A stretch of 64,000 bases of DNA from Branchipolynoe longqiensis. Lineage: Eukaryota; Annelida; Polychaeta; Phyllodocida; Polynoidae. Below the pieces are notes generated by a model. That model was not told the DNA's origin. It saw nothing but the letters and a program-made list of their open reading frames with translations, and ran no database searches. Each line of letters begins with the position of its first letter. Position 1 is the stretch's first letter. The DNA is taken from assembly GCA_030323885.1 (NCBI GenBank), contig CM059198.1:58368917-58432916 (forward strand), given 5' to 3'. Below are positions 1 to 64,000 of the stretch, piece by piece. The position numbers were made by a program, and so were the translations under genes.

Positions 1-8
1 GCATTTAT

Positions 9-220
9 TCCTGGGAGATGATGAAAATGGGAAATATTGCGCACACACCTGTCGGCGCTTTCGGGGCTAGTGTGCTAACCATTACACTACCTAGCCTCCC
101 TGATGCAATCACCCTATCCATCCATCCTTGTATGTGTGACTCCTTTCCTGAGCATAGACTAATACACTCGTCCCCCTCGAATGGTAAATCTTGTTAATGG
201 TTTACGTGCAAAAGTAATGT
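9..220 (-). mobile_element. TRIM-type LTR element, 3' LTR and start of internal region (split copy)
   Basis: Read on the minus strand, this holds a diverged 3' LTR of the tRNA-bearing TRIM family (see 13055-13555). The B-box region is badly decayed, but the A-box part and the sequence around the ACTCGTCCCCCT purine-tract complement are clear. The internal domain continues after a SINE-A insertion, at 557-690. The 5' LTR is missing: homology stops near 690. More diverged than the other copies, so probably older. Confidence 0.75.
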
Positions 221-556
221 TTGTTTGTTGTTGTTTTACACCCTACCAACATCTAAGGTGATATCAGGACAGGTACCGACTTGGCACAGTGCGCACTCAT
301 GGCGACTTTATAATGCTGTCCCACTGGGAAACCATGCTGCCGGCACCATTACCTGGTATCCCACTCAGTCACATTATCCTGACACTGAGCACACCAGTCC
401 CTGCCCTGTCCTAATAATGCCGAGCGCCTGGCTAGGAAGCCACAAGTATCAATTTTTAAGTCATTGGTTTGACTCGACTAGGGTTCGAACCCATGACCCC
501 ACGATCTACCAACACGGGAGACGGACGCTCTAACTCATTCGGCCATCCCGTCTGGT
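221..556 (-). mobile_element. SINE-A copy, full length, nested in a TRIM
   Basis: This copy defines the SINE-A family. Read on the minus strand it has a tRNA-like head with a TGGCCGAAT-type A box and a GGTTCGAACCC B box, then a roughly 250-bp body that includes GTGACTGAGTGGGATA, and a tail GATGTTGGTAGGGTGTAAAA ending in AACAACAAACAAA. It is flanked by an exact 12-bp duplication, CAAAAGTAATGT, at 209-220 and 557-568. The target is the internal domain of a TRIM, so the SINE is younger. SINEs are Pol III-transcribed and depend on a partner LINE; the partner is not identified here. Confidence 0.9.
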
Positions 557-690
557 CAAAAGTAATGTAATGCTTGCAATTACATACATGCAATGCGCTT
601 ACATATATACAAATAAAGGGTTGGTTCAACAAATGATACACCATGTAACTTGTACAGGATCATGGTCATGGCGATCAGTGCCCAACCCAA
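557..690 (-). mobile_element. TRIM internal domain, continuation
   Basis: Continues the element of 9-220 beyond the SINE-A insertion. It contains the internal-domain landmarks in reverse order: the GCTTGCAATTACATACATG stretch, GGTTGGTTCAACA, and the CTTGTACAGGATC next to the primer-binding-like site. Homology fades after about 690, where a 5' LTR would be expected. Confidence 0.75.
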
Positions 691-1020
691 GATGACCGAT
701 ATCATTTCACCAATATAAGCAGCTTCAAAATACACAAACACATTCATGTTCGGTCTTGACATTTGTGAACAGGTAATGTTGCGCAAGACATAATTTGCTG
801 GTGGTTAAATTAAGGCTGACCTGAATAAATTACTCGATATCAGAACTTTGACCATTCGAAGGGCGTCCATAAAAATGCAGGTGCCGGCGTCCACGGAAGG
901 AACGCCGGCGTCCCCAGTAACAAGCCCAGCGTGCCGGGCCTGGATTTCCGTCGATACCCTGCTGTGAGGGAGGAATTCGGATTGGCCTGTTTAGCTATAT
1001 CTCTGTTTATGGGTACTGTG
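691..1020. other. no gene seen
   Basis: Mixed-composition sequence with no open frame of interest. Between about 860 and 960 there are short GCCGGCGTCC repeats, but nothing recognisable as a family. Confidence 0.5.
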
Positions 1021-1260
1021 AGGTTGAGGGTGGAGGGTGGATGATGGTGGTGGTGGTGTGGGGGTGGGGGTGGGGGTGGGGGCGGGGGGAGGGGGGGGGG
1101 GCGTTGAGCGGGTTAATGGAGGTGTTTGGGGTGGGGTTGAGGGGATGAGGGAGGCAGGTCGTACGGGAGTGATTAACACAGGTGGGTGGTGAGGAGGCGC
1201 AGAGATGAGGAGAGGGGGCAGAGGGGGTGGGGGTGGCCGGGGCTTGTTGAGGTGAGAGCT
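1021..1260. repeat. G-rich low-complexity tract
   Basis: GGGGGTGGGGG-type simple sequence (1065-1110) followed by degenerate GGGT/GAGG repeats. Several four-run G tracts on the plus strand could form G-quadruplexes. Open frames across it are proline- or glycine-rich by composition alone. Confidence 0.8.
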
Positions 1261-1427
1261 TTCCTTGCTAGGTGTGTTGCCGAGGTGTGTTGGTGAGTTG
1301 TCTTTGCGAGGTGTGTTGATGGCCGGCGTGTGGACGAGGCGGGTCTTTGGGCGCCGGGTGCCGGGCGTCGGAGACTGGGCGCCGGGCGCCGGTACAGTAC
1401 TCTTAGTCGCCATGGTGTTCGGGGCCC

Positions 1428-1515
1428 CACACACCACCACCACCACCGGCCGGCACCACCACCATCACCGGCACCACACACACCGGCACCAACACTACCG
1501 GCACACCGACACTGG
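1428..1515. repeat. CACCAC/CCGGCA minisatellite
   Basis: Short degenerate repeats of CACCAC and CACCGGCACCA. No flanking structure suggests an exon. Confidence 0.75.
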
Positions 1516-1609
1516 CGGGTCCCTGACCAATCCTAGTTATCCCTCTCAGCCCCTGTCGGCCGGCTTGCCTCTGTAAAATGGTTGTACCGTGAGTAGGAAG
1601 CCTGAAGCC

Positions 1610-1765
1610 TGGTTCCCACCGCCCACCGCCCGCCGCCCGCCGCCCGCCGCCCGTCGCCCGCCGCCCACCCGCCACCTGCCGCCTGCCGCCTGCCGCCCGC
1701 CGCCCGCCGCTGCCGCCCAGCGCCCACTTCTCGCAGCCCGCCTCCCACCGCCCACCTCTCGCCGG
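1610..1765. repeat. GCCGCCC minisatellite
   Basis: Tandem 7-bp units (GCCGCCC and GCCGCCT variants), very GC-rich. Open in several frames on both strands, which is expected for a short stop-free unit. Confidence 0.85.
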
Positions 1766-1864
1766 CCGCCCCAACCCCCACATCCCCCGCATCCCTCCCC
1801 TCCCCCGCATCCACTGTATCACCCGCTGGGATTCAAGCCAACCAGCCAGTGTTCCTAGTGTTTG

Positions 1865-2215
1865 TAGCATGTGCAGTGTTTACAATATTCACTGTGTGAA
1901 CAGTGTTTGCAATGTTCACAGTCTCTTCTGTAACCACAATGGTTACAGTGTTCACAGAGCTTGCCACGCCCATAGTGTTTGTCGGGACCTCAGCGTTCAC
2001 AGTGTTCGAAGTGTTCACAGGGTTTGCAGTGTTCACAGTGTTCACAATGTTCACAGTGTTCACAGTGTTTGCAGTGTTCACAGTATTCACAATGTTCACA
2101 CTGTTCACAGTGTTCATGGTGTTCACGGTGTTCACAGGATCCACATTGTTCACAATATTTAGAGTGTTCACAATGTTCACACTGTTCACACTTTTCACTG
2201 CGGCGCTTAAATTCA
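1865..2215. repeat. 9-bp minisatellite (GTGTTCACA)
   Basis: Roughly 38 imperfect copies of a 9-bp unit, consensus GTGTTCACA with TTTGCA and ATGTTC variants. Because 9 is a multiple of 3, all plus-strand frames and two minus-strand frames stay open, giving VFT, CSQ, NTV and EHC peptide repeats. These are artefacts of the period. Confidence 0.9.
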
Positions 2216-2350
2216 CACAACCACACATACGCCTGTACACTCGCATACACCTACATAGACACACTCATTCACACATCCACATCAGCATCCACAAATAGGC
2301 ACTGACACACACATACATGCACACCTGCACACAGACACACACTGGCATGC
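2216..2350. repeat. CACA/ACAC-rich simple sequence
   Basis: Degenerate ACACACACAT and ACACAC runs following the 9-bp minisatellite. Confidence 0.6.
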
Positions 2351-2514
2351 ACCTCAGATACCGGCGTCGGTCCGGCAGGGCAGCACTTGCCTTGCCCAGT
2401 TTCCGGCGACGTGATATCGGCTTAGCATCTCTAGGTCATTTGTATTCTTGGGAGGCGGAGGAACCTTGTGGGGCATCGGCACCCGCACCAGCAACGAGCT
2501 GCAGGGAACCAGCG

Positions 2515-3240
2515 TGAGGGGCGGCCGACACCGGTATTGGGAGATGGGGGAGGGGGCAGTGTGAGGGGAGTGTCCGCCACGGAGGTGGGGTGGGGGCGGG
2601 CGGGGTGAGGGGAGTGCACCGGCACTGGGAGGTGGGGGACAGTGTGGGGGACTGCCACCGGTACTGGGAGGTTGGGGCAGTGTGATGGGCCGACACCGGT
2701 ATTGAGAGATGAGGGGGACAGAGTGAGGGGCTGACATGGTACTGGGAGGTGGGGGGGGGGGCGGTGTGAGGGGAGTGCACCGGTACTGGGAGTTGGGGGG
2801 GGGTGTGAGGGGAGTGCACCGGTACTGGGAGGTGGGGGACAGAGTGAGGGGCTGACACCGGTACCGGGAGGTGGGGGGAGTGTGAGGGGAGTGTACCAGC
2901 ACTGGGAGGTGGGGGGGGGGGGGGCCGACACTGGCAGCGGGTGATTGGGGGACCAGTGTGAAGCGCCGACACCGGCACCGGTAGGTGGGGACCAGTCTGA
3001 GGGGCCAAGACGTGGTTTGGGGACCAGTGTGAGGGGCTGAAACCGGCACCTGGATGTGGTGGACTAGTGTGAGGGGCCAACACTGGCAGGAGGTGGTTAG
3101 GGGACCAGCGTAAAGCGCCAACATCGGCAGTGGGAGGTGGAGGGGGGGACCAGTACGGGGCACCGGAACCAGCGCAGAGCAGGAGGCGGGAACAGAAGGC
3201 AGGATAGTGGTACCGGTAGCGACAGGCTTGGGGACCAGTG
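2515..3240. repeat. G-rich minisatellite with ACCGGTACTGGGAGGTGGGG core
   Basis: Diverged tandem units of about 40-65 bp, each with a CACCGGTACTGGGAGG-like core followed by GGGG and GTGTGAGGGG. Units are best conserved at 2600-2900 and decay on either side. The long minus-strand proline-rich frames (up to 269 aa) are translations of this satellite. Confidence 0.85.
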
Positions 3241-3465
3241 TGGGATAAGAGTGACGGGAAGTGAGAGGAGGCGGGGAGGCGGGGTGGGGGCGGGTGGGAG
3301 AGGGGAGGCGGTTCTGACAGGTCCCCGCTAAATTAGACTCGTGTGCACACGAGGTGCCCCGGCTGTCGGGGGCCTAGGGTCCGGGACCCAGCCGACCTGG
3401 AGCGGGCAGGATGGGATCAAGGCTGCGGGGCATAGCGAGAAGGGAGGCGGGCGGTGCAGGCCATT

Positions 3466-3793
3466 TGGATGGTTGTTGGAGTTTTACATCCCGAGAACAT
3501 CTAAGGTCACATCAGGACGGGAACTGACTTGTGCCAGTGTGCACTCATGTCGACTTTATAGTAACTACCCCACTGGGAAATTAGGCCACCAATACCATGA
3601 CCCGATATCCCACTCAGTCACATTATCCTGACACTGAGCCAACCAGTCCTTGCCCTATCCTATTAATGCCGATCGCCAAGGTAGGAAGTGATAAGTATCA
3701 ATTTTGTAAATCATTGGTTTGACTCGACCGGGAAACGAACTCCCGATATCCTGCACGGGAGGCATGCGCTCTATCGATTTGACAGTGCTGTGG
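3466..3793 (-). mobile_element. SINE-A copy
   Basis: Full-length minus-strand copy. The tail lies at 3466-3510 (TTGTTGGAGTTTTACATC) and the tRNA head at 3715-3793, including CGACCGGGAAACGAACTCCC (complement of the B box). Confidence 0.85.
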
Positions 3794-3879
3794 AAGATTG
3801 AGGCAGAAGGAGAGGGGCGGGTGGAAAGTCGAGGGAGTCCCCTGAGAAATGGATCTTGTAAGCCCATACAATCCCGCAC

Positions 3880-4020
3880 ATACTACTTACATAATCCCCA
3901 CACAATACCCATACAATCACGCGCATAATATTAATAACCCCATAATATCCATGCAATACCCATACAATACACACACAAAACCAACACAATACCTACACAA
4001 TACCAACACAATACCCTCCC
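3880..4020. repeat. ACAATACCCATACAATA simple repeat
   Basis: Degenerate ~10-14 bp A/C/T repeat (ACACAATACC, CATACAATCC). No unit is conserved enough to be called a satellite. Confidence 0.65.
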
Positions 4021-4139
4021 CACACATACCAACGCAAATCCGCAACCCCAGCTCGCGTCCTGCTCAGAATATCAATGCTCCCTGCTGCCATATGCACCAA
4101 CAGCACCATCTCCCTGTCCTCCCACACCACTCCCCTGCT

Positions 4140-4255
4140 CTCCTCGTCCATCCACCACACACACACACACAACCCCCTCACTCCTCCTCCTCCTCCTCCA
4201 CAGCGGCTCCTCCACACCCACACCCACCTCACCCCCACTCACATCCACACTGCCA
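4140..4255. repeat. CA and CTC low-complexity tract
   Basis: (CA)n near 4156, (CTC)n near 4181 and CACACCCACACCC to 4250. Confidence 0.7.
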
Positions 4256-4729
4256 TATTGGATTACAGACAAAAACCTGCCGTCGCGCCAAGTCAGATGG
4301 AAAGAAACCATTACCGGCTTCTGGTCCGCCATCGCCGCCTCCTCACATGCCATCGAGATTTGATGGCAATATTAAATAGATATAAAAGAATTTCTCATCC
4401 TTCTATTTTTTTTTACTTATTGCGATTTCCGGTTCTAGGAAGGAGGTATCACCAGTGGGAACGGAGGGATGGTGGGCGTGAGCTGCGTTTGCGTTGCAGG
4501 ATTCCAGATTTAGGATTTATGATGGGAGATTATCTGCAGCCCCCTGACACCACCACCACCACAGACACACCTCCCATCCAATGGTCACGTGACGTAGTGA
4601 CGGTAATCCAGCCATGCTTTTTGTGTGTGTGAAGAGGAGGAGGTTGGGTGGGCGTTCCTCGTTGGGGATTTGAATGAACAGACAGACAGACAAAAGCAAG
4701 GTCATTAATTCACCGATATCCAGGGTGGG

Positions 4730-5600
4730 ATTTTCTTATTCTGGGGTTTACCATCTCAGCACATGAGTGACCCCCTTCCGGAAGAAATACTGTCACACAC
4801 AGACAGACACCCATACAGACATACATACAGACATGGTAATTCATCGATACCCAGTGGGGGGTTTTCTTCTATTGGGGTTTACCCACCCAGCACATTAGTC
4901 AACCCTGGTGACAGGAATATTGTCAGACAGACAGAGAGAAACAGACAAGCAGGGTCATTCAGCGATGTCGACGGTGGGGTTTTCTTCTTCTTCTGGGGTT
5001 TACCCGCCCAGCACATGAGTGACCCCTGCTGGCAGCAATATTGTCACACACAGACAGACATACAAACAGGGTCATACATTGATACCCAGGGTGGGTGGTT
5101 GTTCTTCTTCTGGGGTTTACCTGCCCATGACATCAGTGACCCCTGCTGGCGGCAATATTGTCACACACAAACAGACAGACAAACAGGGTCATACATTGAT
5201 ACCCAGGATGGGTTGTTCTTCTTCTTCTGGGGTTTACCCGCCCAGCACATGAGTGACCCCTGCTCACAGCAATATTGTCACACACAGACAGGCAGACAAA
5301 CGGGGTCATACATTGATACCCAGGGTGGCTTGTTGTTCTTCTTCTGGGGTTTACCCACCCAGGACATGAGTGATCCCTGCTCAGAGCAATATTGTCACAC
5401 ACAGACAGACAAACAAACGGGGTCATACATTGATACCCAGGGTGGGTTGTTGTTCTTCTTCTGGGGTTTACCTGCCCAGGACATGAGTGACCCCTGCTGG
5501 CAGAAATATTGTCACACACACAGACATACAAATAAACAGGGCATACATTGATACCCAGAGTGGTTTGTTGTCCTTCTTCCGGGGTTTACCCGACCAGGAC
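4730..5600 (+). repeat. 117-bp satellite, eight units
   Basis: The landmark GGGGTTTACC recurs at 4743, 4874, 4995, 5112, 5229, 5346, 5463 and 5581. Spacing is 131 and 121 in the older units, then 117-118. Each unit carries CAGCACATGAGTGACCCCTG, a CAATATTGTCACACA segment, an ACAGACAGACA stretch and a TTCTTCTTCT stretch. Since 117 is 39 codons, one plus frame stays open for 262 codons with an FFFFWGLPAQHMSDP repeat. I see no start context, splice signals or known domain, so I call it a satellite. Confidence 0.9.
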
Positions 5601-5639
5601 ATGAGTGACCCCTGGTGGCAGTAATATTTTGCCGTGCGC

Positions 5640-6300
5640 GGGGAGTGGATTAGAATCTGACAGATTCGTTTGAACTCCATCGACCAGTGGTTGTAGACAC
5701 GTGACTTTGCTAAGTGATTGGTTGGGGTTTTAGCTCTTGGTTTTCCTATGATGAGTAGGAGGTAACCCTTCACTTCAGGATATCGCTAGAAAGCTAGGTA
5801 AGCTGCTCAATTTTCACATTGTGACAGTGTATCAGTGTGCCTTGAGTGAGGTTGACTCCGTGAACTTGATATAAAGTCCACAGCTGGCATCTGTGGGTTG
5901 TGTATGCAGGCTATAATGAAATCAATACAGGCAAGAAGAGAAAGGAAGAGTATAAAGAATGAAAGTAGAGAGAGAGACAATGCCCTTAGGTTTATTATTA
6001 TATAGTGGTACATGGATCGTTCCACAAATGAACATAAAGCATCCCTGTGTCACCATGGCTACAGTGATCTGCCCACCACCACCATGCGGTGTGGCTGCTT
6101 GGCCTGCACCTGCCTGAGCTGAGTGGGTGGTGATGCGTGACTAACAGAGGGGGGAGGGGGGTAGTGAGTAGAGCTCCAATTGCCCCTTACACACTATCTT
6201 TAGTGCCTCCTTCACACTATATACCTAATACACAATTACTATTGACCATAAGTAAAGGATCACCAGCAACTATATAAATACATTCATGCACCTGGCACTA
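5640..6300. other. no gene seen; short local repeats
   Basis: Mostly unique sequence. A ~60-bp segment starting CTCAATTTTCACATTGTGAC at 5808 recurs, diverged, at 6740 and partly at 6670, each time followed by GAGTGAGGTTGA-like sequence. No coding signal found. Confidence 0.5.
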
Positions 6301-6310
6301 TAGCAATCAA

Positions 6311-6592
6311 TCAATCAATAGTTCCGTCCTCTAGTCGAGGGTTGGATGCAATGGTTCTCCACTTGTCCCAATGGTGTGCTGTTCTGATAGATTGTGCATA
6401 ATTCAAGCCTGTCCACTGTGAAATATTTGTAAACCATGATGTTATTGGTCTCCCTCTCCCTCTGCTGCCATTCACCTTCCCTTCCAACAATGTATGGTAT
6501 ACTGAACTCTGACGAATGATGTGGCCAAAATAAATAAGTTTCTTTGTCTGTATAGTGGCAAACAAGCATTTCTTATTTTTGATATAAACCAT
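6311..6592 (-). pseudogene. LINE reverse-transcriptase protein, C-terminal stump
   Basis: A 93-codon minus-strand frame without internal stops. Its peptide has YFGHIIR, then RGRGRPITSW, WTGLNYAQSIRTA and WDKWRTIASNPR near the end. This order (FGH, a basic RGRGRP block, W-x-x-I, a DK/DRxxWR motif) is the usual C-terminal tail after the RT domain in several animal non-LTR clades (established family knowledge; clade not resolved). The frame ends directly at a (TTGA)4 tail at 6307-6319, as expected for a LINE 3' end. Upstream RT sequence is absent, so this is a 5'-truncated, dead copy. Confidence 0.8.
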
Positions 6593-6770
6593 TTACCATT
6601 ATAGTCCATTTGCATTCCCCCACCAATACTATACAATGTGACAGGACTGCAATGCTAGATGATCTTCTCACTCATCACCAGTACATCGGGGTGGTCTGAG
6701 GGAGGTTGACTCTGTCACCTTCTGACATCAACTCAATGCGCTCAATTTTCATCTTGTGACAGTACATCAA

Positions 6771-7084
6771 GGTGGCCTGAGTGAGATTGATTCCCGTCCG
6801 GAAGGTCCGGAGTTCGATTCCCAATCGAGTCAAACCAATGACTTACAAAATTGATACGTATCCCGACCTACCCTGGCGGTCAGCATTATTAGGATAGGCC
6901 AAGGAATGGTTGGCTCAGTTTCAGGATAATGTGACTGAGTAGGATATCTGGTCAAGGTGCAGGCGGTAGGTGGGGCAGCACTAATATAATGTGTCAGGAT
7001 TGCGCATTGCTACAATCCAGTACCCATCCTGATATGATCTTAGATGTTGCCAGTGTATAACACTCCAACAACCAACCAACCAAC
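6771..7084 (+). mobile_element. SINE-A copy
   Basis: Plus-strand copy with a degraded A-box region, a clear B box (AGTTCGATTCCC near 6811), body and AACAACCAACCAACCAAC tail. No convincing target duplication found. Confidence 0.85.
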
Positions 7085-7579
7085 TTCTGCTCTCATTTGT
7101 GGTGAGTTGCTCATTATTGTCCGTTCCTAACCCGTACAACTAGTCACTTTCCGCTGAGCCTCATCCAGGGCCAACTGGAGGCGAATGTGCTTTCTCGTCC
7201 GACGTCAACAGAACCCTAGTGGGGTAGCAGGGCGACCTTACGTGTGTGTGTTGGTGATAGGGGAGGATGAATGAGATGGATGAGAGAGAGGGGTGATGGG
7301 AGGATGGGAGATGTGTGTGGAGAGGGCATTGAACTCGTCAGTGCATTGGTAATCTACAGTGGTAGCACCTCCCATCCATTCAACAACAACCAAGATCGGT
7401 ATGAAAACTTATTTTTAAAACACAAATAAGAATCCCACACAATTAGCATTACTTCATTGTCTATGGAAGGACAGATATACTTGTTGGTGCAGTGTGTGGC
7501 TGGGGTTTTCTTGCAGACAGTAATGCTGGCTGATAATTAGGTGGGCATGCGGTGAAGGCCACAGCCTCGGTATGACGAG
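7085..7579. other. no gene seen
   Basis: Unique sequence with a short GAGAGAGG/GGGATGGG stretch near 7260-7330. Confidence 0.4.
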
Positions 7580-7923
7580 ACCAGATGGGAAGGCCAAATG
7601 AGTTGAGCATCCGTCTCTCATTTTTGTAGATTGAGGGATTCGAATCCACCGGTTCTAACCCTGGTCAAAGTCAAAGCGATGACTTAAAAATGTATACTTG
7701 TCACTTGCTAGATTGGCACTCAGCATTATTAGGATATGGCAAGGACTGGTTAGACTAAGGATAATGTAACTGAGTGGGATATTGGGTCATGGTGCTGGCT
7801 GGTAACATAGTCTCCCAGTGGGGCAGCACTATCAAGTCAGCATGAGTGTGCACTGTCACAAGTCAGTACCCATCCTGATATGATGTTCGATGTTGCCAGG
7901 ATGTAAAACTCCAACAACCAACC
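7580..7923 (+). mobile_element. SINE-A copy, diverged
   Basis: Plus-strand copy. The head is decayed (GATTCGAATCC near 7637 is the B-box remnant) but the body and the CCAACAACCAACC tail are recognisable. Confidence 0.8.
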
Positions 7924-8630
7924 GGCGTTATGAGTATGAGACATGCAGGGCTGGATGGGGGTGTAGGGGGTGGGTTGGAGGGGGGAGAAGCTGTATGCTG
8001 GTGGTGTCTTTTTTCTCTTTTTGTTAGCTTTGAGGGGTTTCTTCCACTAGGGTGGTGCTCCCTCCACATCCTGCCACTTCTGGTCTGGCAGTGGTGTTTG
8101 GTTGTGTAGGGTAGGTCGTGCGCATGTCAGGGCACGGTGCACGGTGGGTAATTTTTGTTTATTTTTGTTTTATTGATACAGTATTTATTCTGACCATAGT
8201 GTGTAAGCTCTCGCCAGGGTGCTTGTTTTCAACGCTGGACAGCTGTGACGAATGTTATGGTGTAAGCCTGGGTTCCAGTTCCGGGTTGGTATCCGGGACA
8301 TCCACCAGCATTTATTTAAGTAGTTAGTATCTATGTTAGTTTTTTTTGGTTTTTATGGGGGGTATAACTTCCTATCATATAACTAATATTGTAGCCTAGT
8401 ATGTACATCTAGTGAGAGGGTAATAGGCTTGTGGATGAGTGCCCAGTGCCTTTGTTGCCATCACTCATCGCCTGCCTGGGAAGGTCTAATCGTTACAGCA
8501 GCAGCCCGCTAGGCCTGCTCGGGCTAGACCCTGGCGCTGGTGCAGGCCAGTGCGCCTGTAACAGGCCAGTGCAGGCTGGTACGTATACAACCTGCTTTAT
8601 ACCAGTGACGTCATAGTGTATGAGTAGTAT
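7924..8630. other. no gene seen
   Basis: Unique sequence. Short open frames (for example 8118-8327) have no recognisable domain. Confidence 0.4.
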
Positions 8631-8637
8631 AGTAGTC

Positions 8638-9153
8638 TGCACTGACCCATCAGGCAATGCGCCACATAGACAGGTATGCGAGGGATATGGTGTTGACAAC
8701 AGGGTGAGGACATCAGGGAGCCTAGGTGGTGTAATGGTTAGCACACTGGCTGGGAATGCAAGAGATGTGTGTTCGATTCCCGCTATACGCACACGATTTC
8801 CCATTTTCATCATCCCCATGACACTGGTGCTATGACCAGGATGCTGTCCAAGCTACAATCTGTATGGGTGTTGAACCTACCCTGTGTATGTATATGTAAA
8901 AGCATTGCCAGTATGTATGCAAGTGTAAGCATTAAATGCCCATTTAAAAGACTTACAAGCCAAGAGGATGAGTGTAGTAGTCTGCACAGACCTTACAGGA
9001 AAGTTACCACACAGACAGCTAGCCATGGGCAAGGTGGTGACATCAGGGAGCCTAGTTGGTGTAATTCCTAGGGCACTGGCCCGGAATGAAAGAGGTGTGG
9101 GTTCTATTCCAATTCTCCGCACACTATTTCCCATTGTCATCACCCCCACAAAA
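8638..9153 (+). mobile_element. TRIM with tRNA-like LTRs, complete copy 1
   Basis: 5' LTR 8638-8823, internal region 8824-8972, 3' LTR 8973-9153, flanked by the 4-bp duplication GTAG (8634-8637 and 9154-9157). The LTR tRNA-like segments lie near 8719-8793 and 9047-9122. The termini have decayed (TATAGT for TGTAGT, and a degraded 3' end) and the LTRs differ from each other at many positions. This is therefore the oldest of the five complete copies. Confidence 0.85.
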
Positions 9154-9900
9154 GTAGTATGAAACGAATTGATCTATGATATAACTGCCTTTGATATATA
9201 TCTGCATATGAAACAGCGTATTAGATAATATTTTAGAACTGACTGTTTTGTTTTGGTATGCGGGTTTGGGTTTATACTGGAATTAAATAGTACTCAGTAC
9301 TCCAATTCAACAGGTTGCAATCGTACTACTTCCCAACAGAATGATCTGTACTTGTACAAACTCGTATAATATGTACTAATATAACACAATGTGCTGTTCA
9401 CTGGGATATAGCAATCTGCAATGCAAAAGTATACAACACATTAGTGATTACTACTATGACAGAGTCTACTAGTGCAACAGTTTACTATGCACATGGCGAC
9501 AACATCATGCGCTAACAAATATTATAAAACACATGTGGCCTCGGGAAAGGCCTGGGGGAGGCCAGGGAAAGCGGAAGGCCTTTTTTTTGGTAAAGTATTT
9601 ATTCATCTGAATATGACATTTGTCAGTGCTGGAGCACTGGTCCTCCAGCCATCTTACTATTGGAATCGACAGTCTAAATAATCTACGTTTGGTCAGTGCT
9701 GTATTAGTCACAGCACCGATCATGTAGAATTAAGGGAGTGGCTCCTGCTGTATAATGTACATCACCAGTCACTGTGGTTCATTCAATAATGGGGAGCAGA
9801 ACCGAGTAGAAGATGTATACTCGGGGAAAGTCAAACAACTTACACAGGGAAAGAGGGACCTAGCAAGCCCGTAATATATTAATATTCAGGAAGCTACATC
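9154..9900. other. no gene seen
   Basis: AT-rich unique sequence with only short uninformative frames. Confidence 0.4.
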
Positions 9901-9904
9901 TTTC

Positions 9905-9995
9905 CTAATGCAGATCAATTCGTTTCATACTACTGGCGTGGGGGTGATAGTGTGCCTGGAATGGGGAATCGAACCCACACCTCACTACATATGAA
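9905..9995 (-). mobile_element. TRIM 3'-LTR fragment plus copied flank
   Basis: A minus-strand fragment including GGAATCGAACCCACACCT (B box complement) and GGGGGTGATAGTGTGCC. Outside the LTR, GATCAATTCGTTTCATACTA at 9914-9934 matches, inverted, the host flank of the copy ending at 9153 (TAGTATGAAACGAATTGATC at 9156-9175). This indicates an inverted duplication of that junction rather than an independent insertion. Confidence 0.7.
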
Positions 9996-10560
9996 CACAC
10001 ATTGCTGGTCCTACAAGTGATAAGCAATAGTTGTGTTTGATATTGGCAGTTATATTTGATTTCTGCACTGGAAGAACTCATCCCGTCCCAAACCTGCCTC
10101 CATTCCATTGGTGTCCTGCTACGGGTTGAGGCTAGCAAATAGCGTATGGTCACGAGTGAGTAAATTGGGGTCCTCATCAAAAAGATCTTATATAATGATC
10201 ATACCACTATTCATTTTACACTAGTATAGAACAGACTACTACAGACTGGTCCCTGAGCCCTCATATATGTCTTAGCGCTGCCATATACTAGGCCCTCTCC
10301 ACATCAGCTACAAGCTGCTCACAGATCACCTCGTTATCCACCCTCCTTGTGACGTCAGAGGCTGGCGTCTCAGTTCAAAGCCGGCAGTATTGATGGCCAA
10401 TCAGCTTTCAGTCTGACCTTAGCTGATACTGATCCCCACCCAGCCCTATCAGCGGAAAGGGATTGGTGGAACTAATCTCTGCTTTGACTGGCAGGCATTG
10501 CCTAATCAGGTCACCAGCATTGTCAGGCCAACCCTTCCCAAGCCGTGTAACTCTTGTTTT
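9996..10560. other. no gene seen
   Basis: Unique sequence without coding signal. Confidence 0.4.
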
Positions 10561-10562
10561 TA

Positions 10563-10576
10563 CCACCAGGGGGCGA
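10563..10576 (+). promoter_or_regulatory. CTCF-like core motif
   Basis: CCACCAGGGGGCGA matches the well-known bilaterian CTCF core (CCACCAGGGGGCGC) at 13 of 14 positions. Motif match only; no occupancy evidence. Confidence 0.4.
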
Positions 10577-10839
10577 CACACCGGCAAGCTCATTTAGTGT
10601 GCCGGGTGTCGAGTGGGGGTGGGGGGTGGGGGGAGAACACTCACTTTGCACGGCAGTCCGCTACCCATCCTTTCCCATCCTTAGCTACACCAATCCCTCC
10701 AACCCGCCAAGCCTCATGTCTAGAACCAACCACAGCCATACCCACTCCCTCACTCCACTCCTCTCCCCAACCACGCACACTCCTTCAACTGAGATGGCAG
10801 TTCCATCCATACCCTCACCCCAACCCACATCTCACTTCA

Positions 10840-11240
10840 CATCCCATACCCACACCCACACCCACACCCACACCCACACCTACACCTCACTACATATCTC
10901 AAACCCACACCCACACCCCACTCCATACCCATGCCCATATTTCACGCTCATCCACACCCACATCCACACCCACACCTCACTCCATATCCCATACGCACAC
11001 CCACACCCACATCCACGCCCACACCCACACCTACACTTCACTACACATCTCACACCCACAACCACAACTCACTCCATATCCCATACCCACACCCAAACCC
11101 ACACCCACACCCACACCTACACCTCACTACATATCTCATGCCGATACACACACCCCACTCCATACATACACTCACACCCAGAACCCACACTCACACTCAC
11201 ACCCACACTCACACTCACAAGCACACTCACACCCTAACTC
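10840..11240. repeat. CACACC / CACTCCATATCCCATACC minisatellite
   Basis: CACACCCACACC simple sequence interspersed with a longer unit of about 60-80 bp containing CTCACTACATATCTCA or CACTCCATATCCCATAC. The 285-aa and 227-aa frames here are its translations. Confidence 0.85.
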
Positions 11241-11508
11241 CACCCGAAAACCCTTACCTTGCCTCACTTCCACATCCACCAGTCACACCCACATACTAGA
11301 CGCCACCGCAAACCCACACCCTCACCTCGCCTCACAACCTCCCCTTCACCCCTGAAGCTAATTAGGCTGGTTCCGGCCTGACGCCTATAAGCGCCAGCCT
11401 CCGGCGCTTCGCCCACTAATAACACATGCCGTGGTTTCACTGATTTGCGGCCCAACGTCTGGTGGGCCTTCTCTGGTAACAAACACTCTTTGTTTGCCTA
11501 AGCTTCCT

Positions 11509-11838
11509 AGAATGGTTGATTGTTAGAGTGTTATGCGCTGGCAACATCTAAGGTCATATCAGGACGAATACCGACTTGTGACAGGGCGCACTGATGGTGA
11601 CTTTATAGTAGTGTCCCACTGAGAAATAATTCCGCTGACATCATGACCCGATATCCCACTCAGTCACATTATCCTGGCACTGAGCTAACCAGTCCTTGCC
11701 CTATCCTATTAATGTTGAATGCTGGGCTAGGAAGCGGCAAGTATCAATTTTATAAATCATTGGTTTGACTCGACCAGGAACTGAACTCCTGACCTCCCGC
11801 ACGGGAGGGCCGCGCTCTACCGATTTGGCCCCTGGTGA
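11509..11838 (-). mobile_element. SINE-A copy
   Basis: Minus-strand copy. Tail at 11512-11560, head complement GAACTGAACTCCTGACC near 11777. A probable short target duplication, AAGCTTC, lies at 11500-11506 and 11839-11845. Confidence 0.85.
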
Positions 11839-11845
11839 AAGCTTC

Positions 11846-12690
11846 ATGGAAAGTATTGAATTTACTTATATTGGTAATATACATCAATGGTCCTGGCAGA
11901 ACAAAAATTAATCCATCTTTGTTGTTTTCTATCAAATAGAATATATTGCTATGATTTCCGGTTGAGGTCAATCAATTTTATGTTGAATAGGGCATTGTAT
12001 AGGAGATGGGGAAGGTTATGCAATACAATCACAATCACCGGTAGGGGCAGGTTGTGGTGAGTAAGTGGAGGGTGAGTTATCACAATGATTGCAGCTTCAG
12101 CTCAAACATGGTAGTCATGGTTTAATTGTACCTGAACCCTTCACATATTCAGACTAATACATTCCTGGCAACATCAAATCCAAACTTGTGACCCAACATG
12201 TGCAAACAGCCAGAATTGGGATTTATTTCCCTCCAAGCCATATCCTTCATCTTCATCGTCATTACTGGCCTTATTCCTTGAACCTATTTTGTCCTGACAA
12301 CCAATCTATGTAGGATCACTGCCTCACCCTACTGTCAGGCAATCCAGCCGACAGAGTACTGTCTCTGGTCAGCCACATCATAATCCTAATCAGTAACCAT
12401 AGTAACATGTCCTTACCCGAACTTGTGTGTGCAGGCAGCGAGGCTCGCTGACATTCCTACAATGCACCAGATACACTGACCACTCTGCGCATGTTACCAC
12501 TGTGTATGGGGTATAAGCCCTACACTGCGTTAGTTTTCTGGATTGATGCAGTGTGACTCATCTAAACCTTCAACCTGGACAGGAAGGAGTCTGATTAGGG
12601 TTGTTGCCTGCTGGGTTCCAGCTTCATGTGTTGGAAAATATGCTGAATCTGCATTACCTGGTCTTAATTTGCTGGACAAGTTGCGTGTGT
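11846..12690. other. no gene seen
   Basis: Unique sequence. The part just before 12698 could include decayed upstream LINE sequence, but I cannot read it in frame. Confidence 0.4.
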
Positions 12691-12697
12691 TGTAGTA

Positions 12698-12982
12698 TTG
12701 TACACATGTTACTCTTTGATGACACATGGATACTTTCTTATTGGTCATACATTCTTGATGCATAGATTTATTTTGGCTGATGACCATCTGCCTCGGTGTG
12801 AGCACTCCCGGTGCATACTGACAGTGCGTCAGATGTTGGTGATATTTCCTCACCTACAACCAGTTAGAGATGATGTATTTGGAAATGAGGGTCTGTTGGA
12901 GTTTTCCCGATTCCAACCGAAACTTATTATTAAATTGTTTAGGGAAACTGGCCTTTACCAACAATTATTTTCCTCTTTTTAA
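12698..12982 (+). pseudogene. LINE ORF2 C-terminal stump (I/Jockey-like zinc-knuckle tail)
   Basis: Plus-strand frame with THGYFLIGHTFLMHRFILAD, then CEHSRCILTVRQMLVIFPHL and, near the end, KLFRETGLYQQL. IGHT-x-L-x-H-x-F/Y, a C-x2-C-like site (here CEHSRC), ILTVRH-like and a C-terminal F-L-x-x-G-L-Y motif are typical of the end of ORF2 in many metazoan LINEs, after RT and RNase H (established knowledge; exact clade not resolved). A stop at 12665 and an isolated context show truncation. Some consensus cysteine and histidine positions look substituted, for example RQM where RHI/RHM is usual. Confidence 0.8.
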
Positions 12983-13054
12983 CTTGGAGGGATCTTGTCC
13001 TGTTGATTTTATATATCATGTACGATGTGTGATTTTGCCAGGGTTGTATGCTAT

Positions 13055-13555
13055 TGTAGTGGTCTGCACTGACCTCTCAGGCAAGTAACCACATAGACAG
13101 GTAGGCGTGGGGAGTGTGTTGATATCAGGGAGCTTAGGTGGTGTAATGGTTAGCACACTGGCCCGGAATGCAAAGAGATGTGGGTTCGAGTCCCGCTCTA
13201 GGCACAATATTTCCCATTTTCAACACCCCATGACACTGGTGCCGTGACCAGGATCCTGTACAAGCTTTGCGCTGTATGGTTGTTGAACCTACCCTGTGTA
13301 TGTATGTGTTAGTGCATTGCCTGTATGTATGTAATTGTAAGCATTAAAAGACTTACAATTCCAGGGGGACGAGTGTAGTGGTCTGCACTGACCTCTCAGG
13401 CAAGTAACCACATAGACAGGTAGGCGTGGGGAGTGTGTTGATATCAGGGAGCTTAGGTGGTGTAATGGTTAGCACACTGGCCCGGAATGCAAAGAGATGT
13501 GGGTTCGAGTCCCGCTCTCGGCACAATATTTCCCATTTTCAACACCCCCATGACA
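13055..13555 (+). mobile_element. TRIM with tRNA-like LTRs, complete copy 2 (youngest; defines the family)
   Basis: 5' LTR 13055-13235, internal region 13236-13373, 3' LTR 13374-13555, flanked by the exact 4-bp duplication CTAT (13051-13054, 13556-13559). LTRs begin TGTAGTGG and end CATGACA, the TG...CA rule of LTR elements. The internal part starts CTGGTGCCGTGACCAGGATC, which fits a tRNA primer-binding site (TGG start). It ends CAGGGGGACGAG, a purine-rich tract next to the 3' LTR. It has no open frame, so it depends on proteins from another element. The two LTRs differ at only about two positions, suggesting recent insertion. Confidence 0.9.
13128..13203 (+). promoter_or_regulatory. tRNA-like Pol III promoter inside the 5' LTR
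   Basis: A GCCTAGG acceptor strand pairs with TCTAGGC (seven pairs, one G-U). The D arm GTGTAATGGTTAGCAC and the T arm GTGGG-TTCGAGT-CCCGC are intact. Only the anticodon stem is broken. A box TGGTGTAATGG and B box GGTTCGAGTCC match Pol III type-2 consensus. A TTTT terminator lies about 17 nt after the tRNA-like part, still in the LTR. The D arm and GAAT stretch look most like tRNA-Gln, an inference. The 3' LTR holds the same structure near 13447-13522. Confidence 0.8.
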
Positions 13556-13831
13556 CTATTTTAGCATATATTTCTGTGCTCTGTTTTGCATGAAGGAACT
13601 GTAATATTTTACTAACATGTGTTTAACCACGGTATGACCCGCATTAGACGATGTTTACTCTTTGCGCTGGGGGGTCGTTAAACAAACAAACAGACAAACA
13701 TGGATACCTTGTGTTCAGCTAAATGGCACTAATGCTTTCTGATATCAGGAGAATATTAGTTCCAGAATTAACAGACAAACAGCCGTGTAGATGCAATATA
13801 AAGAATCACATCCATGATTGCACATAGTTGT

Positions 13832-14158
13832 TTGTTTGTTGTTGTTTTACGTCCTAGCAACATCTAAGGTCATATCAGGATGGGTACCGACTTGTGACAG
13901 TGCGCACTCATGGCGACTTTATAGTGCTGTCCCACTGGGAAACCAGGCCACCGGCACCATGACCTGATATCCCACTCAGTCACATTATCCTGACACTGAG
14001 CACACCAGTCCTTGCCCTATCCTAATAATGCCGAGCGCCTGGCTAGGAAGCGACAAGTATCAATTTTAAAGTCATTGGTTTGACTCGACCGGGACTCGAA
14101 CCCACGACCCCACGATCTACCAGCACGGGAGACGGACGCTCCAACCCACTCGGCCACC
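13832..14158 (-). mobile_element. SINE-A copy
   Basis: Minus-strand, full length, close to consensus. Flanked by TAGTTGT at 13825-13831 and 14159-14165. Confidence 0.9.
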
Positions 14159-14165
14159 TAGTTGT

Positions 14166-14736
14166 AGATGTCACACTATTCCTATGCTGGTGCATACTTT
14201 CAAATGGGCCTCAGCCGTTCACTTGGATCCATTTGAAATCACTCCATCCACCCGCAAGGATTATTGAATGTGTATGTCTATATCATTGTGTGTCTTTCGG
14301 CTACGCATGCGGGTCTTCTTACCAGGTGTACATGAATGCGCATGCAAGGAGGTGTGTTGTTATTATGCGACTGTCTGTGAGGGTCAATGTGTTCATATTA
14401 TTTTACTCTGCTAGCACTGCCTCCGGGGGGTATTATGTAATTGATCCGCTCCGAGTTGCTCGAAGCTTGACACACATCAAAGCAGCTGCGCGCGCAGCGA
14501 AGCCCCACATGACAGTGTCATTGTCGTAAACACCGGCCTATATACGGTAGGTGGGACCGTGGTGAGTCCGGCGGCGTCGCCGGGGCGAGTGGGTGGGTGG
14601 GTGGGTGAGGTGGGAGATGTGGGAAAGGGAGCGGATACATATGCTCTGATATGAGGATGCAAACAGAATGGCTTAGCGTAGGATAGAACATCACGGTTGG
14701 AAGGATGGGTTTAGAGGGGAAAGGGTAGGAACTATC
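14166..14736. other. no gene seen
   Basis: Unique sequence with a short (GGGT)n run at about 14589-14606. The 149-aa plus frame starting at 14080 begins inside a SINE and has no recognisable domain. Confidence 0.4.
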
Positions 14737-15080
14737 GGTTGGTTGGATGGTTGTTGGAGTTTTATATCCTTGCAACTTCTAAGGTCATATCAGGATGGCG
14801 ACTGACTTGTGACAATGCACAATCATGGCGAATTCATAATATAGTGCTGTCCCACTGGGAGACCAGGCCACCAGCAGCATGACCTGATATCCCACTCAGT
14901 CACATTATCCTGACACTGAGCTAACCGGTCCTTGCCCTATCCCAATAATGCTGACCGTCTGGATAGGTAGCGACAAGTATCAATTTTGTAAGTCCTTGGA
15001 TTTGACTCGACCAGGAATTGAATTCCTGACATTCCACACGGGAGGCCTGCGCTCTCCGGATTCGGCCACCGGGGCCGGTG
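14737..15080 (-). mobile_element. SINE-A copy
   Basis: Minus-strand, full length. Tail starts GGTTGGTTGGATGGTTG; head ends at CGGCCACCGGGGCCGG. Confidence 0.88.
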
Positions 15081-15232
15081 AGACCGACTCAAGCTAAGCA
15101 TGTTCTAAGCATATGTGTAGCCGTGCTGCCTGCTGCCATTGTGATGGAGGTGACACGTCGACAGCCAAAGCCTTCCCACCTCACTCCTCACCCGCCCTTG
15201 CCATGTATATACACAACAGACAGATGGGGGCG

Positions 15233-15305
15233 GGATAGAACGGCGGAGCGGGGCGAGGCGGGGCGGAGCGGGGCGAGGCGGGGCAAGGTGGGGCGAGGCA
15301 GAGGG
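15233..15305. repeat. GGGGCGAGGC/GGGGCGGAGC repeat
   Basis: Short 10-bp GC-rich tandem repeat. Confidence 0.75.
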
Positions 15306-15394
15306 GGGAATGCACTTGCATCATGCTTGCCGAGACAATGCCTGTTGATGACACACCGATTATTTTGTTTATGTCGGACTTTCCATGGTCTCTG

Positions 15395-15780
15395 GAGCTG
15401 AGCGTGCAGGGAAGCTACTGGGGACATGCTCAGCAGTTGCTCGGAGGCCTTTCGAGAGCTACTCACGAGCTGCTCGAAAGCTGCCCGGGAGCTGCTCCGG
15501 AAGTTTACTGGGGGAGTTGCTCGGGCGATGTTCATGGGAGCTACCTGGGGGAGCTGATCGGGGGAGCTGATCGGGGGAGCTGCTCGGGAGTTGTTCGGGA
15601 GTTGCTCAGAGGTTCCTCGGGAGCTGTTCCACAGCTACTCAGGACCTGCTCGGAAGCTACATCGGGGAACTACTCATGGGAGCTGTTCGAGCGCTGCTTG
15701 GGGGAGCTCCTCGGGGGAGCTGATCTGTGAGCTCCTCGGGTGAGCTGCTCGAGAGCTGCTCGGGAGATGATAATGTGATG
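15395..15780. repeat. GGGAGCTGCTCG-type minisatellite
   Basis: Degenerate 10-25 bp units with the GAGCTGCTCG or GGGGAGCTGATCG core. Related repeats recur at 15950-16230 (GAGCAGCTC), 17200-17275, 23690-24225 and 52690-53210, implying a motif that spreads or arises repeatedly in this genome. Confidence 0.8.
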
Positions 15781-15949
15781 CTCCGGAGGAGCCGTGTCCG
15801 TGAGGAGGCGAGCACGGCGAGGATCTGTGTGTGATAAGGGGCTGGTCGGACCAGTTCCGTGTCTGCTCGGTTCACCAGTCAAACTGTTGGTCACGGCAGG
15901 AGCTGCCACAGCGCTATGGGGGGGGGGGGGGGCATTGTGTAAGGTGAAG

Positions 15950-16235
15950 CGTGCTTAGTGGTTGCTCGGAGCAGCTCGGAGCAGCTCGGTTATGTGTTCG
16001 GTGTTCATTTGAAGTGATTGGAGGCTGCCTGTCGTGTAGGGCTATTGCATCTATGAGTATGCGCACCTCCGAGCAGCTCTGACCAGTTCTGAGCAGCTCT
16101 GAACAGCATGTAGTTCGAACTGGATCCGAGCAGATCTTGGAAGAACCTCCGAGCAGAAGTGGATAGGTATAGGTAGCCGAGAGTAGCACAGCTGAATGTT
16201 GGCGTGATATGAAGCTCTGAGCGGCTTCGAGCAGA
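15950..16235. repeat. GAGCAGCTCTGA minisatellite
   Basis: Reverse-strand relative of the GAGCTGCTC repeats, in degenerate units of about 15 bp. Confidence 0.65.
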
Positions 16236-16353
16236 TCCCAATTGCATATATATACATGGGTAATATTCACAGCTATCCGGAGAGCCCCGGCTCAATGCTA
16301 ATTAGCTCAGTGTGTATGCTTGGGAGATGACATGCTCTCTCATTAGCAGATGG

Positions 16354-16684
16354 CTGATTGGTTGTTGGAGTTTTAAGTCCTGGCAACATCTAAGGTCATA
16401 CCAGGACGGGCAATGACTTGTGACACTACGCATTCATGGAGACTTTATAGTGATGCCCCACTATGATCCTGCCACCACCATGACCCTGATATCCCACTCC
16501 GTCACATTATCCTGGTACTGAGCTAACCAGTCCTTGCCCTATCCTACTAATGCTAGGAAGTGGCAAGTATACATTTTTAAGCCATTGGTTTGACTCGACT
16601 AGGGTTTAAATGCATGGATTTGAATCCCACGCTCTACCAAAACAGGAGATGGACGCTCAACTCATTCGGCCATCCTGTCTGGTA
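16354..16684 (-). mobile_element. SINE-A copy with 12-bp target duplication
   Basis: Minus-strand copy flanked by an exact duplication, ATTAGCAGATGG, at 16342-16353 and 16685-16696. Internally diverged with a short deletion (the GCGCCTGGCTAGG part is shortened). Confidence 0.9.
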
Positions 16685-16689
16685 ATTAG

Positions 16690-16995
16690 CAGATGGTGAG
16701 AACTGCTGGTATGAGGGCAATAACTGGGCAACAGGTAGTGTGACCTCCCAAGCAGATGGTTGAGCACAATGATGGCAGCAGATGTTAGGGCCTTCTCAGC
16801 AGATGGCAATATCTGATATAAGAAGCTGGTGGGATGCGGTCACAGGGCTCGCTGTGTAGATCCTAGGACCTACTCAGCAGATGGCAGAAACTACACGGCA
16901 GATGGCAAAACCTACACACCACAGGGCAGAACCTACACAGCAGATGCTATGTCGGTGCTAGGCATGACTTATTATGATGGTTAGGACCTGCAAAG
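16690..16995. repeat. CAGCAGATGGCA degenerate repeat
   Basis: Repeats of AGCAGATGG(C/T) at irregular 25-45 bp spacing, with ACCTACACA and ACCTACTCA linkers. The SINE-A target site at 16342 is itself one such motif. Confidence 0.6.
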
Positions 16996-17099
16996 CAGAT
17001 GGGCAGAACCTGTTGAGGGCAGGTGGTGTAGATAAGCCATCAGCTGCTCAGACATGGTATGGCTGTATGACCTATTCGATCTTGCTCGCCCCTGTTCAC

Positions 17100-17275
17100 T
17101 CCTTCCCGTGATCTTCCCGGAACCTCCGCGGAACCTCCCCAGAACCTTCCCGGAATCTTCCCGGAACCATCCCGGTCCTGCTCGCACACTCATGCTATTC
17201 GCTTCTCGGATCTGCTCAGATTTGCTCGGATCTGCTCGCCCATGTTCGGTCCTCCTCGGACTGGGAGCTACTCGG
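17100..17275. repeat. TCTTCCCGGAACC and TCTGCTCGGA repeats
   Basis: Two short adjoining arrays: TTCCCGGAACC(T) every ~15 bp to about 17175, then GCTCGGATCTGCTCG to 17275. Confidence 0.7.
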
Positions 17276-17299
17276 ACCCACGCGGTGATATATAGCCTT

Positions 17300-17940
17300 G
17301 TGCTTCCCGGAGAGGTCCGGCAGACCCTGCCCGGTCCGTGTTCATGAAGCCGGCGCACATATGCCGGCGGGCGGCACCCAGCACTGCACCGTTAGCTGCT
17401 CCGTGAGTTGCTCGACCCGCCTGCACTCCGCCCTCCCCTGCCCGCCGCCCGACTGCCTGCTCCGCCTGCCTGCTCCGCCCGACTCATGCGCCGAGCATCC
17501 CCCTGGCGGCGGGCCTGCGCTCTGCAGCGGCGTGGTGGTGACTGTGACCAGGTGGTGTCCCCCAAACCGACCTCTCTCACCCCACTCACATGCAGACACT
17601 CTCGTTCAGCACCGGCCATCTGCTCGCAATTGCTCACCGCAAGAATAAGGGGACACAGGAGGTGCGGCCGCGCTGGGTGGGTGGTGGGAGATGGAGGGAG
17701 GGGGTCGCTACAAGAAGATCCCTGGTGGAGGCATGAAAGCTCCCTAGCCCGGAGCTGCTCACCAACTGCTCACCAACTGCTCACTCCAGTCAAAGCACTT
17801 GTCCTACTCCCTCAACTGCTCCTCCCACCAACACACACACAGTATTACCCCTATTTTGTCCCTTCCGACATAGAGCGCCACGTGCACACACACACCACTC
17901 ACACACACACACCTCTCCCACAGCACATCCCCTGACCGAC
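17300..17940. other. GC-rich sequence, no gene supported
   Basis: Includes a 175-codon open frame (17408-17935) rich in Pro, Ala, Arg and Leu, with no recognisable domain. GC-rich sequence gives long frames by chance. A short (CA)n run lies near 17885-17915. Confidence 0.4.
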
Positions 17941-18226
17941 GCCCCGGCGTCCTGTGCGGAATGGCAGGAGCTTGAATCCCAGCTGAGTCAAAGAAATGAT
18001 TTATAACATTGATACTTGTCGCTTGCTAGCCTGGTACTGTGGATTAATAGGATCGGATAAGGACTGGTTAGCACAGTATATGGGTAATGTTACTGTATGT
18101 GATATTGGGTCATGTTGCCAGCGGTGCAGCACTATTCAATTGCCATGAGTGCACACTGATGCAAATTGATACCCATCCGTGTATGACCTCAGATGTTGCT
18201 AGGACGTAAAACAACAAGAACAAGCC
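17941..18226 (+). mobile_element. SINE-A copy
   Basis: Plus-strand copy. Head shortened (TTGAATCCC B-box remnant near 17972), tail ACGTAAAACAACAAGAAC. Confidence 0.82.
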
Positions 18227-18554
18227 AAACTATTCTTCCCCTTAACTCACCCTCCACTTAGTCACCACAACATGCCCCTACCTGTGATTGATCTGATTTA
18301 AAAACAAGCAGTTTGCGTACCGCTTAATAAATGATACGGCAATGGTTGATGGATATTTTGATGGAGGGTTGAACACATATAACTAGGGAGAGTGGACGAT
18401 TTCAGAGTCAGTGCGAAATGTCGCACATATGACAATCTCAGCTATGGAGTTAACTGTCTGATCTTTTAATTTTCTATCCTACATTAATAGCAACCCACTC
18501 CCACCCCAACCCCCAAAATAGACTACAATAAGAGGTGATCCGCTACTGGTATCA

Positions 18555-18978
18555 GTGATGCATCAACACACATCACTACCATTCATGTCAAGTAACCCGC
18601 TACCGTTCTGAATGGTGCACTCAACAGACATCACCACCACTCATGTCAAGTAACCCGCTACCGTTCTGAATGATGCACTCAACACACATCACCACCACTC
18701 ATGTCAAGTAACCCGCTACCACTCTGAATGGTGCACTCAACACACATCACCGCCACTCATGTCAAGTAACCCGCTACCCTTCTGAATGGTGCACTCAACA
18801 CACATCACCACCACTCATGTCAAGTAACCCGCTACCACTCTGAATGGTGCCCTCAACACACACCGTTACCACTCATGTCAAGTAACCCGCTACCACTCTG
18901 AATGGTGCACTCAACACACATCACCACTACTCACATCAAGTAACCCACTACCACTCTGAATGGTGCACTCAACAGAAC
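18555..18978 (+). repeat. 58-bp satellite, about seven units
   Basis: TCATGTCAAGTAACCCGCTA recurs at 18583, 18641, 18699, 18757, 18815 and 18873, exactly 58 bp apart, with a variant at 18931. Each unit also has CTGAATGGTGCACTCAACA and CATCACCACCAC. Units differ at a few positions only. There is no spacer variation, so this is not a CRISPR array. Confidence 0.92.
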
Positions 18979-19423
18979 AGTGCTCTGTGGCTGACAAAAG
19001 GTATTATTCACTGAATAAACTACATTTTAGTAAAACAAAAAAAAAGTAATGCGTATTACCCACCTTGGCCTGTGCCCTGGTTCAACCGCCCTAATTGAGC
19101 TCAACACTTGACAGTCCTGCTCAAATGCCAATACCAATACAAACCCGGCCATTAGCCTGTGTGACTGTTATCAAGTAGGAGCAGTTTGCATGCTGTCGCT
19201 AGCAGGATGCACCCCTGGTTGCCATGGTGCCGACAGTATTATTAATTAATCACCGACGCCAAACAAGTTACCTCTTTTTTCTTGTTTTTTCTATTTTGTC
19301 CCTTCTTAATAATTTGTTTTAGTTGAGCTGAAGCATTGCTGTAGCCAGCAACTAACAGCAGGTGTTCTCTATTCATGCTCTCTGTGCCACTACGCAGTGA
19401 CACCACGTGGTCAAAATGTGTGT
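18979..19423. other. no gene seen
   Basis: Unique sequence between the 58-bp satellite and the foldback element. Confidence 0.4.
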
Positions 19424-19520
19424 CAAGCCTTGGTCACATACACGTTGGTGAACGTAGTTGAACGTAGTTGAACGTGGGATAGATTAACGTGGGTCAAACA
19501 AGGTGTAAGTACGTTAAGCC

Positions 19521-19990
19521 CCAGACACATACATGTTAGTGGACTTAGTGATCCGTAGATAGATTAACGTGGGTCAAACATGGTGTAAGTACGTTAAGCC
19601 TCAGTCACATACACGGTAGTGGACTTAGTGATCCGTAGATAGATTAACGTGGGTCAAACATGGTGTAAGTATGTTAAGCCTCAGTCACATACACGGTAGT
19701 GGACTTAGTGATCCGTAGATAGATTAACGTGGGTCAAACATGGTGTAAGTACGTTAAGCCTCAGTCACATACACGGTAGTGGACTTAGTGATCCGTAGAT
19801 AGATTAACGTGGGTCAAACATGGTGTAAGTACGTTAAGCCTCAGTCACATACACGGTAGTGGACTTAGTGATCCGTAGATAGATTAACGTGGGTCAAACA
19901 TGGTGTAAGTACATTAAGCCTCAGTCACATACACGGTAGTGGACTTAGTGATCCGTAGATAGATTAAAGTGGGTAAAACATGCTATCTCT
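19521..19990 (+). repeat. 80-bp tandem array inside the left arm of the foldback element
   Basis: Units start at 19521, 19601, 19681, 19761, 19841 and 19921, exactly 80 bp apart, and are nearly identical in the middle of the array. Each has TCAGTCACATACACGGTAG, ACTTAGTGATCCGTAGATAG and ACGTGGGTCAAACATGG. The right arm has only one diverged equivalent (near 21040-21110, inverted). Confidence 0.93.
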
Positions 19991-20229
19991 ATGTTAAACT
20001 GCGTTACGGTAGGACAGGTTTTGATTGATGACCCACCTAATAGTACGGATAAATACGTTATGGTATGGATTTTGGTAGGTTATGTTATGGATGCTGGTAC
20101 ATCCAACTATGTTGAACTATGTTCAACTACTTTCAACTACATTATCCTCCACTAAGTTCAACTACGTTCAACTTTGTCCACTAACAGCTATGTTACCATG
20201 GCAGAACGCCCAAGGTATTGTGTCGATTA

Positions 20230-20335
20230 AAGTCCGCTAGGGTATGCTAGAGTATGCGAGAGTATGCTAGAGAATGCTAGAGTACATTAAGATGTACACT
20301 AGAGTATGCTAGAGTATGCTAGAGTACACTAGGAT
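20230..20335. repeat. TATGCTAGAG repeats, left partner
   Basis: 10-bp units TATGCTAGAG. The inverted partner array, CTAGCATACT, lies at 20640-20800 in the other arm. Confidence 0.85.
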
Positions 20336-20639
20336 ATGGTATTGTCACGGAGGCTACCTCTGCCTCAAATGTACCTCTTTTTTTAACATGTCCAAAGCTT
20401 AAATCGGAACTCACGGCCCACCCACGTTATTACCGAGTTAGCATAATGGAGAAAAGTATGGATGCCGGTACATTCAACTACGTTCAACTATGTTCAACTA
20501 CATTCAACAATGTTCACCTTCATTAGCCTCCACTATGGTCAACTATGTCCACTAACGTGTATTTGACCGGGACTTGATTTAAGCTGTGGACATGTTCAAA
20601 AGAGCACGACGTTTGAGGCAGACGTAGCCTCCGTGATGA

Positions 20640-20800
20640 TAATGTACTCTAGCATACTCTAGCCTACTCTAGCCTACTCTAGTGTACTTCTTAGTGTACT
20701 CTAGCATACTCTAGCATACTCTAGCATACTCTAGCATACTCTAGCATACTCTAGCATACTCTAGCATACTCTAGCGTATTCTAGTGTACCCTAGCATACT
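20640..20800. repeat. CTCTAGCATA repeats, right partner
   Basis: At least ten near-perfect 10-bp units, inverted relative to 20230-20335. Together the two could form a long hairpin. Confidence 0.85.
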
Positions 20801-21138
20801 TTGATCTGCACAAAATCTTGGCTGTTCTTCCATGGCCACATAGCCATTAGTGGACGAAGTTGAATGTAGGTGAACGTAGTGGAGGGGAACATAGTTGAAC
20901 AGAGTTGAACGTAGTTGAATGTAGTTGAATGTAGTTGGACATAGCGGGATCCGTACTGTAACGTACCAGGATATGTACCGTAATGTATTTATCTGTACTA
21001 TTAGGTGGGTCATCAACCAAAGTCTGCTGTATCTTAAGGTATTTGAACGTAATGACAGCACGTTTCACCCACGTTTCACGCATATTATTCTATCTATGTT
21101 CAACTACGTTCACTAACGTATATTTGACCGGCCCTTAA

Positions 21139-21407
21139 GAGTACAGAGTAGCCTTCTTTCTCACATACTCTGCGGTAATAATTGAGTTGTTCAACCCAAC
21201 TGTTTTTTTTTAATCCTTTCTTTTATATAAAAAATGTGTTCACTTGATTACTACATTTAGTTATGTTCTGTTCAAAACCAACACAATTATTTAGATCTCA
21301 TTCTACACATCAAACTCAGATATTGGTGTACTTATTAAATCACCTGTTACCAAAATGGAAGCTAATACTGAGCCAATTTAATAGAACCTGTTTTTGCAAA
21401 AGCCTAT
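21139..21407. other. AT-rich, no gene seen
   Basis: Unique AT-rich sequence. A 71-aa frame at 21263 is uninformative. Confidence 0.4.
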
Positions 21408-21594
21408 GGTGTCAGAGTTTTGACATGATTGACAAAACTAATTTGACATGTTTACACTTCAAATATCTCAAACGTTAGCCATTTAGAGGATAAGTTACTT
21501 CAAATTAAAGTACAGTAAATAATAACAATCGACTCAATATATTTATCTCAGAAAAATGACAGAAACTAAAAACCATCGGACTATGCAACTTTAA
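21408..21594 (-). repeat. dispersed repeat E, copy 1
   Basis: The reverse complement matches 63812-64000 over at least 180 bp: AAGTTGCATAGTCCGATGG, TCTGAGATAAATATATT, GAAGTAACTT, GAGATATTTGAA and CAAAACTCTGA occur in the same order. Non-coding. The ends of the family are not defined here because copy 2 runs off the window. Confidence 0.85.
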
Positions 21595-21890
21595 GTAAAC
21601 ACGCTCAGAATCCACCGAGTACTCATGGGGCAGCCTTGCTGGGATGAGTGGTTCGGATGCAGCCATAATGAGACAACAACGTAAAAAAAAAGGAAAAAAA
21701 CAACACAACAACCCAGAAGCAGGAAAGAGAGCCGAGACCTATTACTAATGCAACTGATGGGACTGGGCACTGTGGAATTCTGACTGCGCGTACGAGTCAT
21801 TACACATGCAGGGAGGTTGGGAGGGGGAAGGGGGGGGAGTGATGGGGACAGGTGGATGCAGGTAGGGGGTAGGTGATGGTAACTATGGTA

Positions 21891-22463
21891 ATGCTGCAGT
21901 CACACTACAACGCTTCTCTCCAACGCACGTCGACATGTGTCACTTTTTGGTGGAAGCGTTACGCGCGGCGTTAGGCGCGCGTCGGTACACGTCGGTACAC
22001 CTTGATGGACTTTGACAGTCGGCGAGGATCGTCGGGGCATGTCGGGGTGCGTCGAAAGTTTTGTGCTTGCACAAAACTTTTTGATGTGTGCCAAGGTGTG
22101 GGTCGAACGTTACGGGGATGTTAGGCGTGCATCGAGATACATTGGACGCGCTGGAAGATCGTTATGCGAATGGTACGCAGACACCACGCGCACGTGAGGG
22201 TCGTCTCACACATTACGCCAAATGGTTGCTTTGTTGTTGTATGCCCTAGCTACATCTAAGGTCATATGATGATGTCGCACCAAACTTTTTCTTTTTTTTG
22301 TCCTCACACATCGACACATGTTGGGCGCGTGCTACTAACACGCTGCGTTGATGCCAAACTTTGTCCCTACACCGCCGAAGAGTTGGACTTGTCTCGACAC
22401 ATACAAATTATTTTGCATGTTGGCGGCACACCGGCGAGAAGCGTCGTAGTGTGACTGCAGCAT
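21891..22463. mobile_element. TIR DNA transposon family 1, copy 1 (non-autonomous)
   Basis: 573 bp. Left end TGCTGCAGTCACACTAC followed by AACGCTTCTC; the right end is the inverted equivalent, GAGAAGCGTCGTAGTGTGAC. Flanked by a TA dinucleotide on both sides, consistent with a TA target duplication. The interior is CG-rich with many GTCG motifs and a central hairpin (AAAGTTTTGTGC / GCACAAAACTTT at 22050). It contains a 45-bp SINE-A tail at 22223-22268. No transposase. Confidence 0.88.
22223..22268 (-). mobile_element. SINE-A tail captured inside the TIR transposon
   Basis: GTTGTATGCCCTAGCTACAT and CTAAGGTCATATGATG match the SINE-A tail. The same fragment lies at the corresponding place in copy 2 (26372-26418, opposite strand, because copy 2 is inverted). 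Confidence 0.8.
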
Positions 22464-22494
22464 TAGTTGGCTGCAGGTGGGTGTAGATAAACAC

Positions 22495-22803
22495 AGGTGA
22501 GCGAAAATAAGAGAAACTAGAGTTAGGTGGGTGCAGGACGGGGGGGGGGGGGAGTGCAGGAGATGATCAGGGGGGTAGGAGTAGGTGGGTGAGGGTAGGA
22601 AACAGTGATGTTACGTGGGGGGAGGTTAGGGAAGGTGGTGCCAGGTGGGGAACTATGGGGATGGCCAGGTTACAGAAAGTGAGGGAATGTCGGGGACACA
22701 GGTAGCAGTACTTTAGGGGAAGTTTGAGGACAGATGGAAATGGTAGGGCAGGGGAGAGAATGTAGGACAGGTCGCCGAACGCCGGGTTGGGTGGGGGGAA
22801 GGC
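22495..22803. other. G-rich unique sequence
   Basis: G-rich degenerate sequence (GGTGGGTGCAGG, GGGGGG). No gene seen. Confidence 0.4.
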
Positions 22804-23096
22804 GTGTTTGTTGGGGTTTTACGTCCTAGCAACATATATGTTCATACCAGGATGGGTACCGACTTGTCACAGTGCACATTCATGGTGACTTCATAGTGCT
22901 GTCACAGTACACACTCACGGCAACTTCATAGTGCAGCCAAACTGGGAGATCAGGCCAGCGTCATCATGACTCGATATCCCACTCAAGAATATTATCTTAT
23001 ATTTGTAAGTCAGTGCTTTGACTCGGCCGGGATTCTAACTCCCGACCTTCCGCACGGGAGGCCTGCTCTCTACCGATTGTTCCACCGCGGCCGGTG
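22804..23096 (-). mobile_element. SINE-A copy with internal rearrangement
   Basis: Minus-strand. The GTGACTTCATAGTGCTGTCACAG part is locally duplicated (22880-22935) and the central body is shortened. The head at 23030-23096 is well kept (CGCACGGGAGGCC, CCGCGGCCGG). Confidence 0.85.
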
Positions 23097-23421
23097 GTGG
23101 CGGAAGGTAGACATATGGCAGCTGCAGTGAATGAAGGTAGTGAGGTTCAGTAGATAGGATAAGGCTGGGATAGGGAACTTCATGTTTCATTTATTGAAAA
23201 CGCTACACTGTTAGCCTCTGGTCAAACCTGACCTAGTTTCTGCTCTCGCCCTGTGGCGGCCCCACCTGCGGGCGGGCATTAACTTCCGCTAACCTGGTAC
23301 AGCGGCCAGCATTTTACTACCATGGGGCTATAAGTGTACCTACAAAATCATGCCCCGCAGTCTAGCATGGGATAAAAATGCCAGCATGTGTCTGTTAGCT
23401 AGCCGCATTATGTAATGATGC
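23097..23421. other. no gene seen
   Basis: Unique sequence. Confidence 0.4.
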
Positions 23422-23591
23422 TGTAGTGGTCTGCGTTGCCCTCTCAGTCGCGCAAGGAACCCACACAGACAGGTAAGTGTGGACAGGGTGATTGCATCAG
23501 GGAAGGGAGCCTAGGTCGTGTAATGTTTAGCATACCAGGCCCGGAATGGCAGTGTGTAGGTGCAATATTTCCCATTTGCATCATATTCATG

Positions 23592-23594
<3 letters not shown>
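23422..23594 (+). mobile_element. TRIM solo LTR
   Basis: A single LTR from TGTAGTGG to ATGACA with no internal region or second LTR on either side. Its A box is TCGTGTAATG-like and its B-box region is damaged. It lies directly against a (TA)n microsatellite at 23597. A solo LTR is the expected product of recombination between the two LTRs of an element, so this supports the LTR interpretation. The flanks show no clear target duplication. Confidence 0.8.
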
Positions 23595-23596
<2 letters not shown>

Positions 23597-23627
<31 letters not shown>

Positions 23628-23650
23628 GGAGGTTATATATATATATGTAT
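23597..23650. repeat. (TA)n microsatellite
   Basis: ATATAT run of about 26 bp, then a shorter one after TTGTGGAGGTT. Confidence 0.9.
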
Positions 23651-23689
23651 GTTTTTGTATATACAGCAAGATTTGTTATCTGTTCTAGG

Positions 23690-24225
23690 GAGCTACTCTA
23701 GGGAGCTGCTCCAGGGAACAGCTTTCGGGAGCTGCTCTATGAAGCTGTTCTGTGTAGCTGCTCGTTTGAGCTGCTCGTTGGAGTTTATCTACGGAGCTGC
23801 CCCATGGGAGCTGCCTTTGGGTGCTGGTCATGGCAGCTGCCCTTGACTGCTGCTGTAGGGTGCCGATTTAGGAGCTGCTCTTGGTGCCGTTCTAGGATCT
23901 TCTTTTGGGAGTAGCTCGGGGGAGCTGCTCGCGGGATCTGCTCGTGGGAGCTTATCTAGGCGGTTCTCTTGGGAGATGATCATGAGATCTGCTCGTGGGA
24001 GCTCCTCTATGGAGCTACTCATGTGATCTGCTCGTGCGACCTGCTCGTGGGAGCCGCTATAGGTAGCTGCTCGTGGGGGCTGCTATAGGGAGCTGCTCGT
24101 GGGAGCCGCTATAGGGAGCTGATCGTGGGAGCCGCTATATGGAGCTGCTCATGGGAGCTGCTCGTTGGAGCTGCTAGTGGGAGCTGCTCGTGGTAGCTGC
24201 TCGGGACAGACGACCGAGGACGCCG
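23690..24225. repeat. GGGAGCTGCTCGT minisatellite
   Basis: Degenerate units of about 20 bp, best near 24050-24210: GGGAGCTGCTCGTGGGAGC and CGCTATAGGGAGCTG. Same motif class as 15395-15780. Confidence 0.8.
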
Positions 24226-24616
24226 GGGGAACCTCCTTCCGGTGCCCCGAGCAGCTCGTGGCGCCTGAGACTAGTGATTAACTAGACACGAGCCCGCCAA
24301 CACGTGCTATTAGCACGGACTGCGAATAAATAGCAGCACGGGCAAGGAGGCAAATGGCGGAAATAACAGCCGCTGTCGTTGTTTTAAAAGGAAATTAACG
24401 CAGCTCAATTTAGCAGCGCTGGGGAGTGATAGTGTAACCGCTACGGAGTAACCTGTAGACTTTTCCTATGGATGCATATTGAATAGTTGTGTCTTCTGTG
24501 AATTCCCATAAAGTGGTACAATCCAATATTTTTGTTTTCAGTTTCTTCCTTTTTATTTGGATCAATATATTAGGTTGTTGACTATAATTTGATTTTAATT
24601 TAGTAACTTGTATATT
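24226..24616. other. no gene seen before gap
   Basis: Unique, partly AT-rich sequence up to the N run. Confidence 0.4.
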
Positions 24617-25115
24617 NNNNNNNNNNNNNNNNNNNNNNNNNNNNNNNNNNNNNNNNNNNNNNNNNNNNNNNNNNNNNNNNNNNNNNNNNNNNNNNNNNNN
24701 NNNNNNNNNNNNNNNNNNNNNNNNNNNNNNNNNNNNNNNNNNNNNNNNNNNNNNNNNNNNNNNNNNNNNNNNNNNNNNNNNNNNNNNNNNNNNNNNNNNN
24801 NNNNNNNNNNNNNNNNNNNNNNNNNNNNNNNNNNNNNNNNNNNNNNNNNNNNNNNNNNNNNNNNNNNNNNNNNNNNNNNNNNNNNNNNNNNNNNNNNNNN
24901 NNNNNNNNNNNNNNNNNNNNNNNNNNNNNNNNNNNNNNNNNNNNNNNNNNNNNNNNNNNNNNNNNNNNNNNNNNNNNNNNNNNNNNNNNNNNNNNNNNNN
25001 NNNNNNNNNNNNNNNNNNNNNNNNNNNNNNNNNNNNNNNNNNNNNNNNNNNNNNNNNNNNNNNNNNNNNNNNNNNNNNNNNNNNNNNNNNNNNNNNNNNN
25101 NNNNNNNNNNNNNNN
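24617..25115. other. assembly gap (499 N)
   Basis: Run of N. Open frames crossing it are meaningless. The right edge cuts a SINE-B copy. Confidence 0.99.
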
Positions 25116-25258
25116 CGGCCTTTGATGTTATACACATCGGTGGAAATCCAAATTGGCAGAGCTGGGGGCACGGGGAATCGAACCGGCGACCTTCAGATTA
25201 GGAGTCTGACCTAGAAAAAAAGTCACACACTCTAACCACTCCGCCACAGAGAACGCCA
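25116..25258 (-). mobile_element. SINE-B copy, truncated by the gap
   Basis: Minus-strand head of SINE-B: GGGGAATCGAACCGGCGACC (B box complement), AGATTAGGAGTCTGA (anticodon-arm region) and CCACTCCGCCACAGAGAACG (A box complement). The body should lie in the gap. Confidence 0.85.
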
Positions 25259-25299
25259 CCAAGATTTAGCAAGATACATATATGTGTATAGGTATATTA

Positions 25300-25510
25300 T
25301 CGCCTATATATAGCAATGTACATATATACACCCAAGTATATCATTTCATATATATATTATAAATATATATATACATATATAGCCAGAAAGGGTGAAAAAC
25401 AGTCACAAAATCATGACCCGGAGACAAGCATCGGTTTATTGCCCATTCAGGTTAACTCACCTCACTATGAATTATGCATGTATATATTGTTTTATATATA
25501 TGTATATATG
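25300..25510. repeat. TATATA-rich sequence
   Basis: Several (TA)n-type stretches interrupted by unique sequence. Confidence 0.7.
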
Positions 25511-25664
25511 TGATGTATAACAAAGTATGCAAGTATAAAGATACGTAAGGGTTAATTATTACTTATTTGTTATACTCCGTAAGACCAACACTGTACAGGT
25601 GGCTCCACCTACCCTACTCTCCTACACCGGATGTAGACCAGTGTCAGTCGCACCAGAGGATAAC
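25511..25664 (+). repeat. dispersed repeat D, copy 1
   Basis: Shares GTATAACA, ATGCAAGTATAAAGATACGT, TATACTCCGTAAGAC, AGGTGGCTCCACCT and CCGGATGTAGACCAGTGTCA in the same order with 51430-51589 (inverted) and in part with 55469-55595. Sits next to TA microsatellites, as do the other copies. Class unknown. Confidence 0.85.
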
Positions 25665-26175
25665 TAGCTGGTGTGCTAAGTGTGGTGAAAAACTGGTGTC
25701 ATGAAGGTTAGCATATGATAAACATCCATCAATATCAGTTTATTAGTTTCGGTATGAAATCAGGAGGCATAGCGGGGCACACCAAACCGCGAAGTTTTAG
25801 GTCTAGGGGAGCCATTTCGCTGGGTTATTCATTATGCTCATGCTGGCCTCGTGGAGCCGTGTTATGCTGGCTGATATAGCACGCCGATATAGCACGGCTA
25901 GTAGCCGTCATTGCAGGCCCCAGTATTCGCTCCCAATTACCAGCCCGCTACGTTATGTTCATTGGACGGGGGAAGCCGGTCTCCATCGCCCCGCGATGGT
26001 CATCCCTAGACCCCACATCCGCTAGCCCCGCCCCTGACAACCCCCACTCCGCTCTCTCACCCAACCTCAAAGACCCCGCCCCCGACAGCCCCCGGCACCC
26101 CTTCTCACCGTGACTCCGAGAGTCTGCCCCCGACAACCTCCACCAATCTACTCAAACCCCCAAGACCCCGCCCTT
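25665..26175. other. no gene seen
   Basis: Unique sequence; CCCCGCCCCCGACA-like short repeats at 26020-26110. Confidence 0.4.
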
Positions 26176-26177
26176 TA

Positions 26178-26757
26178 TGGCCCTGTCACACTACGACGCT
26201 TCTCGCCGGTGCGCCATCAGCGCGCAAAATATCTTCTACGCGTCGAGACACGTCCAACTTTTCGGCGGTTTGGGGAAAAAGATCAGCATCAGCGCAGCGC
26301 GTTAATCTCTAGCGGACAAGGTTGAGTCGACGAGTGAGGACAAAAAAAAGAAATGTTTGGTGCGACGTGCTCATATGACCTTAGATGTTGGTAGGATGTA
26401 AAACAACAAAGCAACGATTTGGCGCAACGTGTGGAGATGACGCTCATGCACGCGCAGCGACTGCCTAGCATTCGCATAACGTTATTCCAGCGATATCGAC
26501 GTCCTTCTGACGTTGCCATAATATTGGAACCCGCGCGTTGACGCGCGTTGTTGGTCGTCGCGGTTTTTTGACATGCTAAAAACATTGAGCGACCAACTAC
26601 GAGCGCCGCCGTTTCTCGCCGACCGTCGACGTCCATCCAGGTGTACCAACATGTACAGACGCGTGCCTAACGCATGCGTCATGGTTCCCAACGTCTCGGC
26701 AAAAAGTGACACACGTCGACGCGCATTGGAGAGAAACGTTGTAGTGTGACAGGGCCA
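26178..26757. mobile_element. TIR DNA transposon family 1, copy 2 (inverted relative to copy 1)
   Basis: 580 bp. Ends TGGCCCTGTCACACTACGAC and the inverted equivalent GTTGTAGTGTGACAGGGCCA, flanked by TA on both sides (26176-26177, 26758-26759). The interior is collinear with the reverse complement of 21891-22463, including the SINE tail at 26372-26418 and a Gly/His-poor CG-rich region. No transposase. Confidence 0.88.
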
Positions 26758-26814
26758 TAACAAATTCCACCACTCTCACCGATCCCCAGTGCCCCGAGAC
26801 CCGAGAGCCGAGAC

Positions 26815-27130
26815 CCCTCTTCCGACAACCCCCCCCCGAGACTCTGCCTCCGACAACCTTCACCACTCTTACCGAGCCCTCCTCCCTCCTCCCTCCTCCC
26901 TGTCCCTCCTCTGTCCTCCCTGCTCGCGATGCTCCCTTCTTCCCCCTCTCTCCTCCCACCTCCCTCCTCCCCCATCCTCCCTCCTCTCTCTAACCCCTTC
27001 AACCTTCGCACCCTCCCCTCCTTTCGCATACAACCACCACACCCACATCCAACCCCCACCCCCATCCCCACACCCACCCCCTCACCCCCACACCCACACC
27101 CTCACATCAACACCCACACACACATACCCA
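26815..27130. repeat. CCTCCCTCCT and CACACCC low-complexity tract
   Basis: Pyrimidine-rich CCTCC repeats to about 26990, then CCCACACCCAC repeats to 27130. Open frames here are artefacts. Confidence 0.8.
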
Positions 27131-27389
27131 CCATCACCACCCTCCACCCTACATCCTACGCCCCGCCCCACACAATTCTAATATGCTCCACGCGGACATG
27201 TGTTAACAGACTTGTGTATATAAGTCAATCACCTACTCCGGGGGCGTGGGGGGGGGGGGGGGGGGGGGAGTGTGTAAGATGCCATGGTGCTGGCTGCTTC
27301 GCCTCACCTCCACTAGGTATATCCCCAGAGCTTCCACCCTCACCTACACCCACCTACACACTCCCCACCCCCATGTGTGCTTTTTTGGG

Positions 27390-27557
27390 TGTCAGTCCCC
27401 ACTGACACTCAAACACATTTTACTAAGTTGCGTTGATTTGTTGGCCCTATGCCAACAGTTCTAGACTGCAGACAGTATGCGTGACCTTTTTAGTAAGGTA
27501 AAACAGGAAAACATTTTAGCCTTTTTGAGGGCAGCTGGACTGTACCACCTCATATAG
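27390..27557 (+). pseudogene. LINE ORF2 C-terminal stump, with an in-frame stop
   Basis: Read in one frame: CQSPLTLKHILLSCVDLLAL, CQQF, stop (27462-27464), then SMRDLFSKVKQENILAFLRA and AGLYHLI with a second stop at 27555-27557. PLT-x-KHILL-x-CVD followed by LF-x-V and a final F-L-x-x-x-G-L-Y is the C-terminal signature of many animal LINE ORF2 proteins (established). This is a different family from 12698-12982 by sequence. The first stop is an internal nonsense change and nothing upstream is readable, so the copy is dead. Confidence 0.85.
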
Positions 27558-27800
27558 TTTACTAAATAGATTCTATCAATTATTAATAACACTTTTTTTT
27601 TCTTTAGGAATTTGTTTACCTTGACCACAAATATATGATTGTGAGCTTTCTAATTTAATAAGTGTCTATTGGCACATAGTTGATTGTCTGCTTTTACATG
27701 TAAAAGCGATTGTTTGAACAAAAAACAAACATTTCTCACCGTGAATATGGCCTATGCTGCCGACAAGGCGTAGAGCAACCAGCAATCAATCAATAATCAA
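27558..27800 (+). mobile_element. probable LINE 3' UTR and tail
   Basis: AT-rich sequence after the ORF2 stump that ends in AGCAATCAATCAATAATCAA (27780-27799), the kind of short-unit tail seen at LINE 3' ends. I assign it to the same insertion by position only. Confidence 0.55.
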
Positions 27801-28250
27801 ACCCATGTGTGCACATACATGAACCCCACCCGAGACAGATAACACTCCATCTTCACGCACTTTCGGTCTCGATATAGGACGTTAGTGATGACGTCATAAA
27901 TAGATAATCGCTACTAGAAACGACGAACCTCGTGGGTCGTTATCGAAAAATGTTGCCTTGACGGAGATGTGGGACTCATATCTGTAACGAAATGCTGTCT
28001 GCTAAATTTGGCGGTAAATACACTGAATGGTCGTGCTTAAATCGTCTGTGTTCCGCGGCTGTTAAGTGAATATCGTCTGCTCGACGATTTATTGCCAACA
28101 GACAACATTTCGGTGCAGCAGACTCCCCATGCTCCTTCCGAATGAGCGGGAAAATCACACAGGTCTTAGATTGCTTTGGCGGGAATCTTTGGTGGGGATG
28201 TGATGGAGTTAGGGGAGGAGGTGGCTTGGAGTATGGTTAATTGGGTTAGT
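27801..28250. other. no gene; GTCTGC motif cluster
   Basis: Includes several GTCTGC/GCAGAC motifs (27988, 28044, 28072, 28112), shared with 58995-59190 and 61835-61945. Confidence 0.5.
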
Positions 28251-28892
28251 GGTTGGTTGGCTGTTGGTGTTTTAAGTCCTGATAACATCTTGTTGTTGAA
28301 GATTTATACTGCCTATCATGGATAAGCCTGAATAGGCTTGTTTTCACCATTAGATAGTTTGTCGATAGAAAGCCCGAGCCTACACTTTTACGGACCGAAG
28401 GGATTTTTAACCTCCCACACCACATAGACATTGTATGAGAGCAACTGGCCTTTGATGACGCTGTAAGTAATACACAGCGGTGGAAATCCAAATTGGCAGA
28501 GATGGGGACATGGAGAATCGAACCATTGACCTTCAGATTAGGAGTCTGACCTAGAAAAAAGTCACACACTCTAACCACTCCGCCACAGAGAACACCACTA
28601 AGATCATATCAGGATGGGTACCGACTTGTGACAATGCACACCTATGGCGACTTTTATAGTGCTGCCCCACAAGGATACCCTGCCACCAGCAACATGAACT
28701 GATATCCCACTCAGTCACATTATCCTGACACCGAGCCAATCAGTCCTTGCCCTATCCTAATAATGCTGAGCGCCTTGCTTGGAAGCAACACATATCGAAT
28801 TTGCAAGTGATTGGTTTTATTCTACCTGGAATTGAACCTCTGACCTGCCGCATGGGAGGCCGGCGCTCTACACATTTGGCCACCGTGTCCAG
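28251..28892 (-). mobile_element. SINE-A copy interrupted by SINE-B
   Basis: The tail is at 28251-28290 and the rest at 28599-28892, with SINE-B in between. The break falls inside the conserved CATCTAAGGTCATATCAGG part. SINE-A is therefore the older insertion here. Confidence 0.88.
28291..28598 (-). mobile_element. SINE-B copy, full length, nested
   Basis: Minus-strand. Head at 28510-28598 with GGAGAATCGAACCATTGACC and CCACTCCGCCACAGAGAACA; body with GCGGTGGAAATCCAAATTGG and CCTCCCACACCACATAGACA; tail TTGTTGAAGATTTATACTGC. No long target duplication is visible at the junctions. Confidence 0.88.
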
Positions 28893-29221
28893 TATGGTGT
28901 TATTGGTAGAGGTTGCACTGAGGTGGGGGGGTAGAGTGGAGTGGGGGGGGCTGAATTAAATCTTCTAATACGCTTGTCAAAACTTGACATCAACATAAAT
29001 TATTCACACTGTTACTGGATATTGTGAATCGGTTATCGGGAATAGGGAATTGATGTTTGCCAATGTTACACCAGTAAGCATCCCAGTTCCTGACCCGAAA
29101 GCGAGATCGAATCTTACCACGTTTATGACGTTGATTCGCAACCCACAATGAACAAAATAATTGGTTCTTTTTTAAAGAACAATTGAAACAGATAAGAGCG
29201 CAATAAAGATACCATCGGAAG
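28893..29221. other. no gene seen
   Basis: Unique AT-rich sequence. A 144-aa minus frame (28990-29424) has no recognisable domain and overlaps dispersed repeat C. Confidence 0.4.
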
Positions 29222-29385
29222 ATTGTACTAATATAAATCCAATTTGACAGGCACAGTGTAGAATGAGCAAATAGTTTTCCAGTTGGTGTCAATGATTGAG
29301 ATGTCAATGCATAGTTTGTTACAAAGCCCAACATATTTTTATGAATATATATATATTTATATATACGTTCAATAGTATCTATGTC
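29222..29385. repeat. dispersed repeat C, copy 1
   Basis: Matches 32128-32316 over its length: TTGTACTAATATAAAT, GGCACAGTGTA, CCAGTTGGTGTCAATGATTG, CCCAACATATTTTTATGAAT and AATAGTATCTA in the same order. A (TA)n inside is longer in copy 2. Confidence 0.88.
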
Positions 29386-29510
29386 TTCAGTACTGACAAA
29401 AGCCTTATTCCGCCGAATAAACATATTTACAATAATTCCAACTAATAGGGGCTATGGGGCACCCACAATAAGTGACAATGATTATGTGTTAGATGAGCAT
29501 CCTGTAATTT

Positions 29511-29615
29511 TTGTTGGGGTTTTACATCCTGGCCATAAGTAAGGTCATATCGGATACTGATTGTTGGCTGTGCATACTCATGCCAATTTAGTAGTGCTGC
29601 TTCCCACCTAGATAA
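29511..29615 (-). mobile_element. SINE-A tail fragment
   Basis: TTGTTGGGGTTTTACATCCT and GGTCATATCGG are recognisable; the head is absent. Confidence 0.7.
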
Positions 29616-30023
29616 AATATTCACCCCATACTTCCAGTACAGGGGTGAAAACCAACCCATTAGAAAAACGGGTGAAGAATTTTGAAATGGTGGGGAAATG
29701 AATTGAGCAGATAAATTGTTAATTTAAGAAGCAAAATATATTCTCTGCATACATATTCCTATTACCCGCTAAATCTGATATGAAAAATATTATAAGGCAT
29801 GTAGTCTAAGGAACTTTAAAAATAAAACCGACGGCGTTTCATTGCTGCCATCTTGTTTTTTTGCATTCTCTCCCATTTCACCAACTCTGTGCTGGTATAT
29901 GTATCAATGTGATTCTGGAACTAGGCAATCTATTTCATATTCCATACTAAAGCAGTTTTCGCCAGTATTTAGAATATGCTGTAGTTCAACCCTAAGCTGC
30001 AAGAATGGGGTGAATCTGTTATC
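29616..30023. other. no gene seen
   Basis: AT-rich unique sequence. Confidence 0.4.
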
Positions 30024-30306
30024 TACTTCCCACCCTGATATGACGTTAGATGTTGCTAGAACATACAATTTCAAACACCAAACCTACAGTTCTACTCCAC
30101 TGGGAGACCAGGCTGCCAAGTCAGGCAGCCATTTTCGCAGTCAGTTCCATTATCCTGATACTGAGGCAACCAGTCGTCACCATATTCGAGTAATGCCAAG
30201 CGCCAGGATAGGAAGCGACAGCTATCAATTGTGTAAATCATTTGTTTATACTCCCGACCTTCTGCATGGGAAGCCTGCACTCTGTCGATTTGGTCACCAC
30301 ATCCGG
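30024..30306. mobile_element. two SINE-A fragments, head to head
   Basis: 30024-30084 is a plus-strand tail (CCTGATATGACGTTAGATGT). 30085-30306 is a minus-strand body and head (CTGGGAGACCAGGCTGCC, TCCCGACCTTCTGCATGGG). Either a rearranged copy or two insertions. Confidence 0.75.
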
Positions 30307-30634
30307 TTTGAGACGAGAATGAACGAAGCTACTTTGGAGCGGAAAATAACAATCGAACCCAACTGGGAATAATATTATATCTTCTTTTCCACTATCTCAT
30401 TCATCATATTTGTCCTTAACGTAGTCACACAAACAGATTAACCTGCACCAAATTGTGTGAGGGAATAATTTAACTACTTTATTCTCTGGCAAAATCTCAC
30501 TTAGAATTTCACATGTGAGGAGAGGGAGACGGGATGAAAATGTTCAGATAAACTGGTGGCATGTTGAGCATCGGCCTAGGTTGTTAAGGGACCGGTCACC
30601 ATGAGGGCTAGAGACGGAAGATGGCGTCACGTGT

Positions 30635-30898
30635 GTTTGTTTTTATTTGAGTTTTATATCCTGGCAACATTTCAGGTGATATCAAGACAGCTACCGACTT
30701 GTGAGAGTGCGCACTCATTGCAACTTTATATAATGCTGATTTCCCAACTAGGTGATCAGATCACCAGCATCATTACCTAATTTCCCACTCAGTCGCATTA
30801 CCCTTATATCCTGACACTAAGCCAACCACTCCTTGTCCTATCTTAATAATCCCAAACGCCTGGCGAGGAAGCGACAAGTATCAATTTTAAGTCATTGG
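30635..30898 (-). mobile_element. SINE-A copy lacking its tRNA head
   Basis: Tail and body are present to TATCAATTTTAAGTCATTGG, then the match stops before the B box. Confidence 0.8.
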
Positions 30899-30949
30899 GC
30901 GGGAAATATTTGTTAAGTCATTACCTTGACCTTAATCGAAGATGCCACC

Positions 30950-31590
30950 TGCCAGGCGAGCACCTTCCCCTCACACAAGCACCTTCTCCTCACACAAGCA
31001 CCTTCCCCTCACACAAGCACCTTCGCCTCCCACCTTCCCCCTCAATGAGTTCTATTCTGAAGGAAGACAACAAAGGGCATGCAGCATTGACACCCATTAA
31101 ATGGGAACAGACTTGGCTTGCTTCTTTTTTCTTCTGGGTTCCCCCATTTTTTATTCTTCTATCCCATCCCCTGCTTCTCCTTCATTTTGTGTGTGTGTGT
31201 GTGCAGAAGAACCTTTCTTTATCCGTGCAGCTCCTCCTCCATTAGTTCGGCTGACCTTTACAAACCTGGCCACGTGATGTCATGACCCACTTAAAGCGGG
31301 TCACATGACCAGGTCGGTGCTGGCGACCTTGGTGCCCCGAGGTTCGCCTGCGTGACTGACCCAATCAGTGTGCTGCTTTTAAACTACACTGACGACCGCA
31401 GACTTCCTAAATACAGCCTTTTCATTGGCTGCTCACATTGGCTGGGGTAATTTTGGATTAACAGCCAGTGCTGGAGGGTTGGTTCATACCGTGGTAAGCA
31501 TGTGTGTGTGTGTGTGGGTGTACACATACGTGCATGTGTGTTTATAGCCTTTCAGCGATCAAATTTGTTCTAGGATTAACCCTCTGTTGA
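30950..31590. other. no gene seen; short TCACACAAGCACCTTC repeats
   Basis: Four ~17-bp repeats near 30962-31025 and a (GT)n near 31187-31202 and 31499-31515. Otherwise unique. Confidence 0.5.
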
Positions 31591-31640
31591 TGGTTGTTTG
31601 TTGGGGTTTTGCATCCTGGCAATACTTAAGGTAATTTAAC
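31590..31640 (-). mobile_element. SINE-A tail fragment
   Basis: TTTGTTGGGGTTTTGCATCC directly before a complete copy. Confidence 0.65.
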
Positions 31641-31977
31641 GTTGGTTGGATGGTTGTTGGAGTTTTACATCGTGCCAACATCTAAGGTCATATCAGGACA
31701 TGTACCGACTTGTAACGGTGCACACTCATGGCAGGTGTATAGTGCTGCCCCACATGGAGACCAGCCTGTTGGCACCATGACCCGATATCCCACACAGTCA
31801 CATTATCCTTATAATGTTCTAGCCAGTCCTTTCCATATCCTGATATTGCCGAGTCCCAGGCTCGGTGGAGATAAGTATACATTTTATAAGTCATTGATTT
31901 GACTCGACTGGGAGTCGAACGCCGGACCTTCCACGCGGAAAGCCTGCGCTCTACCGATTAGGCGACCACGTTCGGTG
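31641..31977 (-). mobile_element. SINE-A copy
   Basis: Full length on the minus strand. Head with GGGAGTCGAACGCCGGACC and CGACCACGTTCGG. Confidence 0.88.
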
Positions 31978-32127
31978 GTGACCGTATTATGTGTACATCC
32001 CGGTGACTGTATTATATGTAGCTCCCGGCCATCCCATAATAATACCCTGAGCAAGGATCAGAATAACAACACTTCAAAAGAAGGTATGTGAGGCATGGCT
32101 ACGACAACTAATGTGCACAGCACCGAC

Positions 32128-32250
32128 AGTTGTACTAATATAAATGCAAATTGACGGGCACAGTGTACAATGAGCAAATGCTTATCCAGTTGGTGTCAAT
32201 GATTGAGATATCGATGCATAGTTAGTTACAAGGCCCAACATATTTTTATG

Positions 32251-32287
<37 letters not shown>

Positions 32288-32316
32288 ATATATACACGTT
32301 TAATAGTATCTAAGTC
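32128..32316. repeat. dispersed repeat C, copy 2
   Basis: Same orientation as 29222-29385, with a longer (TA)n (about 32256-32294). No SINE head or LINE frame, so class unknown. Confidence 0.88.
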
Positions 32317-32404
32317 AAACTGGGAGAGCCCTGCAAAGTGGAAGGTGTTCAAACCCTATCATGCAATGTTCAGGGTGTACTACGACATGTCAATGTGTAC
32401 ACAC

Positions 32405-32515
32405 AGGTAATTTGTGAGTGAGTGCGTGGGTGAGTGAGTTAGTGAGTGAGTGAGTGAGTTAGTGAATGAGTGAGTGAGTTAGTGAGGGAGTGAGTGAGTG
32501 AGCGAGTGTGTGCGT
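32405..32515. repeat. (GTGA)n microsatellite
   Basis: GTGAGTGA with GTTA and GCGT variants. Confidence 0.9.
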
Positions 32516-32599
32516 GGTTTTACCTTTGAATAACATCAGATAAACATCCGAGAACGAACATCACCCACTTTTGTCTCAATCCGCTCTCCTTTGCTGATG

Positions 32600-32945
32600 G
32601 GTTTGATAGTGATGCCCCACTGAGATACCATTCAACCAGAACCACATTTATTGATATATTTATACATTGCCTCCTCACTGAGATGCCCCCCCCCCCCGTT
32701 CTGATATAACCTTAGATGTTTCCAGGATGTAAAACTCCAATAACCAGCCAACCAACTAAGATGCCCTTCCGCTAAGCACCATTATGTGTTATACCACTCA
32801 GTCACACTATCCTAAAACGGAGCCAGCCATTCATTGCCCGATCCTAGTTAAAATAAGCAAACGCTAGCTGATGCCAATCTTTTGTTCAAATCCACTTCGG
32901 GATCGAACCTACTACCTCCCGCACCCCTGCCCTATATAAATAGGT
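32600..32945. mobile_element. SINE-A fragments
   Basis: A minus piece near 32606-32640 (TAGTGATGCCCCACTGAGA), a plus tail at 32697-32757 (GATATAACCTTAGATGTTTC, CCAACCAAC) and a minus body and head at 32760-32945. Heavily diverged. Confidence 0.65.
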
Positions 32946-33139
32946 CACACTGGTGGTGGTGTAAGTCCTCATGGTGAGTATTAGTAATGCCACCTATATC
33001 CTGGCCGTGGTTTATTTGCATTTAGACTACGCATCTGTTTTGCTTACTCAGCATTCCTGCGGTGTGAATCCAGCCTGTGTGTCCTGACCCTCCGTGTGTT
33101 GAATCTGCTAAGTTTGCTGATACTGATAGATAAGGAGCC

Positions 33140-34340
33140 CTAACCATCACCCCTGTCCCATCTTGCCTCCTCCCTCCTGCATCACCTATCGCCCTCCTCC
33201 TTCCGTTTCTCCCTTCTGCCACCTCCATTCCCCCCCCCCCTCCCTTCTCCCCCCTCTATATAGTTGTCACCGTCTCCCTCCTCCATCTACCCTCCTCCCT
33301 CCTCCCTCCTCCCTCCCTCATCCCTCCTCCCTCCCTCCTCCTCCGTCCTCCCTCCCCTCTCCTTGCTCCACCCTCCTCCCTCCCCCGTCCTCCCTCCTCC
33401 ATCCACCATCCTCCCTCCTGACGCCTTCCTCCTCCCCCTCTCCTCCCGTCTCCCTCCCACTTCATCCATCCTTCCTCCCCCGTCCTCCCTCCTCCCTCCC
33501 ATTTTCCTCTCTTCCCACCATGTGTCCCTCCTGTCCCCTCCCCCCGGCCTCCCTCCTTCCCCTCCTTCCTCATCGCCCCTCTCTCCCATATCCTATATAT
33601 ACCCTCCTCCCTCACACATCCTCCCTCCTGACGCCTACCTCCTCTCCCTCTCCTCCGTATCCCTCCCACTTCATCCATCCTTCCTCCCTCCCATTTTCCT
33701 CTCTTCCCACCATGTATCCCTCCTCTCCCCTCCCTACCCCGGCCTCCCTCCTTCCCCTCCTTCCTCATCGCCCGTCCCTCCCATATCCTCCATCTACCCG
33801 CCACCTCCTTCCTTCCTCTCTCCTCCCTTCTCCCTCTTCCCTTCTCCCTCCTCCCTTCCCAGCTCTCCCTCCTTCCCCTCCTTCCTTATCGCACCTCTCT
33901 CTCATATCATCCATCCACCCGCCCCCTCCTCCCTTCCTCCCTCCTCCCTTCTCCTTCCTCCCTCCTTTCTCCTGCCTCCCCTTTCCTTTCTCCTTCCCCT
34001 CCTTCCTCCTCGCCCCTCTCTCCCATATCATCCATCTACCAGCCCCCTCCTCCCTTCCTCCCTACTCCCTTCTCCCTCCTCCCCCTACCTCCCCCGGCCT
34101 CCCTCCTTCCGCTGCTTCCTCCTCGCCACTCTCTCCCATATCATCCATATATCCGCCCCTCCTCCCTTCCCTTCCTCCTTCCTCCCTTCTCCCTCCTCCC
34201 TCCCTCCTCTTTCCTCCCTCACCCTTCTCTTCTCCTTCCCCTCCTTCATTCTCGCGCGTCTCTCCCATATCATCGCCCCTCTCTCCCATATCATCCATCT
34301 ACGCGCCCCCCCCCCCTCCCTCCACCCTCCTCCCTCCGCC
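33140..34340. repeat. 1.2-kb pyrimidine tract (CCTCCCTCCT)
   Basis: Almost continuous C/T on the plus strand with a fuzzy 7-10 bp unit. Larger duplications occur inside: the CTCTTCCCACCATGT part appears at 33509 and 33699. Frames of 415 and 367 codons on the plus strand and 182 on the minus strand follow from the absence of stops in such sequence. Confidence 0.92.
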
Positions 34341-34655
34341 ACGCCACCCACCAATCTTTCACGATGATATCAACTTAGTTAACCCAGTTCCTCTTCACGC
34401 GTATCTCTGATGTAGTGACGCGTACTCATTCCAGTTCCCTCATCTGTAAGGAGGCCTTTCTAAATCAATAAAATATCAAAAAAGTAACAAGACATGAAGA
34501 AATAACCCACCAACTCAAATTCTCTTGGTTCTCAGAAAGAACAACAAAGATAGATCTCTGTTGATTCCAAGTTCCAGAGCAGATAAACGCGCCGAATTGC
34601 ATGCTGGGATTGTCCCTAATCAAAGTAGAAAACGACACAAACACAAACACAACCA
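34341..34655. other. no gene seen
   Basis: Unique AT-rich sequence. Confidence 0.4.
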
Positions 34656-35125
34656 TTTCTTTGTACCTCATGTGTATCCACATAGGGTGTGTTATCTACT
34701 ATATGTGGATAAAGAACTACAGAGTGTCGAAAATTATTCTACTTCTAGTGGAAATGTAGATTTAAGTTGCATTGAAAAGAAGGACTGGAGGACAATTTCC
34801 GAGTAGATGAGGGATATCCAGGTGGCACCACTAGTGGCCATCAGTGGTGGTAATATAAAGATACCTAATACACAAATAGCTATACAACCTTTTCTTTGTA
34901 CCGCATTGGTATCAACATAGTGTGTGTTATCTATTATATGTCGATAAAGAAATACAGATTGTCGAAAATTGTTCTACTTCTAGTGGAAATATGAATTTAC
35001 GTTGCATTGAAAAGAAGGCCTGGAGGACAATATTGTAGTAGATGAGGGATATTGAGGTGGCGCCACTAGTGGCCGTTGGTGGTGGTAATATAAAGATACC
35101 TAATAGACTAATGGGTATACAAGCC
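34656..35125 (+). repeat. 235-bp tandem duplication
   Basis: Units start at 34656 and 34891. Shared blocks: TTTCTTTGTACC, GTGTGTTATCTA, TTCTACTTCTAGTGGAAAT, GAGTAGATGAGGGATAT-like, CACTAGTGGCC and GGTAATATAAAGATACCTAA. About 85-90% identical by eye. Each unit carries an AGGTGGC(A/G)CCACTAGTGG motif. Confidence 0.92.
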
Positions 35126-35225
35126 ACCGAGTTATAGAATATGAAAAATATCTTTGATATAGGTTTTTTCTATGTATTTAAACAGTGCTTTAAGTAGCAT
35201 ATATGTTTAACCATCGTTTTTAGTG

Positions 35226-35360
35226 TGTGTACAATGTATACCATGTTCACATGTATATCATATATACCATGTATGCACTGTACATCATCCATGTGTACAA
35301 TGTATACCATGTTCACATGTATATCATATATACCATGTATGTACTGTACATCATGCATGC
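35226..35360. repeat. 66-bp tandem repeat within an ATGTATACC-rich stretch
   Basis: TGTGTACAATGTATACCATG begins at 35226 and 35292, 66 bp apart, nearly identical over the unit. ATGTATACC / CATGTATATC motifs continue to 35460. The period (22 codons) keeps frames open on both strands. Confidence 0.88.
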
Positions 35361-35469
35361 CATGTGTATCATGTATAACAGGTATATCATGTGTACCAGA
35401 TATACCATAAATACATATGTATAACATATACAGCATGTATACCATGTACAGCATATATGACATGTGTAG

Positions 35470-35857
35470 GTGTGGACAGTAAAGTAAATGCCTTGCATAT
35501 CACCTTATAATCAGCTTAAAAGACAATATACAACTCAGTGCTCTCGTAAAGCTAGTGCATAAATTAGATGTATACCAGGAAATATAGAACGAAAGAGGAG
35601 AGCAGAACCATCTACTATCAGCAAGGTGCAGCCTGAAACAAGAAGTAACAACCAAGGTGGAAGTGAAACAACATTTGACTCTCTCTTGAGTCATAGGTTA
35701 CCCACACTTCATGGCAAAGGAAGCCACCTGGTGGTCATGAAGGGAACTAAATACTATCTACACTAAGTATTGACAGTTGCGGGAGTGATGTCCTGAAAAT
35801 TGGCCATTTACAAGGGGCTCGGGTCAGTAAACTGTCAAATTTGCCTGCAGTTATACC
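35470..35857. other. no gene seen
   Basis: Unique sequence. Confidence 0.4.
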
Positions 35858-35949
35858 AATTACTGAACATCTATATGTATAGAGAGAGATATATATAGCT
35901 ATATATATCTATATATATATACTTATATATATATAGATGTTCAGTAATT
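35857..35949. repeat. hairpin with TA core
   Basis: ATTACTGAACATCTATAT at the left and its inverted partner ATATAGATGTTCAGTAAT at the right, with an AT-rich core. May be the end product of a small palindromic element. Confidence 0.85.
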
Positions 35950-35950
35950 C

Positions 35951-36150
35951 ACCTCCAACCAAGCGTCCTCAACCTAGCCACACACTGTCAAAAGTGTGCA
36001 CTAATTGGTGCAGTGTCATGCTTCCATCAATACTGTCGCCTCCAGCAAAGTGCGCTTAACCGAGCCACCCACTCTGAACTGCGTACACTAATTAGTGCTG
36101 CGTCAGGCTTCTGTCAATACTGTCACCTCCTTCCAAGCACTGTCAACAAT
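35951..36150. repeat. 87-bp tandem repeat, 2-3 units
   Basis: ACCTCC(A/T) starts at about 35952, 36039 and 36126. CACTAATT(G/A)GTGC and TCAATACTGTC recur in each. Beyond 36150 only short CTGTCAAC motifs persist to 36430. Confidence 0.8.
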
Positions 36151-36589
36151 GCCAAATAGTTGTGCTGATCCCAGCCGATTTGCAGTACTGTCACCTACAA
36201 GTTGACACTGTCAACATTTACATATAGCCAACCCTGTCACAACCCTCACACTGTCAATGTGCCCATGCATCTGCGCCCGCTACGACAGCTGACATTTGCT
36301 TGTCTGCCCCCATTTACCCCGACCACTGTCAACCTTACCAATATCTGCCCAGAACTGTAGCCTATATCACGCCGGCTCCCATTGCCGCTGTCAATCTCTA
36401 GCCAGTGCTGTCAACACTGTCAACTCCCAACGGACACTGCAACATTGCGCAACCTATATGGCGTCACACCGAGGTGTCACCGAATGACCGCTGTCACTAG
36501 TGTCTGTGTCAAATCAGGTGTCACCAGGGGAATACTGCTGCGGACGAGGTGGGAAACGGTGGTTGGGAGGGGGGCATGTGGTGCAGGCT

Positions 36590-36720
36590 TGGGCGGGGCG
36601 GCCGGGCCGGTGGGGGAGAGGGGGGGGACTAGGGCGGAGCTGGGTGGAGATGGGCGGAGATGGGGGAGATGGGCGGGGCGGTGCGGGGTTGGGCGGAGTG
36701 GGGCGTGGCAGGCCTAGAGC
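36590..36720. repeat. GGGCGGAGATGGG low-complexity
   Basis: G-rich degenerate repeats. The overlapping frames are Gly/Arg/Trp-rich by composition. Confidence 0.7.
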
Positions 36721-36989
36721 TCCCACAGGATGGAGAGATGGTGGCCGGGCTAGTATGGGCCGGTGGCCAGGTAGGCCTTTAGGGGTGAATCCTTACTGGG
36801 GAAAGCCTCACAATGCTTGGTCGCCCAGCCAATGTTATCTGTGCAGGGAAAACACGCAACCTGACTCAAGGCAACTGCATACCCAGGAGCCGGAACGCTC
36901 TCCTTGTCTGTGTGAGGGGGGAGTGGTGGTTGGGCTGGTGGGTGGGTTGCTTGCTTGCTTGCTTACTTGCTTACTTGATTGCTTGCCTG

Positions 36990-37319
36990 CTTGTGGGAAT
37001 TGTATGTCCTAGCAACATATAATGTCATATCAGGATGCATACCGACTTGTGAGAGTGCGCGCTCATGGTGACTTTATAGCACTGTCCCACTGGGAGACCC
37101 GGCTGCCAGCACCATGACCTGATATCCCACTCAGTCACATTATTCGTACACTGAGCCAACCAGTCCTTGCAATATCCTAATAATGCTGAGAGCCTGGCTA
37201 GGAAGTGACAATTATAAATTTGTAAGTCATTGGTTTGACTCGACCAGGGGTCGAACCCATGGGTTCGAATCCCACGGTCTACCAAACCTGGAGACTCATT
37301 TGGGCATCCCATCTGGTCA
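36990..37319 (-). mobile_element. SINE-A copy with duplicated B-box region
   Basis: Minus-strand. The head contains GGTCGAACCCATGGGTTCGAA, an inverted pair of B-box-like sequences, at 37249-37269. It ends GGGCATCCCATCTGGTC. Confidence 0.85.
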
Positions 37320-37569
37320 GGGGGGTGTGTGCGTGTTGGGGGGGGGAGGCTATGAGTCGAACAACATCAGCAATGGCGCGGTGCCAGAGCAGGGCAGTGC
37401 AAGGTGCAATGTGCCAATATTGCAGTGTGTTACAGCACAACAAGCCAGTCATTTGCAACAGCCAGCCGCCCGATTGCGCATGCCCATTAACACCTCGTTC
37501 TACAGGGTCCTGATTGCGCCTGAAGTTGGTATTGCGTAACCAGGCAGTCGCAATCAGGAACCAATTCAC

Positions 37570-37680
37570 CCATGATGCAATCAGTTTTGTTTCAGTTACT
37601 GAACCCAGTGAGGCAGCATGAATCGAGGCTAAGTAAATGATCCGTGTATTGATTGATTGATTGATGGATTGATTGATTGT
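37570..37680 (+). mobile_element. possible LINE tail (ATTG)n
   Basis: GTGTATTGATTGATTGATTG near 37643-37678 resembles, in sense orientation, the tail of the LINE stump at 6311. No readable protein before it. Confidence 0.4.
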
Positions 37681-38005
37681 GATGTTATTGTCTTAGCAGC
37701 ATCTGCCGTCACGTCATGCCATGCCATGCCATGACGGGTCTCAACATTGACAGTTGTGGGAGTGCGCGCTCGTGATGGATTGATATAGTACTGCCTCATT
37801 AGGATGCCCTACAGCTGGCAGCATTGCACAATATCCTACTGAGTCGCATTATCGTTACACTGACTCCAACCTGGCAAAGGTCTATCCTAGCAGTGCTGAG
37901 CGCCAAGCATAATAGTGACCAATAGTACATGTATAAACTTTTGGTTTGACTCGGCCGGGGATGGGTCCAACACAATTCTTCACGAGAAACAGACTATCTA
38001 CTGGT
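37680..38005 (-). mobile_element. old SINE-A copy
   Basis: Body motifs (GTGGGAGTGCGCGCTCGTGATGG, TACTGAGTCGCATTATCG) remain, but the head is mostly lost after TTTGGTTTGACTCGGCCGG. Confidence 0.7.
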
Positions 38006-38099
38006 TAGCCTATACGGCATGTTTAATTCCAGCTCGGTTTGGTCGTGTTATTGATGAACACCTGAGAATGTGAGGTGAGGAGTTGCTACCACTCAGATC

Positions 38100-38426
38100 T
38101 GTTTTGTTGTTATTTTACGTCCTGGCAACATCAGAGGTCATATCAGGACAGGTACCAACTTGTGGCAGTGCGCACTCATGGCGAGTGTATAGTGCTGCGC
38201 AACTGGGATACCAGACCACTGGTACCGGAACCTAAAATCCCACTCAGTCACATTATCCTAAGACCAAGCCAACCAGTCCTTGCCCTCTCCTAATAATGCT
38301 GAGCGCCTGGCTAGGAAGTGATAAGGATAAATTGTCTAAGTCATTGGCTTGACTCGACCGGGAATTGAACTCCCGACCTGCCGCACGTGAGGCCTGCGCT
38401 GGACCCATTCGGCCACGGTGTCTAGT
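38100..38426 (-). mobile_element. SINE-A copy
   Basis: Full length on the minus strand. Tail GTTTTGTTGTTATTTTACG; head CGGGAATTGAACTCCCGACC. Confidence 0.88.
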
Positions 38427-38488
38427 ATTTGTTGTTAGTGTGTTGGTGGGTAGGCGGGTGGGCGGGGCGGCGGTTTGTCCAGTGGAAA

Positions 38489-39058
38489 ACCTATAGACCT
38501 ATTTCAATGTTTACTAACATTGTGTATGCGCGTGCAGCTTGGCTACAGAACGACGGCACACTGCCATTGAGTTTGCCGGTACGCGCAGTGCAAAACGTTT
38601 ATTTTATTCAAAATTAATAGAAAGGCAGAAGCCTAACCTTATGACTCTAATATAATCTATTTGTTGAATATGTTTTCTATATGTGTATCAAGCAGTTTGT
38701 CTCTAGGTGGTGTGGTTTTAGAGATATTTCACTTTTTCTCTATGAAGATTGCTCACGGCCATTGACAATGCATTGAGTTTGCCGGTACACGCAGTGCAAA
38801 ACGTTTATTTTATTCAAAATTAATAGAAATACAGAACCCTAACCTTATAAATTTAATCAAATCTATTTGTTGAATATGTTTCCACATCTCTTCCAAGCGG
38901 GTTGCTTCTGGGTGGTGTGGTTTTAGAGCTTTTTCTCTATGAAGATTGCTCATAGCCATTGAGTTTGCAGTGTGACAGTGTGTCATCCTGCAGCCAAAAG
39001 GCACGTGCACTGACCTAGATACCCATGCTGATGTCACATTAAATCGGTCTATAAGGAC
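38489..39058. mobile_element. TIR DNA transposon, 570 bp, with internal 206-bp duplication
   Basis: Left end ACCTATAGACCTATTTCAAT; right end is the inverted equivalent, ATTAAATCGGTCTATAAGG. The imperfect inverted repeat extends about 80 bp inward (GGCTACAGAACGAC left; the complement of GGCTGCAGGATGAC right). Inside, CATTGAGTTTGCCGG starts at 38565 and 38771, 206 bp apart, with a third partial start at 38957. No coding frame. Confidence 0.78.
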
Positions 39059-39289
39059 CCTAGCAGTGGGGAGGAGAGTGTGGCTTTAGTACTAATGAAG
39101 AACATGTGGGGTTGTGACGGGGGAGGGGACAGGGAGAATTTATTGTTGAGGGTTTTGGTTTTTGTAATGAACCTGCTGGTTGAACGTGTTGTAGTGGGAA
39201 TACCCGCATAAATACATCGGTACACAACACAAACATTCATATCTACATGTGTACATTCATGTATTCATACGTATAGATGCACACCGACA

Positions 39290-39635
39290 AATATACCCAA
39301 ACACACATGCACACGCACACCTACACCACGGCCACAGAGTAATGTGCAACCACACACACATAAGCGCACACATACACCATGGCCATCTATACATGCCATG
39401 TACATGCATACCCACACACCCACACCCACACTCACACCCGCACCCACACCCACACCCACACCCACACCCACACCCACACCCACACCTACACCAAACCCAC
39501 ACCCACACCACACCCACACACACACACACATCCACACTCACCCACCCCCACACCCACTCAGGCCCATACACGCACCCACATGCACACACATACCCACATC
39601 TACCTACACGCATAGCCACATCCACACACACGCAT
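39290..39635. repeat. (CACACC)n / CACA minisatellite
   Basis: Best at 39430-39490, where CACACC repeats nearly perfectly. Related tracts at 10840 and 42280. Confidence 0.9.
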
Positions 39636-39649
39636 TTTGGATAGAGAAC

Positions 39650-40015
39650 GGTTGGGAATGCAGGAGATGGGGTAGTGAGGAGGTGGAGAGCACAGAGTGG
39701 TTGGGGAGGGAGAAAGGAGAGAAGGATGAGGGTGTAGAGAAGAAATGGCAGGATAGGATGAGTGACAGGGTAAGAGGAGGAGGCGAAGGGTGTGTGAGAC
39801 GGAGGCGAAAGGGAAAAGAGAGCAGGAGATGGTGAGGAAGGGGCAACTGGATGAGGTAGGAGAAGGTGAAGGCAGGGTAAGATGTTAGGCAGGGGGGAGA
39901 AGGAAGGAGAGCGAGAGGATGGAGAAGTGAGAGTGGGAAAGGAGGGAGGAGGGGAAGTCTGAGAGGAGGGACAAGGGGGAGTGGGAAAGGTTGGAGGAGG
40001 GGATGTGGCATAGGA
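39650..40015. repeat. purine-rich tract
   Basis: Degenerate GGAGAGGA-like sequence leading into the 24-bp array. Confidence 0.7.
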
Positions 40016-40620
40016 TGAGGAGGGGAGTGGGAGAGGTGGGAGGAAGGGGAGTTGGAGAGGATGGAGGAGGGGGAGTTGGTGAGGACGGAGGAAGGGGAGG
40101 TGGAGAGGATGGAGGAGGGGGAGTTGGTGAGGTCGGAGGAGGGGGAGTTGGTGAGGACGGAGGAAGGGGAGGTGGAGAGGATGGAGGAGGGGGAGTTGGT
40201 GAGGACGGAGGAACGGGAGCTGGAGATGATGGAGGAGGGGGAGTTGGTGAGGACGGAGGAAGGGGAGTTGGAGAGGATGGAGGAGCGGGAGTTGGTGAGG
40301 ACGGAGGAAGGGGAGGTGGAGATGATGGAGGAGGGGGAGTTGGTGAGGACGGAGGAAGGGGAGGTGGAGAGGATGGAGGAGGGGGAGTTGGTGAGGTCGG
40401 AGGAGGGGGAGTTGGTGAGGACGGAGGAAGGGGAGGTGGAGAGGATGGAGGAGGGGGAGTTGGTGAGGACGGAGGAACGGGAGCTGGAGATGATGGAGGA
40501 GGGGGAGTTGGTGAGGACGGAGGAAGGGGAGTTTGAGAGGATGGAGGAGCGGGAGTTGGTGAGGACGGAGGAAGGGGAGGTGGAGATGATGGAGGAGGGG
40601 GAGTTGGTGAGGACGGAGAA
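40016..40620 (+). repeat. 24-bp minisatellite with 264-bp higher-order repeat
   Basis: Basic unit GAGGAYGGAGGARGGGGAGK plus four bases, 24 bp. Marker variants (GAGGTCGG at 40129 and 40393; GGAACGGGAGCTGGAGATGA at 40209 and 40473) repeat 264 bp apart, which is 11 basic units. A plus frame of 222 codons reads VRTEEGEVERMEEGEL-like repeats and another reads GEDGGGGV. Both are by-products of the 24-bp period. Confidence 0.9.
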
Positions 40621-40805
40621 GGGAGAGTGGGAAAGGAAGGAGAAGGGGAGTGGGAGAGGAGGGATGAGAAAAGGACTGGTGGGAGATGGGTCAGAGGAGT
40701 GGGTAAGGATGGAGGAGTGATACTAGGAGAGGAGAGAGGAGGGCAGTGGGAGAGGAGTGAGGAGGGGGAGAGGGAGAGGAGGGAGAAGGGGGGGGGGGGA
40801 GTCGG
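40621..40805. repeat. purine-rich tract
   Basis: GGAGAAGGGGAGTGGGAGAG-like degenerate repeats. Confidence 0.75.
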
Positions 40806-40989
40806 CTTCCCATCTAAACTGGTGTGACGCCGTTCAGCACAGCATGGCCCGTCGTGCTAATACGTAGCCAACCAAATGGGCCTGCAGTACAAATAGATAC
40901 ACTGTGTGAGAAGCTGTCTTCTGAGACCATTCAGGTCACGATGCTTGTTTGACTCGCGGATTCTCCCCGCTCGGAGGATCGCGTTCGCA

Positions 40990-41095
40990 ATGCGGGGTGG
41001 GATTGGGTCAGGGGAGGTGGAGGGGGGCGGGGGGCATAGGTGGGGGAGATGGGGGAGGTGGGGAGGGGGAGAGAGGGGGAGAGAGGGGGTTGAGG
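40990..41095. repeat. GGGGGAGATGGGGGAGG tract
   Basis: Short G-rich tract. Confidence 0.65.
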
Positions 41096-41099
41096 TTTA

Positions 41100-41520
41100 G
41101 GAGGCTGCTAGATGGAGCTCAGTTGGTGATTAGGGGCTAGAGAAGGGGCTCGGCCTACTAGGCAGTTGTGCGAGGACTGGATGAGCTCGGGTGGCTGTGA
41201 TCCGGGTAGCGTGCGTAGGTAGAATAGAGAAAGTACAATTATGTATGTGGTATTGTGTGCTAAATATTATACATTTGTATCGGTTATAGCAAGGAGTTTG
41301 CTTTCTCTTTATTCTGCTGGTGAATACAATAATTGTAATAAGTAATATTCCATTCCATATTTTTATTCTCGTATAATACAGTATGCATCACATCATTATA
41401 TATTAACATAAGATGCAGGTACCCACCAAATTGTGGTTAAATTAAAGGTGAATAACTTTCTTATTTATATTATATACACACAATGAATTATATAATGCAT
41501 ATTTATGCACACAAATATAT
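41100..41520. other. no gene seen
   Basis: Unique, AT-rich after 41230. Confidence 0.4.
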
Positions 41521-41526
41521 ACAAAT

Positions 41527-41660
41527 GAAGAGCTCTTTTCAAAAATGCGATAAGCGCCAATCCAAAAAAATGAGCTTCCAATGCGAATGGCAAATTTGTA
41601 GCTTGTGCTTTGGAAATGTGCTCTTCATATAAAGAGCTCTTCATATAAAGAGCTCTTCAT
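41527..41660. mobile_element. palindromic MITE (GAAGAGCTCTT), copy 1
   Basis: GAAGAGCTCTTTTCAAAAA on the left and the inverted TTTGGAAATGTGCTCTTC on the right (to 41626). The right terminus AAAGAGCTCTTCATAT is then repeated twice more to 41660. Interior AATGAGCTTCCAATGCGAAT is shared with the copies at 41873 and 54994. Confidence 0.82.
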
Positions 41661-41665
41661 ATAAA

Positions 41666-41859
41666 CAGTAAAAACCTCTCTAACTGACCACCTCCACAGA
41701 GCGACCAGTCCCCTATATCAATCACTGTATTTGAGTCCCAATTGATCGCCAATATAATACCACTGTAACAATTTTTTGTAAATCCCTAAACCGACCATCT
41801 CCCTAAATGGACCGTTTAAAGTTGGTCCCATGGTCGGTCGATTTAGATAGGTTTTACTG
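41666..41859 (-). mobile_element. pogo/Tigger-like MITE, copy 1
   Basis: 194 bp. Termini CAGTAAAAACCTCTCTAA and the inverted TTTAGATAGGTTTTACTG. CAGT-start TIRs with AACCTC and a TA target are typical of the pogo/Tigger branch of Tc1-mariner (established). Only one side keeps the TA. The interior matches 57914-58090 in the other orientation (CGACCGACCATGGGAC). Confidence 0.82.
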
Positions 41860-41872
41860 TATATACGTATAT

Positions 41873-41953
41873 GAAGACCTCTGAGATTGGCATTCGCATT
41901 GCAAGCTCATTTGTTGTATCTGCCCTTATCGCGTTTTGGAAAAGAGCTCTTTA
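41873..41953. mobile_element. palindromic MITE (GAAGAGCTCTT), copy 2
   Basis: Decayed left end GAAGACCTC; good right end TTTTGGAAAAGAGCTCTTTA; interior GCATTCGCATTGCAAGCTCA. Confidence 0.75.
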
Positions 41954-41959
41954 TATATA

Positions 41960-42200
41960 AAATATATATATATATGTCTGTGTATACTTGGAATTAATTA
42001 GGTCTTTACTTGGTGCATGTCATCGTTAAGGGGGTGCAACCATATCGTTGTCAGATGAATCTGGGGAGATATCATTGTTAGACTGATCCGTGTAACATGA
42101 TAAGCCTTAGAACCGCGTCGTAATTACATACAACATATAATATAGCTGATCCCCGGGTGTGTGTGAGTGTGTGGGAGGGCGGGGGACACGTCTAATTACC
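41960..42200. other. no gene seen
   Basis: Unique sequence with a short (TA)n at its start. Confidence 0.4.
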
Positions 42201-42212
42201 CGACTGGTCCCG

Positions 42213-42229
42213 ATTGCGCCACCTGCAGG
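42213..42229 (-). promoter_or_regulatory. CTCF-like core motif
   Basis: The complement reads CCTGCAGGTGGCGCAAT and contains AGGTGGCGC, a CTCF core as known from arthropods. Motif only. Confidence 0.3.
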
Positions 42230-42284
42230 CTGACAATGGAACCATGTGTGTGTGGGGGGGAGAGGGGGGTTCACATACATTCAT

Positions 42285-42530
42285 ACACACACACCCTGTT
42301 GTAGCTCACAACACAGCGTCCCGCCAGTCTGTGCTGAAGTACCCAGTTCAGCCACACACACACATACACACACACCCTGCTGTAGCTGACAACACAGCAT
42401 CCCGCCAGTCTGTGCTGAAGTACCCAGTCCAGCCACACACACCCACACACACATACACACACAACCTGTTGTAGCTGACAACACAGTGTCCCGCCAGTCT
42501 GTGCTGAAGTACTGAGTCAACCCACACACC
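42285..42530. repeat. 80-90 bp tandem repeat, three units, in CA-rich DNA
   Basis: CCCGCCAGTCTGTGCTGAAG occurs at 42320, 42402 and 42491. Each is preceded by CTGTTGTAGCT(C/G)ACAACACA or CTGCTGTAGC and followed by CA repeats. Confidence 0.9.
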
Positions 42531-43090
42531 CACACACACCACACACACAGCTATCCACACATCCACACACCCGCGCACACCCACCCACACACCGACATCC
42601 CACACACCCGTACACCCACATCCCACACACCCGTACACCCACATCCCACACACCCACACACCCGCACACACCCACATCCCACACACCCGCACCCACTCAC
42701 ACATCCCACACACACACTCACAAACCCACGTACCCCGACGCACCCATACCCGCCTGCGCACCCACACATACACTCACACACTCACACACCCATACACTCA
42801 CACACCCACACACTCACACACTCACATACCCACGTTCGCACACCCACGTACGCACACACCCCCATCCGCACACCGACCCATACAATCACACACCAAGCCA
42901 CTCACACACCGACACACCCGCACACCAACACATTCCACACACCCACACACCCCACATACACCATACACCCAAACATCCACATCCGCACTCCCGCACACAC
43001 ACACCCGCGCACACACAGACACAGTCAGACACTGACACACCCACGTACCCACACACCTACACACATAACACACAGAACACGCACACACCC
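42530..43090. repeat. CACACACCC minisatellite
   Basis: Long degenerate array of CACACACCC, CACATCCCACAC and CGCACACC. The 16-bp CACATCCCACACACCC motif repeats near 42617-42655. Confidence 0.88.
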
Positions 43091-43129
43091 TCCTCCAGCA
43101 GCAGCCTCCTCCTGATGGGTATCGGCCTT

Positions 43130-43330
43130 CTCTGTCGGCTGTTATTGTATCCCGGGCGTTCTACCTCCCGGCCCGGTCTCCCCCCTGCCTCCTCCCGGCC
43201 ACCCCCCCCCCCTCTCTCTCGCCTCCACCCCCAGCTGCTGGCCTCTCCCCGCTTGCCGACCCCCGCCTCCCGCCGGCCGCCGGGCCCGGTGCGCGCGCGG
43301 CGGGCCGCCCTAATAAATCGCCCGCTGCCG
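43130..43330. other. GC-rich sequence, no gene supported
   Basis: Very GC-rich, with CpG-rich parts at 43260-43330. Could be a CpG-island-like segment, but no transcript evidence is visible. Confidence 0.35.
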
Positions 43331-43384
43331 GCGGCCGTGTGATATACTACTATCAATTGCCCCGCACGTCGCGGCGCACGGCAG

Positions 43385-43870
43385 TGCGGGGTAGAGCAGG
43401 GCGGGGAAACGTGGGTAAGGGCGGGGAAGGGTTGGGAAGGACGGGGAAGGGTGGGGGAGGGCGGGGAATGGGGGAAGGGCGGGGAAGGGCGGGGAAGGGC
43501 GGGGAAGGGCAGTGGAGGCGAAGGGCGGGGAAGGGCGGGGAAGGGCGGTAGCGTGGTGACAGGGCGGAGAAGGGCGGGACGGGGAAGAGCGGGACAGGGC
43601 GGGGAAGGGCGGGGAAGGGCGGGAAACGTGTGGCAAAACGGGTAAGTGGGGGAAGGGGAGTAAGGGGGAAAGGGCGGGGAATGGGGGGGGGGGGGGGCTG
43701 GGGGGGAGGGGGCGCGGAAGAGCGGGGCATGGCATTGAAGGATTGTGGATGCTGAAGAACTGGAGACGGTGGGTATGGGCGGGGCAGGGGCGGGCAGGGC
43801 AGGGCAGTGGACGACTGTGGAGGCCGGCGTAGAACCGGGCAGGGCGCGACAGGGCGGGACTGGGCGGTGT
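43385..43870. repeat. GGGCGGGGAA minisatellite
   Basis: 10-bp GGGCGGGGAA units, best at 43455-43520 and 43590-43625; G-quadruplex-prone. Confidence 0.88.
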
Positions 43871-43989
43871 AGGTAAGGTGGAGCCGACTGAGGCAGGGCG
43901 GGGGACGTCGGGAAGAGGCAGGCAGCATATCATCCAGGCGCCCGCCATGCGTGTACACATGTGTGTATGTGTCTATGTGATTCAGCGTG

Positions 43990-44050
43990 TGTGGGTGGCG
44001 GGTGGGTGGCGGGTGGGTGGTGGAGTGTGGAGTGTGTGTGTGTGTGTCAA
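43990..44050. repeat. GGGTGGCG and (GT)n
   Basis: Short G/T-rich simple repeats. Confidence 0.7.
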
Positions 44051-44114
44051 AATGAAACCTAAAGCAGCTACTGGATGTACACACGTTAATCAGTGATCTG
44101 CTCTACACGAATTG

Positions 44115-44440
44115 ATCGTTCCCTCTTCTCAACCTCTCCTCCCTCTCCCCCTCCCTCTGCCTCCCCCTCCCCTCCCTCTCCCTCCCCCCTCCCCTCCCCA
44201 TCCCCCTCCCTCTCCCCCTCCCCCTCCCTCTCCCCCTCCCTCTCACCCTCCCTCTCCACCTCCCTCTCCCCCTCCCTCTCCCTCTCCCTCTCCCCCTCCC
44301 TCTCCCCTCCCTCTCCCCCATCCCTCTCCCCCTCCCCCTCCCTCTCCCCCTCCCTCTCCACCTCCCTCTCCCCCTCCCTATCCTCCTCCCTCTCCCCCTC
44401 CCCTCCCTCTCCCCCTCCCTCTCACCCCTCCCTCTCACCT
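44115..44440. repeat. CCCTCTCCCCCT pyrimidine tract
   Basis: 12-bp pyrimidine unit CTCCCTCTCCCC, over 300 bp almost free of purines. Frames on both strands are open throughout. Confidence 0.92.
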
Positions 44441-44635
44441 ACGTTTCTGTTTCCTCACTCTTCCCTGTCTCCTTCCTTTTACCCCCTGCTGGCATCCATC
44501 CTTCACTGCCTCCACTCATCATTTCTCTCTCATCAGTCTCTTCTCCATCTCACCACCCTCATATCCCCCCTCGAACCGCTTCTCCCCTCCTCACCTCTTC
44601 CCCCATTATCCTACGCTGAACTCGTCACACTCTCA

Positions 44636-44956
44636 GGGCACGGTGGCCGAATCGGTAGAGCTCAGACCTCCTGTGCGGGAGATTTGGAGTTCAATTCCCG
44701 GTTCAGTCAAAACAATGACTTACAAAATGTATACTTGTCACTTCCTAGCTTAATGCTCGGAATTAATATGATAGGACAAGGACTGGTTCACTCAGGGTCA
44801 GGATAATCGGATTGAGTGGGATATTTGTTCATGGTGCTGCTGCCCTGATTTCCCAGTGGGGCAGCACTATAAAGTCACCATGAGTGTGCACTGTCACAAG
44901 TCGGTACCCATCCTGTTATGACCTTATATGTTTCCAGGACGTAACATTCCAACAAG
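44636..44956 (+). mobile_element. SINE-A copy with well-preserved head
   Basis: The head begins GGGCACGGTGGCCGAATCGG (A box) with GAGTTCAATTCCCGG (B box, one change) near 44688. The body is near-complete and the tail is ACGTAACATTCCAAC. Best plus-strand example of the head. Confidence 0.9.
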
Positions 44957-44994
44957 GAACCCTTCACACTCTTTCCAATGTCCCGCTACCATCC

Positions 44995-45260
44995 ATTCCT
45001 CCTCTCCCCATTCCCCTGCCTTCCCATTCTCTTCCTCTCTCCATTCCAGCTCCCTCCCCTTTCCTCTCCCCATTGCGCTCCCCATTCCCCTCCCCATTCC
45101 CCTCCCCTTTCCTCTCCCCATTCCGCTCCCCATTCCCCTCCCCATTCCCCTCCCCATTCCTCTCCCCATTGCCCTCCCCACTCCCCTCCCCATTCCTCTC
45201 CCCATTCCCCTCCCCATTCCTCTCCCCATTCCCCTCCGCATTCCCCTTCTCTCTCCCCGT
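44995..45260. repeat. CCCCATTCCCCT minisatellite
   Basis: 12-bp unit (CTCCCCATTCCC) with TTT, GCG and GCC variants. Followed by poly-C at 45306-45322. Confidence 0.9.
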
Positions 45261-45499
45261 CTACAGATCCCCTCCCCAGTTACCCGCCTCTCTCCCCTCA
45301 GCTGCACCCCCCCCCCCCCCCTTTACCCATTCTATGTTCTACCTCTTTCCCCTCTCTTTTGCCTTCACCCTCACCATCAACTTCGCCATCTCCCCCACCT
45401 ACACCCTCACCCCCTCCCCCACCGCGTTCACCATTGCTCTATAAACAACAGGAACTGACGGTGGTCCAGTGTTAAGTGCGATCGCTTCGTCATCGTTGT

Positions 45500-45900
45500 A
45501 TACGCATCGCGTGAGTTGATTTGTTTGAGGAAACTACTACCAACCTACTACGTGAGTGTGCGCAGGGGGTGAGGGGGGGATGGGGGAGGAGCTGTGAGGG
45601 ACCGGGGATGGGAGAGAGGCGGAGAGGGGGAGGGGCGGGGAGTGGGAGCCTGACTTATGGTTGGGTGGACGGGCGTGTGTCCAAGGTAGCCATCTTGTAG
45701 GCCGCAAACTGCCCATCGCCTGGCTCTCTCAGCCCCGGACCAGACACACTCACTCTACGCTCCTCTTTCTCTCTCTCCTCCTCTCCTCTCTTTTCACCCA
45801 CCCACCACCCGCCACAATCCCCCACCACCCACCCCCTCCTCCCCCCCACCCCCTCCTCCCCCCACACTCTTCCCACTCCTTCCCCACCACCCCATTACCT
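45500..45900. other. low-complexity, no gene
   Basis: G-rich (45560-45650) then pyrimidine/CACCC-rich (45770-45900). Confidence 0.5.
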
Positions 45901-45984
45901 ACATGTCCTCTCGTTTAACTGCGATCCAGGCCTCTCCACAGCCCTGCCATCCCATTGTATTCATACACTTAAGGCCGAAGCACC

Positions 45985-46050
45985 GTCGAGAGCACCTGCC
46001 GAGTGCCCGGCAAGTGCCGGGGGAGTGCCCGGCGAGTGCCAGCCGAGTGC
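45985..46050. repeat. GAGTGCC(C)GG(C/G) short repeats
   Basis: GAGTGCCCGGCAAGTGCCGG and variants, about 10-20 bp spacing. Confidence 0.6.
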
Positions 46051-46190
46051 CGTCGCCATTTCTCCGCGTTCAAATCCCGCGGGATGCCGCCAGCCAAGCG
46101 AGAGCGAGATCCATTTGGCGGGAAAATGATTTTGGCGCCAAAATGTGGGAGGTAGAGGTACGACGTCGTCTGCTGACAGCTGTGATACAT

Positions 46191-46203
46191 CAGGTGGCGC
46201 TGG
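46191..46203 (+). promoter_or_regulatory. CTCF-like core motif
   Basis: CAGGTGGCGCTGG contains AGGTGGCGC. Motif only. Confidence 0.3.
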
Positions 46204-46412
46204 CCCTGCAGTAGTGAAGCACCCCTCCCCCTCAGCCCCCTCCCCCACATCCCCACACCCATCCCTCCTCACGCCACACCCCACACCCGGTCTGCCAACC
46301 TCCCCGCCCCCTCCCCCGCCCCCCTCTCCTCCCTTCTCTCCCTCCTTCCCTCCCGCCATATCTCACTGGGTGCCGGCAGCAGCCACCAAGGACTAGATGT
46401 GCTCAAGCCCGG

Positions 46413-46706
46413 GTGTTGGTTGGTTGTTGCAGTTTTACGTCCTGGCAACATTTAAGGTCATGTCAGGATGGGTACTGACTTGTGAACGTGTGCACTCATG
46501 GCCACTTGTAAGTGCTTCCCGCACTGGGAAATCAGGCCGCTTACACCATGACCAAATATCCTGCTCCATCACATTATCGTGACAGTGAGCGAAACCAGTC
46601 ATTGCCCTATGATATTAATGCTGAGCGCCAGGGTAGGAATCAGCACATATTAATGTTTGACACGATCTGGAACCGAACCCCCAATGTCCCGCGTGTGAAG
46701 CAAAGC
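46413..46706 (-). mobile_element. SINE-A copy
   Basis: Minus-strand. Tail TTGGTTGTTGCAGTTTTACG; head decayed (TGGAACCGAACCCCCAATG). Confidence 0.82.
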
Positions 46707-46789
46707 TAGCGAATAGTCAGGATCTTTTTGTCTTATTTTCACCTTTTTTATGGTATTCTTTTTGTACAATTAAGTGCTTAACACACGGG

Positions 46790-46968
46790 GCAGTTCAACC
46801 CCCGATAATTGCCCTGCCTCAGTATCCAAGTAATGCCGAGCGCCATGCTAGCTACTGACAAGTACAAATCATTGGCGTTCACGCAACCAGGGTTTGAACC
46901 TATGGGTTCGGATCCCACGACCTACCAAAACGGGAGGTAGATGCTCAACTGAGTTGTTCACCCTATCA
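46790..46968 (-). mobile_element. SINE-A head and partial body
   Basis: GCCGAGCGCCATGCTAGC and GGGTTTGAACCTATGGG are kept; tail missing. Confidence 0.7.
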
Positions 46969-47004
46969 TGTATCCTCTATTTGTGTTCTACTTGATTATG
47001 TATT

Positions 47005-47505
47005 TGTCATGGGGGTGATGAAAATGGGAAATATTGTGCCTAGAGCGGGACTCGAACCCACATCTCTTTGCATTCCAGGCCAGTGTGCTAACCATTACAC
47101 CACCTAGGCTCCCTGATATCACCACACTACCCACGCCTACCTGTCTATGTGGTTACTTGCCTGAGAGGTCAGTGCAGACTACTACACTCGTCCCCCTGGA
47201 ATTGTAAGTCTTTTAATGCTTACAATTACATACATACAGGCAATGCACTAACACATACATACACAGGGTAGGTTCAACAACCATACAGCGCATAGCTTGT
47301 ACAAGATCCTGGTCACAGCACCAGTGTCATGGGGGTGATGAAAATGGGAAATATTGTGCCTAGAGCGGGACTCAAACCCACATCTCTTTGCATTCCAGGC
47401 CAGGGTGCTAACCATTACACCACCTAGGCTCCCTGATATCACCACACTACCCACGCCTACCTGTCTATGTGGTTATTTGCCTTAGAGGTCAGTGCAGACA
47501 CTACA
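47005..47505 (-). mobile_element. TRIM with tRNA-like LTRs, complete copy 3
   Basis: Plus-strand order: 3' LTR 47005-47186, internal region 47187-47324, 5' LTR 47325-47505. The 4-bp duplication TATT lies at 47001-47004 and 47506-47509. LTRs are highly similar; the tRNA-like part is intact apart from single changes (GACTCAAACCC in one B box). The primer-binding-like site reads CTGGTGCTGTGACCAGGATC on the minus strand. Confidence 0.9.
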
Positions 47506-47542
47506 TATTTATGTTTATCTAGTACGATAGTAAGTTGTCAGC

Positions 47543-48039
47543 CTAAAGCGCCTGTCACACCTTTCCGGATTGAGTGCCGGACACCACCGGACAAAGAATT
47601 GTCTAGTCTGGTGCTCTCTGGTGATAAAAAGTATCGATATGTACCGAAATGGAGCGTAATTGAGTCAATTACCGCTGGGCGACCAGACAAGTACCGTACA
47701 TGTACCGTACATGTGCCGGCGAGAACCGGACGAGAACCGGACACGTAACGGATGGGTACCGGACATGTACCGAACAAAACAGACAAACCGGACACCAACC
47801 GGACACAAACGGATGGGTACCGGACATGTACGGATGGGTACTGGACATACTGGACACCAACCGGACACGTCAGTTCGGTGGTATCCAGTAGAAGTTTTGT
47901 GCATGTTCAAAACTTGTACCGGACACCGCCGGACACCACTGGACACAGCCGGATGGTTGCCAGACATGTACCACACATTGCCGTATTTCACCGGACAGTG
48001 TCCGGTACCCCAGTCCAGTAAGGTGTGACTGGGCCTTAA
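47543..48039. mobile_element. TIR DNA transposon family 2, about 497 bp
   Basis: Left end AAAGCGCCTGTCACACCTT; right end, read inward, AAGGCCCAGTCACACCTT. The interior is a dense array of ACCGGACA-type motifs, mostly direct, with a central hairpin AAGTTTTGTGCATGTTCAAAACTT (first 20 bases AAGTTTTGTGCATGTTCAAA) near 47892. That hairpin also occurs in family 1. No coding capacity. Target duplication not clear. Confidence 0.78.
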
Positions 48040-48690
48040 CGCAGTAATGCTAATGAACCTTCCAGTTGATAAATCTATATGTATTTACCTTATTCCCACT
48101 CATATTTATCCAAGGCCATATTTTACTAATACTGGAGCAACCTTCTGAAGTACAGCTATTCTGTTCATAACATAGCCCCCCCCCCCCTCCCCACCTCTCA
48201 TGTACTAACTCAGCTGTATATATGGGGTACATAATGTATTATGTGAATATAACAAAACTATCTAGTACCAGTACATCTCAATACTACCTCACACATGTAT
48301 ACATACAAGCCTATCCATTCATCTCATACAAACGAGTCCAGCTGAACATAAAAATACTTTCCCCTCACACCACCCCCCTAGCATGACCCACTTGATTTAT
48401 ATATATACATATATATATATATATAATTATGTCTGCTCTTACGAGTCTTGTCTTCAGAATCAATACACTAGCGGCACTTCTCAACTTGGGGATGATTGCC
48501 TGGGACCTCGATGTTTCTGTTGGTAACAAAGCTGTCAGTTGAAGATTAACAGAGCATGTATATGAAGGAGGCTGGGTCTGGATGCACCAGTCTGCAACCT
48601 CTGCCCTCTCACCCCTAGCCACTCCCCCCCCCCCGCCACAAGCCCCTTTATGAAGCAGATCCATGTATCTGGTCCGTAAGTTCCATCTAT
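48040..48690. other. no gene seen
   Basis: Unique sequence with poly-C at 48177-48187 and 48625-48635 and (TA)n near 48398-48425. Confidence 0.4.
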
Positions 48691-48719
48691 GTATTCTCTC
48701 TATGTATTTCATCTATATA

Positions 48720-49030
48720 GGCCTACTCTCTTTTCACCCCTATATGTGCATCCTATGTGCATCCTCTCTCTAGTCCCCACTCGCTGTACAACCATCTCTG
48801 TTCCTCCTTTCTGTACTCCCACCCCCCCCCCGTCTCTGTTCCCCCTCTATGCCCCCCCTCTCTGTTCGCCCTGTATGTTGCCCCTTAGTGCCCCCCTCTA
48901 TGTTCCCCCTATATGTTCCCCCTCTCTGTTTCACCTCTCTGTTCCCCCTCTATTCTCCCCCTCTCTGTTCCCCCTCTCTGTTCCCTCTCTGTGTACACCT
49001 TCCATTTATGCTCCCTCTTTCTCCCCTCTC
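48720..49030. repeat. CTCTCTGTTCCCCCT minisatellite
   Basis: Degenerate 13-16 bp units (CCCCCTCTCTGTTC, CCCCCTCTATGTTC). Confidence 0.85.
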
Positions 49031-49299
49031 TGAACAAGCCATCTCTGTACCGACCTCTATTCACTTACTCTCTATGCCCCCACTCTCTCTGCACCCCTTC
49101 TCTCTGCACCCAGTCCATTCAGCTCGTCGCTCCGCCTGCCCGCCCTCCGCCCTTCTCAACGCGAGCAAACATTTCCGGGCCATTCTCCCAGCAGAGGTTT
49201 AGTGCGTGTCTATGGTGCTCAGGGAGCAGGAGGACATCGGGCTGAAGAGTGTCAGCGGATCAATTCTGCCATGGAGGGACTTTGGTGAGGACGGAGCCA

Positions 49300-50090
49300 T
49301 ATCTCCTCACTCCCGCCTCACTCCCACCTCACTCGACCCCACTCCCGCCTCGCTCCGACCTCACTCCCGCCTCACCCCCACCTCACTCCCGGCTCACTCC
49401 CGCATCACTCAAGCCTCACTACCACCTCACTCCCGCCTCACTTCCATTGCACTCCCACCTCACTCTCGCCTCACTCCCACCCCGCTCCCGCCTCACTCAA
49501 GCCTCATTCCTGCCTCACTCCCGCCTCACTCCCACCTCACTCCCACCCCACTCCCTCTTCACTCACGCCTCACTCACGCCTCACTCACGGCTGACTCCCA
49601 CCTCACTCCCGCCCCACTCCCACCTCACTCATGCCTCACTCCCACATCACTCCCACATCACTCCTACCTCACTCCCACCCCACTCCCTCTTCACTCAAGC
49701 CTCATTCCCGCCTCACTTCCGTCGCACCCCCACCTCACTCTCGCCGCCCTCCCACCTCACTCCCACCCCACTCCATCTTTAATCCCGCCTCACTCCCGCC
49801 TCATCCCGCCTCACCCGCACATCACTCCCGCCTCACTCCAACCTCACTCCCGCCCCACTCCCTCTTCACTCCCGCCTCACTCCTACCTCACTTCCGTCTC
49901 ACTCCCACTCCTCCCCACCTCACTCCCTCCTGTCTCCCGCCTCACTCCCACCTCCTCCCCGCTTCACTCCCTCCTCACTGTCACCTCACTCCCTCCTCAC
50001 TCCCGCCTCAGTCCACCTTACTCTCACCCCCACCTCAGTCCATAACACTCCCACCTCAGTCCATCTCACCCCTGCCTCATCTTCTCCATC
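49300..50090. repeat. CCTCACTCCCGC minisatellite, about 800 bp
   Basis: 10-12 bp unit CACTCCCGCCT / CACTCCCACCT. A larger unit is visible: the CTCACTCCCACCCCACTCCCT segment recurs near 49538, 49668, 49753 and 49843. Frames of 279 and 170 codons are composition artefacts. Confidence 0.92.
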
Positions 50091-50179
50091 GTCACACCCG
50101 CCTCAAGATCACATCCGCTGTCTTGAAAAGTAAATGTATGTGAAGAAAGTATAGCTGAAATTTCTACATAAGATAAATG

Positions 50180-50235
50180 TCCTGATATGACCTTAGATGT
50201 GGCCAGGATCTAAATCTCCAACAACCAACCAACCT
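50180..50235 (+). mobile_element. SINE-A tail fragment
   Basis: TCCTGATATGACCTTAGATG, then CCAACAACCAACCAACC. Confidence 0.75.
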
Positions 50236-50334
50236 AAGGCACATAGTTCTCCCACAATCGATGACCAACAATATCGCACAAAGGTCGAACTCCTTGGTTA
50301 AAAGAGTAAACGCAGGCATTTCTATTTTAGTAAA

Positions 50335-50674
50335 AACCAGACGGGATGGCCGAATCAGTTCGAGCGTCCATCTCACGTGTTGGTAGATCGTGGGGTCGTG
50401 GGTTTGAACCCGGGTCGAGTCAAACCTATGACTTAAAAATGTATACTTAGCGCTTCCTAGCCTGGCGCTCACATTATTAGGATAGGACAAGAACTGGTTA
50501 GCTCAGTGTCAGGATAATGTGACTGAGTGGGATATCAGGTCATGGTGCTGGTGGCCTGGTCTTCCAGGGGGGCAGCACTATACAGTCACCATGAGTGCGC
50601 ACTTTCCCAAGTCGGTAACCATCCTGATATGACCTTTGATGTTGCTAGGACGTAAAACAACAACAAACAAACAT
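50335..50674 (+). mobile_element. SINE-A copy with 11-bp target duplication
   Basis: Plus-strand, full length. Head ACCAGACGGGATGGCCGAAT with B box GGGTTTGAACCC; tail ACGTAAAACAACAACAAAC. Flanked by ATTTTAGTAAA (50324-50334) and ATTTTACTAAA (50675-50685), one mismatch. Belongs to the GATGGCCGA head variant, shared with the copy at 221. Confidence 0.9.
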
Positions 50675-50736
50675 ATTTTACTAAACATTTTGTAAAACAT
50701 TGACCAGCACTCTTCCTCAAATGCGGAATTTTGTTA

Positions 50737-50990
50737 CTTTCGCACTCATGGCGACTTTATAGTACTGTCCCACTGGGAGACAAGAGATTGCCAGCACCAT
50801 GACCTGATATCCCACTCAATCACAGTATCCTGACACTGAGCCAACCGGTCCTTGCCCTATCCTAAGAATACCAAGAGTCAGGCTAGGTAGCGACATGTAT
50901 CAATTTGATAAGCCATTGGTTTGATTCGACCGGAAACCAAACTCCAGCTCTCAGGCACACGAGACCCGCGATCTATGGAACGGAGTCATC
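50737..50990 (-). mobile_element. SINE-A copy, tail truncated
   Basis: Begins in the body at CGCACTCATGGCGACTTTAT. Head decayed (CGGAAACCAAACTCCAGC). A second head-like piece follows at 50995-51050 (TTCAAACTCCTGACCTCCC). Confidence 0.78.
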
Positions 50991-51191
50991 ACTTTGACTC
51001 AGCATGGATTCAAACTCCTGACCTCCCACACGAGAACCCTGCGCTGCGTGTGACAGAGGTGGGGTGATTACGTCAGTGGAAAGTGCTGGCGCTCAGGTGT
51101 CTAGCGCGTTGTTCCCCTTCAGACCTGTCAGCATTAGCCTCTGCTAATTCAATAACCACTCCACTTTATCGACAAAACTTTCCTGTCTAAA

Positions 51192-51314
51192 GTCAGGCGG
51201 CCATATCACATGTCGAGGGAACAGAGGGGTCCTGTCGAAACGCCAAAGTTAACCAATGCTCAGCCTGGGAAATAATTGGATGGGTGACCCCCGCCTCAGA
51301 CTGCGGTGCGCTCT
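51192..51314 (+). rRNA. 5S rRNA-like sequence (pseudogene or 5S-derived repeat)
   Basis: 123 bp, matching the 5S length of about 120. It keeps the 5S order: GCGGCCATATCAC near the 5' end, GGTCCTGTC in the middle, CCAAAGTTAACCAATGCTCA (internal box A region, canonical AAGTTAAGCAACG), TTGGATGGGTGACC (box C region) and a GCGGTGCGCTC 3' end (canonical CGGGTGCTGTAGGC). Several stem positions are changed, the 3' half has AATAATTGG for AGTACTTGG, and there is no T-run terminator directly after it. A functional gene is unlikely; a 5S-headed SINE or dead copy fits better. Confidence 0.75.
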
Positions 51315-51429
51315 GATTTAGTTTGGCACAAATATATTAAGTAAATATATTGCATCTATATATGCTGTATAATAATTATATGAGTATAATAACCCGGAAT
51401 TTCCCTCCTTTCTGGCATCACTCAGTTCT

Positions 51430-51587
51430 TAAATCCTCCGGTGCAGCTGACACTGGTCTACATCCGGTGGAGGCGAGGAGGGCACAGGTGGCGCCACTGG
51501 TAGAATGGTGGGTCTTACAGAGTATATCAATAATATTAATAATAATTCCCTTACATATCTTTATACTTGCATAATGTGTTATACATG

Positions 51588-51589
<2 letters not shown>
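51430..51589 (-). repeat. dispersed repeat D, copy 2
   Basis: Inverted relative to 25511-25664, with the same order of motifs. Contains CAGGTGGCGCCACTGG at 51485-51500. Next to (TA)n at 51598. Confidence 0.86.
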
Positions 51590-51597
<8 letters not shown>

Positions 51598-51619
<22 letters not shown>

Positions 51620-51620
51620 G
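51598..51620. repeat. (TA)n microsatellite
   Basis: Perfect TA run of about 22 bp. Confidence 0.9.
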
Positions 51621-51827
51621 AAGAGAGGGTTACAGAACGACAAAGTACAGAGGACAGAGGACGGTGAGTGGGCCAGTGTTATGGCGGCGCAGCAGGGTGC
51701 AGGAATGCGCGCACCTGTTTGAATTAAACATGAATAATCGATGATGAGATTGCATGGCCAAACTCACGAACCGTCATCAAACTTGCATGTCCATCCACTT
51801 ACACACGCCACCACCCCTGGATGGCAC

Positions 51828-52180
51828 CCCATTCAGGTCATCCCATTCAGGTCATCCCATTCAGGTCATCCCATTCAGGTTATCCCATTCAGGTCAGTCC
51901 ATACAGGTCAGTCCATTCAGGCCAGTCTATTCAGGTCAGTCCATGCAGGTCAGTCCATTAAGGTCAGTCCATTCAGGTCAGTCCATTCAGTTCAGTCCAT
52001 TCAGGTCAGTCCAGTCAGGTCAGTTCACTTAGGTCAGTCCATTTTGACACTCGTACCTAGGGCAGTCCATTCAGGCCAGTCTAGTCAGGTCAGTCCATTC
52101 AGGTCAGTCCATTTTGACACTCGTATCTAGATCAGACCATTCAGGTCAGTCCATTCAGATCAGTCTATTCAGGTCATCCG
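51828..52180 (+). repeat. 15-bp minisatellite with an AGGTCA in each unit
   Basis: Unit CCATTCAGGTCAGT or CATCCCATTCAGGT, 15 bp, about 22 copies. AGGTCA half-sites occur head to tail with 9 bp between them. Frames give SGQSIQ and RSVHSG peptide repeats. After 52040 units are broken by TTTTGACACTCGTA(C/T)CTAG inserts, themselves present twice (52041, 52113). Confidence 0.92.
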
Positions 52181-52216
52181 AATGGACAGTAAGGCAATGT
52201 CCAGTATCCCTTTTCG

Positions 52217-52481
52217 TGGTTGGTTGTTGGAGGTTTATATCCTAGCAACATCTAGCTGCATACACGGATGGGTACTGACTTGTGACAGTGCGCACTGATG
52301 GTGACTTTATAGTGTTGCCCCACTGGCAGACCAGGCTGCCAGCACCATGACATGATATCCCACTCACTCACAATATCCTGACACTGAGGCAACCAGTCCT
52401 TGCCCTATCCTAATTATGTCAAGCGCCTGGATAGCAAGCAACAAGAATTAATTCTCAAGTCATTCGGCCATCCCGTCTGGG
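52217..52481 (-). mobile_element. SINE-A copy with internal deletion at the head
   Basis: Tail GGTTGGTTGTTGGAGGTTTA; body complete. The B-box region is deleted so that AAGTCATT joins CGGCCATCCCGTCTGG. Confidence 0.83.
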
Positions 52482-52689
52482 CTAGGCCTTTTCAGGTCAA
52501 CCCAGTGTGACTCCCCATAGAGGTCAGTCAGGGAATCGCGGTCAGACAATAGAGGTCACGTTATGGATGTAAATCACCCGATGGATAGCGCCGCATTATA
52601 ACCCGATCACCATGGCAATGCCTTACCTGGAATACTGCTCTGGAATACTGAGTGTGTGCGGAGAATGATTTCAGATATGTCAAGAAAAC

Positions 52690-53210
52690 TGGTAGGTGCT
52701 CGCGATGGTCATGAGAGCTGCTCATGACTCTAGTGACAGCAGTTCATGACTTTCGTGACAGCCGTTCATGGCTTTGGTGACATATGTTTTTGACTTGGTG
52801 ACAGCTGCTTCCGACCCAGGTGATCGCTGTTCATGGCTTTGGTGATCGCTGCTCATGACTTTGGTGACAGCTGGTATGGGTTTTGACAGCTGTTTATGGT
52901 TTTGGTGACAGCTGCTCATGACTTTGGTGACAGCTGCTTCCGATCCGGGTGTGAGCTGCTCATGACTTTGGTGACAGCAACTGAGAACTTTGGTGACAGT
53001 TGCTCCCGACCCGGGTGTGAGCTGCTCAGTAATTTGGTGACAGCTGCTCAGGAGACTGATGATAGCTGCAACCGACCCAGGTGTTAGTTGCTCATGAAGT
53101 TGATGACAGCTGCTCAGGACTTTGGGGACTGCTGCTCCCGATCGGGATGAGAGTTGCCCAGGACTTTGGTGACATCTGCTCAGGACTTTGGTGATAGCCA
53201 CTCACCATCT
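52690..53210. repeat. CATGACTTTGGTGACAGCTGCT minisatellite
   Basis: About 24-bp degenerate units (TCATGACTTTGGTGACAGC); CCGACCC(A/G)GGTGT variants occur every third or fourth unit. Minus frame of 159 codons (HQSHEQLTPGSE-like) is a by-product. Confidence 0.85.
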
Positions 53211-53486
53211 TCTTGAGTTTCACATGTCACACTTTGTTAAAATTACATCTTTCATTTTATATTTCACATGCTAGGCAGTTTGCTTTTTATCACTTTGGAA
53301 CTATTTCTAGCGACCTGAAATGGTGGTCGAATCAGTTACAGAATGATTGATTGATCGATTGATTGGTGATGTCTTAAGACCATGTTGGCAGCAATGTCCG
53401 TCTTCACAGCGGAAAGGTATCAGAATCTCTTCTATCACTTTGGTTTCCTACGAGAAAAATATTGGGTCATCATATTTATATGATAG
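53211..53486. other. no gene seen
   Basis: AT-rich with GATTGATTGATCGATTGATT at 53344-53363. Confidence 0.4.
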
Positions 53487-53989
53487 TGTCGTGGGGGTGA
53501 TGAAAATGGGAAATACTGCGCCTAGAGCGGGACTCGAACCCACATCTCTTTGCATTCCAGGCCAGTGTGCTAACCATTACACCACCTAGGCTCCCTGATA
53601 TCAATACACTCCCCACGCCTACCTGTCTATGTGGTTACTTGCCTGAGAGGTCAGTGCAGACCACTACACTCGTCCCCCTGGAATTGTAAGTCTTGTAATG
53701 CTTACAATTACATACACACAGGCAATGCACTAACACATACATACACAGGGTAGGTTCAACAACCATACAGCGCAAAGCTTGTACAGGATCCTGATCACGG
53801 CAACCAGTGTCGTGGGGGTGATGAAAATGGGAAATACTGCGCCTAGAGCGGGACTCGAACCCACATCTCTTTGCATTCCGGGCCAGTGTGCTAACCATTA
53901 CACCACCTAGGCTCCCTGATATCAATACACTCCCCACGCCTACCTGTCTATGTGGTTACTTGCCTGAGAGGTCAGTGCAGACCACTACA
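53487..53989 (-). mobile_element. TRIM with tRNA-like LTRs, complete copy 4
   Basis: Plus-strand order: 3' LTR 53487-53668, internal 53669-53807, 5' LTR 53808-53989. Target duplication ATAG at 53483-53486 and 53990-53993. LTRs near-identical (GCATTCCAGG versus GCATTCCGGG is one difference). B boxes are consensus in both LTRs. Confidence 0.92.
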
Positions 53990-54180
53990 ATAGCATTAAA
54001 AATGTAGGCAACATTCAGAAATGGGCATAATTTGCATGAAATGAAACCATAATTGATCTATCAAATGATAATAAAAATTAGGTCAACACAGCTACAATTC
54101 CAAGGAGCGAAACAAATTGTGAAATTGCAACAAAGCAGCGTGTGTATAGGATATAGTGTCTCATGTGCTACATCAATAGT
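53990..54180. other. no gene seen
   Basis: Unique AT-rich sequence. Confidence 0.4.
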
Positions 54181-54189
54181 GTGCATGGC

Positions 54190-54380
54190 GCCATGACGTC
54201 ATGTGCCATGACGTCATACATTTAAACACTACGTTTTGACCTTGTGAAACGTAACACGCACCACCACAATGCATAAGTATGCTACATCGTGATGTCATGG
54301 TACATGAGGCTGCATCATAATGCTCTACATCCTGATGTTGCTGGTTTGTGATGTCAGACGTCATGACGTCATAACATGAT
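54190..54380. promoter_or_regulatory. cluster of CRE-like TGACGTCA palindromes
   Basis: ATGACGTCAT occurs at about 54194, 54210 and 54363, with further TGACGTCA at 54450 and 54652 in the adjacent duplication. TGACGTCA is the full cAMP-response element. Function not shown. Confidence 0.45.
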
Positions 54381-54381
54381 G

Positions 54382-54785
54382 CTCTTACACCCGTCACACT
54401 GCACCAGAGCGTCCTGTATCATGACACATGCCGCATTCAACACTGAACAGTGACGTCATACCCCACTATAGGGACTCAAACTTCCCCGTATGCGTGGTAT
54501 CTGCATTATGCAGTGTGTTTTTCATGCTGGCTAATCCCTCCATATACCACATTTGATGTTACAACATGGTGCTCTACGATGACCTCTTACACCCGTCACA
54601 CTGCACCATAGCGTCCGGTATCATGACATCATGCCGCAGTTTACACTGCACAGTGACGTCAAACCCCACTATAGCGCCTCACACTGCCCCGCTAGCGTGG
54701 TCTCTGCATTATGCAGTGTGTTGTACAGGCTGGCTACACCCTCCATACACCGCCTGTAAAACACTGCCATACACGTCTGAATTAA
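54382..54785 (+). repeat. 204-bp tandem duplication, two units
   Basis: CTTACACCCGTCACACTGCA at 54382 and 54586. Shared blocks continue: AGCGTCC(T/G)GTATCATGACA, CAGTGACGTCA, CCCCACTATAG and TCTGCATTATGCAGTGTGTT. About 85% identical by eye. Confidence 0.9.
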
Positions 54786-54993
54786 TGATGCCACCGCGGT
54801 ACAGAGAGCATTAATCACCAGCGTGAGCAGTGCAGTGGCATAGCGAACCGCCAGTGGTGCTGCTCTACCGAGCCTTCCTTTATTTATATCTATATAATCT
54901 ATTACACATCACATACTTAGACACCCCATCTGTATAAGTGTGCAATGCACATGAGCCTATGGGCTTATTTAATATGCATGCATAGACTTATTT
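54786..54993. other. no gene seen
   Basis: Unique. CCAGTGGTGCTGCTCTACCG at about 54851 weakly resembles repeat D. Confidence 0.4.
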
Positions 54994-55079
54994 GAAGAGC
55001 TCTTTTCCAAACCGCAATAAATGAGCTTGCAATGCCAAATGCCAAGCTCATAGCTCATACTTTGGAAAAGAGCTCTTCA
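54994..55079. mobile_element. palindromic MITE (GAAGAGCTCTT), copy 3, best preserved
   Basis: 86 bp with 18-bp termini: GAAGAGCTCTTTTCCAAA and TTTGGAAAAGAGCTCTTC, perfectly inverted. AGCTCAT / ATGAGCT occur inside as a second inverted pair. Confidence 0.88.
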
Positions 55080-55087
55080 TATATATA

Positions 55088-55345
55088 TGAGCCTGTCTCA
55101 AAAGGTGCTAACTCTTTTGTTTTTTTGTCCATTGTAACAATTGACACAAAACAGTACAGAAACGGTTATACTGAAAACACAAGGACATTTGCTTCAAATC
55201 AATATGTATTCTATTGGGACTATGAAACACCATGTAAAAAACAAATCAGTTTATCATGAGCAAATGCATAAGTAGATAGTATGTTGATCGTTACTATGGA
55301 TAAAGTTTTGTCCCATATTGCTTAGCACCTTTTGAGACAGTCTCA
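55088..55345. mobile_element. TIR MITE, 258 bp
   Basis: Left terminus TGAGCCTGTCTCAAAAGGTG plus CTAA; the right terminus is its inverted copy with one mismatch over 24 bp (55322-55345). Flanked by TATATA on both sides. The 75-aa frame at 55032 crosses two elements and has no recognised domain. Confidence 0.87.
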
Positions 55346-55377
55346 TATGTATATATATGAAGAGGTGCTTATATAAA

Positions 55378-55445
55378 TGAAGGGCTATTTTCCAAAGCAC
55401 AAGCTACTCTTTTTTTATCACAGCTCATGGCGATTGGAAAAAAGT
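55378..55445. mobile_element. palindromic MITE (GAAGAGCTCTT), decayed copy 4
   Basis: GAAGGGCTATTTTCCAAAG left; GATTGGAAAAAAG right; interior partly recognisable. Confidence 0.55.
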
Positions 55446-55468
55446 GAGTATAGAGATATTGAAGGGAA

Positions 55469-55595
55469 TATTACGTATTATTATGATCATTGCTATACTC
55501 TGTAAGATGCAACATTGTACCAGTGGCACCATCTCAGCCCACCTCTCCGCAACCGGATGTTGGCCAGTGTCAGTCGCAATGGAGGATAATTATGC
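55469..55595 (+). repeat. dispersed repeat D, copy 3
   Basis: TATACTCTGTAAGA, ACCAGTGGCACCATCT and CAACCGGATGTTGGCCAGTG match copies 1 and 2 in order. Confidence 0.82.
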
Positions 55596-55630
55596 TATAC
55601 ATATATATATACATACATCTAAGGTCATTA

Positions 55631-55725
55631 TATACATCATATACATTTCTTAATCTAGAAATACACACACATATATATATATATACGTGTATTTCTAGAT
55701 TTAAGAAATGTATATGATGTATATT
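55631..55725. repeat. hairpin, ~37-bp arms, TA loop
   Basis: TATACATCATATACATTTCT... left and the inverted ...AGAAATGTATATGATGTATA right, with one 1-base indel, around a (TA)n loop. The TRIM copy inserted 2 bp beyond the right arm. Confidence 0.9.
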
Positions 55726-55727
55726 AT

Positions 55728-56230
55728 TGTCATGGGGGTGATGCAAATGGGAAATACTGCGCCTAGAGCGGGACTCGAACCCACATCTCTTTGCATTCCG
55801 GGCCAGTGTGCTAACCATTACACCACCTAGGCTCCCTGATATCAACACACTCCCCACGCCTACCTGTCTATGTGGTTACTTGCCTGAGAGGTCAGTGCAG
55901 ACCACTACACTCGTCCCCCTGGAATTGTAAGTCTTTTAATACTTACAATTACATACATAAAGGCAATGCACTAACACATACATACACAGGGCAGGTTCAA
56001 CAACCATACAGCGCAAAGCTTGTACAGGATCCTGATCACGGCAACCAGTGTCATGGGGGTGTTGAAAATGGGAAATACTGCGCCTAGAGCGGGACTCGAA
56101 CCCACATCTCTTTGCATTCCGGGCCAGTGTGCTAACCATTACACCACCTAGGCACCCTGATATCAATACACTCCCCACGCCTACCTGTCTATGTGGTTAC
56201 TTGCCTGAGAGGTCAGTGCAGACCACTACA
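55728..56230 (-). mobile_element. TRIM with tRNA-like LTRs, complete copy 5
   Basis: Plus-strand order: 3' LTR 55728-55909, internal 55910-56048, 5' LTR 56049-56230. Target duplication TTAT at 55724-55727 and 56231-56234. LTRs differ at only a few positions (for example GTGATGCAAATG versus GTGTTGAAAATG). Very similar to copy 4, 1.7 kb away in the same orientation. Confidence 0.92.
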
Positions 56231-56640
56231 TTATAATGACCTCAGATGTTGCTAGGACGGAAAACAACAACACACTTAATCAGATACTTATTTTCAGGTT
56301 TGGAATAGTTATAAAGGTACATTTATGGAAGTGCTTTGCATATATATATATATATTCTTCCACATAATAGGTTCACCGAAGTGTTATTTACTAATCATAC
56401 ATGTACGACCATATATGAATAATGTATAGACCATAATGCACATATAAATATATATGGGTTATATAATATATTATGATAATATGGCAACCCCAAATGGTCA
56501 CAAGCGTATTCATTGATTTAATTATTGAGCCCTGCGCACCCACACATGCTTCCAGTAGCGCCACCTATGTTCATCAATATGCATTACTGTACCAATAAAT
56601 ATGCATTGTAGAAATACACCCATATATATATATATATGTA
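56231..56640. other. no gene; SINE-A tail scrap and TA repeats
   Basis: 56233-56275 keeps a SINE-A tail (GACCTCAGATGTTGCTAGGA, AACAACAACA). (TA)n at 56339-56354. CCAGTAGCGCCACCTATG at 56552 is a CTCF-like core on the minus strand. Confidence 0.6.
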
Positions 56641-56642
56641 TA

Positions 56643-56912
56643 TGGGTCAGGATCACAAAAAGAGGCCAATTGGGGGGAGTTGTCGGCATCGAGCATGGAT
56701 GTCGGCGTCGATCGGTATAATTATAATTCAGCATTGACAGAGGTGTTGGAAAGTCTTAAAATTTATCCTGAATGTAAAGGTCGAGAAAATACAACAACCG
56801 TATTTGTTTCTAGGATAATTTAATATGAAACAAAGAAATGCACTACACTTTTAAGAATTGTGACGCCGCCATCTTCACTTGACCACCGATTGGCCTGTTT
56901 TCGTGAGGCTGA

Positions 56913-56916
<4 letters not shown>
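56643..56916. mobile_element. TIR MITE, about 274 bp, between TA repeats
   Basis: Left end GGGTCAGGATCACAAAAAGA plus GGCCAATTGG; the right end is the inverted equivalent (complement reads GAGTCAGCCTCACGAAAACA plus GGCCAATCGG). Imperfect TIR of about 30 bp. (TA)n runs touch both ends (56624-56642, 56915-56945). Confidence 0.78.
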
Positions 56917-56945
<29 letters not shown>

Positions 56946-56948
<3 letters not shown>

Positions 56949-57580
56949 TTGTATAATCTAGGAATATAAACAAGGACATTAACTCTCTTCAGTTTGATCT
57001 ATTATTATATACCATGTATCTAGGGTCTACCGCATGATGGATGTAGTTCCAGATTTGGTGACACCGGATATAATTAAGCATCATATAATTAAGCACAAAT
57101 ACTTTGTCCCAAGCATCAAATATGGGATTCGCGAGATTGTCAACTAAATTTGAGGATTAAAACAAATTTGAGGTAATCTGTTCCATGGATGTTTTGGTGG
57201 GAAGTGTGGGTCTTAGATCTGCCCTGACATGGTTATTTCCTTCCTGCCCCCCTGCCCTATGTCTACAACTCTCTCCATGTCCCTGGGTCCATGACCAGAA
57301 TGGTGCATTTGCTGAGTGATCTGCGCATGCTGTACCCGCTTCGCGCATGTATGTATGATGTAAATTCACTGCGTGAAGATTAGGGAGTATAAACATGAAA
57401 ATAACAGGGGAGAATGATGCACTTTAAAATCACCACAGTTAGGGGTTGAGGGAGGAATGAGGTTGGTTATATTTATGTAATTAATACAAACAATGTTTGT
57501 TGACTAAACCGGAATAAAATCAAATATATACAAACCTATATGTAGATCTACAGGTGGAAGAGTATTTCACTGAATGGAAT
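56946..57580. other. no gene seen
   Basis: Unique sequence. ATAATTAAGCA occurs twice near 57070-57095. Confidence 0.4.
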
Positions 57581-57584
57581 GGTG

Positions 57585-57835
57585 GGTCAGGATAGGAATA
57601 GGATAGGGGTTGGGTAGGAACAGGAACAAGTAGGATAGCAGTAGGATAGGCATTGGAGTAGAGCAGGTTTGAAATAGGATAAGTATTTCATAACGGGAGG
57701 ATATAACAGGATACGAGTGGGATATGACTTGGGGAGGAGCAGGATATAGCATGATATGAGTAGGATATGTGTTTGGAGGAGTAGGGTAGAACAGGATAAG
57801 TTAGGTTAGGAGGAGGAGTAACACGACACAGGATA
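57585..57835. repeat. AGGATAGGAATAGGATA minisatellite
   Basis: Degenerate 8-17 bp purine-rich units (GGATAGG, GGATATGA). Confidence 0.75.
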
Positions 57836-57913
57836 GGCAAATCCCACGACATGAAACCAAAATTACATGAACCCAAGTTAGATAGACATTAAGTAAACAG
57901 CAGAAGCTAAGAA

Positions 57914-58090
57914 ATATAAAACCTCTCTAAATCGACCGACCATGGGACGACTTTAAGTGGTCCATTTAGGGAGGTGGGCGGTTTAGAGAGTTAGAATATA
58001 CTTACAATGGTATTGTTGGGACCCAAATAAAGCGATCGATATCGGGGAGTGGTCGATCTGTGAACCGGTCCGTATAGAGAGGTTTTACTG
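57914..58090 (+). mobile_element. pogo/Tigger-like MITE, copy 2
   Basis: AAAACCTCTCTAAATCGACC left (the leading CAGT is lost); CGTATAGAGAGGTTTTACTG right, followed by TA. Collinear with the reverse complement of 41666-41859. Confidence 0.83.
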
Positions 58091-58165
58091 TACATATTTA
58101 GACAATTTCAGTTATAAATGCAAACTTTGCTGTGAATAACTTTATGTAAAGAATGGCAATACCAG

Positions 58166-58500
58166 GTTGGTTGGTTGTTGGCGTTTCACGTCCTGGTAAC
58201 ATCAAAGGTTGTATCAGGATGGATACTGACTTGTGATGGTGCACACTAATGGCAACTTTTATAGTGCTGCCCCACTGGGAAATCAGGCTGCCCTCACCAT
58301 GACCCGATATCCCACTCAGTCACATTATCCTGACACTGAGCTAACCAGTCATTGCCTTATCCTATTAATGCAGAGCGCCAGGCTAGGAAGTGACAAGTAT
58401 CAATTTTATAAGTCATTGGTTTGACTCAACCGGAAACCAAACACCTAACCTCCCGCATGTGAGACCTGCACTCTGCCAATTCGGCCACCATGCCGGGGGA
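58166..58500 (-). mobile_element. SINE-A copy with 9-bp target duplication
   Basis: Minus-strand, full length, flanked by CAATACCAG at 58157-58165 and 58501-58509. Confidence 0.9.
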
Positions 58501-58509
58501 CAATACCAG

Positions 58510-58980
58510 ATGATTAACACATTGCCAGGATGCCAACCATAAAATGAAAACACTATATTAACAATTGTGCTATTTGTAGCTATGTAAATTATATTCATAT
58601 ATGAGTATATTAATCGTGATTCGATAGTGGTCTCTTTACAGATTTCGAACTAAATCCTTTATAGGCACTATAAATCTTCAATACAATTGTTTCTTTTTTT
58701 TTTAAAGTGGCATGCATCTGATAGATCTGACCGCTACACACTAGAGTCGTTGTAATGCCTCACTTTGACAATTTCAAAAACAAATTTATGAGATCGATTA
58801 CCACCGACTGCATATATTATTTACCATTATTGTGCGGTGAATGGAAAACTTCTATTTTTATTTTACTTTGTCGTTCACTTTATCATTATTGTTACTTTCA
58901 AAAAGTTACCTATGCATGACTATAATAAAAGATCCAGAAAACCAAAACAACAAAAAGGATGAATAAATATTTTACGTAGC
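58510..58980. other. no gene; SINE-B tail scrap
   Basis: TATAGGCACTATAAATCTTC at 58661-58680 matches the SINE-B 3' end. The rest is AT-rich unique sequence. Confidence 0.5.
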
Positions 58981-58994
58981 TACCTTCGACACAC

Positions 58995-59195
58995 AACTGG
59001 ACCCCATTGTCTGCATTTAGTAAATGTCGTCTGCTGATAGTGATCCGGAACGTTGCAGCAGACATTCATTGGGCCTTCAAAATATCAATTCAGTGATTAC
59101 GTAGATTAATAGTCGTGAGATGAAACAAAGATTAACCAAAAATAGGGATTTATTTTTTGTATAAGCAGACGAAATTCCGTCGAAGCAGACGACAA
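58995..59195. repeat. GCAGACGAC motif cluster
   Basis: GTCGTCTGC at 59026, GCAGCAGAC at 59054, GCAGACGAA at 59166 and GCAGACGAC at 59184. The same motifs cluster at 27985-28120 and 61838-61945. Confidence 0.5.
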
Positions 59196-59403
59196 TTACC
59201 CGGTGGTTGCTGGGTGTTTTGGGTGAATGCTTCGGCGCGCCATCAGGAAGCTATCTGCAACATACAAGTAGGATAGTATTGACAGGTGAGATTCATTATT
59301 CATAGCCAGGAGGGTTTTATTACTGCTACTATTGATGAGTGGCTGTGGGAACAGTGCAGGCCCATCCACCAACAACAGATCCAACTCAACTCCTAACAAA
59401 CCA

Positions 59404-59746
59404 CATTGGGAACGGTAGCTGAATCGGTCGAGTGCAGGTCTCGCATGTGGGAGATCGGGAGTTTGGTTCCTGGTCGAGTCAGACCAATTACTTACAAAAA
59501 TATTGATACTTGTCAGTTCCTAGCCTGGCGTTCAGCATTAATACAATAATAGGATAGGGCAAGGACTTGTTAGCTCAGTGTCACGATAATGTGACTGAGT
59601 GGGATATTGGGTCATGGTGCTGGCTGCCTGATTTTCCAGTGAGGCAGCACTATGATGTTGGCATGAGTGTGCACTGTCACAAGTCGATGCCTTTCCTGAT
59701 ATGATCTGAGATGATGCCAGGATGTAAAACTCCAACAACCAATCAA
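59404..59746 (+). mobile_element. SINE-A copy with 12-bp target duplication
   Basis: Plus-strand, full length. Flanked by CCTAACAAACCA (59392-59403) and CCTAACACACCA (59747-59758), one mismatch. Head ACGGTAGCTGAATCGGTCGA. Confidence 0.9.
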
Positions 59747-59770
59747 CCTAACACACCAAAGAATAACCAG

Positions 59771-60070
59771 TGGTGTTCTCTGTGGCGGAGTGGTTAGAGT
59801 GTCTGACGTTATTTCTAGGTCAGACTCCTAATCTGAAGGTTGGTGGTTCGATTCCCCATGCCCCCACCTCTGCCAATTTGGATTTCCACCGCTGTGGATA
59901 ACTTACAGCGTCATCAAAGGCCAGTTGCTCTCATACCATGTCTATGTGGTGTGGGAGGTTAAAAATCCCTTGGGTCGGTAAAAGTGAAGGCTTGGGCTTT
60001 CTATGGACAAACTCTGTAATGTTGAAAACAAGTCTATTCAGGCTTATCCATAATAGGCAGTATAAATCTT
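59771..60070 (+). mobile_element. SINE-B copy, full length (defines the family)
   Basis: Head GTGTTCTCTGTGGCGGAGTG with A box TGGCGGAGTGG (perfect consensus) and B box GGTTCGATTCC. Between them TCAGA-CTCCTAA-TCTGA forms an anticodon-type arm with CCT in the anticodon position (Arg-like, inference). Body GCCAATTTGGATTTCCACCG, AGCGTCATCAAAGGCCAGTT and TGTGGTGTGGGAGGTTAAAA; tail AGGCAGTATAAATCTTCAAG followed by A11. Confidence 0.9.
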
Positions 60071-60429
60071 CAAGAAAAAAAAAAACCCACAATGTTGTTC
60101 TTCTTTTTTAATTAAAAAAAACCTGAAGTAAATACCGAATAATTCATCATTTCAATTACATATGTAGATTGCTCTCAAGAAGAGCTTTGATATGTATAGG
60201 TAGTAGCTCCAACTGAACTCCTAACACCAAAGAATATCCACAATTCTGTTCTTCTGCTTTAATTTTTTTTTAATGAAGTAAATATTAGAAATGTCATTTA
60301 TTTCAATTGCATATTTAGATTGCTGTCGTGAAGTTGATGTGTTTCAGGAAACTACGACCAAATTTATTTAGATCAGCCGTCCTTTTCGTCGCTCACTGGT
60401 TCCCGGCACCCGAGCCGAGGTACAATACA

Positions 60430-60495
60430 TAACAACCAACACCATGTCCCGATACCCCACTGAGTCACACTACTATGACAGTGATCCAACCAATG
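60430..60495 (-). mobile_element. SINE-A body fragment
   Basis: ACACCATGTCCCGATACCCC and TGAGTCACACTA remain. Confidence 0.6.
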
Positions 60496-60584
60496 TAGTA
60501 GATCCAACTCAACAAAAGAGCTTTGGTATTTACATGTAGGAGTTCATGTGGCTGGTGTAGGGATTATGGTTTTAGTTGATCTCC

Positions 60585-60650
60585 ACCGACGCCTGCCTGT
60601 CTATGTCAGTACGTCGTTCCTTGCCTGAGAAGTCAGTGCATGCAGTATTA
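60585..60650 (-). mobile_element. TRIM LTR 5'-end fragment
   Basis: CGCCTGCCTGTCTATGT and CCTTGCCTGAGAAGTCAGTGC match the complement of the LTR start. The tRNA-like part is missing. Confidence 0.7.
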
Positions 60651-60774
60651 TATCTCAATGGTGATACTTGCAGGGTAAGACTATGCAGCTTTAAATGTGC
60701 ACTTAGTTTGTGTCTAAGTGACTTGAATATTCATGAGCGCGGCTCCAAAAAGCCGCCTCGCCATTCGAGGGGCG

Positions 60775-61285
60775 TGGAGGCCGGGGGGGAGGGGGACGGG
60801 ATGGGGCGCGGTATGGGCCGGGAGGAGGGGGCTGGAAGGGGCGGGGCGGGGCAGGGCGGGGCGGGGCGGGGGGGGCGGGGCGGCGGGCGGGCGCGGGGGC
60901 GGGGCGGGGCGGCGGGCGGGGCGGGGGGGCGGGGGCGGGGCGGGGCGGGTGCGGGGCGGGGCCGGCGCGGCGGGGGCGGGGCGGGGGGGCGGGGCGCGGG
61001 GCGGGGGCGGGCGGGGCGGCGGGGCGGGCGGGGGGGCGGGGCGGGGCGGGGCGGGCGGCGGGCGGGGCGGGGCGCGGGGGGGCGGGGCGCGCGGCGGGGG
61101 GGGCGGGGCGGGGCGCGCGGGCGGGGCGGGGCGGGGCGGGGCGGGGGGCGGGCGGCGGCGGGGCGGGGCGGGGCGGGGCGGGGCGGGCGGGGGCGGGGCG
61201 GCGGGCCGGGGGGGCGGGGCGGGGCGGGGCGGGGCGGGGCGGGGCGGGGCGGGGCGGGGCGGGGCGGGGCGCGGCGGGACCAGGC
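60775..61285. repeat. GGGGCGGGGC tract, about 500 bp
   Basis: Nearly pure G and C with 5-bp GGGGC units, best at 61215-61270. Open in all frames, including a 278-codon plus frame. Dense runs of four G suggest G-quadruplex formation. Errors in assembly are likely in such sequence. Confidence 0.92.
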
Positions 61286-61387
61286 GGAGGATGGACGGGT
61301 TGCCCCGTGTGGTGTGTCTCACCAAAGCGTCACCGAGCAAGCCGACACTAACCCGACTGTGGCCAATCACAAAGGTTGGTATTTTTT

Positions 61388-61430
61388 AGTTTTACCTCCT
61401 GGCAACATTTAAGGTCATATCAGGACGGGT
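61388..61430 (-). mobile_element. SINE-A tail fragment
   Basis: TAGTTTTACCTCCTGGCAAC and GGTCATATCAGGACGGGT. Confidence 0.7.
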
Positions 61431-61830
61431 CACTCACAAGGAAGCCGCCTCGTTTTCGTGCACTGCAACACTTTCCATGTGGATATGTGACAGTTGTATA
61501 ATCGACTGCACTGTTTCTACGGTTCCCCATCTTGTAGATCATGTCACTAAGGTTACAGTGATTTCCAGCCGCTCTCACCCGCACAACTTCCTGTTTCGCG
61601 CCTTTTTCGTAACAGCGCCCTCGGAAGGGGCTATGCTATGCATGTATATATGTTGTGTTTTTTTCGTAAATGAATTTGATTCATATATATATATATATAT
61701 ATAGATATATATATATATATTGTCAGTGGCTTGGCACTGGTCTTCCTACCCTAAGTGTTACATTTATATAGGCATTTACACTTTATTTTATCAGCTAATG
61801 ATCACCAATGCAACATTATTCGATGCCCAC
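61431..61830. other. no gene; (TA)n at 61682-61720
   Basis: Unique sequence apart from the TA microsatellite. Confidence 0.4.
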
Positions 61831-61834
61831 TATG

Positions 61835-61945
61835 CGCAGACGACAATTTCAGACAAAAGGCCGAAGGATTTTAATCAAACAGATTTAGGTTTTAGCGACA
61901 TTCAGCACGAGCAGACGACATTTAGTCCAAGCAGCAGACGACAGT
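61835..61945 (+). repeat. GCAGACGACA motif cluster
   Basis: GCAGACGACAATTTC (61838), GCAGACGACATTTAG (61911) and GCAGACGACAGTGCG (61934). Confidence 0.55.
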
Positions 61946-62440
61946 GCGTGTTGCTTGGTAACACGCAGGCCAGCCCAATCGGAGCCGCGGCGGTGCATTG
62001 GCTCTGACAGGACGGGGGGCGGGGGGGTGATTGGGGGGGGGGGGTATAATGGACGCCGGCTTGGCCACATGTTTTGACGGGAAAACCTCCAACCTCAGAA
62101 CGAGGCTCAATAACAGCGGCACGCTGGGTGGGGGGAGGGAGGTCCTGGTTTCACTAGTGATTCGCAGACTGTGGCATGTGTAAACAGAGATAGCGACGCC
62201 GGAAGTGCTTAGTCAAGCGTGCTGGGGATATTCAGCTACGCAGACGTGAACTGCGCCTACCTCGTCCTCACTACTTCAGTCCCCCTCACTCATCTACTCA
62301 TACGCACAACACTCATACACATCCAGGCACACACACAACCAGCCACTCCTTCGCAGACCGACGCTCATCGACTGATCAGGCCCATTTTAATAGCAATGTA
62401 ACTGACTGATTATCTTACTTTCTTGTCAGTCTTTGACTTT
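61946..62440. other. no gene seen
   Basis: Unique, with poly-G at 62017-62043. Confidence 0.4.
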
Positions 62441-62444
62441 ACCA

Positions 62445-62828
62445 ACTGAATGAAATCAAAGACTTATAATATTGATATTGCTACTCGTGATATCAACGCT
62501 GGATGCTCGGAATTACAATCTATAAGCCTTTGGTTGGATCACTATCATAGTAGTGTCTGGTGAGGGTATCGGGACATGGTGTTGGCAGCAACAATTTATC
62601 AGTGGATTTTGTACATTGAAAAGTGGCCAGGACTAACTATTGTCACAGTGGTTAGCTCAGCGTCAGGATAATTTGGCTTAGTGCCATATCAGTCCATGGT
62701 GCTGACAACCTGATTTCCCAGTGGGGCAGCACTCTAAAGTCGCAATGAGTACGCACTGTCACAAGCCAGTACCTGTCCTGATATTACCTTAGATATTGCC
62801 AGACGTAAAACTCCAACAACCAACCGAT
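62445..62828 (+). mobile_element. SINE-A copy, head decayed
   Basis: Plus-strand. TGAATGAAATCAAAGACTTA marks the start of the body; the tail ACGTAAAACTCCAACAACC is well kept. Confidence 0.8.
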
Positions 62829-63060
62829 CAACGTTGACGATGTTTAATTCATAAAGTCTGGCCGCTGCCTGGCCCACGGCGGCAGGCTTGGCAACCATTT
62901 AACAGTGGATGCTTTGTGACGATGGATTGTTAGTGACACGCGAATTTTACAACACTGCCATCTTGGCTGAGTTTTCGGCAGCTGCCCGTGTCGTAAATGA
63001 CAGCCGTTCACGCGGCCAACAAAAGACGTCAAATTGCATATTAGCTCCTGAAAAAATAAT
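62829..63060. other. no gene seen
   Basis: Unique sequence. Confidence 0.4.
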
Positions 63061-63069
63061 AAGCCAGTG

Positions 63070-63660
63070 GTGTTGGTGTGGGTGGGGGAGCGATGGAAGT
63101 GGGTGTTGGTGTGGATGTGGCTGGGTGTGGGGGGGGGGGGGGGTTCTGTTGATGATGTGTGTAGAGGAACAGTGAGAACACTGGTGGTGGTGTGACATTG
63201 GTGGTGGTGGTGGTGGTGTGTCATTGGTAGTTATGGTGTGACATTGGTCGTTGTGTGACATTGGTAGTTGTGTGACATTGGTAGTTGTGTGACATCGGTA
63301 GTGGTGTAACATTGGTAGTTGTGTGACATTGGTGGTGGTGGTGTGACATTGGTGGTGGTGGTGTGACATTGGTAGTTGTGTGACATTGGTGGTGGTGGTG
63401 TGACATTGGTGGTTGTGTGACATTGGTGGTGGTGTGACATTGGTAGTTGTGTGACATTGGTGGTGGTGTGACATTGGTGGTGGTGTGACATTGGTAGTTG
63501 TGTGACATTGGTGGTGGTATTACATTGGTGGTGGTGGTGGTGTGACATTGGTAGATGTGTGACATTGGTGGTAATGTGAAATTGGTAGTTGTGTGACATT
63601 GGTAGTGGTATTACATTGGTGGTGATGGTGTGACATTGGCGGTAATGTTTATGTATGTGA
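63070..63660. repeat. GTGTGACATTGGTGGTG minisatellite
   Basis: About 30 units of 18-24 bp, GTGTGACATTGGTRGTKG with optional extra GGT. Minus frames give SHNYQCHTTTNVT-type repeats of 114-175 codons; these are by-products. Confidence 0.92.
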
Positions 63661-63811
63661 CCTATATAGGTGTTGCATTACTGTTAATATCTGCAACCTG
63701 TATAGGTATCACATGAATGTTAATATAAACCTGGAGAAGCCTGGCTGTAAAGTAATCTACCATGACCCAACAACCCTCATGATCCTGAGCAAAACGAAAT
63801 ATCACGTGTTC

Positions 63812-64000
63812 CTTAAAGTTGCATAGTCCGATGGTTTTACGTTTTGGTAAATTTTCTGAGATAAATATATTAAATTGATCGTTATAATCTACCTTATTTC
63901 AGGTTGAAGTAACTTTTATTTTAAATGGATAAGTATTGAGATATTTGAAATTCAATCATGTAAACTTAGTTTTGGCAAACACGCCAAAACTCTGAGACCA
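63812..64000 (+). repeat. dispersed repeat E, copy 2, cut by window end
   Basis: Plus-strand partner of 21408-21594. Collinear to the last base, so the family extends beyond the window. Confidence 0.85.

Follow-up and report, generated by a model that had tools for sequence, protein, structure and literature searches.

A miniature, gene-less LTR element with tRNA-like LTRs and apparent tRNA-His primer fossils in the genome of Branchipolynoe longqiensis

The window studied here, a stretch of 64,000 nucleotides from Branchipolynoe longqiensis, contains several copies of a short element that is best explained, with high probability for the reading as a whole, as a gene-less TRIM of the Helenus type (TRIMp3) that has a degenerate tRNA gene in its LTRs, is primed by tRNA-His, probably depends on a Gypsy-like helper and may be transcribed by RNA polymerase III (Pol III). 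As read from the DNA, the LTR anatomy, the purine-rich tract, the 4-bp duplications at a palindromic site, the tandem derivatives and priming by tRNA-His can be considered demonstrated.

Anatomy and genomic copies

The copy at 13055-13555, as read and measured, is 501 bp long and consists of an LTR of 181 bp, a single C, an interior of 137 bp and an LTR of 182 bp. The two LTRs are near-identical direct repeats, differing by one substitution and one gap; the element ends in TG...CA and has CTAT on either side. This agrees with the original prediction, which had described direct repeats of ~182 bp with TG...CA ends and a 138-bp non-coding interior with a purine-rich end (here, C plus 137 bp ending in AGGGGGACGAG). 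The features of this copy are:

13051..13054, no strand: 5' copy of the target-site duplication, CTAT
13055..13235, + strand: 5' LTR, 181 bp, TG...CA
13132..13205, + strand: tRNA-like unit of the 5' LTR (ARAGORN; Rfam RF00005, 45.3 bits)
13139..13149 and 13183..13193, + strand: A box and B box, respectively, inside the tRNA-like unit of the 5' LTR
13217..13220, + strand: TTTT in the 5' LTR, possible Pol III terminator (found in 32 of 33 5' LTRs)
13237..13254, + strand: primer-binding site (PBS), 18 nt, complement of the host tRNA-His 3' end including CCA
13237..13373, + strand: non-coding interior, 137 bp, starting TGGTGCCGTGACCAGGAT and ending AGGGGGACGAG
13363..13373, + strand: purine-rich tract (PPT) AGGGGGACGAG at the 3' LTR boundary
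13374..13555, + strand: 3' LTR, 182 bp
13451..13524, + strand: tRNA-like unit of the 3' LTR (ARAGORN; Rfam, 39.6 bits)
13536..13539, + strand: TTTT in the 3' LTR, where the genomic RNA is proposed to end (putative role; found in 32 of 33 3' LTRs)
13556..13559, no strand: 3' copy of the target-site duplication, CTAT

A Pfam scan of 8 of the 74 open reading frames of the window (those of at least 110 residues) matched no family. Other copies in the window are:

8628..9153 (approximate), + strand: old family copy, duplication GTAG (ends and duplication by eye)
47005..47505, - strand: copy flanked by TATT (AATA in the orientation of the copy)
53487..53989, - strand: copy flanked by ATAG (CTAT in the orientation of the copy)
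55728..56230, - strand: copy flanked by TTAT (ATAA in the orientation of the copy)

Five complete copies with exact duplications had been reported for the window. All five duplications (GTAG, CTAT, TATT, ATAG and TTAT) are indeed present, but completeness applies to four near-intact copies, the fifth being the old one, which is about 82% identical. The window also has a broken copy at about 40-680 on the minus strand, whose interior holds, by eye, a tRNA-like SINE-like repeat, and a solo-like LTR at about 23422-23600 around which no duplication was seen. In addition, ARAGORN calls an 83-nt tRNA-Gly(ccc) at 14081-14163 on the minus strand, which is absent from the Rfam matches.

In the searched assembly (1.85 Gb in 1,914 contigs, those numbered up to C18 being tens of megabases long), the 27-base PPT/LTR junction occurs in exact form 9,432 times (4,722 forward and 4,710 reverse; control, 0), a count that misses copies with any change in the 27 bases and includes every unit of a tandem array. 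Two scans of viral contigs, a set that possibly leaves the window's own genome outside, gave no match. Copies were sampled in three ways. The first sample, skewed to look-alikes of the window copy, was drawn from 3,180 candidates, of which 40 were scored and 30 fetched; these 30, among which L001 is the window copy, make up the 33 best-match copies together with three others from the window. Their interior is 138 bp long in 23 and 137 bp in 10, and its last 16 bases are identical in all 33. For the second, 20 stretches were hand-picked among the opening 37 rows of the junction list; they account for 25 of these rows, and six tandem groups (12 rows) were skipped, a choice that favours duplications. 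For the third, a search started from the old window copy supplied 12 loci, and all but L051 (the window copy) and L056 were examined, 10 in total.

The spacing of the LTRs is near-constant. In all 20 stretches of the second sample, another LTR is present at a distance of 129 to 151 bp, as a truncated match in two of them, and among 53 LTR pairs, accepted only at 120-160 bp, the spacer (C plus interior) measures 139 bp in 33, 138 bp in 14 and 129-140 bp in 6; spacers of 146 to 151 bp characterize the more diverged group (9 of 10 copies). The mean LTR-LTR distance is 2.2% in 19 second-sample pairs and 1.4% in the 34 remaining pairs. An exact 4-bp duplication flanks 27 of the 33 best-match copies (the other six being L002, L003 and L006, which belong to arrays, and L009, L010 and L024, which have none) and 16 of the 20 second-sample copies, 13 found by script and three by eye (L041, L047 and L049, that of L047 being weak, as it sits in a TA run); in this sample L031 and L040 have a duplication with one mismatch, and L034 and L045 have none. 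For the diverged copies the figure is 5 of 10, the other five being three inside arrays and two with one mismatch.

By script, the pooled 53 LTR pairs yield 40 exact duplications, and the flanks of these 40 sites form a palindrome, ATR-NTAN-YAT, around the duplicated four bases. The dyad symmetry was reached by none of 5,000 column permutations, and by one of 5,000 when 9 TA-repeat sites were taken out and 31 remained. A dyad-symmetric target site is the trace left by a retroviral-type integrase. Thus, the palindrome points to integrase insertion and not to SINE insertion, and the genomic copies demonstrate an LTR-type replication and an integrase-like insertion.

It could be argued that these repeats are paired tRNA-derived SINEs, that is, dimers moved by a LINE, as tRNA finders call each LTR a tRNA. 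We rejected this reading, to which we give practically no credence, on the basis of the duplications, the near-constant spacing and the palindromic target; the PBS, the purine tract and the LTR-plus-primer fossils described below also speak against it, and the sampled copies lack the single unit, the variable duplication and the A-rich or simple tail of tRNA SINEs. The original prediction had already read the element as a miniature LTR element rather than a SINE dimer, and had proposed to check duplications and spacing in genome copies; the sampled loci support it on both counts, and they are unlike the variable duplications, A-rich tails or random spacing that it had named as evidence to the contrary.

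The junction list also shows arrays with a spacing of about 321 bp, such as five junctions at C1:5574621-5575929. L006 and the mutually overlapping L002 and L003 are pieces of arrays of the form LTR-interior-LTR-interior-LTR, and one fetched stretch (L061:142-3338) has ten LTRs, with 5 of the 9 steps being 332 bp. L049:87-1872 is an array of six LTRs and five interiors with an exact TATT duplication around the whole, so that the array either was already formed when it inserted or expanded afterwards. These arrays, with six and ten LTRs, could be taken to suggest a tandem tRNA-like gene family retained by the host for its RNA. That possibility is extremely improbable, since the copies are dispersed with target duplications, the anticodon arm is broken, and the L049 array is itself bounded by a duplication.

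The tRNA-His primer and a candidate helper

The PBS TGGTGCCGTGACCAGGAT is complementary over 18 nt to the 3' end of the host tRNA-His with its CCA: the tRNA-His(GTG) genes L080 and L081 terminate in ...ATCCTGGTCACGGCA, which with CCA added is the complement of the PBS. A pattern made of the LTR end and an extended PBS hit the genome three times (L082, L083 and L084), and in each case a single LTR runs straight into a tRNA-His complement longer than the element's own interior contains, followed by other sequence. The tRNA-His copy is 27 nt long in L082, 36 nt in L083 and about 69 nt in L084 (46 exact, then one mismatch). These loci, judged by their structure, are evidently fossils of tRNA-His primer use, and the simplest account of them would be plus-strand synthesis that copied into the still-attached primer. 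L084 is preceded by GTAG and followed by GTAT, nearly a duplication; around L082 and L083 no duplication was found, so their right ends may have been altered. A chance resemblance of an old interior to tRNA-His over the 69 nt of L084 is not credible; for the 27 nt of L082, such an old interior is possible.

The 3' end of tRNA-His occurs at 39 sites genome-wide, and the 8 inspected comprise the two genes L080 and L081, three loci of this element (L077, which is L082, together with L083 and L084), two loci beside a Gypsy-like LTR (L076 and L079) and one, of 25 nt, beside another LTR-like end (L078). With such LTR-plus-tRNA copies, sequence is enough to identify the primer, which is a useful extra of this case. 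The commonest form of the element's PBS, TGGTTGCCGTGATCAGG (exact in 29 of 53), differs from the host tRNA-His by an extra T and a C>T change, which tRNA-His does not explain. The extra T is found among L004-L030 and also in three more diverged copies, and the variant is puzzling because primer copying should restore the PBS. No autonomous family with the extra-T PBS was evident among 15 sites with another continuation, which at 13 of them reads as that of the element itself with one base deleted.

The single LTR of L084 (L084:1325-1506) differs from one real sister LTR at 16 positions, 14 of which are A>G, in a stretch with 44 A; there is no A>G in its tRNA-derived tail. This cluster was spotted by eye and, in a measurement of 135 copies, then proved to be the most extreme, the next-highest having 5 A>G. 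Its binomial probability is ~4e-9 for one copy (background share 18%), before allowing for the extreme of 135. At least two of the sites (GCACAAT region) vary among other copies too. The pattern fits an RNA that may have been edited from A to I before reverse transcription, given the general behaviour of ADAR.

With one base left free, the same 18-nt PBS followed by a different continuation occurs at 226 sites, the continuation being mostly TAGTA among the 100 listed. Nine such sites were fetched, and eight have a common LTR end, GGTTAAAC, ahead of the PBS, L069 having another. Two long stretches were fetched, and gag and integrase pieces were found in L065 only, which has the same 18-nt PBS. 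L065 matches the zinc knuckle family PF00098 at 21.9 bits, over the cut-off of 20.8, and its integrase fragment matches PF00665 at 24.4 bits, under the cut-off of 32.6. By eye, together with the zinc knuckle and the sub-threshold integrase match, the family of L065 appears to be Gypsy-like. The other long stretch, L064, does not resemble an LTR element beyond its PBS, by eye, and contains a masked stretch and a non-LTR-looking open reading frame. No 3' LTR of L065 was found within about 6 kb of its end, and by eye no purine tract lies directly upstream of the Gypsy-like LTR start at ten loci (11 rows). The element gave no match at 1e-5 to L076, which carries the Gypsy-like LTR, and its interior is, by eye, unlike that of L065 beyond the PBS.

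The Gypsy-like family likewise leaves LTR-plus-tRNA-His fossils. L076:744-2331 has the Gypsy-like LTR, the full 75-nt tRNA-His complement with CCA and then the LTR inverted, the two arms being 97.9% alike over 756 bp, and L079 has the Gypsy-like LTR with 37 nt of tRNA-His, nested in an old copy of the element. L079 had been considered as a template switch between Gypsy and the element, and this was discarded on re-reading it as the nested arrangement. L053 was also discarded as a longer partner sharing the element's LTR: the foreign sequence ahead of its purine tract resembles, by eye, the SINE-like repeat of the broken window copy. Beside a diverged copy, L059:2071-3505 contains pieces reminiscent, by eye, of the RNase H and integrase of Gypsy. 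We infer that Gag, reverse transcriptase and integrase are supplied by the Gypsy-like family sharing the PBS; having a primer in common is in itself no proof of help in trans.

The tRNA-like unit and its possible transcription

ARAGORN called a tRNA in all 8 LTRs of the four young window copies, and Rfam RF00005 reached its gathering score in 9 places of the window, with at most 52.9 bits; annotators should beware, as both programs call the LTRs of these young copies tRNA genes. In the two Rfam alignments displayed, the acceptor, D and T arms are paired, as had been predicted, and the anticodon stem has two broken pairs, so the unit is tRNA-like and not a tRNA. The consensus A and B boxes and the TTTT previously described in the LTRs are found in 63, 65 and 64 of 66 LTR rows, respectively (33 elements, with one LTR common to L002 and L003). 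Since these rows come from best-match and mostly young copies, the counts reflect inheritance from working parents and not measured selection. Neither AATAAA/ATTAAA nor TATAAA/TATATA occurs in any of the 66 LTR rows, and AATAAA/ATTAAA is present in 4 of the 33 interiors. The lack of TTTT between the two terminators was rejected as evidence for Pol III, as 1,202 to 1,377 of 2,000 shuffles (60 to 69%) are likewise TTTT-free. The LTR carries a predicted Pol III promoter, which Pol III may use.

We could speculate that transcription by Pol III begins in the 5' LTR, at its tRNA-like unit, and that it sometimes leaks past the first TTTT (13217-13220) and stops at the second (13536-13539). The resulting RNA would be about 408 nt long, with an 89-nt repeat (R) at both ends, while a stop at the first TTTT would give a by-product of about 89 nt. 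The Pol III promoter and terminator would thus take over from the Pol II start and the poly(A) signal. This complete scheme, in which the tRNA-like unit and TTTT form the R region, the usual start site, R and poly(A) signal give way to a Pol III promoter/terminator pair, and the RNA is exposed to double-strand RNA editing, is tentative, and we would put it somewhat short of an even chance.

The same element might instead make its genomic RNA with Pol II, the tRNA-like unit being a passenger from an old SINE, an insulator or a transcription-factor site. Indeed, the TTTT of the 5' LTR should halt many Pol III transcripts, and it is established that autonomous LTR elements use Pol II. However, the LTR rows have no TATA or poly(A) motif, although Pol II LTRs can lack both. 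In addition, decay has reached the anticodon stem but spared the A and B boxes and the outer arms, a pattern to be expected if a promoter is preserved for the sake of its boxes. We regard the Pol II alternative as rather unlikely.

Comparison with known elements

Placed by its features and by published description, the element belongs to a kind that is already known, Helenus/TRIMp3; the family is very large and its primer fossils are unusually clear. Helenus elements are TRIMs with tRNA-derived sequence in their LTRs, reported from six animal phyla with hosts that include fish, wasps and bivalves, the latter in Pteriomorphia; they are 311-1263 bp long, in animals have 4-bp duplications, and their Pol III activity is stated to be unvalidated by the paper that describes them (Kojima 2024, PMC10886601). 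The B. longqiensis element is likewise short and gene-less, with A and B boxes in each LTR, a PBS and a PPT, and 4-bp duplications (PMC10886601). It also shares its PBS with an apparently autonomous Gypsy family, here a candidate helper called from the zinc knuckle, the sub-threshold integrase and inspection by eye. For Helenus, tRNA-His is among the primers inferred in bivalves and vertebrates, Gypsy is the helper inferred from PBS similarity, and tandem arrays are known from zebrafish LTR-11_DR (PMC10886601). The original prediction of an animal counterpart of the plant TRIM Cassandra was right about tRNA-type A and B boxes in the LTRs, but such elements had been published in 2024.

Cassandra similarly has a Pol III-type promoter in each LTR (predicted here) and tandem arrays (PMC10853983, PMC7215508), and differs, in the available text of its descriptions, in its 5S rRNA-derived promoter, its plant hosts and its methionine PBS (PMC10853983). 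Ajax is another TRIM of animals whose LTR has a small-RNA promoter (predicted here), and it differs in being 5S-derived, with 5-bp duplications, a tRNA-Leu primer and two nemertean hosts (Kojima 2024, PMC10886601). The bivalve TRIM biv-TRIM also forms solo repeats and tandem arrays; according to the accessible part of its description, it has repeats of 202-218 bp, an interior of 77-80 bp, a PPT that is mostly GGGGAGA and no clear PBS (Satovic 2019, PMC6934838). Our element has repeats of 181-182 bp, an interior of 137-138 bp, the PPT AGGGGGACGAG and a clear tRNA-His PBS, and on repeat length, interior length and PPT, as far as that part of the description extends (PMC6934838), we rejected its membership in biv-TRIM. 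No further work on tRNA-bearing TRIMs was found among the literature matches listed (Repbase, supplements and most subscription journals lying outside), and five sequence words of the LTR matched no paper in the literature text.

The 9,432 exact junctions found here compare with 2,618 interiors in the largest animal Helenus family counted, the counting methods being different (PMC10886601). Copied-primer fossils are not mentioned for Helenus in the accessible part of that paper (PMC10886601), and what is new here is the leftover copies that reveal which cellular tRNA primed the copying. Moreover, since this family has over 9,000 exact junctions and includes young LTR pairs, a possible Pol III origin of Helenus genomic RNA becomes directly testable.
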